From Paludibacteraceae bacterium (GTDB lineage Bacteria > Bacteroidota > Bacteroidia > Bacteroidales > Paludibacteraceae), in NCBI GenBank assembly GCA_017628395.1, contig JAGBZD010000025.1, positions 1 through 53,872 on the forward strand: a stretch of 53,872 nt of DNA, read 5' to 3'. The position numbers were made by a program, and so were the translations under genes. The notes beneath the pieces are model-generated. The model did not search any database. It was not told the DNA's origin and worked only from the letters and a program-made list of their open reading frames with translations. This document shows, piece by piece, positions 1 through 53,872 of this stretch. The number at the start of each line of letters is the position of its first letter. Position 1 is the stretch's first letter.

Positions 1-88
1 ATGTTGGCGCGCGCAGTCGTTGTTTAAGTTGTCTTCAATAAATATGAATAACAGTTGTTTTCAATTAACTTATTAATTTGTATTAGAC

Positions 89-223
89 ATGAAAAAAGTA
101 TATGTAGCGCCTCAAACAGAGGCAATCGAATTACTCGCAGACACAGTGTTAATGGCAAGTCCTGGTGGTAGCACCTATAATTTGCCATACGGAACTTCAG
201 GCAACGGAGGTTCTCCACGCTAA
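89..223 (+). CDS. Small Gly/Ser-rich peptide, 44 aa
   Basis: A short ATG-initiated gene. It starts MKKVYVAPQTEAIELL, continues through a hydrophobic stretch to LLADTVLMAS, and ends in a Gly/Ser/Pro/Asn-rich tail (GTSGNGGSPR). The MKKxYxxPxxExxxL start followed by an (L/M)(L/M)AS site resembles a very common class of short Bacteroidales peptides of unknown function, a resemblance judged from memory. The 'LMAS/PGG' junction could be a processing point between a leader and a variable tail, which is inference. A strong intrinsic terminator follows 39 bases after the stop, which supports a real transcription unit. No modification enzyme or transporter lies beside it within the window. Confidence 0.6.
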   Translation: MKKVYVAPQTEAIELLADTVLMASPGGSTYNLPYGTSGNGGSPR

Positions 224-261
224 TCCGTTAAAGCACAAATCAAAGATTAACTCTATACAGG

Positions 262-287
262 AACCGCTCCTTTGGGGCGGTTTTTGT
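262..287 (+). terminator. Intrinsic terminator after the 44-aa peptide
   Basis: AACCGCTCC, a TTT loop and GGGGCGGTT form a 9-bp stem with one G-T pair, followed by a run of T. It is the first of five related GC-rich hairpins in the first 3.7 kb. Confidence 0.8.
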
Positions 288-328
288 AAATAACAAAGCA
301 CTTTAATAATAGAATAAATATTCCTATT

Positions 329-1378
329 ATGAAAACAATCTTCACATTTTTTGCCTTTATCACTATTGCACTCTCCATCCATGCACAAGAGATGCAAGTG
401 AAAGAAATCACCCTAACTGGTATGGTTAAGACACAATTCTCTCGTATGGGTCGTGGATACACATCCCTTGACGATGCTAAAGGCAACTCTATCCAGATAT
501 ACAACGAGTCAGCTAAATGGGCGTATGGCGAGTACACTGTTTACGCATACCTTGTAGATGATGACATCACCGTAGGTGGAACAGGTACATGGGAACTCGT
601 GGACGAGGTAGAAACCCTTACCGCGACCCTTACAGACGATGAGCAAACAGTTACCTACAACATCACAGCTACTGTATCAACACTCAAGACCTACACATTG
701 ACTTGTAGCAATGCACAATACTTCAAAACAACCTCTTCTATTGAATCCACCACTTTCATTGGTCAAGTTGACGGCGTAACACTCAAAGTTACCATCGACA
801 ACATGAAAACTGGAAGCAACACAGAGGTGTTTGGCGTATATGGCGAGACTGATATCCTAGCTGAAACAGCTACAGTTATGGGTAGCACCGCTAAATACAC
901 ACTTTCTGGCACCTTCAATGATGCTATTGGTAATACCTACAAAGTGAGTATGAAAGCGACACCTATGGAGAAAACTCCTATCGAAGTGACTAACGCTTCA
1001 TATACTGAAGTAGATGGCGATATTATCGTTACTGGTCTGTGGAATGACACCCAACTCATAGTCACTCTCAACGGTTTATCTACCACCGATAGTATAGTAT
1101 ATGAAGAGGCAACTTTGGAGATAGGCGAGATTCTTGCTACTTCAGTTGCAGCTACCTTCACCAAGACAGCAGACGGCTTTACATTAACTGGTGAGTTTGT
1201 TCAGTCTGACGAGACTGCTATCTATACACTCTCCATCTCTGGTTCTGCAACCAGCACCGCACTTGACAATATTGGCAATGGCACCACCGCAGTTGTTAAA
1301 ACCATCGAGAATGGACAATTCATCATCATCCGTGATGGCGAGAAATTCAGCGCACAAGGCGTAACAATCCAGTTATAA
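329..1378 (+). CDS. Secreted repeat protein with conserved C-terminal tail, 349 aa
   Basis: The protein starts with a clear signal peptide (MKTIFTFFAFITIALSIHAQ, cleavage after HAQ). The rest is predicted beta-rich and falls into about three similar modules of roughly 90-100 residues. These share patterns such as an ALT/ATL lead-in, YTLSGTF or FTLTGEF, then a hydrophobic strand; compare residues near 195-215 and 285-310. The last 25 residues (around ENGQFIIIRDG) match in pattern the tail of the large LRR protein at 29178-32267 (ILILRDG), so it may be a sorting or anchoring tail for an outer-membrane secretion system. That role is inference. No enzyme motif is seen. The gene stands alone between two terminators, with no clear -7 box upstream. 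Confidence 0.75.
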   Translation: MKTIFTFFAFITIALSIHAQEMQVKEITLTGMVKTQFSRMGRGYTSLDDAKGNSIQIYNESAKWAYGEYTVYAYLVDDDITVGGTGTWELVDEVETLTATLTDDEQTVTYNITATVSTLKTYTLTCSNAQYFKTTSSIESTTFIGQVDGVTLKVTIDNMKTGSNTEVFGVYGETDILAETATVMGSTAKYTLSGTFNDAIGNTYKVSMKATPMEKTPIEVTNASYTEVDGDIIVTGLWNDTQLIVTLNGLSTTDSIVYEEATLEIGEILATSVAATFTKTADGFTLTGEFVQSDETAIYTLSISGSATSTALDNIGNGTTAVVKTIENGQFIIIRDGEKFSAQGVTIQL

Positions 1379-1421
1379 ACTATGAGTGATAAGTGATAAG
1401 TTAAGTCGAGAAAAACCACAA

Positions 1422-1448
1422 GAAAACCGCCTCACAAGGGCGGTTTTC
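1422..1448 (+). terminator. Intrinsic terminator
   Basis: GAAAACCGCC and GGCGGTTTTC form a perfect 10-bp stem around the loop TCACAAG. It ends the 349-aa protein gene and belongs to the same hairpin family as the others in this region. Confidence 0.8.
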
Positions 1449-1547
1449 TGTATAACACTATAACATAAAAAAAGAGTCAATGGGGGATTATTCTCATAAA
1501 ATTGTACAAGTAGAAGAATTTAGTTTGCATAATTAAAAAAAATGTTG

Positions 1548-1555
1548 TACCTTTG
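1548..1555 (+). promoter_or_regulatory. -7 box TACCTTTG with upstream TTTGC
   Basis: A perfect Bacteroidota -7 element, with TTTGC at 1524-1528 as a plausible -33 element and a 19-base spacer. It overlaps the first possible codon of the truncated nuclease. Transcription would therefore start inside the remaining reading frame. Confidence 0.7.
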
Positions 1556-2338
1556 CATTTCCCAATTCTGCAAGTGCCGCTTGCCGAATTAAAAGAAGCC
1601 AACCACGAATTTGTGCAAGTGCCGCTTGCACAAATCACTTGGTATCATCATATTTCGTTGTTGTCTAAAGTAAAAGATGATGCGGAACGCGCATATTACA
1701 TCACAGAAACAGCTCAAAATGGCTGGAGCAGAGATGTAATGATGATGCAGATTGAGAATGGTTATATTCACACTAAGGGTAGAGCAATCAATAATTTTAC
1801 ACAAACCCTACCTCCTCCGCAATCTGATTTAGCGCGATACATATTCAAAGATCCTTATAACTTCAGTTTCTTGGGAACCGTAGCGCTGCAAAATGAATTG
1901 GATATTGAGAAATCATTGACCAATAAGGTGACAGAGTTTTTATTGGAAATGGGGCGTGGTTTTGCATATATCGATCGGCAGTATCATATTTCTGTGGACG
2001 GAGATGATTATTATATCGACATCTTGATGTACCACCTGAAACTGCACTGCTATGTGGTAATAGAGCTAAAAGCCGTAGAGTTCAAACCTGAGTTTGTAAG
2101 TAAGTTAAACTTCTACATATCTGCGGTGGATGAATATGTCAAGTCTCCAGAGGACAAGCCTACTATCGGTCTGCTCTTATGTCGTACAAAGAGTGATAAG
2201 AAGGCAGAGTTCTCTCTTCGTGGTATTACTCAGCCAATGGGTATTGCACAATATGAAACAGAAAAATTGTTTGCCGATGTTGCATCTGCTTTACCACAAA
2301 TAGAGGAAATAGAGAAAAAAATGGCTGAAAACAATTAA
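1553..2338 (+). pseudogene. N-terminally truncated DUF1016/YhcG-type PDDEXK nuclease
   Basis: The reading frame matches the end of the DUF1016 N-terminal domain (residues ~20-80, 'ITWYHHISLLSKVKDDAERAYY', 'GWSRDVM') and the full C-terminal PD-(D/E)XK nuclease domain. The core is visible as 'DDYYIDILMYHLKLHCYVVIELKA' near residues 151-174 and 'KLNFYISAVDEYV'. Family members usually have about 340-390 residues, so roughly 100 N-terminal residues are missing. There is no ATG: the first possible codon is a TTG lying inside the -7 promoter box. In-frame 15-base repeats (gcaagtgccgcttgc) lie at 1570-1584 and 1615-1629, where the missing part should join. I read it as a deletion remnant. A fragment translated from an internal start is possible but has little support. 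Confidence 0.75.
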
Positions 2339-2364
2339 GTTTCTAGGATCCCATACAATACGAA

Positions 2365-2398
2365 AACCGCCCCCCACAAAAGGGCGGTTGTTTTTTTT
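2365..2398 (+). terminator. Intrinsic terminator after nuclease remnant
   Basis: AACCGCCC and GGGCGGTT form an 8-bp stem around CCCACAAAA, followed by G and eight T. It is the same family as 262, 1422, 2679 and 3658. Confidence 0.85.
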
Positions 2399-2447
2399 AT
2401 TGTGGTGAAGATGTTGGTAATATACCTCCTTTTATTAGTTGGGATAG

Positions 2448-2481
2448 TTTAGATTTCTGCCATAGGCAAGGAGAATATAAA
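2448..2481 (+). repeat. Dispersed repeat with variable hairpin core, copy 1
   Basis: The flanks TTTAGATTTCT and AAGGAGAATATAAA surround the mini-hairpin GCC-ata-GGC. The second copy (28309-28344) has nearly the same flanks, but its core is GCCC-gtca-GGGC. Confidence 0.6.
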
Positions 2482-2513
2482 AAACAATCGTGTCCCAAAG
2501 GCCGATTGTTTTT
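2482..2513 (+). terminator. Hairpin with T run, possible terminator
   Basis: AAACAATCG and CGATTGTTT form a 9-bp stem around a 12-base loop, with T's continuing to 2513. No gene is visible directly before it, so it may be left over from a lost gene. Confidence 0.5.
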
Positions 2514-2678
2514 GTGTAAGGAGAATTTTGCTATCAACTATATTGTTATGATAGACTCCCCTAAAGCAGATGAGATTTTTGCTAATGTGGCAAGTGTAAA
2601 GTTATGTGTTCCTCCACACCAACGGCTTTGTACATCGATCTATTTGGCTTTCGTATACGAACCATTTGTATCTCCCCC

Positions 2679-2698
2679 CCGCCCCCACAAAGGGGCGG
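2679..2698 (+). terminator. GC-rich hairpin of the local terminator family
   Basis: CCGCCCC and GGGGCGG form a 7-bp stem around CACAAA. The T run after it is weak (TTGGTTGTATT). No gene precedes it. Confidence 0.5.
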
Positions 2699-2799
2699 TT
2701 GGTTGTATTAAATCTCACATGATTATACGAAAAACATCTTGAGAAGTACTAAATTGCATAATTTTTGCACAATAATTTTCAAATCTCAAAAAAATATAG

Positions 2800-2807
2800 T
2801 ACCTTTG
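2800..2807 (+). promoter_or_regulatory. -7 box TACCTTTG for the DUF4160 cluster
   Basis: A perfect -7 element 27 bases before the ATG at 2834, in an A-rich context. The -33 element is poor. Confidence 0.65.
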
Positions 2808-2833
2808 CAAAAAAAATAGATAGATAGTTTGCT

Positions 2834-3123
2834 ATGCCTAAAGTTCTACAATATATTACCGCTTATTTTACTTGGGTTTTCTCTTCTACGGAACAGACGT
2901 CAACGAAAATCGTGCTCATGTACATGTAGGTAAACGTGGTGTGGATAAATTTTGTAAAATTTGGTTAGAACCGTTTATTAGTATTGCTGATGCTGGCGAT
3001 TTAACTCTATCGCAACAAAAGCAAGTTATGCAAATTGTTGAGGAACAACAAGATAAACTGTTGAAGCAATGGGCATTATTCAAAGAAGGGAAACCTATTA
3101 AAATGTTAACCGTTAAACGCTAA
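2834..3123 (+). pseudogene. DUF4160-type small protein, frameshifted
   Basis: From ATG 2834 the frame reads MPKVLQYITAYFTWVF and then runs into a stop near 2929. One more T in the run at 2874-2877 (ggGTTTTct) would join it to the downstream frame ('LFYGTDVNENRAHVHVGKRG... KIWLEP... KQWALFKEG'). The joined product, ~96 residues, has the full DUF4160 pattern, including the conserved HVHV. So there is a one-base loss, a sequencing error at a homopolymer, or variation in the run. The downstream frame on its own has only a TTG start and no leader. DUF4160 genes commonly sit beside DUF2442 genes, as here, and the pair has been suspected to be toxin-antitoxin-like. That role is inference. Confidence 0.7.
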
Positions 3124-3130
3124 TATAACT

Positions 3131-3394
3131 ATGTGTAAAGTAGAAGGGTATTGGAATACTATTCCAAAAATCAAATGTGTATCTTTCCCCATTCGCGGAA
3201 AGATGGCTGTAAAGTTGGAAGATGGTCGTGTGATTATTGTTCCTCTTTCTTCGTTTCCCTCAATAAAGAAGGTTCCTGTCAAAGACCGCTCTAAATGGTA
3301 TTTGATGGGTGGTGGAGTGACATGGGATAGTTGTCCTGAAGTTATTCATATTGAGCAGATATTAGGTAATTATCATAATTATCAACACGAGTGA
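3131..3394 (+). CDS. DUF2442 domain protein, 87 aa
   Basis: A small protein with the DUF2442 pattern: a beta-rich N-terminal half (VKLEDGRVIIVPLSSFPSI), then 'DRSKWYLMGGGVTWDSCPEVIHIEQILG'. This includes the typical W-x-x-C/L-P-E-V/D and I-x-x-E/I-L endings. It starts 7 bases after the DUF4160 frame, and its stop overlaps the GTG of the next small gene (GTGA), so the three appear to be co-transcribed. DUF2442 proteins are small and of unproven function. The neighbourhood suggests the partner or antidote half of a two- or three-part module, which is inference. Confidence 0.8.
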   Translation: MCKVEGYWNTIPKIKCVSFPIRGKMAVKLEDGRVIIVPLSSFPSIKKVPVKDRSKWYLMGGGVTWDSCPEVIHIEQILGNYHNYQHE

Positions 3395-3528
3395 AGACTA
3401 CGCATTGTTACACAGCAAATACACGTGCTGCTGAGATTATTTGTGAAACTAAGCAAGCTATTGAAAACTTCAAAAATGGTACTGTAGAAATAGTATCTAT
3501 GGATTCTTTTTTGCAAGAATTAGTATGA
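3391..3528 (+). CDS. Small helical protein, 45 aa
   Basis: A short gene translated from GTG 3391, overlapping the DUF2442 stop by three bases, which implies translational coupling. The product begins MKTTHCYTANTRAAEII and ends SFLQELV. The pattern 'TRAAEIICETKQAIENFKNG...DSFLQEL' looks like one amphipathic helix followed by a short motif, similar in style to small antitoxin-like proteins (TRAEEIxxETRQALEDFKxGR). I do not recognise a named family. The end of the gene leads directly into a DNA repeat whose second copy lies at 4315-4363. Confidence 0.55.
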   Translation: MKTTHCYTANTRAAEIICETKQAIENFKNGTVEIVSMDSFLQELV

Positions 3529-3575
3529 TATTCTCCAAGATTTGCTATCCAATCATTAATTCGATTATGTATCTG
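3522..3575 (+). repeat. Dispersed repeat, copy 1 of 2
   Basis: Starting AGTATGATATTCTCCAAGA and continuing to about 3572, this matches 4314-4363 with only a few changes. On the minus strand both copies can be read as 'RINDWI..LGEYHT', but neither has a full gene around it. Both are followed downstream by ACGAACCATTTG. Confidence 0.6.
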
Positions 3576-3657
3576 TAGAGTTTCGCTCCACGCATCCTTT
3601 GGTAATTGTACTGACCGCAATTGACATTTGTACCACGAACCATTTGCCTCATTTACA

Positions 3658-3683
3658 CCAACCGCCCCCACAAGGGCGGTTGG
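3658..3683 (+). terminator. GC-rich terminator after DUF2442 cluster
   Basis: CCAACCGCCC and GGGCGGTTGG form a perfect 10-bp stem around CCACAA. The tail is TTGTAATT. It is the last member of the local hairpin family. Confidence 0.7.
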
Positions 3684-3914
3684 TTGTAATTATATATAGT
3701 TGGAAAAGTGTATTTTTATGATTTTGACCGCATTGGTCGTTACAATGTTTAGTTCATGTTCTCTCGCATGCGAGTAGGAGGCATAAAGTGTCTATTTGTT
3801 GGGCGGAATTTTACAAAAACACTCAAAAAATGCCCACTTTCATTTGCTCGTATCAGAAAAAATATATATCTTTTCAGCGAAAATATGTAGCATGCTACAA
3901 AAATATTAAATAAA

Positions 3915-4026
3915 GGGATTTATATATCTGTTGACACTTGCTGTCATTATCAATTTTGTTTTGTTCTCCAAATGCGGCAAAGCTGCATTTCATTAGAGCA
4001 AAAACAAAACTTATCCTTGAATTGAC
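3915..4026 (+). repeat. 112-bp dispersed repeat with nested hairpin, copy 1
   Basis: It matches 28134-28245 over 112 bases with three substitutions. The core AAATGCGGC, AAA, GCTGCATTT is a 9-bp hairpin, flanked by outer complementary arms (GTTTTG and CAAAAC). The form resembles a small non-autonomous or REP-like element. No terminal inverted repeats with target duplications were confirmed. Confidence 0.8.
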
Positions 4027-4313
4027 AGAGGTTGCTTTTAATAAATTGCTTTATGATATTTTGAGGTTTATATTGAGCATATAGTAGTGCGGAGTGAGTG
4101 AATGGTGCGAGCACCACGATTGAGCGACAAACTGCTAGTTGCCAATAAAAAGCCAAAAGGTCATAAAAGTGTTTAATGTATATGTCCTACAATGCTAAAG
4201 AGTAAAACGTGCAATTTTTAAAAGAAACCTCACATTGACATCCAAATTGACTTTAATTGTCATAAAAATAAAATCAGTGTCAACATATATATAGTTCCCT
4301 AAATAAAAAAAAG

Positions 4314-4363
4314 TATGATATTCTCCAAGACTTACTATCCAATCATTAATTCGCTTATGTGTA
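4314..4363 (+). repeat. Dispersed repeat, copy 2 of 2
   Basis: A partner of 3522-3575 with a few substitutions. It lies between the AATTGAC words and recX, with ACGAACCATTTG following at about 4380. Confidence 0.6.
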
Positions 4364-4427
4364 AGTAAAGTTATCGTACAACGAACCATTTGTCTCTTCC
4401 ACACCCCAACTGTAGTACGAAGCAACG

Positions 4428-4880
4428 CTAAAACTGCCCTAAAACCTCCTCATATGTAAATCCGCGTTGCAGGCAAAAGCGAATGAGCTTCTCACGAAAC
4501 TGCGGGTCACTACTCTTCAAACTGCGTTTCTTGCTGGCAATCACCTTCTGCAACACCTCTTGATATACCTGCTCATCCATTTCTTCCAGTGCCCGACTTA
4601 TCGCAACAGACGGCAAACACTTTGCCTGCAACCCCGCACGCAGTTTCATACGACCCCAACCCTGATAAAGCAACTTGTCGTGCACAAAAGCACAACAATA
4701 GCGTTGCTCATCCAAATACTTCTGCTCCTGCAAATGACAAACAATTTGCTCCACTTGCTCTGGAGTAGCCTGCCATTGCTGCAATTTCTGCTGCACTTCA
4801 TACAAACAATGCTCCGCAGCAGCACAATACGCCTCCGCCTTAGCGCGCAACTGCTCCAAAGACCATTCGCGGTTTACCAT
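4428..4880 (-). CDS. recX: Regulatory protein RecX, 150 aa
   Basis: RecX modulates RecA by binding and inhibiting its filaments in the cytoplasm. The product has the all-helical RecX repeats: 'ALRAKAEAYCAAAEHCLYEVQQKLQQW' type start, 'LQEQKYLDEQRYCCAFVHDKLLYQGWGRMKLRAGL' in the middle and 'LIRFCLQRGFTYEEVLGQF' at the end. The length is typical. I chose ATG 4880 (MVNREWSLEQ) because the longer upstream frame reads through prmC codons and has no RecX likeness. It overlaps the 3' end of prmC by 41 bases and is probably translated with it. Confidence 0.88.
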   Translation of the reverse strand: MVNREWSLEQLRAKAEAYCAAAEHCLYEVQQKLQQWQATPEQVEQIVCHLQEQKYLDEQRYCCAFVHDKLLYQGWGRMKLRAGLQAKCLPSVAISRALEEMDEQVYQEVLQKVIASKKRSLKSSDPQFREKLIRFCLQRGFTYEEVLGQF

Positions 4881-5703
4881 AAATATCGTTTTTGAGTTGA
4901 ACATCCATATATCCCATCCCACGCAACATATCACACACCGCATCACCATAAGCCTCGTTGATTTCGAAGAAAAGATAAATCGGCTGTGCCTGTGGGTCGC
5001 CTCCCCTCGTTGCAGATAGATTTACAAGAGTGGCTATCCGTCGATAAAACAGCAATGGGTCGCTATCAGGCACAAACAATGCCGAATGTGGTTCGTAATC
5101 CAGCACGCGCGCAGCCATATCCTTTCTCTCGCTGTCGCAGATGTAAGGCGGATTACTGATGATAACATCGGATATAGGCAATAGGTTATCGGCGATACCC
5201 GAGAGGATGTCGAGTCGTAACCAATTGACTGCTACACGATTGCGCAATGCATTCTCCTTTGCTACCTCCAACGCCTCTTGGCTAATATCCACTCCCGTCA
5301 CTTGCCAACGAGGAGCAGCCTTCTTCAGCGCAAGGGCAATACAACCACTACCCGTACCTATATCCACTACGCGCAACGATTTGTCCTTATCTGCCATCTG
5401 CAATACCCACGCTACCAATTCTGCCGTTTCGGGACGAGGAATCAGCGTAGCTGGCGTAACACGCAAATCAAGACCCATCCACTCCGTATGACCGAAAATA
5501 TATTGTATCGGTTCATTAGCGCGAAGTTTTTGCAAAATAATTTCTATATTTGGAATATTTTTTGTACCTTTGCCCGCCGTAAGGATTTGCGTACGCGTCA
5601 TACCTGTGGTTTCCTCTATAATCCAGTATGCCAACTCACGCAATTCTTCCTCTGGAAAGAACCCGCGTAACTCCGAAATAATATAGTTAATCTGTTGTTT
5701 CAC
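4840..5703 (-). CDS. prmC: Peptide chain release factor glutamine methyltransferase
   Basis: PrmC methylates the Gln of the GGQ motif in release factors RF1 and RF2, using SAM. The product has 287 residues: the N-terminal helical domain (1-75), 'IPRPETAELV' (~88-97), the SAM loop DIGTGSG (~114-120) and the catalytic NPPY (~184-187). The only start that keeps the N-terminal domain is GTG 5703. The -7 box of its promoter lies only four bases upstream, so the message is probably leaderless. It overlaps recX downstream and is divergent from ribD, whose ATG is 22 bases away. Confidence 0.92.
   Translation of the reverse strand: MKQQINYIISELRGFFPEEELRELAYWIIEETTGMTRTQILTAGKGTKNIPNIEIILQKLRANEPIQYIFGHTEWMGLDLRVTPATLIPRPETAELVAWVLQMADKDKSLRVVDIGTGSGCIALALKKAAPRWQVTGVDISQEALEVAKENALRNRVAVNWLRLDILSGIADNLLPISDVIISNPPYICDSERKDMAARVLDYEPHSALFVPDSDPLLFYRRIATLVNLSATRGGDPQAQPIYLFFEINEAYGDAVCDMLRGMGYMDVQLKNDIYGKPRMVFGAVAR
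5565..5572 (+). promoter_or_regulatory. TACCTTTG inside prmC, possible ribD promoter
   Basis: A perfect plus-strand -7 box, antisense within the prmC coding region, 153 bases before the ribD ATG. The prmC/ribD gap is only 21 bases and has no other plus-strand candidate. The -33 region is weak. Confidence 0.45.
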
Positions 5704-5707
5704 GCTG

Positions 5708-5715
5708 CAAAGGTA
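5708..5715 (-). promoter_or_regulatory. -7 box TACCTTTG of prmC
   Basis: Written CAAAGGTA on the plus strand. It ends four bases before the GTG of prmC, which places the transcription start at or next to the start codon. Confidence 0.7.
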
Positions 5716-5724
5716 CGAAAAAAA

Positions 5725-6768
5725 ATGGAAAGTGCAAAATTATATATCAATCGTTGCCTGCAATTAGCACGCTTAGGCGAGTATTATGTAGCTCCCAACC
5801 CGATGGTTGGCGCTGTATTGGTGCAACATAGTGCGGCGGGAGACACCATACTTGGCGAAGGATGGCACGAGCAATACGGCGCCCCACATGCCGAGCCCAA
5901 TTGTATTCGCCATGCCGAAGAAGCGCACCCAGAAGGCATTGATTACAAGCATTGTACCCTGTATGTAAGTCTGGAGCCATGCAGCCACTACGGCAAGACC
6001 CCCCCTTGTGCAGAACTCATCATTCGCAAAGGCATCGGGCGGGTGGTAGTGGGTATGCTTGACCCGAATCCGCAAGTAGCAGGTCGAGGCGTGAAGATGA
6101 TGCGCGAAGCAGGCATCGAAGTGCTTGTAGGCGTATTGGAAAAAGAGTGCCGCGAACTGAACAAACGCTTCTTGTGCCTACAAGAGAAACATCGACCATA
6201 CATCATCCTGAAGTGGGCACAAACGCAAGATGGCTATATAGATATAACGCGAGAAACAAGAGGCGATAAGACAAGTACTCCGTTGGTGATTTCCACACCG
6301 CTGATAAAACAACTCGTCCATCAGCAACGCGCTGAGAACATGGCTATTATGGTAGGTACACGCACGGTGCTACTCGACAACCCGCGCCTGCTAACCACCC
6401 ACTGGAGTGGGCGCAATCCAATACGCATCACCTTGGACAGACATCGTGTCTTGCCTACGGAAAGCAAGATTTTCTCCAACGAAGCACCTACCATCGTATA
6501 TCGCGAAAATACCAACTGGTCATTCATACTGCAAGATCTTGCTAATCGCAACATCCACTCTATACTGGTAGAAGGCGGCACTACCCTATTGCAGCACATT
6601 TTGGATAGCGGCATCTATGACGAAGTGCATATCGAAGTGAGCAACATTCCTTTACCACGCACTGCCGACCAAGAGCCAAAGGGCGTGAAAGCCCCCGCTT
6701 ATACCCCCACTACACAACCAAAGGTTGTGAATAATCATCAAATTTATATCGAAAATTTGCATAAATAG
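5725..6768 (+). CDS. ribD: Bifunctional riboflavin deaminase/reductase RibD
   Basis: RibD carries out the second and third steps of riboflavin synthesis: deamination of the pyrimidine, then reduction of the ribosyl chain. The 347-residue product has the zinc deaminase domain (HAE at ~55-57, PCxHxGxTPPC at ~85-95) and the C-terminal reductase domain starting near 'PYIILKWAQTQDGYI' (~155), with 'VGTRTVLLDNPRL' and 'ILVEGGTTLL'. HAEPNC replaces the common HAEVNA, but the catalytic His and Glu are kept. I chose ATG 5725 rather than the upstream in-frame ATG, which lies inside prmC. The long Pro/Thr-rich stretch near the C-terminus (PKGVKAPAYTPTTQP) is unusual. Confidence 0.93.
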   Translation: MESAKLYINRCLQLARLGEYYVAPNPMVGAVLVQHSAAGDTILGEGWHEQYGAPHAEPNCIRHAEEAHPEGIDYKHCTLYVSLEPCSHYGKTPPCAELIIRKGIGRVVVGMLDPNPQVAGRGVKMMREAGIEVLVGVLEKECRELNKRFLCLQEKHRPYIILKWAQTQDGYIDITRETRGDKTSTPLVISTPLIKQLVHQQRAENMAIMVGTRTVLLDNPRLLTTHWSGRNPIRITLDRHRVLPTESKIFSNEAPTIVYRENTNWSFILQDLANRNIHSILVEGGTTLLQHILDSGIYDEVHIEVSNIPLPRTADQEPKGVKAPAYTPTTQPKVVNNHQIYIENLHK

Positions 6769-6779
6769 CAAAAAATGCG

Positions 6780-6787
6780 TACCTTTG
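6780..6787 (+). promoter_or_regulatory. -7 box TACCTTTG with TTTGC upstream
   Basis: TTTGC (6756-6760) and TACCTTTG are 19 bases apart, 40 bases before the lipoprotein ATG. It is the likely promoter of the envelope-chaperone operon. Confidence 0.75.
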
Positions 6788-6826
6788 CAGGTTGAAAGTT
6801 TTGGCGAGAAATCATAAAGCAAATAT

Positions 6827-7669
6827 ATGAAGCAATTTATTATCATATTGGTTAGTCTTTTGCTGCTGAATAGTTGTCATTTCTTGGAAGAAAGACGACT
6901 GAGCGGTAGTGTAGCCGAATACAATGGCAAGACCATTACGCTAAAAGAGTTGCAGACCCTTACAGCAGGGCTTTCGGCAGAAGATAGCGCACGCGTAGCA
7001 GAGCAATATATCCGCCAATGGGCCATTAGTCTGATAGAATACGATGTTGCCAAAGACCAAACCAACAAAACCATAGAACAACTGGTCGAAGACTACCGAC
7101 GCTCATTGTATCTGCACGAGTATGAGAAAAAATTAGTGGCACAACACATGCCGCGCCTCATAGAAGACTCTATCATACAAGCTTTCTACGACTTGCATGT
7201 GGATCATCTGATTCTGCCAAGCACTATCGTGCAAGGCGTACTCTTAGTCGTGCCTCACGATGCTCCCAACATGGATGAGTTGCGCAAAAAAATCCAACAA
7301 CCCGACATAGAAGAGAATATCGAATGGGTAGAGAAGTTCGCCTATCAATATGCCGTAGGATACGAGTTATTCTTAGATGAGTGGAAAAATATGAATGAGA
7401 TTATTCCTTACATGCCATTCGAACAAAACACCCTGAATAAATTACTGACCACCAAACGACAAATCGAATTGCAAGACTCTATTAACACATTTATCTTGCA
7501 AGTAACAGACATACACCTAAAAGGAACGCGTATGCCGTTGACCTATGCTCGAAAAGAGATAGAAACAACACTCCTACAACAACGACAAGTGGAGTTCCTG
7601 CAACAAGAACGAGAATTACTATACAACAAAGCAATCAAAGAAGGAAAACTAAAACTATATGAAGAATAA
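6827..7669 (+). CDS. Lipoprotein, PpiC/SurA-like N-terminal region, 280 aa
   Basis: The first 17 residues (MKQFIIILVSLLLLNSC) form a lipoprotein signal with lipobox LNSC, so the protein should be anchored in a membrane facing the periplasm. The rest is mostly helical, with 'VAEYNGKTITLKELQ' and 'AEQYIRQWAISLIEYDVAK', as in the chaperone part of SurA/PrsA-type proteins. No clear parvulin catalytic domain is visible. It overlaps the next gene, a true two-domain isomerase, by 11 bases. The most likely role is a helper in outer-membrane protein folding, inferred from position and weak likeness. Confidence 0.75.
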   Translation: MKQFIIILVSLLLLNSCHFLEERRLSGSVAEYNGKTITLKELQTLTAGLSAEDSARVAEQYIRQWAISLIEYDVAKDQTNKTIEQLVEDYRRSLYLHEYEKKLVAQHMPRLIEDSIIQAFYDLHVDHLILPSTIVQGVLLVVPHDAPNMDELRKKIQQPDIEENIEWVEKFAYQYAVGYELFLDEWKNMNEIIPYMPFEQNTLNKLLTTKRQIELQDSINTFILQVTDIHLKGTRMPLTYARKEIETTLLQQRQVEFLQQERELLYNKAIKEGKLKLYEE

Positions 7670-9020
7670 TATTTTTGACAGTTGGCTATTGGCTATTGGC
7701 TGTTGGCTATTGGCAAGTGGCTGTTTGGCACAGGACAACATCATTGATGAAGTGATATGGATAGTCGGCGAAGAAGCTATCTTGCGTAGCGAAGTAGAGG
7801 AAGAGCGTTTGCGGGCTCAGTATGAAGGACAACCCATTTCGGGCGACCCATACTGCGTAATCCCCGAACAGTTGGCTATTCAAAAACTATTCCTGCACCA
7901 AGCCGAATTGGATTCCGTGGAAGCTAACGAATCGTCCGTAAGCAGCCAAGTGGACATGCGCATGAATTACTACATCTCGCAGATTGGTAGCAAAGAGAAA
8001 ATGGAAGAATACTTCCGTAAAACCAGCAGCGAGATTCGCGAAGAAATGATGACCGCAGTACGCCATCAGATGATTATTCAGCAGATGCAAAGCAAACTGA
8101 CAGCAGACATTCAGCCCACACCAGCCGAAGTGAGACGCTACTACAATTCGCTGAGTGTAGACTCTCTCCCTATGGTGCCTGCGCAAGTGGAAGTGCAGAT
8201 ACTGAGTATTGAGCCACCCGTACCGGTGGAAGAAACAGAGCGTATCAAATCGCAATTGCGCGAATTTACAGAGCGCGTTACCAGCGGTAAAGCCGACTTT
8301 AGCATGTTGGCTCGCTTATACTCAGAAGATACCGAGTCGGCAAAACGCGGTGGTGAGTTGGGTTTTGTGGGCAAAGGACAATTGGTGAGCGCTTTTGCTG
8401 ATGTAGCGTTCAATCTCACTGACCCCAAACGCGTATCGCGCATAGTAGAAACCGAATACGGCTACCATATCATTCAGCTCATTGAGCGCAAAGGCGACCG
8501 CATCAATTGCCGACATATATTGCTCAAACCACGCGTTTCGTACATGGACAAGCAAAATGCAGTGGCACGCTTGGACTCTATACGCACTCTGGTGCTAACA
8601 GATAGTCTGTCTTTCGAACGAGCAGTAGCACAATTCTCCGAAGATAAATCCACCCTCATGAACGGTGGACTCATGACCAACCCCACTACAGGTGCCAGCA
8701 AGTTTGAATACCAAGACCTGCCACCTGAGATTGCACGACAAATATACAGCATGAAAGAGGGCGACATAAGCGCACCTTTCACCATGATGGACCGCTCGAA
8801 AAACAAAGAAGTATGTGCCATCGTGCGACTGAAAACCAAACGCGAATCACACAAAGCCAACCTCACCGATGACTTCCAAATCATTCGCAACATACTCATG
8901 GAGAAACTCAGCGGAGAAACTATTGACCAATGGATCCGCAACAAACAAAAAGAAATATATGTTCATATCGACCCCAACTGGCGCGGGTGCGACTTCCAAT
9001 ATCCAGGTTGGGTGCATTGA
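7659..9020 (+). CDS. SurA-type periplasmic peptidyl-prolyl isomerase
   Basis: The product has 453 residues: a signal peptide, a helical chaperone domain (~25-170) and two parvulin domains (~170-275 and ~285-390). The second shows 'CRHILLKP', 'FSEDKST..GG' and 'EGDISAPF'. It should escort unfolded outer-membrane proteins through the periplasm. The signal peptide (SWLLAIGCWLLASGCLAQ) is encoded by a run of 7-base repeats (7682-7730), so its hydrophobic core comes from repeat DNA. Changes of one copy would shift the frame. It lies in an operon with the lipoprotein before it and the OstA-like gene after it. Confidence 0.88.
   Translation: MKNNIFDSWLLAIGCWLLASGCLAQDNIIDEVIWIVGEEAILRSEVEEERLRAQYEGQPISGDPYCVIPEQLAIQKLFLHQAELDSVEANESSVSSQVDMRMNYYISQIGSKEKMEEYFRKTSSEIREEMMTAVRHQMIIQQMQSKLTADIQPTPAEVRRYYNSLSVDSLPMVPAQVEVQILSIEPPVPVEETERIKSQLREFTERVTSGKADFSMLARLYSEDTESAKRGGELGFVGKGQLVSAFADVAFNLTDPKRVSRIVETEYGYHIIQLIERKGDRINCRHILLKPRVSYMDKQNAVARLDSIRTLVLTDSLSFERAVAQFSEDKSTLMNGGLMTNPTTGASKFEYQDLPPEIARQIYSMKEGDISAPFTMMDRSKNKEVCAIVRLKTKRESHKANLTDDFQIIRNILMEKLSGETIDQWIRNKQKEIYVHIDPNWRGCDFQYPGWVH
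7682..7730 (+). repeat. Heptanucleotide tandem repeat (TTGGCTA) in surA signal peptide
   Basis: Seven successive 7-base units read TTGGCTA, TTGGCTA, TTGGCTG, TTGGCTA, TTGGCAA, GTGGCTG and TTTGGCA. Seven is not a multiple of three, so gain or loss of one unit changes the reading frame. Confidence 0.8.
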
Positions 9021-9025
9021 GAAAG

Positions 9026-10786
9026 GTGAAAGTACTTAAGAGATACATATTATCAATTTTGGGACTATTGGTGCTCGGCAATGGGCTGTGCTGCATATCC
9101 ATCGTTGCACAAGATACAACCAAGGTATCATTGGTCTATCTTGAGCACTCCCAAACACTCTCTTTTGATGAGGTGCGACTTCCCGATGCACAAATATTGC
9201 GCGGCGATGTTTGCTTCCGTCACGATTCTGTACTCATGTATTGCGACTCTGCCTATTTCTTTGAGAAAGAAAATTCGCTACACGCCTTTGGTCATGTGCA
9301 TATGATACAGGGCGACACATTAGAGGGATTCAGCGATGTACTCTACTACAACGGAAATACCAAATTAGCACGCATGCGTAGAAATGTGCGCCTCATCCAC
9401 CAAGAAACCGTACTCACCACAGATAGCCTCAACTACAACCGAAAGAAAAATATCGCATACTACTTTTCTGGAGGCATGATTGAAGATAGCCTAAATACAC
9501 TCACCTCTCGCTGGGGACAATATACCCCCGACAACCACCAAGCTATTTTCCGAGACAATGTGAAACTCATCAATCCCAATTTTGTACTTACTGCCGACAC
9601 GCTGGGGTATAATACCGAAAGCTATCAGTCTGACTTAGTGGGACCCACACAAATTTTATACGAAGAGGAGACCACTATCCTTTCTACCAATGGATGGTAT
9701 AACACCGAAACCGAGAAATCGCTATTGCTCGATCGCTCACAAATCATTCACACCGATGGCATGACCCTAACAGGAGATACCATCTATTACGACAAGAAAA
9801 ACGGATACGGTCGCTCTATCGGCAATATTGAATCCACCGACTCTACCAACCAGATGACCCTCTACGGACAATATAGCGAAGTATGGGAAGAAACCAACAA
9901 AGCATATGTCACAGATAGTGCGATGCTACTGGACTGGTCGGACTCTACCATGTTCACTTACATGCACGCCGACACACTATGGACAGAAGATATTCCGTAT
10001 CAAACCTACTCACTGCTACCCAAAGATAGCGTATGGGTAGATTCCGTACGAACAGCGATGCCGCCAGACACCTTGTGGAAAGACACCACCTACCAACAAC
10101 TGCGTGCCTTCCACCATGTCCGCATTTACCGCGAGGACATGCAAGCCGTTTGCGATTCAGCACGCTATCATGGCAAAGACTCACTACTCACACTCTTTGG
10201 ATTGCCTATCTGCTGGAACGAAGACAACCAGATTTCAGCCGACTTGATCAATATTTACCTCAAAGACCAAACCGTTGACTACCTACATGGCGTAGGCAAC
10301 GCCTTGACCGTCAAACGAGAAGGATACAACGAATTTGATCAGATGTCGGGCAAAGAAATGCTGGCATATGTGCGCGACGGAGATGTCTATTTGGTGGATG
10401 TACAGGGTAATGCTGAAACGGTATTCTACCCACGCGAAGACGATGGATCATATGTGGGCGTCAATCGCACACAAAGTAGTTTCGTTAAGCTTTACCTGCA
10501 AGACCGACAGATTCACCATGTGGTATTCACCACCGCCACTACAGGCGTGATGATACCAATAGACCAAGCACTGCCTGAAGAAAGAACACTCAGCGGATTC
10601 TTCTGGGCAGAAGACGAGCGACCACAACAACCTATGGATATCTTCCGACATCCCGAACGCACGAAACGACCAGAACAAACCGTTTCATCGGCAACTGAGG
10701 AAGAAGAAGAGGAGGATGAGGAAGAAGAAATAAACAACAAACAGAATAGAAGAAAACGAAATAATCAAACAAAAAACAATAGATAG
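9026..10786 (+). CDS. OstA/LptA-like organic solvent tolerance protein, 586 aa
   Basis: The protein has repeated OstA/LptA-type beta-strand patterns ('ILRGDVCFRHDSVLMYCDSAYFFEKENSLHAFGHVHM', 'TVLTTDSLNYN', 'FVLTADTLGYN', 'MTLTGDTIYYD'). LptA-type domains form a periplasmic bridge that carries lipopolysaccharide to the outer membrane. I chose GTG 9026 because it gives a proper signal peptide (MKVLKRYILSILGLLVLGNG... VAQ). The longer frame overlaps surA. The C-terminal ~45 residues are a run of Glu followed by a Lys/Arg/Asn tail, probably disordered. It sits 5 bases after surA and 5 bases before the next gene. Confidence 0.87.
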   Translation: MKVLKRYILSILGLLVLGNGLCCISIVAQDTTKVSLVYLEHSQTLSFDEVRLPDAQILRGDVCFRHDSVLMYCDSAYFFEKENSLHAFGHVHMIQGDTLEGFSDVLYYNGNTKLARMRRNVRLIHQETVLTTDSLNYNRKKNIAYYFSGGMIEDSLNTLTSRWGQYTPDNHQAIFRDNVKLINPNFVLTADTLGYNTESYQSDLVGPTQILYEEETTILSTNGWYNTETEKSLLLDRSQIIHTDGMTLTGDTIYYDKKNGYGRSIGNIESTDSTNQMTLYGQYSEVWEETNKAYVTDSAMLLDWSDSTMFTYMHADTLWTEDIPYQTYSLLPKDSVWVDSVRTAMPPDTLWKDTTYQQLRAFHHVRIYREDMQAVCDSARYHGKDSLLTLFGLPICWNEDNQISADLINIYLKDQTVDYLHGVGNALTVKREGYNEFDQMSGKEMLAYVRDGDVYLVDVQGNAETVFYPREDDGSYVGVNRTQSSFVKLYLQDRQIHHVVFTTATTGVMIPIDQALPEERTLSGFFWAEDERPQQPMDIFRHPERTKRPEQTVSSATEEEEEEDEEEEINNKQNRRKRNNQTKNNR

Positions 10787-10791
10787 AAACT

Positions 10792-11517
10792 ATGAAAAAA
10801 AGTATTTTGTGCATAATCTTTGCATGCTGCAACATATTGCTCATACATGCAGAAAACAAACAGTATGTTGGACTGCAAGTGGGATTTACTCACCCTATCA
10901 CACGATTGAATGCTCCCATAGTAGGTAAAGAAACTACACTTAATGCTACTGCGTACAATGGTTTGAAAGTGGGTGTCGTATATGATGCCACTATTGTCAA
11001 GGGGTTTGGCTACACTATTGGGCTTAACTACACTTTTGGTGCAAATGCTACCGATTGGATGAAGGAAATAGCTACTCAACCCGGTTCTTATCCTCAAGTA
11101 CGCTCGCGTGGACAGTATCACCAAGTAGAGATTCCTGTGGATTGGCAATATAAATTTGAGATTGCTCAACACACATGGTTGATACTCTATACAGGTCCTA
11201 CACTGCAATGTGGATTGGTATTAAAAGATAAGTGGTACGCAAGAATGGATGACAAGAGCGATGCACTTACTCTTGAAGAAAACCTCTACTCAAAGGAAGA
11301 TATGGGAGATTATGCGCTCAAGCGTTTGAATGTCACTTGGGGTATTGGTGCAGGATTACAATACGAACGCTATTTCTTGCGTGGCGGGTATGACTTTGGT
11401 ATCATTAACCCATACAAAACCACTGTGTTTGAAATCAGCAATGATTACAAACCATACACCCGCGGTCGCTTCGACCAATGGCAAATCAAATTGGGTATCT
11501 ACCTCTGGGAAAAATAA
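10792..11517 (+). CDS. Outer-membrane beta-barrel protein (porin-like), 241 aa
   Basis: The signal peptide is MKKSILCIIFACCNILLIHA. About eight amphipathic strands follow, including 'YVGLQVGFTHPI', 'LKVGVVYDATIVKGFGYTIGLNYTFG', 'HQVEIPVDWQYKF' and 'WGIGAGLQYERYFLRGGYDFGI', and it ends with an aromatic residue close to the terminus (IKLGIYLWEK). This is the pattern of the OMP_b-brl type small barrels common in Bacteroidota. The ligand is unknown. It is the last envelope gene of the run beginning at 6827. Confidence 0.85.
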   Translation: MKKSILCIIFACCNILLIHAENKQYVGLQVGFTHPITRLNAPIVGKETTLNATAYNGLKVGVVYDATIVKGFGYTIGLNYTFGANATDWMKEIATQPGSYPQVRSRGQYHQVEIPVDWQYKFEIAQHTWLILYTGPTLQCGLVLKDKWYARMDDKSDALTLEENLYSKEDMGDYALKRLNVTWGIGAGLQYERYFLRGGYDFGIINPYKTTVFEISNDYKPYTRGRFDQWQIKLGIYLWEK

Positions 11518-11521
11518 AATC

Positions 11522-11558
11522 CTTGCCTTTACACCATACACTCTACACCATACACCAA
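11522..11558 (+). repeat. Spacer tandem repeat before dnaG
   Basis: ACACCATACACTCT and ACACCATACACCAA lie in tandem (period 14) and end directly at the dnaG ATG. Related TACAC words precede the radical SAM gene and, in reverse complement, ricT. Confidence 0.65.
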
Positions 11559-13577
11559 ATGATACCTCGCGAAACCATAGATAGAATATTCTCCGCCGCT
11601 CGCATCGAAGATGTGGTAGGCGACTATGTATCACTCAAGAAACGCGGTGCCAACTTGATTGGTCTATGCCCTTTCCACGATGAGAAGACGGGGTCTTTCA
11701 CCGTGTCGCCCAGCAAAGGTATCTTCAAATGTTTTGGTTGCGGAAAGGCAGGTCATTCGGTAGGCTTCATCATGGAGATTGAGCAATGCTCTTACATAGA
11801 AGCCATTCGCCAACTGGCAAAGAAATACCATATTGAGATAGAGGAACGCGAACTCACCGCCGAAGAAAAGCAGAAACAAGACGACCGAGAGTCAATGTTC
11901 ATTGTCAATGAGTTTGCCAACAAATGGTTTCACGAGCAACTATGGAACACACCAGAAGGTACAGCCGTGGCAATGAGTTATCTGCGCCAACGCGGACTGC
12001 GTGAGGATATCATTCGTAAGTTCCAGATTGGCTACTCCCCCGAGAAAGCAGCCCTCTGGGATGTAGCCAAAAAGAAAGGCTTCCAAGAGAAATACCTACT
12101 CAACGACTCACAAAATGCACCATACATTGGCACAGGTGTCTGCGGCAAGAGCGAGAACGGCAGACTCTACGACCGTTTTCGTGGTCGCGTGATGTTCCCT
12201 TTCTTGTCCGTCAGCGGCAAGGTGGTGGGATTCTCTGGACGCTTGATGGTCAAGAACGACAAAGTGGGTAAGTATGTCAATTCGCCCACTTCGCTCATCT
12301 ACGAGAAGCATAACGAGCTCTTTGGACTCTATCAAGCCAAACAAGCCATATCCAAAAATAATAGTTGCTACCTCGTAGAGGGACAGATGGATGTCATTCA
12401 ACTCGTGCAATCGGGCATAGAGAATGTGGTAGCATCTGGCGGTACGGCACTCACCATCAACCAAATACGACTTATCCATCGTTTTACAGAGAATATCATT
12501 CTGCTCTACGATGGCGACAAAGCGGGTATCAAAGCTGCATTGCGCGGTATAGATATGATGCTGGAGGAGGGTATCAACATCCGCGTCATACTGCTGCCAG
12601 AGGGAGAAGACCCCGATAGCTTTGCTAAGACCCACAACGCCTCCGACCTCAAAGAGTTCTTGGATAATAACCAACATGACTTCATTCGCTTCAAGACCCA
12701 ATTGCTCATGGAAGAGGCGCAAAACGACCCCTCTAAACGCTCGGAGATGATTCTGCAAATCGTGCGTTCTATAGCTGTCATTCCAGATATCATCAAACGA
12801 CAGGTGTATATCAAAGATACCGCTACCCTATTAGCGATGCCCGAAGATGTACTCACGCGCAAGGTGAATGAGATACGCAAGAAAGAGGCTGAAGAACGCA
12901 AGAAAAGAAAAGAAACAGAACAACGCCAAACAGGCGATAGTGGGTCCGAAACACAGCCAGACACGCCTACGATTACTGCTGCCACGGAGCAGCACGAAGA
13001 GCAACACCTCACGCACAAAGAGCGCAACATACTCAATCTCATACAAGTACTCATACGCTATGGCGAAAGAGTTCTTTATCAAACAGAAGACCAAATTATC
13101 ACTGCGGGGGAATACATCATCACCGAGATGAAGAACGATAGCATCGACATTGCTAACCCACTATTTCAACAAGTGATTAATGAATATATAGCCAACTACC
13201 AGACACCTAACTTTGTGTCTTCGGTGTTTTTCCAACACCACCCTGATACCCAGATTAGCCAACTGGCGGTGGATATGATTGCCGACAAATACCAACTCAG
13301 CCGTATGTATAGCAAACGAAGTATCTCTGAGAACATCGTTCAAGAGGTACAACAAGACGAAACAGCCATTCTGCCCGAATTGGTACAGCGCCTGCTATTG
13401 GAACTCAAATACACAGTGGTGGACGAACGCATAGATAGCATGCAGCGTCTTCTCAAAGAGGCACAAGCCAACGATGATTGGCAACTCATCACGGCTATCC
13501 TCGAACAGCAGCCCCAACTCATGGAGATCCGCCAGCAACTCTGCCGTGCCCTCGGCAACCGCGTCATCGTCCGTTAA
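11559..13577 (+). CDS. dnaG: DNA primase DnaG
   Basis: DnaG makes RNA primers for DNA replication. The 672-residue product has the CHC2 zinc finger near the N-terminus (CPFHDEKTGSF...KCFGCG), the catalytic TOPRIM domain ('YLVEGQMDVIQLVQSG', 'VASGGTALT', 'LLYDGDKAGIKAALRG') and a C-terminal helicase-binding region. A charged linker (KKEAEERKKRKETEQ) lies between them, near residue 450. I chose ATG 11559 because the upstream in-frame extension reads spacer repeats and the end of the barrel gene. It is followed by a radical SAM gene. Confidence 0.95.
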   Translation: MIPRETIDRIFSAARIEDVVGDYVSLKKRGANLIGLCPFHDEKTGSFTVSPSKGIFKCFGCGKAGHSVGFIMEIEQCSYIEAIRQLAKKYHIEIEERELTAEEKQKQDDRESMFIVNEFANKWFHEQLWNTPEGTAVAMSYLRQRGLREDIIRKFQIGYSPEKAALWDVAKKKGFQEKYLLNDSQNAPYIGTGVCGKSENGRLYDRFRGRVMFPFLSVSGKVVGFSGRLMVKNDKVGKYVNSPTSLIYEKHNELFGLYQAKQAISKNNSCYLVEGQMDVIQLVQSGIENVVASGGTALTINQIRLIHRFTENIILLYDGDKAGIKAALRGIDMMLEEGINIRVILLPEGEDPDSFAKTHNASDLKEFLDNNQHDFIRFKTQLLMEEAQNDPSKRSEMILQIVRSIAVIPDIIKRQVYIKDTATLLAMPEDVLTRKVNEIRKKEAEERKKRKETEQRQTGDSGSETQPDTPTITAATEQHEEQHLTHKERNILNLIQVLIRYGERVLYQTEDQIITAGEYIITEMKNDSIDIANPLFQQVINEYIANYQTPNFVSSVFFQHHPDTQISQLAVDMIADKYQLSRMYSKRSISENIVQEVQQDETAILPELVQRLLLELKYTVVDERIDSMQRLLKEAQANDDWQLITAILEQQPQLMEIRQQLCRALGNRVIVR

Positions 13578-13584
13578 TTCGTGC

Positions 13585-13608
13585 CTTTACACTTTACACT
13601 ATACACCT
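13585..13608 (+). repeat. 7-bp tandem repeat before radical SAM gene
   Basis: TTTACAC, TTTACAC and TATACAC are in tandem, ending three bases before the ATG. The reverse complement (GTGTAAA x3) occurs at 46275-46295 before ricT. Confidence 0.7.
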
Positions 13609-13610
13609 CC

Positions 13611-14372
13611 ATGCTCTTCGATTCTATTGCATATGGTCCTATCCGTTCGCGCCGCTTGGGCGTGTCCTTGGGTATGAACCTCATGCCCACCACTGCCAAA
13701 CTCTGCACCTTTGATTGCGTGTATTGCGAATGTGGTTGGAACCAACCCGTTTCACACCCCATACTCCCCACCCGTCAAGAAGTACGCGAAGCACTCGCCT
13801 CTCGCCTTATCGCCTTACCGCCTAATAGCCTCGATGTTATCACCTTCAGCGGCAATGGCGAACCCACCCTGCACCCCGAGTTCTTAGGTATTATCCAAGA
13901 TACTTGCGCCTTGCGTGACCAACACTGTCCACAAGCCAAGATTTCGGTACTCAGCAACTCTACCCAACTCGGGCGACCAGATGTGCTGGAAGCCTTGCGC
14001 CTATGCGATAATCGTATCTTGAAACTGGACTCTGCCATCAATACGACCATGCGCTTGATAGACAAACCTGTCAATCCCAACTTGACCGTCGAGCAGATTG
14101 CTGAGTGGCTCTCGCTCTTTGATGGCAACTTCACCTTACAAACCTGCTTCTTACGCGGCGAATACATGGGGCAGATCATCGACAACACCACCAGTGAAGA
14201 ACTTGACGCTTGGTACGCTATGGTAGAGCGTCTGCACCCCCAACAGGTCATGATCTATGTCATTGACCGCGCTACACCCCTGCAAACATTATCCAAAGTG
14301 CCTGCTGCAGAGATGGAGGCAATTGCTGCACCGCTGCGCGCCAAAGGCGTAGATGTCATTGTCAGTGCATGA
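13611..14372 (+). CDS. Radical SAM protein, 253 aa
   Basis: It has a radical SAM core. The iron-sulfur motif appears as 'LCTFDCVYCECG' (C-x3-C-x2-C, residues ~32-39), followed by 'ITFSGNGEPTLHPEF' (the SAM-binding GNGEPT motif) and 'VSVLSNST'-type strands. The form is close to small stand-alone radical SAM proteins with an 'MNLMPTTAKLCTFDCVYC' start, often annotated only by fold. The substrate is unknown. ATG 13611 is chosen because upstream codons are repeat DNA. The stop overlaps the next ATG (ATGA), so it is coupled to the glycosyltransferase gene. Confidence 0.85.
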   Translation: MLFDSIAYGPIRSRRLGVSLGMNLMPTTAKLCTFDCVYCECGWNQPVSHPILPTRQEVREALASRLIALPPNSLDVITFSGNGEPTLHPEFLGIIQDTCALRDQHCPQAKISVLSNSTQLGRPDVLEALRLCDNRILKLDSAINTTMRLIDKPVNPNLTVEQIAEWLSLFDGNFTLQTCFLRGEYMGQIIDNTTSEELDAWYAMVERLHPQQVMIYVIDRATPLQTLSKVPAAEMEAIAAPLRAKGVDVIVSA

Positions 14373-15346
14373 AGATTCTGATAGCACCACTCAACTGGGG
14401 ACTGGGGCATGCCACCCGTTGTATCCCGCTTATCCGCCACTATTTGGCAGCGGGCGACGAAGTGGTGCTGGGCGGAGATGGCGAGAGCATAAGACTGCTT
14501 CGCCAGACTTTTCCTGCATTGCGTGTGATAGACTTACCTTCGCTGGAGTTGCACTATACCGACAATAATCAACAACGCGGATTCTACCTGCGCACCATAC
14601 CCGCACTCATACGCTTCACCATAGCCGACTACTACTATCTTCGCCAGCAGTTGGCGATAGAGCATTTCGATTTGGTTATTTCAGACAACCGCTTTGGGCT
14701 TTTCTCGCACCAAACACACTGCGTATATATGACGCACCAGCTCTATGTGCAATTGCCCAAGCGCTTGAAGATATTCCAACCCCTCGCCCGTGCGCTGCAC
14801 GCGTGTATATATAAGAGGTTTAACGAAGTATGGGTACCCGACTATGCCGACCCTACCAATAATCTGTCAGGAGCCTTGTCCCACGGTGGTCGTTTCGACC
14901 GCCATGCCAAGTACATCGGACCGCTATCGCGATTCAGCAATTTGGAGTCTGGAAGCCGGCATCCGGAAAAACCAACTGGTCTCCAGAAGCCGGAAGCCGG
15001 ACACCCCATTCTCGCCGTTCTCTCAGGATTAGAGCCCCAACGCACATTGTTTGAGCAAGCGCTCATCGCCCGTTTCAAAGATAGTACACAGCCTGTCTTA
15101 ATCGTTCGAGGAAAAATAGGCGGTCCTGCCACTACCACGCAAATAGGCGCAGTAACGCTGGTGCCGCAGATGAACGATGAACAACTGGTTCCGCTCATGC
15201 TGCAAGCAAAAAAAATAATCGTGCGTAGTGGCTACAGCACGATTATGGATTTATCCGTATTGGGTTTGCTATCCAAAGCAGAGTTCCACCCCACTCCCGG
15301 TCAAAGCGAACAAGAATACCTCTCCACTCTCACCTCTCACCTTTAA
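14369..15346 (+). CDS. Glycosyltransferase (MurG/family 28-like), altered C-terminus, 325 aa
   Basis: The start MKILIAPLNWGLGHATRCIPLIRHYLAAGDEV is the UDP-sugar glycosyltransferase family 28 pattern (GxGHxxR). The C-terminal half has 'ILAVLSGLEPQRTLFE', 'VLIVRGK' and 'IVRSGYSTIMDLSVLGLLSKAEFHPTPGQSEQEYL', as in nucleotide-sugar binding domains. The linker at residues ~192-212 is encoded by 'GAAGCCGG' repeats. After EQEYL, where homologs keep a further C-terminal segment, the protein ends in LSTLTSHL, encoded by a CACCTCT/CTCACCT repeat. I infer that repeat DNA has replaced the natural end. The acceptor is unknown. Confidence 0.8.
   Translation: MKILIAPLNWGLGHATRCIPLIRHYLAAGDEVVLGGDGESIRLLRQTFPALRVIDLPSLELHYTDNNQQRGFYLRTIPALIRFTIADYYYLRQQLAIEHFDLVISDNRFGLFSHQTHCVYMTHQLYVQLPKRLKIFQPLARALHACIYKRFNEVWVPDYADPTNNLSGALSHGGRFDRHAKYIGPLSRFSNLESGSRHPEKPTGLQKPEAGHPILAVLSGLEPQRTLFEQALIARFKDSTQPVLIVRGKIGGPATTTQIGAVTLVPQMNDEQLVPLMLQAKKIIVRSGYSTIMDLSVLGLLSKAEFHPTPGQSEQEYLSTLTSHL
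14945..15004 (+). repeat. GAAGCCGG/CATCCGG repeats inside coding sequence
   Basis: GGAAGCCGG, CATCCGG, GAAGCCGG and GAAGCCGG encode ESGSRHPEKPTGLQKPEAG in the linker of the glycosyltransferase. The related words CATCCGGTTGCCGG occur in the spacer at 23350-23372. Confidence 0.65.
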
Positions 15347-15349
15347 CCT

Positions 15350-15412
15350 ATCTTCAAGGCGCTCTGCGCCAATCTTCAGCCACGAAGTGGCAATCTTCAG
15401 CCCGTTAGGGCG
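15350..15412 (+). repeat. Tandem units: constant AATCTTCA plus changing perfect hairpin
   Basis: Three units share (A)ATCTTCA. Their cores are GGCGC-tct-GCGCC (15358-15370), GCCAC-gaa-GTGGC (15379-15391) and GCCC-gtta-GGGC (15400-15411). Each core is a perfect mini-hairpin of different sequence. The array lies between two convergent genes, so the hairpins may also act as a bidirectional terminator. Confidence 0.85.
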
Positions 15413-15414
15413 AT

Positions 15415-17712
15415 CTAACACCCACCTAAATAAGCATGCATGGCTTGCGCTGCTTTTCTGCCGTCAGCCATAGCAAGGATAACGGTAGCACCACCTCGAA
15501 CAATATCTCCGCCTGCAAATAGCATAGGCAATGATGATTGCATCTGCTCATTGACCACAATTGTTCCTTTCTTGGATATCTCCAAGCCAGCTACGGTTGA
15601 TGGAATCAATGGGTTTGGACTCACGCCTACGCTCACGATAACCAAATCCACAGGCAGCGTGACGGTCTTTCCTTCTACGGCTACAGGACTACGGCGTCCT
15701 GACTCATCAGGCTCGCCTAAGGTCATTACTTGCAGCACCGCTTTTGCTACACGCCCTTGTTCATTAGCGTGATACTCCACTGGGTTATGCAGGGTCATAA
15801 ACTCAACACCCTCTTCTTTGGCATGGCGCACTTCCTCCACGCGGGCGGGCATCTCCTCTTCGCTACGACGATATACGATGATGACACGCTCTGCTCCCAA
15901 TCGTTTGGCAGTGCGCACGGCATCCATAGCTGTGTTGCCACCTCCAACCACCATCACGGTCTTCGCCCGCAGCAGTGGTGTATCATTATCTTGTGCGGCA
16001 GCGCCCATGAGGTTCACACGCGTGAGGTACTCGTTGCACGACATTACACCGTTGAGGTTCTCGCCTGGGATATTCATGAAGCGTGGCAATCCTGCTCCGC
16101 TACCAACAAAGATACCCTTATATCCTTGCGCTTGCAAGTCCTCTATGGTCAGTGTCTTACCAATAATCGTATCGCATTGAAAGGTCACACCCAGTCGGCG
16201 CAATCCCTCTATCTCGCGGTCCACAACAGCATTGGGCAAACGAAACTCTGGGATACCGTAGCGCAATACGCCACCCACCTCGTGTAATGCTTCAAACACC
16301 GTCACTTGGTAACCGAACTTAGCCATATCACCAGCAAAAGCCAAGCCAGCAGGACCACTACCCACTACTGCTATCTTCTTGCCTTTCGCCTCTTGCCTTT
16401 CGCCTTTCACCTCTAATTTACTATTATCCGCCACAAAGCGCTCCAGATAACCTATAGCCACCGCTTCCTTGCCCATTTTCACATGGATACATTGCGCCTC
16501 GCATTGTTTCTCTTGTGGGCATACGCGTCCGCATACAGCAGGCAATGTGCTGCTCTGTTGAATCACTGCTGCGGCACCCAATATATTGCCAATCTCCAGT
16601 TGCTTGATAAAACCAGGGATATTGATATTCACAGGACAACCCTTCACACAAGTAGGATTCTTGCAATCCAAGCAGCGATGTGATTCGGTGATGGCTTGCT
16701 CCATGGTCAAACCTTGGTTCACCTCTTCATATAAGGACTGAACACGCACTTCGGGTGCCAGTTCTGGCATCTTTACGCGTGGAATAGCAACTCTGTCTTT
16801 TGCTTTTCCTGTAAATGGTGCTACTACTGTCGCCTCCGTATCCTTTATTCCCTCTTGTGTTCGATTTGACGATGGAACCACCTCTGCCTCACTATGGTGT
16901 TGATATTCTTCATATGCTCCTCTTTCCTCCGCAGTGTATTGTCGTAAACGGGATAACATCTCATCAAAATCCACGGCATGGGCATCAAACTCAGGACCGT
17001 CCACGCAGACGAACTTCGTCTTACCTCCTACCGTCACGCGGCACGCGCCACACATACCCGTGCCGTCCACCATGATAGTGTTCAGACTGGCTTCGGTAGG
17101 AATATCGTATTTCTTTGTAGTCAGTGCCACAAACTTCATCATGATAGCAGGACCGATAGTGATGCATTTATCCACCTGCTCGCGCTGAATGACTTGCTCC
17201 ACGCCCATGGTCACCAATCCCTTTTGCCCTAACGAACCATCATCGGTCATGATGATCAGTTCATCCGACACCGCAGCCAACTGCTCACGCAGAATGATGA
17301 GTTCTGCCGTACGGGCTGCTAATACGGTGATGACGCGGTTGCCTGCTTCTTTGAGGGCGCGTGCAATAGGCAACATAGGTGCTGCACCCACGCCGCCACA
17401 AGCACAGACCACCGTGCCGAAGTGCTTAATCGTGGTGGCTTTGCCCAATGGCCCTACCAAGTTTGCCACTTCATCGCCCGCCTCAAGTGCCACCAGTTTG
17501 CTACTACTCACACCTATGCGTTGCACCACCAGTGTGATAGTACCGCGTTCCGTATCCGCATCAGCAATAGTGAGTGGCATGCGTTCGCTATGTTCATCCA
17601 CACGCACCATCACAAAGTGACCAGCGCGACGACTATTCGCAATCAGCGGAGCTTCTAATACAAGCTCCGCCACATTCTCAGAGAAGAATCGTTTTGATAT
17701 AATCTTTGCCAT
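15415..17712 (-). CDS. Fused NfnA-NfnB-type ferredoxin:NADP oxidoreductase / GltD-like, 765 aa
   Basis: Residues 1-~275 are a ferredoxin-NADP reductase/DHODH-B-like subunit, with the FAD region 'RMPLTIADADTERGTITLVVQ', the NAD region 'CGGVGAAPMLPIARAL' and 2Fe-2S cysteines in 'GTGMCGACRVTVGGKTKFVC'. Residues ~320-765 are a glutamate-synthase-small-subunit-like oxidoreductase: 4Fe-4S cysteines 'CLDCKNPTCVKGCPV', FAD loop 'GSGPAGLAFAGD', NADPH loop 'GGGNTAMDAV'. This resembles NfnAB, which balances NADH, NADPH and ferredoxin in anaerobes. The exact electron partners cannot be told. The segment LEVKGERQEAKGKK (~432-446), just before the FAD loop, is encoded by repeat DNA. It is the last gene of the pyrE operon. 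Confidence 0.87.
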   Translation of the reverse strand: MAKIISKRFFSENVAELVLEAPLIANSRRAGHFVMVRVDEHSERMPLTIADADTERGTITLVVQRIGVSSSKLVALEAGDEVANLVGPLGKATTIKHFGTVVCACGGVGAAPMLPIARALKEAGNRVITVLAARTAELIILREQLAAVSDELIIMTDDGSLGQKGLVTMGVEQVIQREQVDKCITIGPAIMMKFVALTTKKYDIPTEASLNTIMVDGTGMCGACRVTVGGKTKFVCVDGPEFDAHAVDFDEMLSRLRQYTAEERGAYEEYQHHSEAEVVPSSNRTQEGIKDTEATVVAPFTGKAKDRVAIPRVKMPELAPEVRVQSLYEEVNQGLTMEQAITESHRCLDCKNPTCVKGCPVNINIPGFIKQLEIGNILGAAAVIQQSSTLPAVCGRVCPQEKQCEAQCIHVKMGKEAVAIGYLERFVADNSKLEVKGERQEAKGKKIAVVGSGPAGLAFAGDMAKFGYQVTVFEALHEVGGVLRYGIPEFRLPNAVVDREIEGLRRLGVTFQCDTIIGKTLTIEDLQAQGYKGIFVGSGAGLPRFMNIPGENLNGVMSCNEYLTRVNLMGAAAQDNDTPLLRAKTVMVVGGGNTAMDAVRTAKRLGAERVIIVYRRSEEEMPARVEEVRHAKEEGVEFMTLHNPVEYHANEQGRVAKAVLQVMTLGEPDESGRRSPVAVEGKTVTLPVDLVIVSVGVSPNPLIPSTVAGLEISKKGTIVVNEQMQSSLPMLFAGGDIVRGGATVILAMADGRKAAQAMHAYLGGC
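16377..16415. repeat. TTGCCTTTCGCC-type repeats inside nfn coding sequence
   Basis: Tandem GCCTTTCGCCTCTT words (coding strand GGCGAAAGGCAAGA) sit in the linker before the FAD loop. Similar words fill the spacer directly upstream of this gene at 17719-17757. Confidence 0.7.
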
Positions 17713-17718
17713 ACTCCC

Positions 17719-17757
17719 CGCCTTTAACCTCTAACCTTTAGCCTCTCGCCTTATAGC
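17719..17757. repeat. Spacer repeats between nfn and deoC
   Basis: CCTTTAACCTCTAACCTTTA and related words form a degenerate tandem array filling the spacer up to the nfn start codon. Confidence 0.6.
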
Positions 17758-18636
17758 CTAAAAATACTTCACTTCCTCGCCCATGATACTCGTGAGCAGG
17801 TTGTTTGCCAAGCGGCTGGCGCCAAAGCGGAACGACTCATTATTGAGCCATTGTTCACCAAGAATCTCTTTCACCAAAGTATAGTGTTGCACCGCCTCGT
17901 CGGTGGTACTAACACCGCCCGCAGGCTTGTAGCATACTTTTTGTCCCGTCTTAGCGTGCCAATCCTTGATGGCGTGGCACATGATATAGGTAGCTTCAGG
18001 TGTCGCATTCACAGCTATCTTGCCCGTAGAAGTCTTGATGAAATCGGCTCCCGCAGCCATAGCCAAGATACTGGCTTTGTAAATATTCTCCGCAGTCTTA
18101 AGCGCACCTGTCTCCAGAATCACCTTCAAGTGTGCATCGCGAATAGCGGCTTTTATTTCGGAAATTTCATCATATACCTCTTGGTAATTACCTTCAAGGA
18201 ATTTGCCAATAGAGATTACAATGTCAATCTCTGTTGCGCCTGCTGCCACTGCCATAGCGGCTTCTGCTACTTTCACTTCGATGAATGTTTGCGAAGCTGG
18301 GAATCCCGCAGCCACTGCAGCTATGCCGATAGGTTCGGTCAGCACCTCTTTGGCAGTTTCCACCAAAGCAGGGTACACGCACATTGCTGCTACATTAGGC
18401 ACACCAGGGAAGTGACCATCAAAGTCATTTACCTTCTGAGCCATAGTAGCCACCTTTTCTGTCGTGTCATCACCATTGAGCGTGGTGAGGTCTATCTGAT
18501 GAAGACATTGCATCCACACCTCTCGGGTATTATTTTCTTCTTTATGACTTGCTAAAATGTCCGCAGTATTTTTCTTTACTAATTCATCGGTCAATATGCA
18601 GGGATATTCCGCAAAGAGTTGTTCAAACTTTTCCAT
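17758..18636 (-). CDS. deoC: Deoxyribose-phosphate aldolase DeoC, 292 aa
   Basis: DeoC splits 2-deoxyribose 5-phosphate into acetaldehyde and glyceraldehyde 3-phosphate. The TIM-barrel pattern is clear: 'VAAVAAGFPASQTFIEVKVAEAAMAVAAGATEIDIVIS', 'LKVILETGAL', and 'GADFIKTSTGKIAVNATPE' carrying the Schiff-base lysine. The C-terminal 'RFGASRLANNLL' fits the phosphate-binding end. It lies between psd and nfn in the minus-strand operon. It has about 40 more N-terminal residues than the short bacterial form, as in the longer class. Confidence 0.94.
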   Translation of the reverse strand: MEKFEQLFAEYPCILTDELVKKNTADILASHKEENNTREVWMQCLHQIDLTTLNGDDTTEKVATMAQKVNDFDGHFPGVPNVAAMCVYPALVETAKEVLTEPIGIAAVAAGFPASQTFIEVKVAEAAMAVAAGATEIDIVISIGKFLEGNYQEVYDEISEIKAAIRDAHLKVILETGALKTAENIYKASILAMAAGADFIKTSTGKIAVNATPEATYIMCHAIKDWHAKTGQKVCYKPAGGVSTTDEAVQHYTLVKEILGEQWLNNESFRFGASRLANNLLTSIMGEEVKYF

Positions 18637-18660
18637 ATTCTCGCCTTTAAACTTTATAAA

Positions 18661-19344
18661 CTAATTTAATCTTCCTATCACGGTTTCATTGCCTGTTACA
18701 GCTTCGCCCACTTTCACATAAATCTCCGTATCCAGTGGCAAGTACAAATCAACGCGCGAGCCAAACTTGATGAAACCAAAGTGTTCGTTGCGTTGCGCAC
18801 GATGTCCTGGTTTAGCGTAGGTTACGATGCGGCGTGCCATCGCACCCGCTATTTGGCGAACAGCCAGTTGCACTTTCGATGCCGTTTCAATCACCACCAA
18901 CGAGCGTTCGTTTTCGGTGCTGGACTTAGGCAACCATGCACCTTGATGACGACCATCTTGATGCTCTGACACCAATACCGTTCCTTCAATGGGATACCAG
19001 TTAGCATGCACATTAAATGGCGACATGAAGATGCTCACCTGCAAACGCTTTTCGTGGAAATACTCCTGCTCCACAGTGGGTTCTATTACTACTATTCTAC
19101 CATCCGCAGGAGCAATGAGCAGATTGTCATCACTTACCTCCACTATACGCGTTGGATTGCGGAAGAAATAGGTTACAAACACCAATAATGTAGCTGTCAA
19201 CAGTAGCGTGATAGCACTCAACCATGTAGGCATGTACATAAACATAGGTACATTGATAGCAAATATCAATAAAGTTAGCATTGCTATCAAACTACGCCCC
19301 TCACGGTGAATACGAATTCGTTTTTTTCTTTTCTTATTTCCCAT
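18661..19344 (-). CDS. psd: Phosphatidylserine decarboxylase, 227 aa
   Basis: It makes phosphatidylethanolamine from phosphatidylserine at the inner membrane. After a Lys/Arg-rich start there are two hydrophobic segments (~18-38 and ~42-62). The family core follows: 'YFFRNPTRI', 'APADGRIVVIEP', 'FMSPFNVHANWYPIEG', and the self-cleavage site 'KFGSRVD' (pyruvoyl formed at the Ser). The size matches the short type without a signal. I chose the ATG at 19344. It is co-directional with and close to its neighbours in the operon. Confidence 0.93.
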   Translation of the reverse strand: MGNKKRKKRIRIHREGRSLIAMLTLLIFAINVPMFMYMPTWLSAITLLLTATLLVFVTYFFRNPTRIVEVSDDNLLIAPADGRIVVIEPTVEQEYFHEKRLQVSIFMSPFNVHANWYPIEGTVLVSEHQDGRHQGAWLPKSSTENERSLVVIETASKVQLAVRQIAGAMARRIVTYAKPGHRAQRNEHFGFIKFGSRVDLYLPLDTEIYVKVGEAVTGNETVIGRLN

Positions 19345-19377
19345 AATTGTAGAATTGTTTATCGGTTTGCATAGTGG

Positions 19378-19809
19378 TTATGCCCACTGATTATAAGGCA
19401 CTTGGCAAAGCATATCTACCGCTTGGTCAAGTCCTTGTTGTAGTTTCTTTTCGAACATCATACGGAACATCATTGGTATATCTGCCTTAATGGTAAGTTT
19501 GATGCGGGTATCTTGCTCTGCCATTTGTTTGAGTTGAATCCACATATTAATGTCCATAGGTAGGTTATCTACCCCGAACTTTATGGTTTTATACTCCTCT
19601 TTCTCCACAATGCGAATGGTGAATTTCTGCGCCATTCCATCTATTTTGATGCGAATATAGTCGGCGGTGATTTCCATTTCTTTCACTTTGTCTTTGGGAA
19701 TCATCTCGCTGAATCGTTGCAAGTTTTCCAGATTGCTCAGCACAGCATACACCACCTTGTCTTCGTGGGGTATTTGTCCTATTTTGCTTTCGTATTTGGT
19801 TGCTGCCAT
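19378..19809 (-). CDS. SRPBCC/START-like protein, 143 aa
   Basis: A small alpha/beta protein with the SRPBCC pattern: 'YAVLSNLENLQRFSEMIPKDKVKEMEITADYIRIKIDGMAQKFTIRI', then 'TRIKLTIKADIPMMFRMMFEKKLQQGLDQAVDMLC'. Such proteins bind hydrophobic ligands or act as cyclases, and no ligand can be named. I chose ATG 19809 (MAATKYESK), since the longer frame overlaps the pyrE end. It is placed 4 bases after pyrE, so it is surely co-transcribed. Confidence 0.8.
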   Translation of the reverse strand: MAATKYESKIGQIPHEDKVVYAVLSNLENLQRFSEMIPKDKVKEMEITADYIRIKIDGMAQKFTIRIVEKEEYKTIKFGVDNLPMDINMWIQLKQMAEQDTRIKLTIKADIPMMFRMMFEKKLQQGLDQAVDMLCQVPYNQWA

Positions 19810-19813
19810 TGTG

Positions 19814-20446
19814 TTATTTCTCCCATTGGGCAGGATTTTTCTGCCATTGTTGTATGATAGATTTCTGTTCTTCATCAATAAACTCCATTGCAGATGCGTG
19901 TCGCAATACAGTTTCTATGTTTGTCAAGGAGGTGAGTGTAACATCCATTTTTTCCAGTTTCTTGCTTGTGGCAGCGAACTGATAGTCGAAGATTGTTACC
20001 ACTCCAAGCACTTTACAGCCATTGTTTCGAATGGCCTCAATCACTTTGACGATATTTTCGCCAGTATTCACTTGGTTTTCCACTATCACCACACTTTGCC
20101 TTGGTCTTAGGTCGCCTTCGATTTGATTCTCCAAACCATGATCTTTTGGTTGTGGGTGTACATATACGAAAGGCATGCTCAGTTGCTCTGCAACGAGTAC
20201 ACCATGTGCGATAGCATTGGTGGCAACACCAGCTATGATGTCTGCATCAGGATACATTTCTGAGATTACGCGTGCCAACTCCAGTCGAATAAAATCCCGC
20301 ATTTTAGGATAGGACAATACTTTTCTATCATCGCAATACATCGGTGCGGTCCAACCATTTGCCCAAACGAATGGATTTTTGGGCTGAAACTTAATGGCTT
20401 TCAGCTGCAACAACCTAACAGCAGTGAGTTCTTGTAAGATTTTCAT
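19814..20446 (-). CDS. pyrE: Orotate phosphoribosyltransferase PyrE, 210 aa
   Basis: PyrE joins orotate and PRPP to give OMP in pyrimidine synthesis. It shows 'GWTAPMYCDDRKVLSYPKMR' (substrate loop), 'ADIIAGVATNAIAHGVLVAEQLSMPFVYV', the flexible 'PKDHGLENQIEGDL' loop and a PRPP-loop version 'VVIVENQVNTGENIVKVIEAI'. The common acidic pair of the PRPP motif (VEDxxT) reads VENQVNT here, with Asn replacing the usual Asp. It is the first gene of the operon, with a promoter box 45 bases upstream. Confidence 0.9.
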   Translation of the reverse strand: MKILQELTAVRLLQLKAIKFQPKNPFVWANGWTAPMYCDDRKVLSYPKMRDFIRLELARVISEMYPDADIIAGVATNAIAHGVLVAEQLSMPFVYVHPQPKDHGLENQIEGDLRPRQSVVIVENQVNTGENIVKVIEAIRNNGCKVLGVVTIFDYQFAATSKKLEKMDVTLTSLTNIETVLRHASAMEFIDEEQKSIIQQWQKNPAQWEK

Positions 20447-20490
20447 ATATTATTATGGTTTTAGATGGGTTTCTACTACGAAAATTTGGG

Positions 20491-20498
20491 CAAAGGTA
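20491..20498 (-). promoter_or_regulatory. -7 box TACCTTTG of pyrE operon
   Basis: CAAAGGTA on the plus strand, 45 bases before the pyrE ATG. It probably drives pyrE, the START-like gene, psd, deoC and nfn. Confidence 0.7.
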
Positions 20499-20552
20499 CA
20501 ACTTTTTTCTGACATATGCAACATTCGATACATTTTTACATGTCAATTCATC

Positions 20553-21551
20553 TTAAAGCAAGGTTTTTCCGACTGCTTGAGCAATAGGTTGCAACGATGC
20601 ATACATCTGAGCAAACTGCTCGTGGTTGAGTTGTTGTGGCGCATCGCTTCGCGCACATGACGGGCATGGATGCGTTTCTATCAATAACCCATCTACCCCC
20701 ATCGCTGTACAAGCACGAGCCAAAGTTGGAATACCATACGAATAGCCCATTGCGTGACTGGGGTCTATAATAATCGGCAAGTTGCAATGCTCTTTCAACC
20801 ACGCTACGCCACAAAGGTCAAGGGTAAAACGCGTGTTGGTCTCAAAGCTGCGAATACCGCGTTCGCAAAGAATGACTTGTTCGTTGCCGCAACTCATAAT
20901 AAAATCAGCCGCATTGACCAATTCTTGCAATGTAGAGCCAAAACCACGCTTCAAAATAACGGGTTTTCCTGATTGTCCCGCTGCGGTGAGTAACCCGTGA
21001 TCATACATTGCCTTTGCACCTATTTGCACAATGTCGGCATACGCTATCACCTTGTCGGCATGCGAAGCATCACGCATCTCAGTGGCTATCAGCATGCCAT
21101 ACTTGTCGCGCATCTCCGCAAGCAGTTTCAGACCATCTTCGCCCAATCCGCGAAAGGTATAGGGCGAAGTGCGGGGCTTATAGCAACCCGCACGCAGCAC
21201 GCGAATGCCCTGCTGTTGCAGCATTTGACAAGATGCCTCAATCTGTTCTCTACTCTCCACAGCACATGGACCTGCAATCATCCATTGATAGCGACCATCG
21301 CCGCCTATATACGAGTTCCCCAGCGCAATACTATGGGTAGCGGAATGGTATGTGCGAGAAGACAACTGCATATCGGTGGGCAAAACCCAATAGTCAGTAG
21401 CCACACCACGCAGCACCTCTGGTAATGTTTGGACTGAAGAAGGAGTCACGAAGACATAACACGAGGGCTTACGCACACAGAGCGCATTGACCTCGTTCGC
21501 AAGCATTGCTACCTGCTTTGAATCCATATGTATAGGAAGGTGAATAACCAT
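20553..21551 (-). CDS. 3-deoxy-7-phosphoheptulonate (DAHP) synthase, 332 aa
   Basis: The first step of the shikimate pathway, joining PEP and erythrose 4-phosphate. It belongs to the type I-beta group: N-terminal ferredoxin-like domain (~1-75), then the barrel with 'MIAGPCAVESREQI', 'VLRAGCYKPRTSPYTFRGLGEDGL', 'GKPVILKRG', 'RGIRSFE...TLDL' and 'IIIDPSHAMG'. In some Bacteroidota the enzyme is fused to chorismate mutase, and no such domain is present here. A Cys-rich insertion near the end (HPCPSCARSDAPQQ) replaces the usual 'HP.P..A.SDG'. It is last in the kds group. Confidence 0.92.
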   Translation of the reverse strand: MVIHLPIHMDSKQVAMLANEVNALCVRKPSCYVFVTPSSVQTLPEVLRGVATDYWVLPTDMQLSSRTYHSATHSIALGNSYIGGDGRYQWMIAGPCAVESREQIEASCQMLQQQGIRVLRAGCYKPRTSPYTFRGLGEDGLKLLAEMRDKYGMLIATEMRDASHADKVIAYADIVQIGAKAMYDHGLLTAAGQSGKPVILKRGFGSTLQELVNAADFIMSCGNEQVILCERGIRSFETNTRFTLDLCGVAWLKEHCNLPIIIDPSHAMGYSYGIPTLARACTAMGVDGLLIETHPCPSCARSDAPQQLNHEQFAQMYASLQPIAQAVGKTLL

Positions 21552-21579
21552 TGCGATTTACGATTTGACAAATTACAAT

Positions 21580-22542
21580 TTAGTTGAAATCAATGATATG
21601 GTGAATAGAGATAATACCAATGATAGTTGCGGTCTCGGGTGTTTCGGTCACTGCCAGCGTGGTGATATTATGCTTATCCATTATAGCCAACGCATCCGTC
21701 AGAAGGGCATCTTGACAAATCTTCTTATAGGAAGGTGTCATTACCTGCTCAGCGGTGATTTGCACATCATTATAGCGTTGTATAGCACGACGCACATCAC
21801 CGTCGGTGATAATACCTACACATTGCCCCATCGGTTGCAATTGGTCATAAACCATAGTCATACCTAAATGCTTATCGGTCATCTCACACACCACATCGCG
21901 GAAACATGTATTCAGTTGCACACGAGGCACATTGGTGGACATGAAGTTCTTCACCCGTCCCAGCAGTTTTCTACCCAATGCGCCACCAGGATGATACAAT
22001 GCAAAGTTTTCTGCCTTGAACTGACGCAGTTCCATCAGACAAACCATCATCGCATCGCCCATGAGCAGCGTAGCTGTGGTGGAAGTGGTAGGAGCCAAAC
22101 CCAACGGACATACTTCGCTATCCACATGCACAGACAAGGCATAGTCCGCACGCAAAGCCAATGGCGATTGGAGATTGCCCGTCAATGCCACTATCGTACA
22201 GCCTATACGATGAATAGGGTCTATGGCGTTTAGGATTTCGCTGGTCTCGCCGCTATTGCTTACCAAAATCACCACATCATCTTTGCTTATCATACCCAAG
22301 TCGCCATGCATAGCTTCTGCTACATTCACAAAGATAGATGGTGTACCTGTCGATGCAAAAGATGCAGCCATCTTATGCCCTACAATGCCCGTCTTACCGA
22401 TGCCTAACACCACCACTTTGCCTTGGCAAGCGTACAACACTTCGATCACTCGATCAAAATCACCATTGATAGAGTCACGCAAGCGTTGCAACTCGCAAAT
22501 CTCATCTGTAAATATTTGTTTTGCTCTTTCTGCGTGAGTCAT
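21580..22542 (-). CDS. kdsD: Arabinose-5-phosphate isomerase KdsD, 320 aa
   Basis: It converts ribulose 5-phosphate to arabinose 5-phosphate, the precursor of Kdo for lipopolysaccharide. Residues ~35-170 form the SIS sugar-isomerase domain ('VVVLGIGKTGIVGHKMAASFASTGTPSIFV', 'VILVSNSGETSEIL'). Residues ~200-320 form a CBS pair ('FMSTNVPRV', 'GIITDGDVRRAIQ'). Its ATG overlaps the kdsA stop (TAATG), so the two consecutive Kdo steps are coupled. Confidence 0.94.
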   Translation of the reverse strand: MTHAERAKQIFTDEICELQRLRDSINGDFDRVIEVLYACQGKVVVLGIGKTGIVGHKMAASFASTGTPSIFVNVAEAMHGDLGMISKDDVVILVSNSGETSEILNAIDPIHRIGCTIVALTGNLQSPLALRADYALSVHVDSEVCPLGLAPTTSTTATLLMGDAMMVCLMELRQFKAENFALYHPGGALGRKLLGRVKNFMSTNVPRVQLNTCFRDVVCEMTDKHLGMTMVYDQLQPMGQCVGIITDGDVRRAIQRYNDVQITAEQVMTPSYKKICQDALLTDALAIMDKHNITTLAVTETPETATIIGIISIHHIIDFN

Positions 22543-23330
22543 TATTCTGCGCTTTGAAATTGTTGTGTTAATTGATCAATAGCAATTGCTTGCTCTAAAA
22601 CCTTTTGTACATCGCTTAATCGTACTTGGTTGGCAGCATCGGAAATCGCCTCTTCAGGATTAGGGTGTACCTCTAAAAACAAGCCAGCCACTCCCACTGC
22701 CAATGCAGCACGCATCAAATGGGGTACCATAGCTCTGTTTCCACCCGTAACTCCCAACTGACTACTGGGTTGTTGCACCGCATGGGTAGCATCAAACACC
22801 ACTGGATAGCCATATTCGCGCATCTTTACCAGCGAAGTCATATCCACCACGATATTGCCATAGCCAAAGCTCGAACCGCGTTCGGTGAGCCAAATTCCTG
22901 CTTTTTCGCCTTTCGCCTTTTCTATCTTGTCTATCGCGCCACGCATGTCCCATGGTGCCATAAACTGCCCTTTCTTCACATTCACAATCTTGCCCGTCTT
23001 AGCAGCAGCTACCAACAAGTCGGTTTGACGCGATAGAAAAGCGGGTATTTGCAACACATCCGCCACTTCTGCCACAGGAGCACATTGCCACGACTCATGT
23101 ACATCCGTCAGGATGGGCAAATCAAAACTTGTCTTGACATCTTGTAGAATCTTCAATCCCTCTTCCATACCCACACCGCGCTCCGACATACTCGTGCGGT
23201 TGGCTTTGTCGTAGGACGACTTGAAATACAAGGTCACCCCCAGTCGCTCGCACACCTGCTTCAGCGTTTCCGCCGTGTGCATCACCATATCACGACTTTC
23301 TATGGCACAAGGTCCTGCTATGAGAAACAT
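22542..23330 (-). CDS. kdsA: 3-deoxy-8-phosphooctulonate (Kdo-8-P) synthase KdsA, 262 aa
   Basis: KdsA condenses PEP with arabinose 5-phosphate. The signatures are 'IAGPCAIESRDM', 'YFKSSYDKANRTS', 'PILTDVHESWQC', 'IPAFLSRQTDLL', 'VNVKKGQFMAPWDM', 'LTERGSSFGY' and 'FDATHAVQQPS'. A short run KIEKAKGEKAG (~133-143) is encoded by AAAGGCGAAAGGCGA words like those in the nfn linker and spacers. In length it still fits the family. It precedes kdsD directly. Confidence 0.94.
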   Translation of the reverse strand: MFLIAGPCAIESRDMVMHTAETLKQVCERLGVTLYFKSSYDKANRTSMSERGVGMEEGLKILQDVKTSFDLPILTDVHESWQCAPVAEVADVLQIPAFLSRQTDLLVAAAKTGKIVNVKKGQFMAPWDMRGAIDKIEKAKGEKAGIWLTERGSSFGYGNIVVDMTSLVKMREYGYPVVFDATHAVQQPSSQLGVTGGNRAMVPHLMRAALAVGVAGLFLEVHPNPEEAISDAANQVRLSDVQKVLEQAIAIDQLTQQFQSAE

Positions 23331-23340
23331 AATCCTTTAA

Positions 23341-23378
23341 TTTTTATGGCTCCCAGCATCCGGTTGCCGGTATCCAAA
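23341..23378. repeat. Spacer repeat CATCCGGTTGCCGG
   Basis: A short spacer containing CAGCATCCGGTTGCCGG, the word family that also occurs inside the glycosyltransferase gene at 14945-15004. Confidence 0.5.
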
Positions 23379-24470
23379 TTACTTTGTATAAATGCGTACC
23401 CAATCAATATCCAACTGACCAGCTCCCGCTTTTTGATTCTCTGGGATATAACTGCGAACAAGCAAGTGCAATGCTTCGCCTGCCAATGGGTTTTGACTGC
23501 GCAAAACCTCTTGATTATTCACATAGTTCACCACCTCTTTCTCGTTCCAAACGAGCGTGTAGATTAGTTCACCTTTCATCGCTTGTTCGCCCAAGATATT
23601 CAATGCTTTTTTCGCATTGACGGAGGTCAAACACAACAGATGTTTGGCTTTACCAGAGCAACGCACTTTGGCTTGCAGCACACCCGCTTTAGGCGCCACA
23701 GCTTCTGCGGTATGCCAAATATCACTGGTGTAGGCAAAGTCATGCATAATCATACCCTTAGTAGGGTGCCAAGCAGGCGCAGTGGTTTTCTCTTTTTTGG
23801 TAGAAATAGTCAGCACGCGATTAGCAACTTGGGTATTGCGACCTTGCGTATAGGCTTGTTGCTCACTTACATGCGAATGGTCGGCTTTGAATTCCTTGCT
23901 TGGGTACAGGAAACCCGTCTTCCAAACACTGGACATTTGTGCAGTCTCAAACTCCGCAGCCCACAGCATCTTATAGCTCTCTAATTCCGCAATCTCTTTC
24001 TCTGTATGTTGGAAGAAAAATACGATGTCTGCATGCTTTACCAATTCGTTGTAGCGTTTCTCTTGTTGGCTTTCAGGCGTAGTAAACCAGCGTTTCGGAT
24101 TCTTCCAAAAGGCATTGGCTTGTTGAAACTCAGGCGTCTGAATTTGCGCTGTTAATTCCAAGTATTGCACCACTTCTGGTTTTTCTTTCCATGCTTCTTT
24201 CTTGATCAAGTTATAGAGAACAACCGATGTGTTCCAACTGAGTTGTTTGTACAACGCCATTGTGCTACCCTCTTGTGTATCAGCGTAGCGAGTAGTAGTG
24301 AGTTTGGTCTTTTTAGCTTGAAATTCAGCCGACTCCACCACCTCTTTTAGGGTGTTATATTCTGCCAAGAGGTCGCTTTTTTCTACTTTGCGATATCGTA
24401 CAGCTATCTGCGCTTGTTCTTGCAGCCATTGCTCGAACGATTTAGTACTAAGCATTTTTACCGTTTGCAT
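23379..24470 (-). CDS. Large protein with GH16/ConA-like C-terminal part, 363 aa
   Basis: No confident family name. The N-terminal ~170 residues are helical and rich in Lys, Glu and Gln (for example 'LLAEYNTLKEVVESAEFQAKKTKL'). The C-terminal ~200 residues look like a concanavalin-A-type sandwich ('HPTKGMIMHDFAYTSDIWHTAEAVAPKAGVLQAKVRCSG', 'ELIYTLVWNEKEVVNYVNN') ending 'GQLDIDWVRIYTK', the typical last strand of family-16-like glycoside hydrolases. The catalytic ExDxxE motif is not visible, so it may bind rather than cut glycans. No signal peptide is seen. Confidence 0.6.
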   Translation of the reverse strand: MQTVKMLSTKSFEQWLQEQAQIAVRYRKVEKSDLLAEYNTLKEVVESAEFQAKKTKLTTTRYADTQEGSTMALYKQLSWNTSVVLYNLIKKEAWKEKPEVVQYLELTAQIQTPEFQQANAFWKNPKRWFTTPESQQEKRYNELVKHADIVFFFQHTEKEIAELESYKMLWAAEFETAQMSSVWKTGFLYPSKEFKADHSHVSEQQAYTQGRNTQVANRVLTISTKKEKTTAPAWHPTKGMIMHDFAYTSDIWHTAEAVAPKAGVLQAKVRCSGKAKHLLCLTSVNAKKALNILGEQAMKGELIYTLVWNEKEVVNYVNNQEVLRSQNPLAGEALHLLVRSYIPENQKAGAGQLDIDWVRIYTK

Positions 24471-24477
24471 AAGTATC

Positions 24478-25026
24478 TTATTTTTTAAATTTTATTCCTT
24501 TTAGTTTGTCTATCAATTCTTCTATTGTGTCCACGAATTGTGGAGCGTATTGCTCTTCTTGCGGTAGGAATGTGAGTTTACGCATGTGTTCGGCTTGCAG
24601 TTTGAGTCCCTCATAAAACCCTTGATAATTCAGCACGAAGCAGGGTTTGCGATGTTCGTCCACCGTACCGCTTGCCACCACATCCATCATCTCGTCCATG
24701 GTGCCATAACTGCCGGGCAAACAAACGAAACAATCTGCTAACTCGCGCATTTTCTGTTTGCGTTCACTCATGTTTGCCACCTCGTAGAGCGTATCGCAAT
24801 TGTCCGCCATGCGTTTGGCTTGAATGATACGCTGTGGGATAACTCCCACCACCTCTCCGCCGACAACTTTCGCTGCATTGCTCACGCGTGTCATCAGTCC
24901 GCCTGTGGCGCCGCCATATACCAGGGTGTGTCCTGCCTCGGCAATCCACTTGCCCAGCACATCACCGAGAGCCAAATACTCCTCTGGTATTCTATCTTTC
25001 GCGCTACAATATACGGCTATTTTCAT
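24478..25026 (-). CDS. LOG-family (TIGR00730) nucleotide phosphoribohydrolase-like, 182 aa
   Basis: A Rossmann-like protein of the LOG group: 'VYGGATGGLMTRVSNAA', 'NMSERKQKMRELADCFVCLPGSYGTMDEMMD' (the PGGxGTxxE motif as PGSYGTMDE), and 'PCFVLNYQGFYEGL'. Family members release bases from nucleoside monophosphates (cytokinin activation in plants). The bacterial substrate here is not known. Its start codon follows a 10-base GTGTAGAA-type tandem repeat in the gap after gyrB. Confidence 0.87.
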   Translation of the reverse strand: MKIAVYCSAKDRIPEEYLALGDVLGKWIAEAGHTLVYGGATGGLMTRVSNAAKVVGGEVVGVIPQRIIQAKRMADNCDTLYEVANMSERKQKMRELADCFVCLPGSYGTMDEMMDVVASGTVDEHRKPCFVLNYQGFYEGLKLQAEHMRKLTFLPQEEQYAPQFVDTIEELIDKLKGIKFKK

Positions 25027-25062
25027 ACGATTCTACACAATTCTACACCATGCTACACCATG
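25027..25062. repeat. 10-bp tandem repeat between gyrB and LOG gene
   Basis: TTCTACACAA, TTCTACACCA and TGCTACACCA have period 10. On the coding strand these are TTGTGTAGAA/TGGTGTAGAA, the same 10-mer that forms the array at 45044-45116. Confidence 0.75.
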
Positions 25063-25063
25063 C

Positions 25064-27094
<2,031 letters not shown>

Positions 27095-27129
27095 CTATTT
27101 TGTAGCTCGCTGTGTTTTTTATCCCTTGA

Positions 27130-27155
27130 GCGCCCAAGAAAGTTGATTTGGGCGC
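27130..27155 (+). repeat. GCGC-stem hairpin element A
   Basis: GCGCCCAA, loop gaaagttgat, TTGGGCGC, then AAGTTGTTTGAGTTGTTT. An 8-bp perfect stem. Confidence 0.75.
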
Positions 27156-27182
27156 AAGTTGTTTGAGTTGTTTTTATCCTGA

Positions 27183-27209
27183 GCGCTCGAGGAGTATTGA
27201 TTCGAGCGC
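27183..27209 (+). repeat. GCGC-stem hairpin element B
   Basis: GCGCTCGA, loop ggagtattgat, TCGAGCGC. The same layout as element A, 53 bases away, but the inner stem bases differ and are compensated. Confidence 0.75.
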
Positions 27210-27259
27210 AACATTGTCACTATTGTCGTTCTTAAAAAATCCACAAAATAATTTTGCCT

Positions 27260-27484
27260 AATTTTCTATAATATTCTATAATTTTGGTAGTGCAAAATAA
27301 TTGTCCAAGTTGTCTTAAACATACCCTGAGTAATTTTGGGTAATTTTTGGCTTAATCGTCTTATTTCGCATACGCTCAAACGATTTCTCCTATAATTTTT
27401 GTTTTTATAAATCTTCCTTGTCGTGGCACAATGTTGGTGCCACGGTAATTATCGTTCGAGCGAATGCGAGATAAGAATAGTTGT
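27260..27484. repeat. Duplicated intergenic module, copy 1
   Basis: Block one (27260-27356) and block two (27390-27484) recur almost unchanged at 27788-27884 and 27888-27982. This copy has 33 extra bases between the blocks. Block two contains the perfect hairpin CGTGGCAC-aatgttg-GTGCCACG. Confidence 0.8.
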
Positions 27485-27545
27485 TGGACAATGTTGTTGT
27501 AATTGTTGTTACAAATCAATTCCGCGAGCGCACACAAACGGACTG

Positions 27546-27553
27546 CAAAGTTA
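27546..27553 (-). promoter_or_regulatory. -7 box TAACTTTG, possible gyrB promoter
   Basis: CAAAGTTA on the plus strand fits TAnnTTTG. It would give gyrB a leader of about 490 bases that includes repeat copy 1. A promoter nearer to the gene was not found. Confidence 0.4.
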
Positions 27554-27732
27554 CTACTTTTTTTTGACATACGCAATAGCCTCCGAGCCTTTTTTCGCGA
27601 AATGCGCTCAAATCGCAAATAAACCGCCTTTTTAGGCATCTGGGTTATGTATTTTATTATTCTCAAAACCTCTAATCGCTTAAATCGAAGATTACGCTTC
27701 CCTTCTCCGTTCCACGATTTCGCCTAAGTTCC

Positions 27733-27793
27733 CTAATAATTTTGGTTAATTTCTAATAGTTTTGGTTTATCTCTAATAATTTTGGTTAATTTT
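27733..27793. repeat. 20-bp tandem repeat
   Basis: Three units of CTAATAATTTTGGTTAATTT with small changes lead directly into module copy 2. Confidence 0.7.
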
Positions 27794-27982
27794 CTATAAT
27801 ATACTACAATTTTGGTAGTGCAAAATAATTGTCCAAGTTGTCTTAAACATACCCTGAGTAATTTTGGGTAATTTTTGGCTTAATTTTCTATAATTTTTGT
27901 TTTTATAAATCTTCCTTGCCGTGGCACAATGTTGGTGCCACGGTAATTATCGTTCGAGCGAATGCGAGATAAGAATAGTTGT
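27788..27982. repeat. Duplicated intergenic module, copy 2
   Basis: A partner of 27260-27484 without the 33-base insert. It has the same order and orientation and the same internal CGTGGCAC hairpin. Confidence 0.8.
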
Positions 27983-28133
27983 CTCTGTTGTCGTTCTCAC
28001 TCTCCTTTTCCGTTTTCACTGGTTTAGTTGAATCCCCAGAGCGCGGCAGGGAGTTCTTATCTCCCTTCGGTCGAACGATTGGCTTTGCCGTACGATCCGA
28101 GTGCAATTTGTCGGTATTGTCGTTATAAAAAAT

Positions 28134-28245
28134 GGGATTTATATACCTGTTGACACTTGCTGTTATTATCAATTTTGTTTTGCTCTCCAAATGCGGCAAA
28201 GCTGCATTTCATTAGAGCAAAAACAAAACTTATCCTTGAATTGAC
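28134..28245 (+). repeat. 112-bp dispersed repeat with nested hairpin, copy 2
   Basis: It differs from 3915-4026 at three positions, 24 kb away. It has the same AAATGCGGC/GCTGCATTT hairpin and ends in AATTGAC. Confidence 0.8.
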
Positions 28246-28308
28246 GATAATTGACAACTAAATTGACCTAAATTGTTTAATAAAGTAAAAGCGTGGCAAA
28301 AAGATTTA

Positions 28309-28344
28309 TTTAGATTTCTGCCCGTCAGGGCAAGGAGATATAAA
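28309..28344 (+). repeat. Dispersed repeat with variable hairpin core, copy 2
   Basis: The flanks TTTAGATTTCT and AAGGAGATATAAA surround the core GCCC-gtca-GGGC. In copy 1 (2448-2481) the core is GCC-ata-GGC. Confidence 0.6.
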
Positions 28345-28544
28345 GTGTTGTCTTCTCCGCATTTACTTAAGATTAAGCGCACGAGCGTAGCGAGGAGCGG
28401 TGGCAATTCATTACGGAGTACGCAGTATGCTACAAGTCGCGTTGTAATAAGATTTATTAAGATTTCGTGAGCGCAGCGAGCAGGAGTTTCTATTTCTTTC
28501 AACTAAATTATCCCGTAATTATCGCCCCCTCCTCCGTGTCTGTT

Positions 28545-28643
28545 CCGATACATAACCGATACATAACCGATACATAACCGACACATAACCGATACATATG
28601 AATACCCCGTGAATACTCCCCGAATACCCCATGAATACCCCAA
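28545..28643. repeat. Two abutting 11-bp tandem arrays
   Basis: Five units of CCGATACATAA (28545-28599) run without a gap into four units of GAATACCCCNN (28600-28643). Both have the same 11-base period but unrelated sequence. Confidence 0.85.
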
Positions 28644-28682
28644 TCTTTAGATCCCTATGGGAGCAGCGTATTCATAAAATAC

Positions 28683-28712
28683 CTATGTCCATTTCCCCGA
28701 ATGTTATTCGGG
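28683..28712 (+). repeat. Dispersed hairpin repeat CCCGAAT, copy 1
   Basis: CTATGTCCATTTCCCCGAAT-gtt-ATTCGGG. Copy 2 is at 32396-32424 with a two-base loop. Confidence 0.65.
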
Positions 28713-28739
28713 TACTCCCCTCCTCTACACCTTACACTC

Positions 28740-28767
28740 GAAAAATCGCACCAAAATGCGATTTTTC
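28740..28767. terminator. Perfect 11-bp hairpin, possible bidirectional terminator
   Basis: GAAAAATCGCA, loop ccaaaa, TGCGATTTTTC. It lies just before the LRR promoter and would shield it from read-through in either direction. Confidence 0.65.
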
Positions 28768-28790
28768 TTGCATATCTGCAAATATTGTTG

Positions 28791-28798
28791 TACCTTTG
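28791..28798 (+). promoter_or_regulatory. -7 box TACCTTTG of LRR gene
   Basis: A perfect -7 box with TTGC about 20 bases upstream. The start would be near 28805, giving a leader of about 370 bases before the LRR ATG. Confidence 0.7.
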
Positions 28799-28825
28799 CA
28801 ACCGATTCCTACGCTGGAGGGAAAT

Positions 28826-28867
28826 ATGTCCTGCGAAAAGCGTTTCGCAAAGGTCTTTCTTGGGTAG
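28826..28867 (+). CDS. Possible 13-codon leader peptide
   Basis: The leader contains GGAGGG (28817-28822), then ATG and MSCEKRFAKVFLG with a TAG stop. Its codons overlap a perfect 7-bp hairpin TGCGAAA-agcg-TTTCGCA (28832-28849), and CCTAC (28808-28812) can pair with GTAGG (28864-28868). A Shine-Dalgarno-like site is uncommon in this phylum. This could be a regulatory upstream frame or simply a structured leader. Confidence 0.4.
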   Translation: MSCEKRFAKVFLG

Positions 28868-29177
28868 GTTTCTGACATATTAAATAGCGTTTATTGACGC
28901 TTTGCATTTGACCAATAGAAACTTAGCAACTTTCAAAAATTAAAGTCAAAATCAAAGTTTTTCAATAGATGCCTATGGGTATGATTATATCCATGCTACA
29001 TCTGTTTAGGTGTAGTGTGTTTTCATACCAGCGTAGGTTTCCTGTTGCATATTTTGACTTTAAGGTGATGCTAAGACCTCTATTGGTAAATATCAACGGA
29101 GGTCTGCGCTTTTTGTGTGTCTATGTACCCTTTGTGAATAAACAAACGACAATACTAACAATTAAAATCAAACAGTT

Positions 29178-32100
29178 ATGAAAAAACTTTTATCTGTTTT
29201 ATCCTCCACCCTTCAAGGCGGACTTCGAGGGGGACTTCTCATCCTTCTCTTCTTCGCCAGCGTGAGTGCTATCTATGCCTCTGATACGCAAGTAGATGGT
29301 ATTTGGTATGATTTTGACAGTAGTACCAAGACCGCATATGTTACCTATCGAGGAAGTGCGTATGATAGTTATGAGGGCGAATATTCTGGTTCAGTAGTTA
29401 TTCCCGAAACAGTTACTTACAACGGCACTACTTATAGCGTGACCAGCATTGGAGATTATGCTTTTTATAATTGCTCTTCTTTGACCTCAATCACTATCCC
29501 TAACAGTGTGACAAGCATTGGAGATTATGCTTTCTTAGGTTGCTCTTCTTTACCTGTAGAAAACAATCTTCGTTATGCAGACACATATTTAGTAGAAGCG
29601 GTTAACAAAACATTATCTACTTATTCCATTAAAGAAGGAACTAAATGGGTTGGAAGTTCTGCTTTCTCTCATTGCCAATCCCTCACTTCCATCAAGTTAC
29701 CTAACAGCGTAACGAGCATTGGAGATTATGCTTTCTATGAATGCACTTCTTTGACCTCGGTGACTATCGGTAAAAGCGTGACAAGCATTGGAGATTATAC
29801 TTTCGACGGTTGCTTTTCTTTGACCTCAGTGACCATCCCTAACAGCGTCACAAACATTGGTTCTTATGCTTTCTATAAATGCTCTTCTTTGACAAAGACC
29901 AATTATACAGGCGATATTGCAGGATGGTGCAACATTGGGTTTGGTGACAGTAGTGCTAATCCAATGTACTATTCACACAATTTCTATATAAATGACCAAG
30001 AAATTAAAGATTTGGTCATCCCTGAAAGCGTGACAAGTATTGGAGATTATGCTTTCTTAGGTTGCTCTTCTTTGACCTCTGTGACCATCCCCGAGAGCGT
30101 CACAAGCATTGGTTCTTATGCTTTCAATGGTTGCTCTTCTTTGACCTCTGTGACCATCCCTAACAGCGTCACAAGCATAGGAAGTTCTGCTTTCCGAAAT
30201 TGCTCTTCTTTACCTGTAGAAAACAATCTTCGTTATGCAGACACATATTTAGTAGAAGCGGTTAACAAAACATTATCTACTTATTCCATTAAAGAAGGAA
30301 CTAAATGGGTTGGAGGTTCTGCTTTCTATAACTGCTCTTCTTTGACCTCTATCACCATCCCCAATAGCGTAACGGGCATTGGAGGTTCTGCTTTCTCTGG
30401 ATGTTCATCCCTTAATTCTATCACTATCCCTAATAGCGTGACCAGCATTGGAGGTACTGCTTTCTATAGCTGCTCTTCTTTGACCTCTATCACTATCCCT
30501 AACAGCGTGACAAGCATTGGATGGAATGCTTTCTCTGGTTGCTATAGAGTCATTGCTATTACAGTAGAAAGTGGCAATACGATATACGATAGCCGCGATA
30601 ACTGCAATGCCATTATCAATACTGCTACCAATAAACTTATTGCTGGTTGTCAAAACACATTCATCCCTAACAGCGTGACCAGCATTGGAAATGATGCTTT
30701 TTCTAATTGCTCCTCTCTCACCTCCATCAATATCCCTAATAGCGTAACAAGCATTGGAGATTATGCTTTCGACGGTTGCTTTTCTTTGACCTCAGTGACC
30801 ATCCCTAACAGCGTCACAAGCATTGGAATTTGGGCTTTCTATAATTGCTCTTCTTTGACCTCTGTGACTATCCCTGAAAGCGTGACAAGTATTGGGGATT
30901 GGACTTTCCATAGTTGCTCTTCTTTGACCTCTGTGACTATCGGTGAAAGCGTGACAAGCATTGGATGGAATGCTTTCTCTGGTTGCTCTTCTTTGACCTC
31001 TATTACATGCGAAGCAGTAACTCCTCCTACTATTGGTGGTACATACACTTTTCATGACATCTCAACATCGATTCCTGTATATGTGCCATGTGGATGTGTA
31101 GAGGCATATAAAGCTGCAAGTGGTTGGAAAAATTTTACCAACATTCAAGTACCATTGCTGGAGTATTCGATAGAAGTAGATGTAAATGACACCATAATGG
31201 GAACTACTAAAGTGGATTATAATACTTTCTGCGAAGGCAATCAGATTTCAGCCACACCAAACATTGGTTATCATTTTGTGCAATGGAGTGACGGAAATAC
31301 CGAAAATCCTCGTACTTTAGAACTCACACAAGATACTATCCTGACCGCAGAATTTGCGCAATCATTCTTTGGGCAATGTGGCGATAATCTCTATTGGAGT
31401 TACGACGAAACAACTAAAACTGTTTCTATCACTGGTTCTGGTAAAATGTACGACTATACTGCAGACACCCAGCCATGGTTACTATTCAAAGAACAAATCG
31501 TAGAAGTAACAACTACCAACACTGTTACATCAATCGGCACTTCTGCTTTCGAAGGATGTATTCGCTTAGGAAAAGTGACACTAGGTTCTTCCGTACAAAA
31601 CATAGCTGCCAATGCTTTTGCTGGCTGTACCCGTCTCTATGACATCTATGTGTATGCTACCTATCCTCCATTCGCAGAGGAGTCTTCATTTGCAAACTAC
31701 AATGTCTATGTATATATTCCTTGTGAATACCAAAAAGATTACACATTGGATGTTGTTTGGGGCAAATTCAAGTTCATCGAATGTATCGAATCCGAAGATG
31801 TAACTACCGATGGCGTTCTCATTACTCCTTCCACTAATGATGTCACTATCACATGGCCAACAGAAGGCAATGCAGATACTTATACGATTGTTATCAAGAA
31901 AGGCAATGAGGTGTTCTGCACGCTCACCTTCAATGCCGATGGTCAGTTACTCAATATCGCCTTCGCACCTGGCCGCAACGGCAATCACCCAGTACAATAT
32001 GCCGAGCAGGCAGGTAATGGCTATCGCTTCACTGTGACAGGTTTGGAAGAGGGTACACACTATGCGTATAATATTGATGTGCGAGATACAGCCAACAAAA

Positions 32101-32267
32101 CCATCAAGTCATACACTGGCGAATTTACCACCGAATCCATGACAGCGGTAGAAAACACCCATAGCCAATCGCCAACAATTGATTGCCAAAAGATTCTCTA
32201 CGAAGACCATATCCTCATCCTCCGCGATGGCAAGACCTATACCATCATGGGTGCAGAGGTCAAATAA
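29178..32267 (+). CDS. BspA-type leucine-rich-repeat surface protein, 1029 aa
   Basis: A secreted protein with many LRR_5 (BspA/TpLRR) repeats, 'SVTSIGDYAF..CSSLTSVTIP', over residues ~75-620. They are broken by two identical ~35-residue inserts (PVENNLRYADTYLVEA...). After them come an InlB-B-like module ('ISATPNIGYHFVQWSDGNTENPRTLELTQDTILTAEFA'), further LRRs, a fibronectin-III-like domain (~880-990), and a tail with ILILRDGKTYTIMGAEVK. The signal peptide contains STLQGGLRGGLL, encoded by repeat-like DNA. Such proteins bind host or community partners at the surface, and the ligand is unknown. The tail matches that of the 349-aa protein at 329-1378. Confidence 0.92.
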   Translation: MKKLLSVLSSTLQGGLRGGLLILLFFASVSAIYASDTQVDGIWYDFDSSTKTAYVTYRGSAYDSYEGEYSGSVVIPETVTYNGTTYSVTSIGDYAFYNCSSLTSITIPNSVTSIGDYAFLGCSSLPVENNLRYADTYLVEAVNKTLSTYSIKEGTKWVGSSAFSHCQSLTSIKLPNSVTSIGDYAFYECTSLTSVTIGKSVTSIGDYTFDGCFSLTSVTIPNSVTNIGSYAFYKCSSLTKTNYTGDIAGWCNIGFGDSSANPMYYSHNFYINDQEIKDLVIPESVTSIGDYAFLGCSSLTSVTIPESVTSIGSYAFNGCSSLTSVTIPNSVTSIGSSAFRNCSSLPVENNLRYADTYLVEAVNKTLSTYSIKEGTKWVGGSAFYNCSSLTSITIPNSVTGIGGSAFSGCSSLNSITIPNSVTSIGGTAFYSCSSLTSITIPNSVTSIGWNAFSGCYRVIAITVESGNTIYDSRDNCNAIINTATNKLIAGCQNTFIPNSVTSIGNDAFSNCSSLTSINIPNSVTSIGDYAFDGCFSLTSVTIPNSVTSIGIWAFYNCSSLTSVTIPESVTSIGDWTFHSCSSLTSVTIGESVTSIGWNAFSGCSSLTSITCEAVTPPTIGGTYTFHDISTSIPVYVPCGCVEAYKAASGWKNFTNIQVPLLEYSIEVDVNDTIMGTTKVDYNTFCEGNQISATPNIGYHFVQWSDGNTENPRTLELTQDTILTAEFAQSFFGQCGDNLYWSYDETTKTVSITGSGKMYDYTADTQPWLLFKEQIVEVTTTNTVTSIGTSAFEGCIRLGKVTLGSSVQNIAANAFAGCTRLYDIYVYATYPPFAEESSFANYNVYVYIPCEYQKDYTLDVVWGKFKFIECIESEDVTTDGVLITPSTNDVTITWPTEGNADTYTIVIKKGNEVFCTLTFNADGQLLNIAFAPGRNGNHPVQYAEQAGNGYRFTVTGLEEGTHYAYNIDVRDTANKTIKSYTGEFTTESMTAVENTHSQSPTIDCQKILYEDHILILRDGKTYTIMGAEVK
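29541..29653 (+). repeat. Exact 113-bp internal repeat of LRR gene, copy 1
   Basis: Identical to 30201-30313, exactly 660 bases (220 codons) downstream. The absence of any silent change points to recent duplication or gene conversion. Confidence 0.85.
30201..30313 (+). repeat. Exact 113-bp internal repeat of LRR gene, copy 2
   Basis: The partner of 29541-29653. Recombination between the copies would remove or add 220 residues in frame. Confidence 0.85.
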
Positions 32268-32304
32268 CCCACTGCAATACAGTAAGAATCTTCGTATAAA
32301 CATC

Positions 32305-32336
32305 AGAGCGGCACGCTTATCGTGTCGCTCTTTTTT
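32305..32336 (+). terminator. Terminator of LRR gene
   Basis: AGAGCGGCACG, loop cttat, CGTGTCGCTCT form an 11-bp stem with one G-T pair, followed by a run of six T. Confidence 0.9.
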
Positions 32337-32395
32337 CTCCTCTCCCTTCATTTTGTTTTGCTTTTGCCAGTAGTCTGGCATTAGTCCTTGTCTTT

Positions 32396-32424
32396 CTATG
32401 TCCATTTCCCCGAATGTATTCGGG
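32396..32424 (+). repeat. Dispersed hairpin repeat CCCGAAT, copy 2
   Basis: CTATGTCCATTTCCCCGAAT-gt-ATTCGGG, matching 28683-28712 except for one base lost in the loop. Confidence 0.65.
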
Positions 32425-32474
32425 CACCCCAGAATTGACTTTAATTGACAATTGAATTTTTAACAAATCCCTGA

Positions 32475-32499
32475 GCGCCCAATGTGTTGTTTTGGGCGC
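32475..32499 (+). repeat. GCGC-stem hairpin element C
   Basis: GCGCCCAA, loop tgtgttgtt, TTGGGCGC. The same stem as element A at 27130, 5.3 kb away, followed by a longer shared tail. Confidence 0.75.
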
Positions 32500-32599
32500 A
32501 ATTGTTGTTGAATCAAGTTGTTTGTGTTGTTGATTAAAATAATTCTTGTTGTCTTTCGTTGTAGTGTCAAGTCTGTTGCACCATACATAGTTTTCCTTG

Positions 32600-32625
32600 T
32601 CGCGCCAGGAAGTTGATTGGCGCGA
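32600..32625 (+). repeat. GCGC-stem hairpin element D
   Basis: TCGCGCCA, loop ggaagttgat, TGGCGCGA. The loop is nearly that of element A, but the stem is different and still perfect. The tail AAAGTTGTTTATGTTGTT matches that of A. Confidence 0.75.
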
Positions 32626-32900
32626 AAGTTGTTTATGTTGTTTTTTTCTAATAAATAATTCTTGTTGTTTTCGTTGTAGTGTCCGCTCGTATATAGTTCC
32701 CTTTTTTTTCTATCCCCTCTCAAATTTTGTCTTGGGTTGCCAATGCGCCCGCGCATTCTTCCAACCCAAATCAAAAAATACCCCCGAATTGACGATAATT
32801 GACAACTCTATTGACATTAATTGTCTTAAAAACAATCGCCGTTACAAATAATTTTGTATGATTTTTGTATAAATTATTTGCATAAATGCAAAAAAAGCAG

Positions 32901-32908
32901 TACCTTTG
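32901..32908 (+). promoter_or_regulatory. -7 box TACCTTTG of gpmI
   Basis: TTTGC at 32877-32881 and TACCTTTG are 19 bases apart, about 70 bases before the gpmI ATG. Confidence 0.75.
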
Positions 32909-32977
32909 CCGTTTGATTATTAATTTGCCGAAATTTGCGGCGAAAACAGTGAAATAAACTAATAAAAATATACAACT

Positions 32978-34504
32978 ATGTCAAAAGCATTACTTATGAT
33001 TCTCGACGGCTGGGGAATCGGAAACAAATCACAAGCCGACGCTATCTCTTGCACTCCAACCCCACACTGGGACGCATTGTTGGAGAAGTATCCACACAGC
33101 CAACTCCAAGCCAGTGGCGAAAATGTAGGTTTGCCTGATGGACAAATGGGTAACTCCGAAGTAGGTCACCTCAACATCGGCGCTGGTCGCGTGGTATATC
33201 AAGACCTCGTGAAGATCAACCGCGCTTGCAAAGACGGTAGCATCCTCGAAAACCCAGAAATCAAATCTGCTTTCGGTTATGCCAAAGAGACTGGCAAGAA
33301 GCTCCACCTCATGGGATTGACCTCTAACGGTGGTGTACACTCTTCTTTCGACCACTTGTTCTACCTCTGCGATATTGCTAAAACCTACGGATTAGACGGC
33401 AAAACCTTCATCCACTGCTTTATGGATGGTCGTGACACCGACCCTAAGTCTGGTCTTGGTTTTATCGACCAACTCCAACAACACTTGGCTACCAGCTGCG
33501 GCGAGATCGCTTCTATCCAAGGTCGCTTCTACGCCATGGACCGCGACAAACGCTGGGAGCGTGTGAAAGTGGCTTACGATTGTATCGTTAAGGGCGAAGG
33601 CAAAGCAGCAGAAGACATGCTCAAAGCCGTAGAGGAGAGCTATGCAGAAGGCGTAACCGATGAGTTCATCAAGCCAATCGTACATGTGCGCGACGGCAAG
33701 CCAGTGGCTACCATCGAGGAAGGCGATGTAGTGATCTTCTTCAACTACCGCAACGACCGCGCGAAAGAGCTTACCATCGTGCTCACCCAACAAGACATGC
33801 CAGAGAATGGAATGACCACCATTCCTAACCTCCAATACTACTGCATGACTCCATACGACTCTTCTTTCCAAGGCTTGCACATCCTCTTCCCAAAAGAGAA
33901 TGTACAAAATACCATGGGTGAAATCGTTAGCAACGCAGGCCTCAAGCAACTCCGTATCGCTGAGACCGAGAAGTTCGCACACGTGACCTTCTTCTTCAAC
34001 GGCGGTCGCGAGGCAGAGTACGCAGGCGAGGAGCGTATCTTGATTCCTTCACCAAAGGTGGCTACCTATGACCTCCAACCTGAGATGTCTGCTCCTGAGG
34101 TGACCGAGGCACTCTGCGAGGCACTCGACACACAAAAGTACGACTATATCACTCTCAACTTCGCCAACGGCGACATGGTGGGTCACACTGGCGTGTATGC
34201 GGCTATTGAGAAAGCCGTTACTACCATCGACAATTGCGTCAACCAAGTAGTAGAGACTGCTCTCAAGAACGACTACGAGATCATTATCATCGCTGACCAC
34301 GGTAACTGCGACAATGCTATCAATGCCGACGGTTCACCTAATACGGCGCACTCACTCAATCCAGTGCCATTCGTGTATGTGAGCAAAGAGCACACCGATG
34401 CGAAACTCGAAGATGGTATCCTCGCGGATGTAGCTCCATCTCTCTGCCACATCCTCGGCATCGAGCAACCAGCAGAAATGACAGGACATAACCTAATCAA
34501 GTAG
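32978..34504 (+). CDS. gpmI: 2,3-bisphosphoglycerate-independent phosphoglycerate mutase
   Basis: A glycolytic enzyme interconverting 3- and 2-phosphoglycerate using two Mn ions. The 508-residue product has LMILDGWG with metal-binding Asp10, the catalytic Ser60 in [10 protein letters not shown], '[12 protein letters not shown]', '[15 protein letters not shown]', '[11 protein letters not shown]', and '[28 protein letters not shown]' near the end with the second metal site. Full length. It is followed by an inverted repeat and then ychF. Confidence 0.96.
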
Positions 34505-34516
34505 TAATAAAGAGTT

Positions 34517-34574
34517 CCCACGGATAACACGGATTTATCACAGATAATTAGTGGCAATCAGTGAAATCTGTGGG
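34517..34574. repeat. Inverted repeat before ychF
   Basis: CCCACGGAT pairs with ATCTGTGGG (9 bp, one G-T). The inner part has CACGGATT and CACAGAT words. A relative lies after ychF at 35703-35757. Confidence 0.65.
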
Positions 34575-34589
34575 CAAAAAAAGTAATAT

Positions 34590-35696
34590 ATGGCTTTACA
34601 ATGTGGTATAGTGGGTCTGCCTAATGTCGGCAAATCGACCCTCTTCAATTGCCTTAGCAATGCCAAGGCACAATCGGCGAATTTCCCTTTCTGCACCATC
34701 GAACCTAATGTGGGCGTGATTACCGTACCAGACGAGCGTCTTATCAAACTCGGCGAACTCTGCAAACCAGAGCGCGGTGTCATTCCTACTACCGTTGAAA
34801 TCGTGGATATTGCAGGATTGGTGAAGGGCGCAAGCAAGGGCGAAGGACTTGGAAATAAGTTCCTCGCGAATATCCGCGAGACAGACGCCATCATCCATGT
34901 ACTCCGTTGCTTCGATGACGAGAATGTGGTACATGTGGACGGCTCTGTTGACCCAATTCGCGACAAAGATATTATTGATGCAGAACTCCAACTCAAGGAC
35001 CTTGAGACCGTGGAGTCACGCATCCAAAAGATCGAGAAACAAGTGCGCGTAGGTGGCGACAAACAAGCCAAAGTGGCACTCGATGTACTACTCAAATACC
35101 GCGAAGCCCTCTCACAAGGCAAGTCTGCTCGTACCGTGGAACTCATCAATAAGGACGAAGAACTCGTGGCTAAAGAGACGATGCTCCTCACCAGCAAACC
35201 TGTCCTTTATGTCTGCAATGTGGACGAGAACTCAGCAGTGAATGGCAATAAATATGTAGAGCAAGTGCGCGAAGCTGTCAAAGATGAGAATGCACAAGTG
35301 CTCATCGTGGCAGCTAAGATTGAAAGCGAGATTGCCGAACTCGAGACTTACGAAGAGCGTCAGATGTTCCTCGATGAAATCGGACTTTCTGAATCAGGTG
35401 TGAGCCGCCTTATCAAGGCAGCATACGCATTGCTTGAGCTCCGCACTTTCCTCACCGCGGGTAGCGACGAGGTGCGTGCATGGACTTTCAAGGCGGGTAG
35501 CAAAGCGCCTCAATGTGCAGGTGTCATCCACTCTGACTTTGAGCGTGGTTTCATCCGTGCTGAGGTCATCAAGTACGAAGATTATATCGCACTCGGTGGC
35601 GAGTCCGCTTGCCGTCAAGCAGGAAAACTCGGCATCGAAGGTAAAGAATACATCGTGCAAGATGGCGACATCATGCACTTCCTGTTTAATGTATAA
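34590..35696 (+). CDS. ychF: Redox-regulated ATPase/GTPase YchF
   Basis: A universally conserved Obg-like P-loop NTPase that binds ribosomes and prefers ATP. It has G1 'GLPNVGKSTLFNCLS' (residues ~8-22), G3 'DIAGLVKGASKGEGLGN', the coiled-coil insert ('LKDLETVESRIQKIEKQVR') and the C-terminal TGS domain ('TFLTAGSDEVRAWTFKAGSKAPQCAGVIHSDFERGFIRAEV'). Full length at 368 residues. It is bracketed by similar CCCACGGA inverted repeats. Confidence 0.96.
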   Translation: MALQCGIVGLPNVGKSTLFNCLSNAKAQSANFPFCTIEPNVGVITVPDERLIKLGELCKPERGVIPTTVEIVDIAGLVKGASKGEGLGNKFLANIRETDAIIHVLRCFDDENVVHVDGSVDPIRDKDIIDAELQLKDLETVESRIQKIEKQVRVGGDKQAKVALDVLLKYREALSQGKSARTVELINKDEELVAKETMLLTSKPVLYVCNVDENSAVNGNKYVEQVREAVKDENAQVLIVAAKIESEIAELETYEERQMFLDEIGLSESGVSRLIKAAYALLELRTFLTAGSDEVRAWTFKAGSKAPQCAGVIHSDFERGFIRAEVIKYEDYIALGGESACRQAGKLGIEGKEYIVQDGDIMHFLFNV

Positions 35697-35702
35697 ATAG
35701 TT

Positions 35703-35757
35703 CCCACGGACTGCACGGATGAAACACGGATCTGTGAGTATCTGTGAGATCTGTGGG
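35703..35757. repeat. Inverted repeat after ychF
   Basis: CCCACGGA pairs with TCTGTGGG. The interior consists of tandem CACGGAT and ATCTGTGAG words. It is similar to 34517-34574. Confidence 0.65.
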
Positions 35758-35774
35758 CAATATAAATCACTCGG

Positions 35775-36851
35775 ATGTTTGAATTTCTAAATACTTGGCT
35801 TGAAGCCGGTTGGTGGGTAGCTGTTCTACTTATCGTTGCTGGTTGTACTGCACTCATCAAGGGTGCAGACTTCCTCGTGGATGGTGCTTCTGCTTTGGCA
35901 AAGAAATACGGTGTGAGCGACATCGTGATCGGTCTTACCGTTGTGGCGTTCGGCACCAGTATGCCTGAATTTGTAGTGAACATGGTAGCCGTAGGGCAAG
36001 GTAGCACGGAGATTGCTATCACCAATGTTCTTGGTAGCAATATCATCAATATCTTCGTGATATTGGGTTTTACTGCACTTATTTACCCCATTTCATCGCA
36101 AAAATCCACTCGCCGTTTTGACATACCATTCAGTCTGATAGCCGCTCTACTCGTATTACTCTTTGCGGTATATAACAGCCCATCGTGGTTGGAGATAGAG
36201 CATATATTCAATATGAATATTGCCGACCCAACCCTTAGCGACTTAGGCTCTATCCAAATGGGACAAGGCAATGGTGGATTTATTTCAGGTGTAGGTGGTA
36301 GTATTCTGCTTATCTTCTTCTTGATTTTCCTTTGGCATAACTTCAAAGGTATTGGTAGTGCCCCACAAACGGAGAGCAACGAAGAATACAAGCCCATGTC
36401 TGCAAAACGCGCCTTAGCATTAATTATCGGCGGTTTGATCGGCTTGGTGGTAGGTGGCGAAGTTATTGTCAAGAGTGCTACCTCTATCGCCCAATCGCTT
36501 GGCGTAAGTGATGCAATTATCGGTCTCACCGTAGTGGCATTGGGTACATCGCTCCCAGAACTTGCCACCTCTTGCATGGCGGCTTTCAAGAAGAACTGCG
36601 ATATTGCTCTTGGCAATGTCATCGGTAGCAATATCTTCAACATCTTCTTCATCCTCGGTACGAGCGCATGCGTCAAGGCATTGCCCGGTTACCACGGACT
36701 GGAGATAGATGCAATGATGGCGGCATTGGCAAGTTTGCTAGTTATACTTTTCATATATACCAATAAAAAGCGCGAAATCAAGCGTTGGCACGGAGCTATC
36801 CTCCTCCTCACCTATGCCGCTTACCTCGCATACCGTATCGTTACACTCTAA
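35775..36851 (+). CDS. Calcium/sodium antiporter (CaCA family), 358 aa
   Basis: A polytopic membrane protein with two inverted alpha-repeats, each with a G-L-T-V-V-A-(F/L)-G-T-S-(M/L)-P-E motif: 'IVIGLTVVAFGTSMPEFVVN' (~53-72) and 'AIIGLTVVALGTSLPELATS' (~250-270). Each is followed by 'NVLGSNIINIFVILG' or 'NVIGSNIFNIFFILG'. About ten membrane segments are seen. This is the YrbG-like group, which exchanges Ca2+ for Na+ or H+. Confidence 0.93.
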   Translation: MFEFLNTWLEAGWWVAVLLIVAGCTALIKGADFLVDGASALAKKYGVSDIVIGLTVVAFGTSMPEFVVNMVAVGQGSTEIAITNVLGSNIINIFVILGFTALIYPISSQKSTRRFDIPFSLIAALLVLLFAVYNSPSWLEIEHIFNMNIADPTLSDLGSIQMGQGNGGFISGVGGSILLIFFLIFLWHNFKGIGSAPQTESNEEYKPMSAKRALALIIGGLIGLVVGGEVIVKSATSIAQSLGVSDAIIGLTVVALGTSLPELATSCMAAFKKNCDIALGNVIGSNIFNIFFILGTSACVKALPGYHGLEIDAMMAALASLLVILFIYTNKKREIKRWHGAILLLTYAAYLAYRIVTL

Positions 36852-36898
36852 ACACGAAACAGTAGGCGCTCTGCGCCGTCCACTAAACAATAAAACAT

Positions 36899-38848
36899 AT
36901 GAGCAAAATCCAACTTCCCGAGAACGCCAATCGTCCTCTCCGCCCAGGAGAAAAGTACGAGCCAATTCTCAAACCACAAAACTCTTATCCCGAAATCACC
37001 CCATATAGCGTGATCATGGGTGTCGTTATGGCAGTTATCTTCTCTGCCGCTGCAGCATATCTTGGCTTGAAAGTCGGTCAAGTATTCGAAGCAGCTATTC
37101 CTATTGCTATCATTGCCGTAGGTCTCTCTTCTGCAATGAAGCGCAAGAATGCCATTGGCGAGAATGTTATCATCCAATCCATTGGCGCATCTTCGGGTGT
37201 GATCGTAGCCGGTGCAATCTTCACATTGCCAGCGCTCTATATTTTGCAGGCAAAGTACCCTGACATCACCGTCAACTTTATGCAAGTGTTCTTGTCATCC
37301 TTGTTGGGTGGTTGCTTGGGTATATTGTTCCTCATACCTTTCCGCAAGTATTTCGTACAAGAAAAACACGGCGAATATCCATTCCCTGAGGCAACGGCTA
37401 CTACCCAGGTTTTGGTGTCTGGCGAAGGCGGTGGCAACCAAGCTAAACCCCTTATCTGGGCCGCTGGAATCGGAGGTTTGTACGATTTTGCAGTCTCCAC
37501 TTTCGGCCTCTGGACCGAGCAACTCACTACCCGCATGATGGGTTGGGGCGAAGCCTTGGCAGCAAAGTTCAAACTCGTCTTCTCTATCAACACTTCTGCT
37601 GCGGTACTTGGTTTGGGTTATATCATCGGATTGAAGTACGCAGCCGTTATTTGCGCGGGCTCGTTCTTCGTATGGTGGGTACTCCTTCCACTCCTCGGCA
37701 GCGTGCCTGGCATGGAAGCTACTGACCCACAAAACCTCTTCCTCGATTACGGCCGTAATATCGGTATCGGCGCCATCGCTATGGCTGGTCTCATCGGTAT
37801 CGTCAAGAGTTGGGGTGTAATCAAGTCGGCGGTTGGCTTGGCTGGCAAAGAACTCGGTGGCAAGGGCAAACAAGTCATCGAGGCATCGCTCCGTACCGAG
37901 AAAGACCTCAGTATGAAGTTCATTGTCTTGGCTATCGCCGTGGCATTGCTCGTGACCCTCGTCTTCTTCTGGCTCGGTGTATTGGGTAATATCTGGCAAG
38001 CCCTCGTGGCTTTCCTCGTGGTGGCAGTCATTGCTTTCCTTTTCACTACCGTGGCGGCTAATGCGATTGCTATCGTAGGTAGCAACCCTGTCAGCGGTAT
38101 GACCCTTATGACCCTTATCATCGCTTCTGTGATCTTCGTTGCAGTAGGCATGAAGGGTTCAAGCGGCATGGTCGGTGCCATGGTTATTGGTGGTGTCGTT
38201 TGTACAGCTTTGTCTATGGCAGGCGGCTTTATTACCGACCTCAAGATCGGTTATTGGATTGGTACCAGCCCATACAAACAAGAGACTTGGAAGTTCCTCG
38301 GCACCCTCGTGAGTGCCGCTACCGTAGGTGGTGTGATGATTATCCTGAATAAGACATACGGTTTCGTAGGTGATAACGCCCTTGTTGCTCCTCAAGCCAA
38401 CGCGATGGCTGCGGTAATCGAGCCATTGATGAGTGGCCAAGGCGCACCTTGGATGTTGTATTTGGCAGGTGCTGCTCTGGCATTGATTCTCAACTTCATG
38501 GGTGTACCTGTATTGGCATTTGCTTTGGGCATGTTTATCCCATTGAGTTTGAATACCCCATTGCTCGTGGGTGGTGCTATCTCTTGGTTGGTAAGCCGCA
38601 AGCGTGAGAAGGATGGCGAGAAGGCAGAGGAAATGGCTGCGGCTCGCAATGAGAAGGGCACTTTGATTGCCTCTGGTTTCATCGCAGGTGGTGCGTTGAT
38701 GGGTGTTGTAAGTGCCCTGATTAAGTTCTGTGGTGTTGAGTGCTATTTGGGTGCTTGGGCTGCATCATCTGGGGCTGCCCTTGTGGGCGTAGCGGCATAT
38801 ATCGCTTTGATAGCTTACTTCATTACCGCAAGCAAAAAAACAAAATAA
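36899..38848 (+). CDS. Oligopeptide transporter, OPT family, 649 aa
   Basis: A large inner-membrane protein with about 14-16 hydrophobic segments. It starts with 'RPGEKYEPILKPQNSYPEITPYSVIMGVVMAVIFSAAAAYLGLKVGQVFEAAIPIAIIAVG', typical of the bacterial OPT family, followed by 'GEYPFPEATATTQVLVSGE' and 'NPVSGMTLMTLI'. It probably takes up short peptides using the proton gradient, as known for the family. Substrate specificity is not visible. The spacer before it contains GGCGCTCTGCGCC, the same 13-base palindrome as in the hairpin array at 15358. Confidence 0.92.
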   Translation: MSKIQLPENANRPLRPGEKYEPILKPQNSYPEITPYSVIMGVVMAVIFSAAAAYLGLKVGQVFEAAIPIAIIAVGLSSAMKRKNAIGENVIIQSIGASSGVIVAGAIFTLPALYILQAKYPDITVNFMQVFLSSLLGGCLGILFLIPFRKYFVQEKHGEYPFPEATATTQVLVSGEGGGNQAKPLIWAAGIGGLYDFAVSTFGLWTEQLTTRMMGWGEALAAKFKLVFSINTSAAVLGLGYIIGLKYAAVICAGSFFVWWVLLPLLGSVPGMEATDPQNLFLDYGRNIGIGAIAMAGLIGIVKSWGVIKSAVGLAGKELGGKGKQVIEASLRTEKDLSMKFIVLAIAVALLVTLVFFWLGVLGNIWQALVAFLVVAVIAFLFTTVAANAIAIVGSNPVSGMTLMTLIIASVIFVAVGMKGSSGMVGAMVIGGVVCTALSMAGGFITDLKIGYWIGTSPYKQETWKFLGTLVSAATVGGVMIILNKTYGFVGDNALVAPQANAMAAVIEPLMSGQGAPWMLYLAGAALALILNFMGVPVLAFALGMFIPLSLNTPLLVGGAISWLVSRKREKDGEKAEEMAAARNEKGTLIASGFIAGGALMGVVSALIKFCGVECYLGAWAASSGAALVGVAAYIALIAYFITASKKTK

Positions 38849-38872
38849 CAAAAAGCATTAGTAGCATTAAGT

Positions 38873-39826
38873 ATGGCACTTAGAGGTAAGTTTGAGCAAA
38901 CGCATACTACGATAAAAGTGGTACAGTGGTTAGGGTGTATATTCCTATTCAGTATTCCTGCAATGGGAAGTATCATTCTTTTTCCACAACCGCTTTCAGT
39001 AGAGAGTTTGAAATGGATACAACTGCTTCAAACCTCAGCGATATTCCTCTTTCCTCCGCTCTGTATGGCATACTTATGGAATGCTCAGCCATGGGAATGG
39101 TTAGGATTAAAAGTTTCGATATGCCAACCATCCAATGTATCAGTTCCCCCCTGCTCATTGCCCATTAAGCGTGGGCTATGGGCTGTGGGGTTAATGCTGA
39201 TAGCACTTCCTGCTATCAATTTGCTCAGTTACCTTAACCAACAATTGACATTACCCGAGTTCCTACAACCATTAGAAGCGTGGATGAAAACACAAGAAGA
39301 GAATGCCGCGCTGATTACCGAACAGTTTTTAAATGTTCGCACTTTTGGTGGACTCATAATCAACTTGCTATTGATGGCACTCTTGCCTGCTGTGGCAGAA
39401 GAATTAACTTTTAGGGGTGTGGTGCAAAAGTTGTTTCAAGGTACCCAAGCATTAGAAAATCAAAGTTCTAAGGTTCCTCATTTGGCTATATGGTGTAGTG
39501 CTATACTCTTTTCTGCCATACATTTGCAGTTCTATGGATTTGTGCCACGCATGCTCATGGGTGCACTGTTTGGCTATATGTTGGTATGGACAGGTAGTCT
39601 ATGGATACCTATACTTATGCACTTTACCAATAATGCCATGGCAGTGTTATTGTATTTTATCGCCAATTTAACAGGTTGGGACATGGAAAAGGTAGATACC
39701 ATAGGCGCAAAAGACACCCTTTGGTTGGGTGTCCTTTGTCTATTACTTACGATTGTTGGAATCTATGCTTTTCGCCGCTCAACGACAATGAGCAATGCTT
39801 CTTCACGAATATCCAACGGCAATTGA
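38873..39826 (+). CDS. CPBP-family intramembrane metalloprotease, 317 aa
   Basis: A membrane protein with about eight hydrophobic segments and the CAAX/CPBP (Abi) motif 1 'AEELTFRGVVQKLF' (near residue 180). It also has 'ILFSAIHLQFYGFVPRMLMGALFGYMLVWTGSLWIPILMHFTNNAMAV', with the two later conserved histidines. Members process peptides or prenylated proteins in the membrane. The target is unknown. The last 64 bases overlap the end of the gene on the opposite strand, and the C-terminal tail RRSTTMSNASSRISNGN looks unstructured. Confidence 0.87.
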   Translation: MALRGKFEQTHTTIKVVQWLGCIFLFSIPAMGSIILFPQPLSVESLKWIQLLQTSAIFLFPPLCMAYLWNAQPWEWLGLKVSICQPSNVSVPPCSLPIKRGLWAVGLMLIALPAINLLSYLNQQLTLPEFLQPLEAWMKTQEENAALITEQFLNVRTFGGLIINLLLMALLPAVAEELTFRGVVQKLFQGTQALENQSSKVPHLAIWCSAILFSAIHLQFYGFVPRMLMGALFGYMLVWTGSLWIPILMHFTNNAMAVLLYFIANLTGWDMEKVDTIGAKDTLWLGVLCLLLTIVGIYAFRRSTTMSNASSRISNGN

Positions 39827-40191
39827 ATATTGCGTAGTTGAATACTACGCACCCACCCTGGCACATCGCTCGCTTTGAGTGTATCAAACACTTCACGAAT
39901 CATTTGATATTGCTCCTGCGTGTAGTTCTCAGCAGGAATACCGATGAGAGCGTCCAGTTCTTCGTCATCGTAGTAGATGACCTCTGCGTTCGTTTGAAGG
40001 AGCGTTTCGCGTTCGCAGACAAGGTGCTCTCCGCAACATCCATCATCTTCGCTTCGCTGTTCAGCTGCGACAGTTGTTACTTGCTCAGTATTGTTCAACT
40101 GTTCCGTATTGTGTTTCTCCTTTCGCGCGCGTACCTCAAAGATAATAAGGATAACAATACCAAGACAGACAAATAATATCAATGGGATCAT
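39763..40191 (-). CDS. Small membrane-anchored protein, 142 aa
   Basis: One N-terminal membrane segment (MIPLILFVCLGIVILIIFEV). It is followed by a polar linker, 'DDGCCGEHLVCERETLLQTNAEVIYYDDEELDALIGI', and 'VRSIQLRNIQLPLDIREEALLIV' at the end. The CCGxHxVCExxSLL and YYDDEELD motifs are typical of a Bacteroidales family I know only as 'hypothetical' or, without good ground, 'phospholipase'. The cysteine cluster might bind a metal. It is 58 bases downstream of parE in the same direction and overlaps the CPBP gene convergently. Confidence 0.75.
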   Translation of the reverse strand: MIPLILFVCLGIVILIIFEVRARKEKHNTEQLNNTEQVTTVAAEQRSEDDGCCGEHLVCERETLLQTNAEVIYYDDEELDALIGIPAENYTQEQYQMIREVFDTLKASDVPGWVRSIQLRNIQLPLDIREEALLIVVERRKA

Positions 40192-40249
40192 ATCAGGAGT
40201 TCTAAGCGCACTAATGGTGCTGTTCTAAAAGTTTCAAAAGTTCTAAGGG

Positions 40250-42166
40250 TTACTCTACATCTTCTTCTACGACAAGGTTGTCAATGATGAAATTCTGACG
40301 GTCAGAAGTGTTTTTACCCATATAAAAACTGAGCAAGTCAGCCACAGCATCCTCTTTGCGCAAAGTAACTTGATCCAAACGAATACCTGTGCCAATGAAA
40401 CCCTTAAACTCATCTGGGCTAATCTCACCCAAACCTTTGAATCGAGTAATCTCTGGATTAGGTTTCAGGTCTTCAATGGCTTTCAATCGTTCTTCTTCGC
40501 TATAACAATAACGAATTTCCTTTTTATTCTTTACACGGAAGAGAGGTGTTTGTAGGATATACACATGCCCTTTCTTGACCAAGTCGGGGAAGAATTGCAA
40601 GAAGAAAGTAAGCATGAGCAATCGAATATGCATACCATCCACATCGGCATCGGTGGCTATAATCACTTTATTATAGCGCAGTTCGTCCAAACCGTCCTCG
40701 ATGTTGAGGGCAGATTGCAAACAGTTGAACTCCTCGTTCTCATACACCACCGATTTGCTCAGTCCGTATGAGTTGAGTGGTTTACCACGGAGCGAGAACA
40801 CCGCCTGCGTGCGCACATCACGGCTCTTGGTGATAGACCCCGAAGCAGAAAGTCCCTCCGTAATGAAAATACTGCTCTCCTCGCGCAAATCATCTTCTGA
40901 ATCTTTGGCAGACTTAGTTGGTTTAGCATCGTTGTAATGCACTTGACAATCACGCAGTTTAGGGTTGTTGAGCAAGTTCTTCTTTGCGCGTTCGCGGGCT
41001 GCTTTGGTTACACCAGCAATAGCTTTGCGCTCTTTCTCCGAGTCAAGAATCTTTTGTAGCATTACTTCTGCTACCTCAGGATGCTTGTGTAGGTAGTTGT
41101 CTAATTGTTGTTTGACAAAATCGTTGACAAACTTATTGATTGACACTCCGCCCTCTAACGCCGTATCCTTAGAGCCCAGTTTCACTTTGGTCTGACTCTC
41201 GAATATAGGCTCTGAAACATTGATAGTAATAGCACCTACTACACCACTGCGGATGTCGCTGAGCTCAAAGTTCTTGTTGTAGAACTCCTTGATGGTGCGA
41301 CCGATAGCCTCGCGTAATGCAGCTTGGTGTGTACCACCTTGGATGGTGTGCTGACCGTTGACGAAGGAGTGGTACTCCTCACCTGTTTGGTTGGTATGGC
41401 ATAATGCTATCTCAATATCTTCGCCTTGTATGTGTATGATTGGATAGAGCGGATCAACGGTCATTGTCTCTGTGAGGAGGTCAAAAAGACCGTTTTTAGA
41501 GGAGTATTTCTTGCCGTTGTAACTCAAAGTCAATCCCACATTGAGGTATGCGTAATTGCGCATCATGGTCTCAATGAAATCATCGCGGAAACGGTAGTTC
41601 TCAAAGAGACCTCTGGTGTTGTCGGGTACAAACTCGATGAGCGTACCGCGTTTCTCAGGACCATTATGCTCTTGTATATCAGAGTCTTCTACGAGGTGCC
41701 CCTGTTTGAATACAACACGGCGAGTCTTGCCGTCCCGCCATACTTGTACCACAAACTCAAGACTGAGGGCATTGACTGCTTTGGCACCTACACCGTTGAG
41801 ACCGACAGATTTTTTAAAGGCTTTGGTGTCGTATTTACCACCCGTGTTGAGAATAGACACGACTTCCACTATTTTGCCCAGTGGAATGCCGCGACCATAG
41901 TCTCGAACGCGTACGCGTTGGGAGTTATCTTCGGTAGAAGGGGCAGATACACTCACTTCAACGACTTTACCTTCGTTCATACGAAACTCATCGATACTGT
42001 TGTCGATTGTCTCTTTGATGAGTACATATATACCATCATCGGAGTGACTTCCGTCACCCAATTTACCGATGTACATACCTGGACGACGACGAATATGCTC
42101 GCGGTCATCCAAGTGGACAATATTATCTTCGTTGTATGTGCTGATAGGTTTTGTTTCCTCTGCCAT
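40250..42166 (-). CDS. parE: DNA topoisomerase IV subunit B
   Basis: A GHKL ATPase/TOPRIM subunit of 638 residues. It has '[10 protein letters not shown]' (~52-61), '[11 protein letters not shown]', '[14 protein letters not shown]', then the TOPRIM domain with '[18 protein letters not shown]' and '[27 protein letters not shown]', and '[17 protein letters not shown]' at the end. The arrangement is that of ParE in this phylum. The motif that normally reads EGDSA has Leu in place of Asp (EGLSA). This is the position linked with quinolone response in other bacteria. Confidence 0.92.
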
Positions 42167-42170
42167 GGTG

Positions 42171-42230
42171 GTTAATGACGGTTAGGCGGTGAATAACGGT
42201 TAGACGGTTAGGCGGTGAATGGCGGTGAAG
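42171..42230. repeat. Spacer tandem repeat ACGGTTAGGCGGTGAATA
   Basis: Degenerate tandem units ACGGTTAGGCGGTGAAT and ACGGTTAG fill the spacer between the zinc-ribbon gene and the parE start. Confidence 0.7.
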
Positions 42231-42234
42231 ATGA

Positions 42235-42993
42235 TTATTTCTTTTTTGCGTCAATATCGGTATCTACCAAGATACGACCACAGAACTCGCAAACAATGAT
42301 TTTCTTGCGCAGGCGAATATCCAATTGTCGTTGTGCTGGAATTTTGCTGTGGCAACCGCCGCAGCTATCGCGCTCTACTTTTACCACAGCCAAGCCGTTG
42401 TGTGCATTTTTGCGGATACGATGGAAAGCGGTAATCAATCGGTTGTCAATATGCTTCTCTAACTCCGCAGCACGCACCATGTATTTCTCGGTTTGCTCTT
42501 TTGTTTCAGCCAAGATAGAGTCCAGTTCATTTCGTTTTTGATTGAGGTCAACCGTTCTATCCTCGATATCGGTGATGGTTTTTGCCTTATCTGCTTGACG
42601 CTCTTCCAACTCTATTTTGAATTTGCTAATCTTGCGTTGTGAAGCCTCGATTTCCAACTCTTGGTACTCAATCTCTTTGGTGAGGTTGTCGTACTCGCGG
42701 TTGTTTCGGACATTGTTTTGTTGCTCTTTGTATCGTGAGATAGAAGCATTGGCGTTTTCGATACGCACGCGGTGTTCAGAGATGCCTGTTTCGCACTCTT
42801 TGATACCATTCTCAATGTTGGTCAAACGCGTTTTGAGACCCTCAATTTCATCGCCCATGTCTTTTACCTCTTGTGGCAACTCACCTGCCAAGATACGAAG
42901 GCTGTCGATTTTTGTGTTTACGGTTTGCAATTCATACAGAGCGCGCAGTTTCTCCTCTACGGTCAACTCTTGTTCGATTTTTTCTTTTGCCAT
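42235..42993 (-). CDS. Coiled-coil protein with C4 zinc ribbon, 252 aa
   Basis: A long coiled coil (residues ~15-180, rich in Glu, Lys, Leu and Ile heptads) followed by a C4 zinc ribbon, 'CGGCHSKIPAQRQ' and 'VCEFCGRIL' (~201-243). This is the DUF164/CT398-like family, found in most Bacteroidota and of unclear function, perhaps linked to envelope or regulatory assemblies. ATG 42993 is chosen because upstream codons show no conservation. It is placed next to nif3 and the DUF5606 gene, a conserved neighbourhood. Confidence 0.87.
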   Translation of the reverse strand: MAKEKIEQELTVEEKLRALYELQTVNTKIDSLRILAGELPQEVKDMGDEIEGLKTRLTNIENGIKECETGISEHRVRIENANASISRYKEQQNNVRNNREYDNLTKEIEYQELEIEASQRKISKFKIELEERQADKAKTITDIEDRTVDLNQKRNELDSILAETKEQTEKYMVRAAELEKHIDNRLITAFHRIRKNAHNGLAVVKVERDSCGGCHSKIPAQRQLDIRLRKKIIVCEFCGRILVDTDIDAKKK

Positions 42994-43034
42994 AGTTGTT
43001 ATGTTGTTTGATGTTATTATTCTTTTTATTTGAG

Positions 43035-43826
43035 TCAAAGCGATTTTTGGTAGTATTTCACGGGGCTTTGGTCTGATTGAGCCATTCGTGTGGTGATATG
43101 CTTGGATAATAGTTGCTCGAATATTTCTCGTGTGAAATGTTCGCTTACCCAGTGGTCCATATCCACGACCATTATTCGTTGGTGAGCCGTTTGCAATTCG
43201 TGGTATTTGAAGTCGGCAGAGATGTATGCATCAGCACCTTGTGCGATAGCTTGTTCTACGAACTCTGCTCCAGCGCCACCACAGATAGCCACTGTTTTGA
43301 TTTCGTTTGCAGCTCCTTCGACCCATCGTAGGACAGCTTTGTTGGTTGCAAATACATGCGCTATATGTTCCAGCAAAGCATTGCAGGTCATAGGAGTTGT
43401 CAGTTCGCCAATAACTCCCAGTCCCGCATTGGTATTGGTGTCGGAAGGAATAAGAATACGATAATTGGGAATGCCTAATTTCTCTGCTATACGCCCGCTG
43501 ACTCCATGCAGATAGGCGTCCATGGATGTATGTGCGGAATAGATAGCGATGTTGTGTCGAATAGCTTTTTCGACACATCGTTCTTGCGGTGTAGCGCCCG
43601 TTAGGTGTTTGAGTCCTCGGAAGAGGAGTGGGTGGTGGGAAATGATAAGGTTGCAACCCAAATCAATGGCTTCATTGACCACAGATTCTGTTACATCTAC
43701 GGTCAACAATGCCTCATTTACTTTTGCATTGCGATTACCCACCTGTAGTCCCGAATTGTCCCAATGTTCTTGGTAATTCAAGGGAGCTACAGATTCTATG
43801 ATATTGATAATATCTTGAAGGATCAA
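43035..43826 (-). CDS. Nif3-like dinuclear metal-centre protein, 263 aa
   Basis: A NIF3/YbgI-type protein: 'ESVAPLNYQEHWDNSGLQVGN', 'NLIISHHPLLFRGLKHLTG' with paired histidines, 'AIYSAHTSMDAYLHGVSG', 'KTVAICGGAGAEFVEQAIAQGADAYISADFKYHE', and 'VDMDHWVSEHFT'. The metal ligands of the family are all visible. At 263 residues it is the short form without the CutA1-like insert found in many Bacteroidota. The function is uncertain; it is sometimes annotated as GTP cyclohydrolase I type 2. It overlaps the DUF5606 gene by 4 bases. Confidence 0.92.
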   Translation of the reverse strand: MILQDIINIIESVAPLNYQEHWDNSGLQVGNRNAKVNEALLTVDVTESVVNEAIDLGCNLIISHHPLLFRGLKHLTGATPQERCVEKAIRHNIAIYSAHTSMDAYLHGVSGRIAEKLGIPNYRILIPSDTNTNAGLGVIGELTTPMTCNALLEHIAHVFATNKAVLRWVEGAANEIKTVAICGGAGAEFVEQAIAQGADAYISADFKYHELQTAHQRIMVVDMDHWVSEHFTREIFEQLLSKHITTRMAQSDQSPVKYYQKSL

Positions 43827-44350
43827 CCTTTTTTAGCCCCTACTCCTGTTCGTGCGGATGAAGCAGCTGCTTTTTGCGTTTTCACTTGCGCTTTGGGTGC
43901 AGGTTTTTTAGTTTCTTGCTTGTGCTCCTCAATAGCAGCTACCTCATCGCCTTCCTCATTGATTGTAAAATCAGTGATTCCTGCATTAATGAGAATATTG
44001 TACCATTGAATGAGTTTGCGAATGTCGCTTGGATATACTCTGTCGCGGTCAAAGTCGGGCAACACTTCGCCAAAGTAGTTACGCAACTGGTCGTTATCAG
44101 CTTTCTTTGGGTCGATGGTAGCGAGTTTGTAGTTTTCTTTTTCGCCTAAGTTAATGAGTACTTGATTGAGTGCGATATCGTCTCCCATGGTGTACATAGA
44201 AATCTCGCCGAGTGAAACAATTTTGTCTCTTGCGTAAGTAGGCATACGCTTTCCGTCAAGCAATGATTCTACAATGAGCATATTGTTGCCACGACTAACC
44301 AACTTATAAAGTCCTGGCTTTCCCGTAATTGATAAAATATCTCTTAGCAT
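43823..44350 (-). CDS. DUF5606 protein, 175 aa
   Basis: The conserved start 'MLRDILSITGKPGLYKLVSRGNNMLIVESLLDGKRMPTYARDKIVSLGEISMYT' and 'VLPDFDRDRVYPSDIRKLIQWYNIL' are the Bacteroidota DUF5606 pattern, with an N-terminal SH3-like domain. The C-terminal ~40 residues are Lys/Ala/Pro-rich and disordered. The role is unknown. It leads the minus-strand operon with nif3 and the zinc-ribbon gene and is divergent from smpB. Confidence 0.87.
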   Translation of the reverse strand: MLRDILSITGKPGLYKLVSRGNNMLIVESLLDGKRMPTYARDKIVSLGEISMYTMGDDIALNQVLINLGEKENYKLATIDPKKADNDQLRNYFGEVLPDFDRDRVYPSDIRKLIQWYNILINAGITDFTINEEGDEVAAIEEHKQETKKPAPKAQVKTQKAAASSARTGVGAKKG

Positions 44351-44406
44351 AGTTTGAAAAATTAGCTATGTTTATTCGTTTTTTCGGTTAAATATAAAAA
44401 TCGCTG

Positions 44407-44414
44407 CAAAATTA
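44407..44414 (-). promoter_or_regulatory. -7 box TAATTTTG toward DUF5606
   Basis: CAAAATTA on the plus strand, 57 bases before the DUF5606 ATG, back to back with the smpB promoter. Confidence 0.5.
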
Positions 44415-44446
44415 CTACTTTTTTTGGATATTTGCAAATTTTTTTG

Positions 44447-44454
44447 TACCTTTG
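44447..44454 (+). promoter_or_regulatory. -7 box TACCTTTG toward smpB
   Basis: A perfect -7 element with T/G-rich sequence 20 bases upstream. The leader to the smpB ATG (about 130 bases) consists mostly of a tandem repeat. Confidence 0.7.
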
Positions 44455-44489
44455 CGCGATTTTATGCGGTTATAGACAATAATAATACA

Positions 44490-44570
44490 TACTACAAAGA
44501 CTACAAAGACTACAAACAAACATACAAAGACAACAAACATACAATACTACAAACAAAACATACCTATACA
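44490..44570. repeat. 9-bp tandem repeat ACTACAAAG in smpB leader
   Basis: ACTACAAAG, ACTACAAAG and ACTACAAAC lead into related CATACAAAG and ACTACAAAC words. The transcript would be unstructured and A/C-rich. Confidence 0.7.
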
Positions 44571-44592
44571 ACAAAACGCACAGGGAGAAACA

Positions 44593-45057
44593 ATGCGGTT
44601 AAAAAGTAATATCAACATAAAAAATAGGCGTGCCACTTTTGATTATGAAGTGCTGGATAAATATACAGCAGGTATTCAACTCTTCGGAACAGAAATCAAA
44701 TCCATTCGAGAAAGCAAAGCTTCACTCGCAGATACCTACTGCCAATTCATCGGCAACGAACTGTGGGTAAAACAAATGCATATAGCCGAATACCGATTCG
44801 GCACATACACCAACCACGACGCAAAACGAGACCGCAAACTGCTAATGACACGCAAAGAACTACGCAAACTGCAAAAACAAGTACAAGACACAGGCAAAAC
44901 CATTATCCCACTACGACTCTTCATCAACGAAAAAGGACTCGCAAAAATGGAAATAGCACTCTGCCAAGGTAAACACTCCTACGACAAAAGACAAGCACTA
45001 AAAGACGCCGACGACAAAAGAGAACTACAACGAGTAATGGCGTTTAGAGTGGTGTAG
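44593..45057 (+). CDS. smpB: SsrA-binding protein SmpB, 154 aa
   Basis: SmpB carries tmRNA to stalled ribosomes. The product has the full OB-fold pattern: '[42 protein letters not shown]', '[29 protein letters not shown]', '[41 protein letters not shown]'. The stop codon lies inside a 10-base tandem repeat that begins at the last codons. No tmRNA gene was recognised in the window. Confidence 0.95.
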
Positions 45058-45116
45058 AGTTGTGTAGAGTTGTGTAGAATGGTGTAGAGTGGTGTAGAAT
45101 GGTGTAGAGTGGTAGA
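45044..45116 (+). repeat. 10-bp tandem array GGTGTAGAGT
   Basis: About seven units (GGTGTAGAGT, TGTGTAGAGT, TGTGTAGAAT and so on), starting within the end of smpB and running to 11 bases before the holB ATG. The reverse complement lies at 25027-25062. Confidence 0.85.
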
Positions 45117-45127
45117 GGTAATAAGAT

Positions 45128-46273
45128 ATGCGATTTAGTGATATAATAGGACAAGAAGAAGTGAAGCGTCAGCTTCGTCAAGCAGTGCGCGACGGGCGCA
45201 TTGCTCATGCACAGTTATTCACAGGTATAGCAGGCATCGGCAAAATAGGACTCGCCCTCGCCTACGCACAATACTTGGCTTGTCCCCATCGCACAGCTGA
45301 CGACTCTTGCGGACAATGCCCCAGCTGCTTGCAATACCAAAAACTACAACACCCCGACTTGCACTTTGCCTTCCCCATCGTAAAAAGCGACGCAGGTGAT
45401 GTATGCGATGACTACATGGACAAATGGCGCGGACTACTCACAGAGCAACCCTACTTTGACATCGAAGACTGGTATCGCACATTAGGAGTAGAAACCAAGC
45501 AGGGAATGATTTACGAAAAAGAAAGCAGCGAGATACTACGCAAGTTATCACTCAAAAGTTTCAGCGACGGATACAAAGTAATGGTGATTTGGCAGCCCGA
45601 AAAAATGAACGCTACCTGCGCCAACAAACTGCTGAAACTACTGGAAGAACCTCCCGTCAAAACACTATTCCTCTTAATAAGCGAGCAACCCGAACAGCTA
45701 TTAAGCACAATCCTATCGCGCGTACAAGAGATTCGTGTTCCGCGCTTAGAAAAACAAGTGATAGCCCATGCGCTGCACAAGACCTACAGTTGGTTGAGCG
45801 AAGAGGACGCAACCGATATAGCCCATATGTCCAACGGCAGCTACCTGACCGCGCTGCGCGTGATGAGCGAAAGCAACGATACACAAGGGTATTTTGACGA
45901 CTTTGTAGCATTGATGCGCAATGCATGGTTAGTAGGACAAAAAAAAGACTACAGCGCATTGCTGAAACTGCGCCAATGGAGCATGGATATGGCAGACAGC
46001 AAAGTGGGAAGAGAAAAACAAAAAGCATTCTTGCAATACGCACAACGACAAATACGCGAAAACTATATCTATAACCTTGGTAACAGCGAAATGAATTACC
46101 AAACAAAACAAGAACGCGCGTTCTCTACCAAATTCGCCCCGTTTATCCACGATGGAAATGTGGAACGCATGATGAACGAACTAAGCAAAGCCGAAACACA
46201 AATAGCACAAAACGGAAACGCGAAAATCATATTCTTCGATTTGTGCTTGCAAATGATCGTGATGGTGAAGTAG
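45128..46273 (+). CDS. holB: DNA polymerase III delta' subunit, 381 aa
   Basis: A clamp-loader subunit. It starts 'MRFSDIIGQEEVKRQLRQAVRDGRIAHAQLFTGIAGIGK' with a degenerate Walker A (GIAGIGKI). There is a zinc-binding cysteine cluster (ACPHRTADDSCGQCPSC), 'VMVIWQPEKMNATCANKLLKLLEEPPVKTLFLLISEQPEQLLSTILSRVQ' (Walker B replaced and SRC-like motif changed to SRV), and a helical C-terminal part. ATG 45128 follows the 10-base repeat array. The adjacent ricT and gldH are often found with it in Bacteroidota. Confidence 0.9.
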   Translation: MRFSDIIGQEEVKRQLRQAVRDGRIAHAQLFTGIAGIGKIGLALAYAQYLACPHRTADDSCGQCPSCLQYQKLQHPDLHFAFPIVKSDAGDVCDDYMDKWRGLLTEQPYFDIEDWYRTLGVETKQGMIYEKESSEILRKLSLKSFSDGYKVMVIWQPEKMNATCANKLLKLLEEPPVKTLFLLISEQPEQLLSTILSRVQEIRVPRLEKQVIAHALHKTYSWLSEEDATDIAHMSNGSYLTALRVMSESNDTQGYFDDFVALMRNAWLVGQKKDYSALLKLRQWSMDMADSKVGREKQKAFLQYAQRQIRENYIYNLGNSEMNYQTKQERAFSTKFAPFIHDGNVERMMNELSKAETQIAQNGNAKIIFFDLCLQMIVMVK

Positions 46274-46274
46274 G

Positions 46275-46295
46275 GTGTAAAGTGTAAAGTGTAAA
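46275..46295 (+). repeat. 7-bp tandem repeat GTGTAAA before ricT
   Basis: Three copies of GTGTAAA, the reverse complement of TTTACAC at 13585-13605, again directly upstream of a start codon. Confidence 0.7.
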
Positions 46296-46306
46296 GGAAC
46301 GGAATT

Positions 46307-47461
46307 ATGAAAGAAGATTTTATTATAGAAAATGGCTCGTGCCACATTACTAAGAAAGCGGTAAATCACAACCCCAAGCATATGCTGCCAGTGGTGGACT
46401 GGTTGAGCGACTTACCCAAAGATGGCAGCGAGCCTGACCTCGTAGAGGTACAATTCAAAAATACCCGAAAAGGGTACTACCACAACAACATATCATTGCC
46501 ATTGGAAAAAGGCATGACCGTAATCGTAGAAGCCAACCCGGGATACGACATGGGCGAAGTAACACTGACAGGACAACTGGTGAGTACGCAAATCAAAAAA
46601 GCACATATCAACCTGGAACGCTACGAGATACGCAATATCGTACGCCTCGCCACCGAAGAAGACAAAGAACGAGCAAAAGAAGCACACGCCAAAGAACAAG
46701 CAACCATGATTCAAGCACGACAATTGGCAAAATCACTCGGCTTGGAAATGAAAATTGGCGATGTGGAATACCAAAGCGATGGCACCAAAGCCATCTTCTA
46801 CTACATCGCCGACGGACGCGTGGATTTTCGTCAATTGATCAAAGTATATGCCGAGACATTCCGTATTCGTATTGAGATGAAGCAGATCGGCGCACGCCAA
46901 GAAGCAGGTCGCATAGGCGGCACAGGCCCTTGCGGCAGAGAACTGTGTTGCTCCACATGGATGACACAATTCTCCTCAGTAGGCACCAATGCAGCTCGCC
47001 TGCAAAACATCTCGCTCAACCCGCAAAAATTGGCAGGTCAATGCGCAAAACTGAAATGTTGCTTGAACTACGAAGTGCCCGTATATGAAGAGGCAGTCAA
47101 GAAGTTGCCTTCACGCCACCAACATTTGGAAACCAAAGACGCTACCTACTACTTCTTCTCTTCTGACGCTCTCAAAGAAGAAGTTACCTACTCTACCGAC
47201 TCGCACCACCCAGCGAACTTGCAAACCATCTCCATCCAACGCGCCAAAGAAATCATTGACATGAACAAACGAGGCGATAAACCACTATCGCTCGGCGGCA
47301 AAGAGACAGCAGTAGAATCCGTAAAAATAGACTACCAAAATGTGGTCGGTCAAGACGACCTAACGCGCTTTGACAAGAAAAAACAACACCGCAATAATAG
47401 CAATCAAAACAATCGCAGACGCGATTCACGACACAACAACAAACCACGCAATAATCCATAA
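46307..47461 (+). CDS. ricT: PSP1/RicT family protein, 384 aa
   Basis: The PSP1 C-terminal domain is clear: 'VEVQFKNTRKGYYHNN', 'VEYQSDGTKAIFYYIADGRVDFRQLIKVYAETFRIRIEMKQIGARQEA', 'GTGPCGRELCCSTWM' and 'GQCAKLKCCLNYE'. The four-cysteine cluster likely binds an iron-sulfur group, as in Bacillus RicT. In Bacillus it acts with RicA and RicF on RNA processing, and this may not transfer to Bacteroidota. The last ~45 residues are Asn/Arg/Lys-rich and disordered. It is coupled to gldH six bases downstream. Confidence 0.9.
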   Translation: MKEDFIIENGSCHITKKAVNHNPKHMLPVVDWLSDLPKDGSEPDLVEVQFKNTRKGYYHNNISLPLEKGMTVIVEANPGYDMGEVTLTGQLVSTQIKKAHINLERYEIRNIVRLATEEDKERAKEAHAKEQATMIQARQLAKSLGLEMKIGDVEYQSDGTKAIFYYIADGRVDFRQLIKVYAETFRIRIEMKQIGARQEAGRIGGTGPCGRELCCSTWMTQFSSVGTNAARLQNISLNPQKLAGQCAKLKCCLNYEVPVYEEAVKKLPSRHQHLETKDATYYFFSSDALKEEVTYSTDSHHPANLQTISIQRAKEIIDMNKRGDKPLSLGGKETAVESVKIDYQNVVGQDDLTRFDKKKQHRNNSNQNNRRRDSRHNNKPRNNP

Positions 47462-47467
47462 ACCATA

Positions 47468-47926
47468 ATGCGCCATACTATATTCATCATACCCTTGGTA
47501 GTGCTCTTGCTTACCTCCTGCCAACGCATGGCAGTATATAGCGATTTCCACTCCCTACCCCCTCATGGTTGGCACGAAGACTCCATACTCACCTACACCA
47601 TGAACGACTTGGACACGAGTGCTACCTACGAAATCCAAATCATGGTTCGCCATACAGGTCAGTATCCCTATCAGAATCTCTGGCTCTTTGTGGACGAATA
47701 CGCAGGGAACATGCACATACAACGCGATACCATAGAAGCAATGCTCGCAGATGACTATGGTCGCTGGTTAGGAAACGGCATCAATCGCTACGCATTGCCA
47801 CTAATGTACGAGGCAGATTACCACTTCATAAGCAAAGACAATAGTCGTCTGACTATCCAACAAGGTATGCGCACAGAATGGCTAACAGGTATCACAGATG
47901 TTGGTATAAAGGTAATTAAGAATTAA
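47468..47926 (+). CDS. gldH: Gliding motility/secretion lipoprotein GldH, 152 aa
   Basis: A lipoprotein signal '[18 protein letters not shown]' (lipobox LTSC). The GldH pattern follows: '[55 protein letters not shown]' and '[13 protein letters not shown]'. GldH is needed for gliding in Flavobacterium. It is retained in non-gliding Bacteroidales, where its job is unclear. It is placed between ricT and trmB in a conserved order. Confidence 0.9.
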
Positions 47927-47933
47927 AAGACAG

Positions 47934-48713
47934 ATGAGCAAGAACAAATTGAAGAAATTTGCAGAAATGGAGACTTTCCACAATGTGTTTCAATGCGGAG
48001 CGCGTGAAGTGGTGAGTGATAGCGTCGTTACAGAAATGGCAGGTCATTGGCGCGAGAAGTATTTTCATAACGACCACCCTATCGTATTGGAATTAGGTTG
48101 CGGTCGCGGCGAATACACCGTCGGTTTGGCGCAACGCGACCCCAATAAAAATTATATCGGCATCGACATCAAAGGCGCTCGCATGTGGGCAGGCGCCAAA
48201 CAAGCCGAACAAGCAGGCATGAAAAATGTGGCATTCCTGCGCACCAACATAGAAATGCTCTGCCATTTCTTCGCCGCCAACGAAGTGGATGAGATATGGA
48301 TTACCTTTCCCGACCCACAAATGAAAAAAGCCACCAAGCGACTGACCTCAACATACTTCATGCAACGCTACCGTCAGTTGCTTCGAGCCAATGGACTCAT
48401 TCATTTGAAAACCGATAGTCCATTCCTTTATACCTACACGCAAGCCATGGTGAAAGAAAATGGGTATCCGCTATTGGTGGACACCTGTGACCTATATGGC
48501 GATGAGGCAATGAGGCAATTAGGCGATGAGGTCAGCGAAGCACGCGCCTTGCAAACACATTACGAACACCAATGGCTCGACCGCGGACTGACAATCAAAT
48601 ATATAGCATGGCAACTGCCCGAAGAACCATCGCTCATAGAACCAGATATAGAAATAGAAAAAGACACCTATCGCTCATACGGAAGAAACTATGTATCCTC
48701 AACAAATAATTGA
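47934..48713 (+). CDS. trmB: tRNA (guanine-N7-)-methyltransferase TrmB, 259 aa
   Basis: It methylates G46 of tRNAs with SAM: '[36 protein letters not shown]' (SAM loop), '[42 protein letters not shown]', and '[13 protein letters not shown]'. The stretch [15 protein letters not shown] (~190-204) is encoded by a GGCGATGAGGCAATGAGGCAA repeat and sits in a surface loop before the conserved '[14 protein letters not shown]'. It overlaps mrp by 23 bases. Confidence 0.94.
48498..48531 (+). repeat. GGCGATGAGGCAATGAGG repeat inside trmB
   Basis: GGCGATGAGG is repeated at both ends of the segment, with GCAATGAGG and GCAATTAGG words between, in frame within a loop of the methyltransferase. Confidence 0.65.
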
Positions 48714-49740
48714 CGCATTACAACATGTGCGCTACCCCGGCACAGGCAAAAACTTAATAGAGAGCGGTATGCTCGAAGACGACATTCGCATCTCAGGCTT
48801 GGAGGTATCATTCTCGCTGATATTCGAAAAAGATAATGACCCATTTCGCAAGTCGGTGGTGAAAGCCGCTGAAACAGCTATTCATACTTATGTGGATGAA
48901 AATGCCGCAGTGCATATCCATACGAAGTTTGTGAAGCAAAACATGGCTCCAAAGTCGGATTCCGTGGAAAATCTGCGCGCTGGGCAAGTGATAGCCATTC
49001 ACTCGGGCAAAGGTGGCGTGGGTAAATCAACTATCTCCGCCAACTTGGCTATCGCCTTGGCAAAGATGGGCTACCGCGTGGGATTGCTGGATGCCGACAT
49101 ACATGGTCCGTCCATTCCAAAGATGTTCCATACCGAGGGGTGTCGCCCCATTTCTACACCAGTGAATGGTCGTAACCTCATCGAACCGATTGAGCAGTAT
49201 GGCGTGAAAATGCTGTCAATAGGGTTTTTTGTTGATCCGCAGCAGGCGGTGGTTTGGCGTGGTGGAATGGCAAGCAATGCTATCAAGCAATTGATTCAGG
49301 ATGCTAACTGGGGTGAGTTGGATTACTTCTTGATTGACTTGCCTCCTGGCACCAGCGATATTCACTTGACATTGGTGCAGCACCTTCATCTCACAGGTGC
49401 CATCGTAGTGACAACTCCTCAACCAGTGGCATTGGTAGATGCACGCAAGGGTGTAGATATGTTCTGCAACGAGAAGATCAATGTTCCTGTATTGGGACTG
49501 ATTGAGAATATGGCATGGTTTACTCCTGCGGAGTTGCCAAACAACCGCTACTATATCTTTGGCAAGGATGGCGGCAAACAACTCGCCGAGGAACTGAATA
49601 TCCCATTGTTAGGTCAAGTGCCGCTGGTACAATCCATTCGCGAGGGCGGCGACGAGGGTACACCAATCGCCTTGCAAGACGGACACCCCGCAACACAAAT
49701 GTTTGAAGATATATGTCAAATGATTATAGATAAACAATGA
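48691..49740 (+). CDS. Mrp/ApbC-type iron-sulfur carrier ATPase, 349 aa
   Basis: The N-terminal DUF59/MIP18-like domain (~1-90, '[22 protein letters not shown]') is followed by a MinD-like P-loop ATPase ('[24 protein letters not shown]', ~97-120; '[15 protein letters not shown]'; '[15 protein letters not shown]'). This is the usual Mrp layout. It probably helps assemble or deliver Fe-S clusters. The CxxC motif often found near the end appears lost ('[24 protein letters not shown]'), as in many Bacteroidota members. It overlaps trmB and then the MATE gene by 4 bases. Confidence 0.92.
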
Positions 49741-51098
49741 GCTCACAGAAGATAACCGAACTCGGCACAGCCTCTATTCGTAGTTTGCTACTCAAATACG
49801 CGATGCCAGGCATTATAGCCATGACCGCAATGTCCATTTATAATATGGTGGACTCGATTTTTATTGGTCATGGTGTAGGTGCTATGGCATTATCGGGTTT
49901 GACCGTAGCAAAGCCATTTATGGATATTTGTGCCGCATTTGGTACATTGGTAGGCGTAGGGGCAAGTTCTTTGGTGGCTATCAAGTTAGGCGAAAAAGAC
50001 TATCGTTCAGCCAATGATGTGTTGGCGAATGTGGTCATACTGAATGTGATTTTGGGTGCGCTGATTATGGTAGTGGGCTTGTTTTGGCTTGATCCGATTC
50101 TATATGCTTTTGGAGCAAGCGAAACTACTATTGTTTATGCGCGCGAATATATGGAAATAATCCTTTTGGGTAACATATTGACGCATATCTACTACGGACT
50201 CAATAGTATGTTGCGTTCGATAGGTCATCCGCGCATATCGATGTATGCGACTATTTTGGCGGTGGCATTGAATGTGATACTTGACCCTATCTTTATCTTT
50301 GTGTTAGACATGGGCGTGCGTGGTGCAGCGTTGGCTACGATCATTTCGCAATTGGTGTCAGTTATCATTGAATTGATTATTTTCCTCAATCCAAAAGAGA
50401 TTATCTATTTCCACAGAGGTATTTGGCGATTGAAACGCGACATTACTATGCGTGCGTTGGGTATCGGCTTGGCACCATTCCTCATGCATATGGCCGCATG
50501 CTTTGTGGTGATAGTACTCAACAATCAACTCAAACGCTACGGTGGCGATATGGCTATCGCCACTTTCGGTATGACTAACCGATTTATGTTCTTCTTTGCG
50601 ATGATAGTGATGGGTATTCAGCAGGGAATGCAACCAATTGTGGGATATAATTATGGTGCAAAACTCTATCAGCGTATGACGCGCGCTTTCAAGTTGGCAG
50701 TCTATTGCGCTACTTGCGTTATGGGAACCTTGTTATTGTTTGGCGAGATTGTGCCAGAAGGATTTATACGACTTTTTACGCATGACGAGGCATTGATTGC
50801 GCAATCCATTACGCCCGCACGCATCATGCTGTGTGTCACATTTATGATAGGTTTTCCTATGGTGTCGGGCAACTTCTACACTTCTATTGGCATGTCAAGC
50901 AAGGCGATTTTCCTAAGTCTCTCGCGCCAAGTGTTGTATTTGATACCTATGATATTGCTGCTGCCGCATTTGTTCGAAGCACTTGGTTTTTCGCCTATTA
51001 TGGGCGTATGGTGGGCATTGCCAATCAGTGACGCGCTATCCTCATTTACAGCGGCTATTCTTATCAATCGCGATATGCGTGTGTTCCGACAGTATTAG
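49737..51098 (+). CDS. MATE family efflux transporter, 453 aa
   Basis: Twelve hydrophobic segments with the MATE layout: two similar halves, 'MPGIIAMTAMSIYNMVDSIFIGHGVGAMALSGLTVAKP' and, in the second half, 'FLMHMAACFVVIVLNNQLKRYGG...GMTNRFMFFFAMIVMGIQQGMQPIVGYNYGA'. Such pumps export cationic or toxic compounds using Na+ or H+. The gene starts in the stop region of mrp (ATGA overlap) and is the last of the smpB-to-MATE run. Confidence 0.93.
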   Translation: MSSQKITELGTASIRSLLLKYAMPGIIAMTAMSIYNMVDSIFIGHGVGAMALSGLTVAKPFMDICAAFGTLVGVGASSLVAIKLGEKDYRSANDVLANVVILNVILGALIMVVGLFWLDPILYAFGASETTIVYAREYMEIILLGNILTHIYYGLNSMLRSIGHPRISMYATILAVALNVILDPIFIFVLDMGVRGAALATIISQLVSVIIELIIFLNPKEIIYFHRGIWRLKRDITMRALGIGLAPFLMHMAACFVVIVLNNQLKRYGGDMAIATFGMTNRFMFFFAMIVMGIQQGMQPIVGYNYGAKLYQRMTRAFKLAVYCATCVMGTLLLFGEIVPEGFIRLFTHDEALIAQSITPARIMLCVTFMIGFPMVSGNFYTSIGMSSKAIFLSLSRQVLYLIPMILLLPHLFEALGFSPIMGVWWALPISDALSSFTAAILINRDMRVFRQY

Positions 51099-51119
51099 TT
51101 GTCGGGGTACATGCTTGCG

Positions 51120-51698
51120 TTATAGTTGTCCCGCTTCTACGAGATTGATTACGCGCTCTACGATACGGTCTTTGTCCGCCGCATCGTACTCCTCTTTCAA
51201 GTCGTTTTTGAAAAGTTTGGCGACGAACTGCCAGAAGTTTGCACTGGCCTTCCCGCGGTAATGCTTGATGATTTCATAACTCGTTCGATCGCTTTCGCGG
51301 TCCATTAGTTTCATTAGCATTTGCCCCTGCGAGGCAGTCATCTTGCGGAAATGATGTTCGTATTTCTTGAATAGGTATTTCTCATGTTGTCGCCACCATT
51401 TGCGGCGTTCTTTCTCATCAGGCAATTGCGCTAATTGGCAGTCGGCTACCTGCATTTCTTTTGCGAGTAATTTGGCAAAAGGTAGCGTTTTCTTCACATC
51501 ACGCACAGTACGCCAATAGAATTGCTCTTGCTTTTTGTTTTTGAACACCATTTTGGGATAGACATACACATCCTGCATACGCGCCAGATAGAAGGTGTCG
51601 GTAGCACTCACTTGTAGCAATACCGAATCTACCCATTGAGCATGACCATTGGTACATGCAAGAAAGAGCAATATGATGAGCCAATAGCGCTTTATCAT
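51120..51698 (-). CDS. DUF4294 secreted protein, 192 aa
   Basis: A signal peptide (MIKRYWLIILLFLACTNGHAQ), then the DUF4294 pattern 'VYPKMVFKNKKQEQFYWRTVRDVKKTLPFAKLLAKEM', 'KYEHHFRKMTASQGQMLMKLMDRESDRTSYEIIKHYRGKASANFWQFVAKLF'. It is a periplasmic, helical protein of unknown function restricted mainly to Bacteroidota. It converges with the MATE gene and is 9 bases downstream of the nucleosidase-like gene. Confidence 0.87.
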   Translation of the reverse strand: MIKRYWLIILLFLACTNGHAQWVDSVLLQVSATDTFYLARMQDVYVYPKMVFKNKKQEQFYWRTVRDVKKTLPFAKLLAKEMQVADCQLAQLPDEKERRKWWRQHEKYLFKKYEHHFRKMTASQGQMLMKLMDRESDRTSYEIIKHYRGKASANFWQFVAKLFKNDLKEEYDAADKDRIVERVINLVEAGQL

Positions 51699-51707
51699 GG
51701 AAGGATT

Positions 51708-52250
51708 TTATGCTTTTTCTACGCCAGCAGCGACTTCGCGATAGGTGTGCAAACTCAGGTTGTCGCTCACAATCTTCAATGCCGATAGATGCGTGAAACC
51801 TAATCCTGCAATATACGCCAACTCCATATCAAAAACACAATCTTTGTAATCGGATTGCAATACAAAATCCGTGTTGCTGTAACATACGGAAGAAAGTACT
51901 TGGTTTGGTGCAACAAGGTATTCGGTTGGCAGAGGGGATATGGATAGTGTGGGCTCTGGGTAATTCACACAAGGGTGATTAAGTCGCGCCTCATTCACCA
52001 TAACCACACTACCAATGTCATAGTTGGCACTTCCAGCGTAGCCAATATTGATTAAGCGTGCATTTGCGGGAATGTTACGCAGGGATTGCATGACATTCAA
52101 TGCCCCAACACCCGTTACAATCACTTCCCAAAGCGTACCATCAGCCATACGCCACTTGTCGCCCTCCCAATCGCCATTGAGGTGTTGAGCAATCAGTTTG
52201 GTTTCGCCTATAAAATCGCCAGCTTCGGCAATAAGAATATAGTTCTTCAT
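51708..52250 (-). CDS. Nucleoside phosphorylase-like (MTA/SAH nucleosidase fold), 180 aa
   Basis: It has the purine phosphorylase-1 fold pattern: 'ILIAEAGDFIGETKLIAQHL', 'WEVIVTGVGALNVMQSLRN', 'RLINIGYAGSANYDIGSVVMVNEARLNH', 'DMELAYIAGLGFTHLSALKIVSDNLS' (the ME(L/G)A...SD active-site region). It is shorter than normal MTA/SAH nucleosidases (~230 residues), so some N- or C-terminal parts are missing, and the substrate is uncertain. It lies between DUF4294 and an NlpC/P60 hydrolase. Confidence 0.78.
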   Translation of the reverse strand: MKNYILIAEAGDFIGETKLIAQHLNGDWEGDKWRMADGTLWEVIVTGVGALNVMQSLRNIPANARLINIGYAGSANYDIGSVVMVNEARLNHPCVNYPEPTLSISPLPTEYLVAPNQVLSSVCYSNTDFVLQSDYKDCVFDMELAYIAGLGFTHLSALKIVSDNLSLHTYREVAAGVEKA

Positions 52251-52263
52251 AATAGTTTATTTG

Positions 52264-53082
52264 TTAGAGATAGCGTTTGATTTGTACTAAATGGTGGGTT
52301 AGTTCGCCATTTGAGAGATGGATTCCTTGCTCATTAATGGCATCTATATGCACGCAACCTGAGCAGTGAATAATCTCCGTAGAACTGAGTAGCAATCCCA
52401 CATGCGAGATGTTGGTGGCTTTTGGGTCGCGGTCAGCATGGTCAAAGAATGCCAAGTCGCCCGGTTGTGCTTCTGCCAACGAAGGAACAAGTACCCCTTG
52501 CGTCATTTGCTCGCGAGCATTGCGCAGGAGATTCACACCAAAAGTTGCATATACCACTTGCGTGAAGCCCGAGCAGTCCATACCCATGGCGTTCTTTCCG
52601 CCCCAAAGGTAGGGGGCGTTGAGCAACGATTGGGCAATCGTTGCGAGATCGCTACGCTGTAGATCACTCTGTTGTAGATCGGCTTCGCCTGTAGATCGCT
52701 GCGCTGTAGTGATATTGACACAAGTGGGATCGATGAGGTATTGTTGACCAAGGACTTCGAATGTGCCGTGGGAGTAGTTGGGTAGGCGTGTGCCGAGGGT
52801 GAGCATTAGTTCTTCGCCTGTTTCCATAGCAGTGGCAATGGCCATTGGGACAGCCACGGTTGTTCGGGTATTGGATATTGGGTATTGGGTGTCGGTGGGG
52901 GTAAGCATCTTAAAGTCCACCCACCCCTCTTGTCCGTCCATGGTGGAGCGGATTTTGGTCCAGCGGGGGAGTTGGTCTAAGACTTCGCATACTTCACCAA
53001 AAAGCAATTGGGTGAGTTGTTCGCTTCCTTCTGACGGCTCTTGGCGCACGGGAGTGACAGTGCAATGATTGATAGCAAACAT
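52264..53082 (-). CDS. NlpC/P60 peptidase with SH3 domain, 272 aa
   Basis: The N-terminal bacterial SH3-like region (~1-120) is followed by an NlpC/P60 domain with catalytic Cys in 'MDCSGFTQVVYATFG' (~169-175), 'PGDLAFFDH' and His in 'ISHVGLLLSST'. This layout is that of gamma-D-glutamyl-diamino acid peptidases (dipeptidyl-peptidase VI type) that trim cell-wall peptides. No signal peptide is seen, so it likely works in the cytoplasm on recycled peptides. Residues ~125-146 (RSTGEADLQQSDLQRSD) are encoded by GATCTAC repeat DNA between the two domains. Confidence 0.9.
   Translation of the reverse strand: MFAINHCTVTPVRQEPSEGSEQLTQLLFGEVCEVLDQLPRWTKIRSTMDGQEGWVDFKMLTPTDTQYPISNTRTTVAVPMAIATAMETGEELMLTLGTRLPNYSHGTFEVLGQQYLIDPTCVNITTAQRSTGEADLQQSDLQRSDLATIAQSLLNAPYLWGGKNAMGMDCSGFTQVVYATFGVNLLRNAREQMTQGVLVPSLAEAQPGDLAFFDHADRDPKATNISHVGLLLSSTEIIHCSGCVHIDAINEQGIHLSNGELTHHLVQIKRYL
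52645..52709. repeat. GTAGATC repeats with hairpin-like cores inside NlpC gene
   Basis: GTAGATC recurs three times. It separates cores GCTACGCT, ACTCTGTT, GGC-tt-CGCC-like and GCTGCGCT, adding about 20 residues to the interdomain linker. Confidence 0.7.
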
Positions 53083-53125
53083 ATATTCAATAAATGGGTT
53101 GTTAGTGGGATTTTATTTTGCAGCG

Positions 53126-53133
53126 CAAAGGTA
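53126..53133 (-). promoter_or_regulatory. -7 box TACCTTTG of NlpC gene
   Basis: CAAAGGTA on the plus strand, 44 bases before the NlpC/P60 ATG. It probably also serves the nucleosidase-like and DUF4294 genes. Confidence 0.7.
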
Positions 53134-53337
53134 CTACTTTTTTTGCAGTTATCCAATGTTTCGTGAAAATTAGTGCAATTTTTGTGATAATATGATCCCA
53201 CTTGAGTGCGAGCAGTTACGGGTTCATACTATAACATTACTATGAGATTACTATGTAATTCCGAGCATTTCCCTATACCTTCCGGCTATTAATGTTAATA
53301 TAATCACTTGTATGGTTAGCCTTATCGCCTAACGCCC

Positions 53338-53383
53338 ACGGACTTTTCGCAGACATATTCTCAACCCTTCTCAAAAAGTCCGT
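53338..53383. repeat. 10-bp perfect inverted repeat
   Basis: ACGGACTTTT (53338-53347) pairs with AAAAGTCCGT (53374-53383) across 26 bases. Confidence 0.75.
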
Positions 53384-53454
53384 AGAAATTCATTTCAATA
53401 ACTTTTCTCCCTGAAAATCAATGAATATATTCTGTGAATATATCGAGCGGTTTC

Positions 53455-53509
53455 TGCGGTTATTGCGGTTTTGAAATTCCGCAAAACCGCTAAAACCGCA
53501 ATAACCGCA
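53455..53509. repeat. 18-bp perfect inverted repeat with alternative pairing
   Basis: The left arm TGCGGTTATTGCGGTTTT (53455-53472) is the exact reverse complement of 53492-53509, around a 19-base loop. The loop itself contains CAAAACCGC, which can pair instead with the inner half of the left arm (GCGGTTTTG). Two mutually exclusive hairpins are therefore possible. Confidence 0.85.
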
Positions 53510-53598
53510 CATACATGTTCGCCATTCCGCCACATGTCTTTTCGTATGGCGAAAGTTTTGAATGTCCCGATAAACATCTTCCTTAGGAACTTATAATA

Positions 53599-53835
53599 TC
53601 ATTCCTTGCGTCCGTGGGAGTCGGTGTAGTGGCATAATCTGCGTTCTAATTCAAGGCGATATTCGCAGAGATGGAGGATATCAACAATTGAAAGGTGCTG
53701 ATGATCAAACATATGGTGCATGGCATGGCACACTTTGATGTGAGCTATTTCTGGGATTCTGCTCCATCTTCCTTCTTTCCAATCGTCTATCTCATCGTCT
53801 AATTTGTTAATCACCTCCAACTCTTTATCCGTCAT
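53599..53835 (-). CDS. Small hypothetical protein, 78 aa
   Basis: An ATG-initiated frame with a charged helical N-terminal half (MTDKELEVINKLDDEIDDWKEGRW). The rest is rich in His and Cys ('HIKVCHAMHHMFDHQHLSIVDILHLCEYRLELERRLCHY'). I do not recognise the family. The high His/Cys content could mean metal binding, or could simply be chance. It reads away from the right edge of the window, so its upstream context is cut off. Confidence 0.5.
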   Translation of the reverse strand: MTDKELEVINKLDDEIDDWKEGRWSRIPEIAHIKVCHAMHHMFDHQHLSIVDILHLCEYRLELERRLCHYTDSHGRKE

Positions 53836-53872
53836 GGATAAGTTGTCTGTCGGTTCAGGATACTTAAGGATA

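Follow-up and report, generated by a model that had tools for sequence, protein, structure and literature searches.

Among the repeats described so far, those closest to the array analysed here are the tagged REPs of the GTAG and CGTC super-families, short palindromes that carry an invariant, unpaired tag on one side (PMC3733652). According to the same source, their stems vary between families, with alternative complementary residues in the stem, and the repeats form clusters and inverted pairs and have intragenic copies, uvrA included. GTAG stems are 5-13 bp and CGTC stems 8-9 bp long; GTAG repeats are associated with a RAYT/Y1 transposase, whereas CGTC repeats, also present in Bacteroidetes, are described as having no dedicated transposase (PMC3733652).

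The array considered here is located at positions 15350-15412 of the window, i.e., the whole 53,872-nt stretch of DNA from a Paludibacteraceae bacterium that was analysed. With a confidence a little above even, it is interpreted as belonging to a dispersed, REP/RPE-like family of tagged, very small palindromic repeats. Akin to tagged REPs, its units join a palindrome to a constant tag, have variable stems, form inverted pairs, have a copy in uvrA and were not found together with a transposase above the cut-off. Unlike GTAG and CGTC REPs, they have 7-nt tags, ATCTTCA/ATCTACA here and TCCAATA, TCCTATA and TCCTGTA in relatives, and stems of 2-6 bp, most commonly 2 bp (5, 5 and 4 bp in the focal array). 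The opposite strand of ATCTACA, TGTAGATC, contains GTAG, whereas the ATCTTCA form does not. Different stems within one array, head-to-tail units and a tag varying between species also set the family apart from tagged REPs. REPs are mainly extragenic and dispersed; in the present family many loci are intragenic, at least 7 of the 15 places examined in the genome of origin.

Cyanobacterial STRR are heptamer direct repeats, which likewise consist of 7-base tandem words, apparently with no hairpins between them. Rickettsia palindromic elements (RPEs) and Wolbachia palindromic elements resemble the present family in placing palindromic DNA within protein-coding genes. An RPE carries one long palindrome per insertion, unlike the several short hairpins of different sequence and the tiny tandem units of the arrays described here. 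RPE-1 itself is reported as a longer palindromic insertion (PMC3733652). The TAACTGA repeats of Beggiatoaceae are heptamer direct repeats too, apparently likewise without hairpins between the words (PMC4679880). The coding genes of Nematomorpha mitochondria contain perfect inverted repeats of up to 284 bp, alike in being perfect and coding but mitochondrial and apparently without a constant tag (PMC6649704). CRISPR loci, with 24-48 bp repeats and foreign non-repetitive spacers, differ from the 7-nt constant word and short palindromic variable part found here. No description of the repeat family was found in the open-licence literature searched.

Results

Focal array and its junction

The first-pass annotation had described three ATCTTCA units at 15350-15412, each with a different perfect hairpin, and this was confirmed on the sequence (Table 1). 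The array occupies the whole gap separating two convergent genes. The upstream gene, whose glycosyltransferase match reached 19.2 bits, far under the cut-off of 195.9, ends within the heptamer-like run that precedes the array, where its final codons and TAA stop (15344-15346) lie. The downstream gene, which encodes a fusion of the dihydroorotate dehydrogenase B NAD-binding subunit and NADPH-dependent glutamate synthase, has its TAG stop (15415-15417) on the minus strand of the terminal ATCTA. The R-ATCTA ending was also found in several other arrays.

For the 71 nt between 15347 and 15417, three separate hairpins were predicted (-14.9 kcal/mol, z = -3.98), with 1 of 200 dinucleotide shuffles being equal, and for the opposite strand (z = -3.36) none of 200 shuffles was as good. 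No intrinsic terminator, defined as a GC stem with a trailing T run, was detected in the region 15200-15600, and no Rfam family matched in the window at gathering scores. The word ATCTTCA alone was over-represented in the window (20 vs. 8.7). The first palindrome, GGCGCTCTGCGCC, does recur alone as annotated, with the actual coordinates being 36865-36877 instead of 36862-36874; the 7-nt word that follows this lone hairpin and a G, TCCACTA, resembles the TCCAATA of relatives.

Table 1. Features of the window and other tagged arrays of the same genome (cells are empty where no value was given)
Feature	Position	Strand	Basis or annotation
Upstream gene, 325 aa	14369-15346	+	weak match: MJ1255/VC2487 family glycosyltransferase
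Heptamer-like run CTCTCAC/CTTTAAC, immediately 5' of array	15320-15349	+	sequence
Unit 1: ATCTTCA (start 15350), A, GGCGC-tct-GCGCC (15358-15370; stem 5 bp, loop tct), A	15350-15371	+	sequence, folding
Unit 2: ATCTTCA (start 15372), GCCAC-gaa-GTGGC (15379-15391; stem 5 bp, loop gaa), A	15372-15392	+	sequence, folding
Unit 3: ATCTTCA (start 15393), GCCC-gtta-GGGC (15400-15411; stem 4 bp, loop gtta), G	15393-15412	+	sequence, folding
Terminal partial tag ATCTA	15413-15417	+	sequence
Downstream gene, 765 aa, convergent	15415-17712	-	NF009414, above cut-off
Lone hairpin GGCGC-tct-GCGCC, then G and TCCACTA	36865-36877	+	intergenic
Second array, tag ATCTACA, cores GCGCAGC, GGCGAAGCC, ACAGAGT, GCGTAGC	about 52646-52709	-	in frame
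Array in UvrA reading frame			TIGR00630, 717.8 bits, cut-off 729.8; frame leaves locus end
Array in MurF reading frame			TIGR01143, above cut-off
Array in YgiQ reading frame			TIGR03904, above cut-off
Array in sugar-epimerase-like gene			below cut-offs
Two arrays in one unnamed open frame			frame length 1,006 aa or more
Array at/before start of RarA-like AAA ATPase gene			below cut-offs
Array at/before start of RimO gene			TIGR01125, above cut-off

Unit design and palindromy relative to controls

The repeat unit is composed of a 7-nt tag (ATCTTCA or ATCTACA), a perfect hairpin core and a purine (G or A), after which the following tag begins. The core has a stem of 2-6 bp and a loop of mostly 3-4 nt, its first base being G and its last C in almost all cases. 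Units of about 15-23 nt are arranged head to tail, sometimes as two arrays in opposite orientation, and such inverted pairs were seen among the intergenic arrays (L279, L280, L320 and L327).

The genome of origin (G000; 2,410,526 bases in 129 contigs, 81% complete) was searched with the pattern ATCTWCAN{5,17}ATCTW, which is palindrome-blind as it sets no pairing condition. The search returned 60 matches (35 + 25), compared with 25 (11 + 14) for the reversed control pattern. A spacer was considered palindromic if its full length paired, a leading A, where present, and one closing base being exempt. By this definition 28 of the 60 spacers were palindromic (shuffled spacers: mean 3.0, maximum 11 in 2000 rounds), and so were 19 of the 51 distinct ones (mean 1.9, maximum 8), and for stems of at least 4 bp the count was 8 (mean 0.14, maximum 3). 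The 32 non-palindromic spacers correspond to about the number expected by chance from the reversed control. A second palindrome-blind set from the same genome, with full tags required on both sides, combined the pattern loci, the window and one sample from this genome; it contained 14 palindromic units out of 27 and 11 palindromic distinct spacers out of 23, while two false pairing rules gave 0 and 0 and shuffles a mean of 0.7 (maximum 5). The first-pass annotation was to be refuted if units with this tag showed stems no more often than shuffled controls; the stems lie far above both the shuffles (19/51) and the false pairing rules (11/23 vs. 0), and they differ from unit to unit as it had described.

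For all loci, with identical contexts counted once, 88/205 units and 40/123 distinct spacers were palindromic (false pairing rules 3 and 1; shuffles mean 5.0, maximum 13). Since this pool had been partly gathered by GC...GC-core patterns or chosen by eye and was biased to GC cores, the count was repeated without those loci, resulting in 46/142 units and 29/95 distinct spacers (false rules 2 and 1; shuffles mean 4.2, maximum 11). Further stretches together with the sample of the genome of origin yielded 13 palindromic spacers out of 33 distinct ones, which is no unbiased rate because the stretches came partly from contigs with known matches. In other families of the order (15 loci), 1 of 12 units was palindromic, at the level of the shuffles (mean 0.5).

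The most common stems have 2 bp (GC-NNN-GC), the leading cores being GC-GCA-GC and GC-GAA-GC. Counted by context in a pool partly chosen for GC cores, GCGCAGC recurred 44 times, GCGAAGC 27 times and GCCCGCAGGGC 11 times. Among the loops of 32 distinct cores read on the tag strand, 13 were of the GNA type and none of the reverse complement type TNC. GNA loops in general share the stability of mini-hairpins. The d(GCGAAGC) mini-hairpin, which matches GC-GAA-GC, one of the commonest cores, and represents a physical property and not a biological system, was termed extraordinarily thermostable (PMC10527192). The non-palindromic spacers include compound ones with an internal tag and the plain octamer arrays of G034, and judging from their letters, cores such as GCGAGTATAACGAGC would pair only via tandem G-A mismatches. 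The longer cores GCGAGTGTAACGAGC and GTGAGCAACGCGAAC (L279:1913-1975, L289:966 and L297:1003) resemble hairpins with tandem G-A mismatches.

A false-pairing test of repeated words around any hairpin in G000 was uninformative (156 real vs. 133 and 149 among the matches listed). Covariation on alignments A1 and A2 was set aside as circular, because their rows had been preselected as palindromic. The wide pattern ATCTTCAN{8,18}ATCTTC matched 60 of 61 genomes and therefore is no family marker by itself.

Other loci and background tandem runs

Tagged loci in the genome of origin numbered 16 or more. Fifteen places were examined (14 tagged loci and the lone palindrome at 36865, with C105 and C109 left out), and at least 7 of them are inside long reading frames. 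The second array of the window sits inside an NlpC/P60-like gene (52264-53082, minus strand) whose profile match is below the cut-offs. The arrays of UvrA, MurF and YgiQ are in frame, and both orientations of array relative to gene occur; the remaining loci lie between genes or in unidentified frames.

Short imperfect tandem runs, mostly with periods of 7, 11 and 14, were abundant, with 65 detected in a 286-kb sample and 4, 0 and 1 in three shuffles. Examples from the window are located at 7681-7727, 25030-25064, 28545-28598 and 45045-45117, and phrases of such runs recur across loci, e.g., CCGATACATAA-like ones at window position 28545, L209:8047 and L211:13615. At 28319-28332 of the window the hairpin TGCCCGTCAGGGCA was noticed immediately 5' of AGGAGATATA, possibly at a ribosome binding site. 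Hairpin-less tandem octamers of the AATCTTCA type were observed at many places in G034 (e.g., L068-L091).

Relatives and other tags

The narrow unit pattern matched in 9 of 151 genus genomes, which is an undercount, since G014 was missed though its sample contains ATCTACA units. Samples of 12 genomes revealed the same design with other words. G014 has TCCAATA and TCCTATA, G167 has TCCTATA as well as an array that mixes TCCTACA, ACCTACA and ATCTACA, G078 has GTTTCAT/GTTGTAT, and G062 has a word of the GTGAAACCT type. In YgiQ of G014 the tag is TCCTGTA. Hairpin pairs sharing a word numbered 59 in the 12 genomes, part of them plain tandem runs, whereas one shuffle gave 2 and one false pairing rule 22.

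Clusters of GC-rich hairpins, counted with no word condition and given as real number/mean of three shuffles, amounted to 35/25.3 in G000, 30/16 in G014, 14/5.3 in G167, 6/4.3 in G082, 5/1.7 in G062, 8/6.7 in G063, 13/3 in G078, 11/11.7 in G016, 16/14 in G026, 17/13.3 in G034, 5/3.3 in G008 and 0/5 in G029. The excess was weak or absent except in G014, G167, G078 and G062, and the new tags were therefore taken from reading the listed clusters. A regular array in which GTGAAACCT- and ATGAAACCT-type words alternate, with short hairpins, was seen at L383:1620-1790 of G062.

Orthologous sites

At the focal junction the array was absent in six relatives with the same gene pair. No repeat was present there in G123 (also L122), at L123, in G078 and in G062, and G025 and G090 had a different, ACTCTACACC-like run; at L125, from a more distant seventh relative, a CGATTCAC run was found. 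The possibility raised in the first-pass annotation that the three cores are simply inherited in all relatives does not hold at this junction. The tag followed by GCCACGAAGTGGC occurred at no other place among 407 loci, with all nine matching loci overlapping the focal site.

In an alignment of MurF from ten genomes, tagged hairpins were present at site 1 only in G000 and G123. At site 2 these two genomes have a ACTCTACACA run, G078 has ATCTACA hairpins, G014 TCCAATA units, G025 and G062 a CTTCAGGGAGGGG element and G016 an unrelated stretch, and the insert is absent in G090, G167 and G063. Site 2 (L332-L341) thus displayed four unrelated kinds of small repeats across species of the genus, all in frame. 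In-frame insertions missing from orthologues, as in RPEs, were found by comparing MurF and YgiQ with relatives; UvrA was compared with the sister species, G123, alone and the array was common to both. In the P60 gene, G000 and G167 (L124) have an identical tag and site. One core is probably common to the two, as the sequences GCGTAGC and GCGCAGC would differ by a loop change alone, and the other cores are unlike in sequence and number.

Decay and turnover of stems

Between G000 and G123, four common arrays with a total of 13 cores could be aligned, three of them in ygiQ, uvrA and murF and the fourth being array two of the C126 frame; substitutions were counted by eye and the numbers are small. 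Two stem substitutions were identified, both of which break a pair and are uncompensated, together with two loop and five tag substitutions. One further broken stem was detected between L306 (G160) and L299 (G086), and in an array close to a conserved gene, G000 and G078 are identical in three cores (C110 vs. L281). The compensatory change in neighbouring units put forward in the first-pass annotation is not supported by these data, in which both stem substitutions relative to G123 break a pair. Such uncompensated substitutions indicate that compensation after insertion does not maintain the perfect stems, and the diversity of cores is ascribed to units being gained and turned over. Perfect pairing seems to mark young or conserved units rather than to result from compensation.

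Discussion

The comparison revealed a dispersed family of tagged palindromic units with gain or loss and turnover, in which common arrays decay via ordinary point mutation. The family is clade-specific. REPs are thought to propagate via their transposase, with the hairpin in single-stranded DNA. By analogy, the propagation of the present units would require a hairpin in single-stranded DNA beside the tag, in which case units with intact stems alone would multiply. Tandem duplication, together with exchange between loci, may account for the growth and turnover of arrays, and neighbouring units would then come from a pool containing many types of core. This explanation needs no compensation within the array.

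The Y1_Tnp domain (PF01797) was above the cut-off in none of the nine carriers, draft genomes 62-94% complete in which absence is not proof. Two of 20 genomes had it above the cut-off, both of them non-carriers, and the carrier G025 had one partial match below it. The family was consequently filed as REP/RPE-like and not as REP, and a RAYT-driven REP was rejected on the same grounds. A virus as the carrier was also rejected, as two scans of viral contigs returned 0 and 1 match, the single one being chance-like and within a large reading frame. Against the preferred interpretation, stems of 2 bp are the commonest and could be a sequence habit rather than structure; the tags are unlike GTAG/CGTC and vary between species, and only four arrays were compared.

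A dedicated process writing new perfect hairpins beside the tag, as also raised in the first-pass annotation, e.g., fold-back synthesis or an arm-copying enzyme, could account for the dozens of distinct perfect cores beside few tags, for a design that stays constant while the tag changes between species, and for the P60 site, where the tag is kept but the majority of cores are different in both sequence and number. It also has an in vitro precedent in the stem-loop synthesis from two terminal base pairs described for human Pol theta (PMC11292364). Such a process is nevertheless unlikely, since identical core types turn up at numerous loci, as explained by the copying of existing units, the stems end at the tag, which is not copied, and no birth of a core was observed. 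The more specific proposal that a machinery of the clade would write perfect hairpins de novo beside the tag, in and between genes, with the tag being replaced between species, is rather improbable. Propagation and reshuffling from a pool of hairpin types fits the data as well as, or better than, the writing of hairpins.

Neutral tandem slippage combined with quasi-palindrome correction, i.e., intrastrand template switching, would keep stems perfect with no mobile element at all. Short tandem runs are abundant in the genome (65 in the 286-kb sample), and template-switch mutation in imperfect palindromes is a known phenomenon (PMC7202029, PMC3820800). The two stem substitutions between G000 and G123 were, however, left uncorrected, as was the broken stem of L306 vs. 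L299, and neither the fixed tags with differing stems nor the arrays reaching new genes are explained, which makes this scenario quite doubtful.

Hairpins under locus-by-locus selection, with a role in termination, RNA processing or protein binding, would suit an array placed between convergent genes and folding significantly on both strands. This is very improbable given the lack of a terminator-like site in 15200-15600 and of an Rfam family in the window, the many arrays within reading frames on either strand, and the missing focal array in six relatives. Chance or composition, i.e., an ATCTTCA tandem repeat with unrelated palindromes, deserves hardly any credence: it could draw on the over-represented ATCTTCA (20 vs. 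8.7 in the window), the hairpin-less AATCTTCA octamer arrays of G034 and the single palindromic unit out of 12 in other families, but it conflicts with the shuffle and false-pairing controls within the clade and with the recurrence of the design with other tags.

Read as a REP/RPE-like family, the arrays described here would extend the tagged palindromic repeats to a form in which the sequence of the hairpin is free and only its shape and a 7-base tag are kept, and such repeats sit inside core genes (UvrA and MurF). As relatives with common, empty and differently filled sites are available, the origin and spread of REP-like repeats without a transposase may be tested here by comparison.
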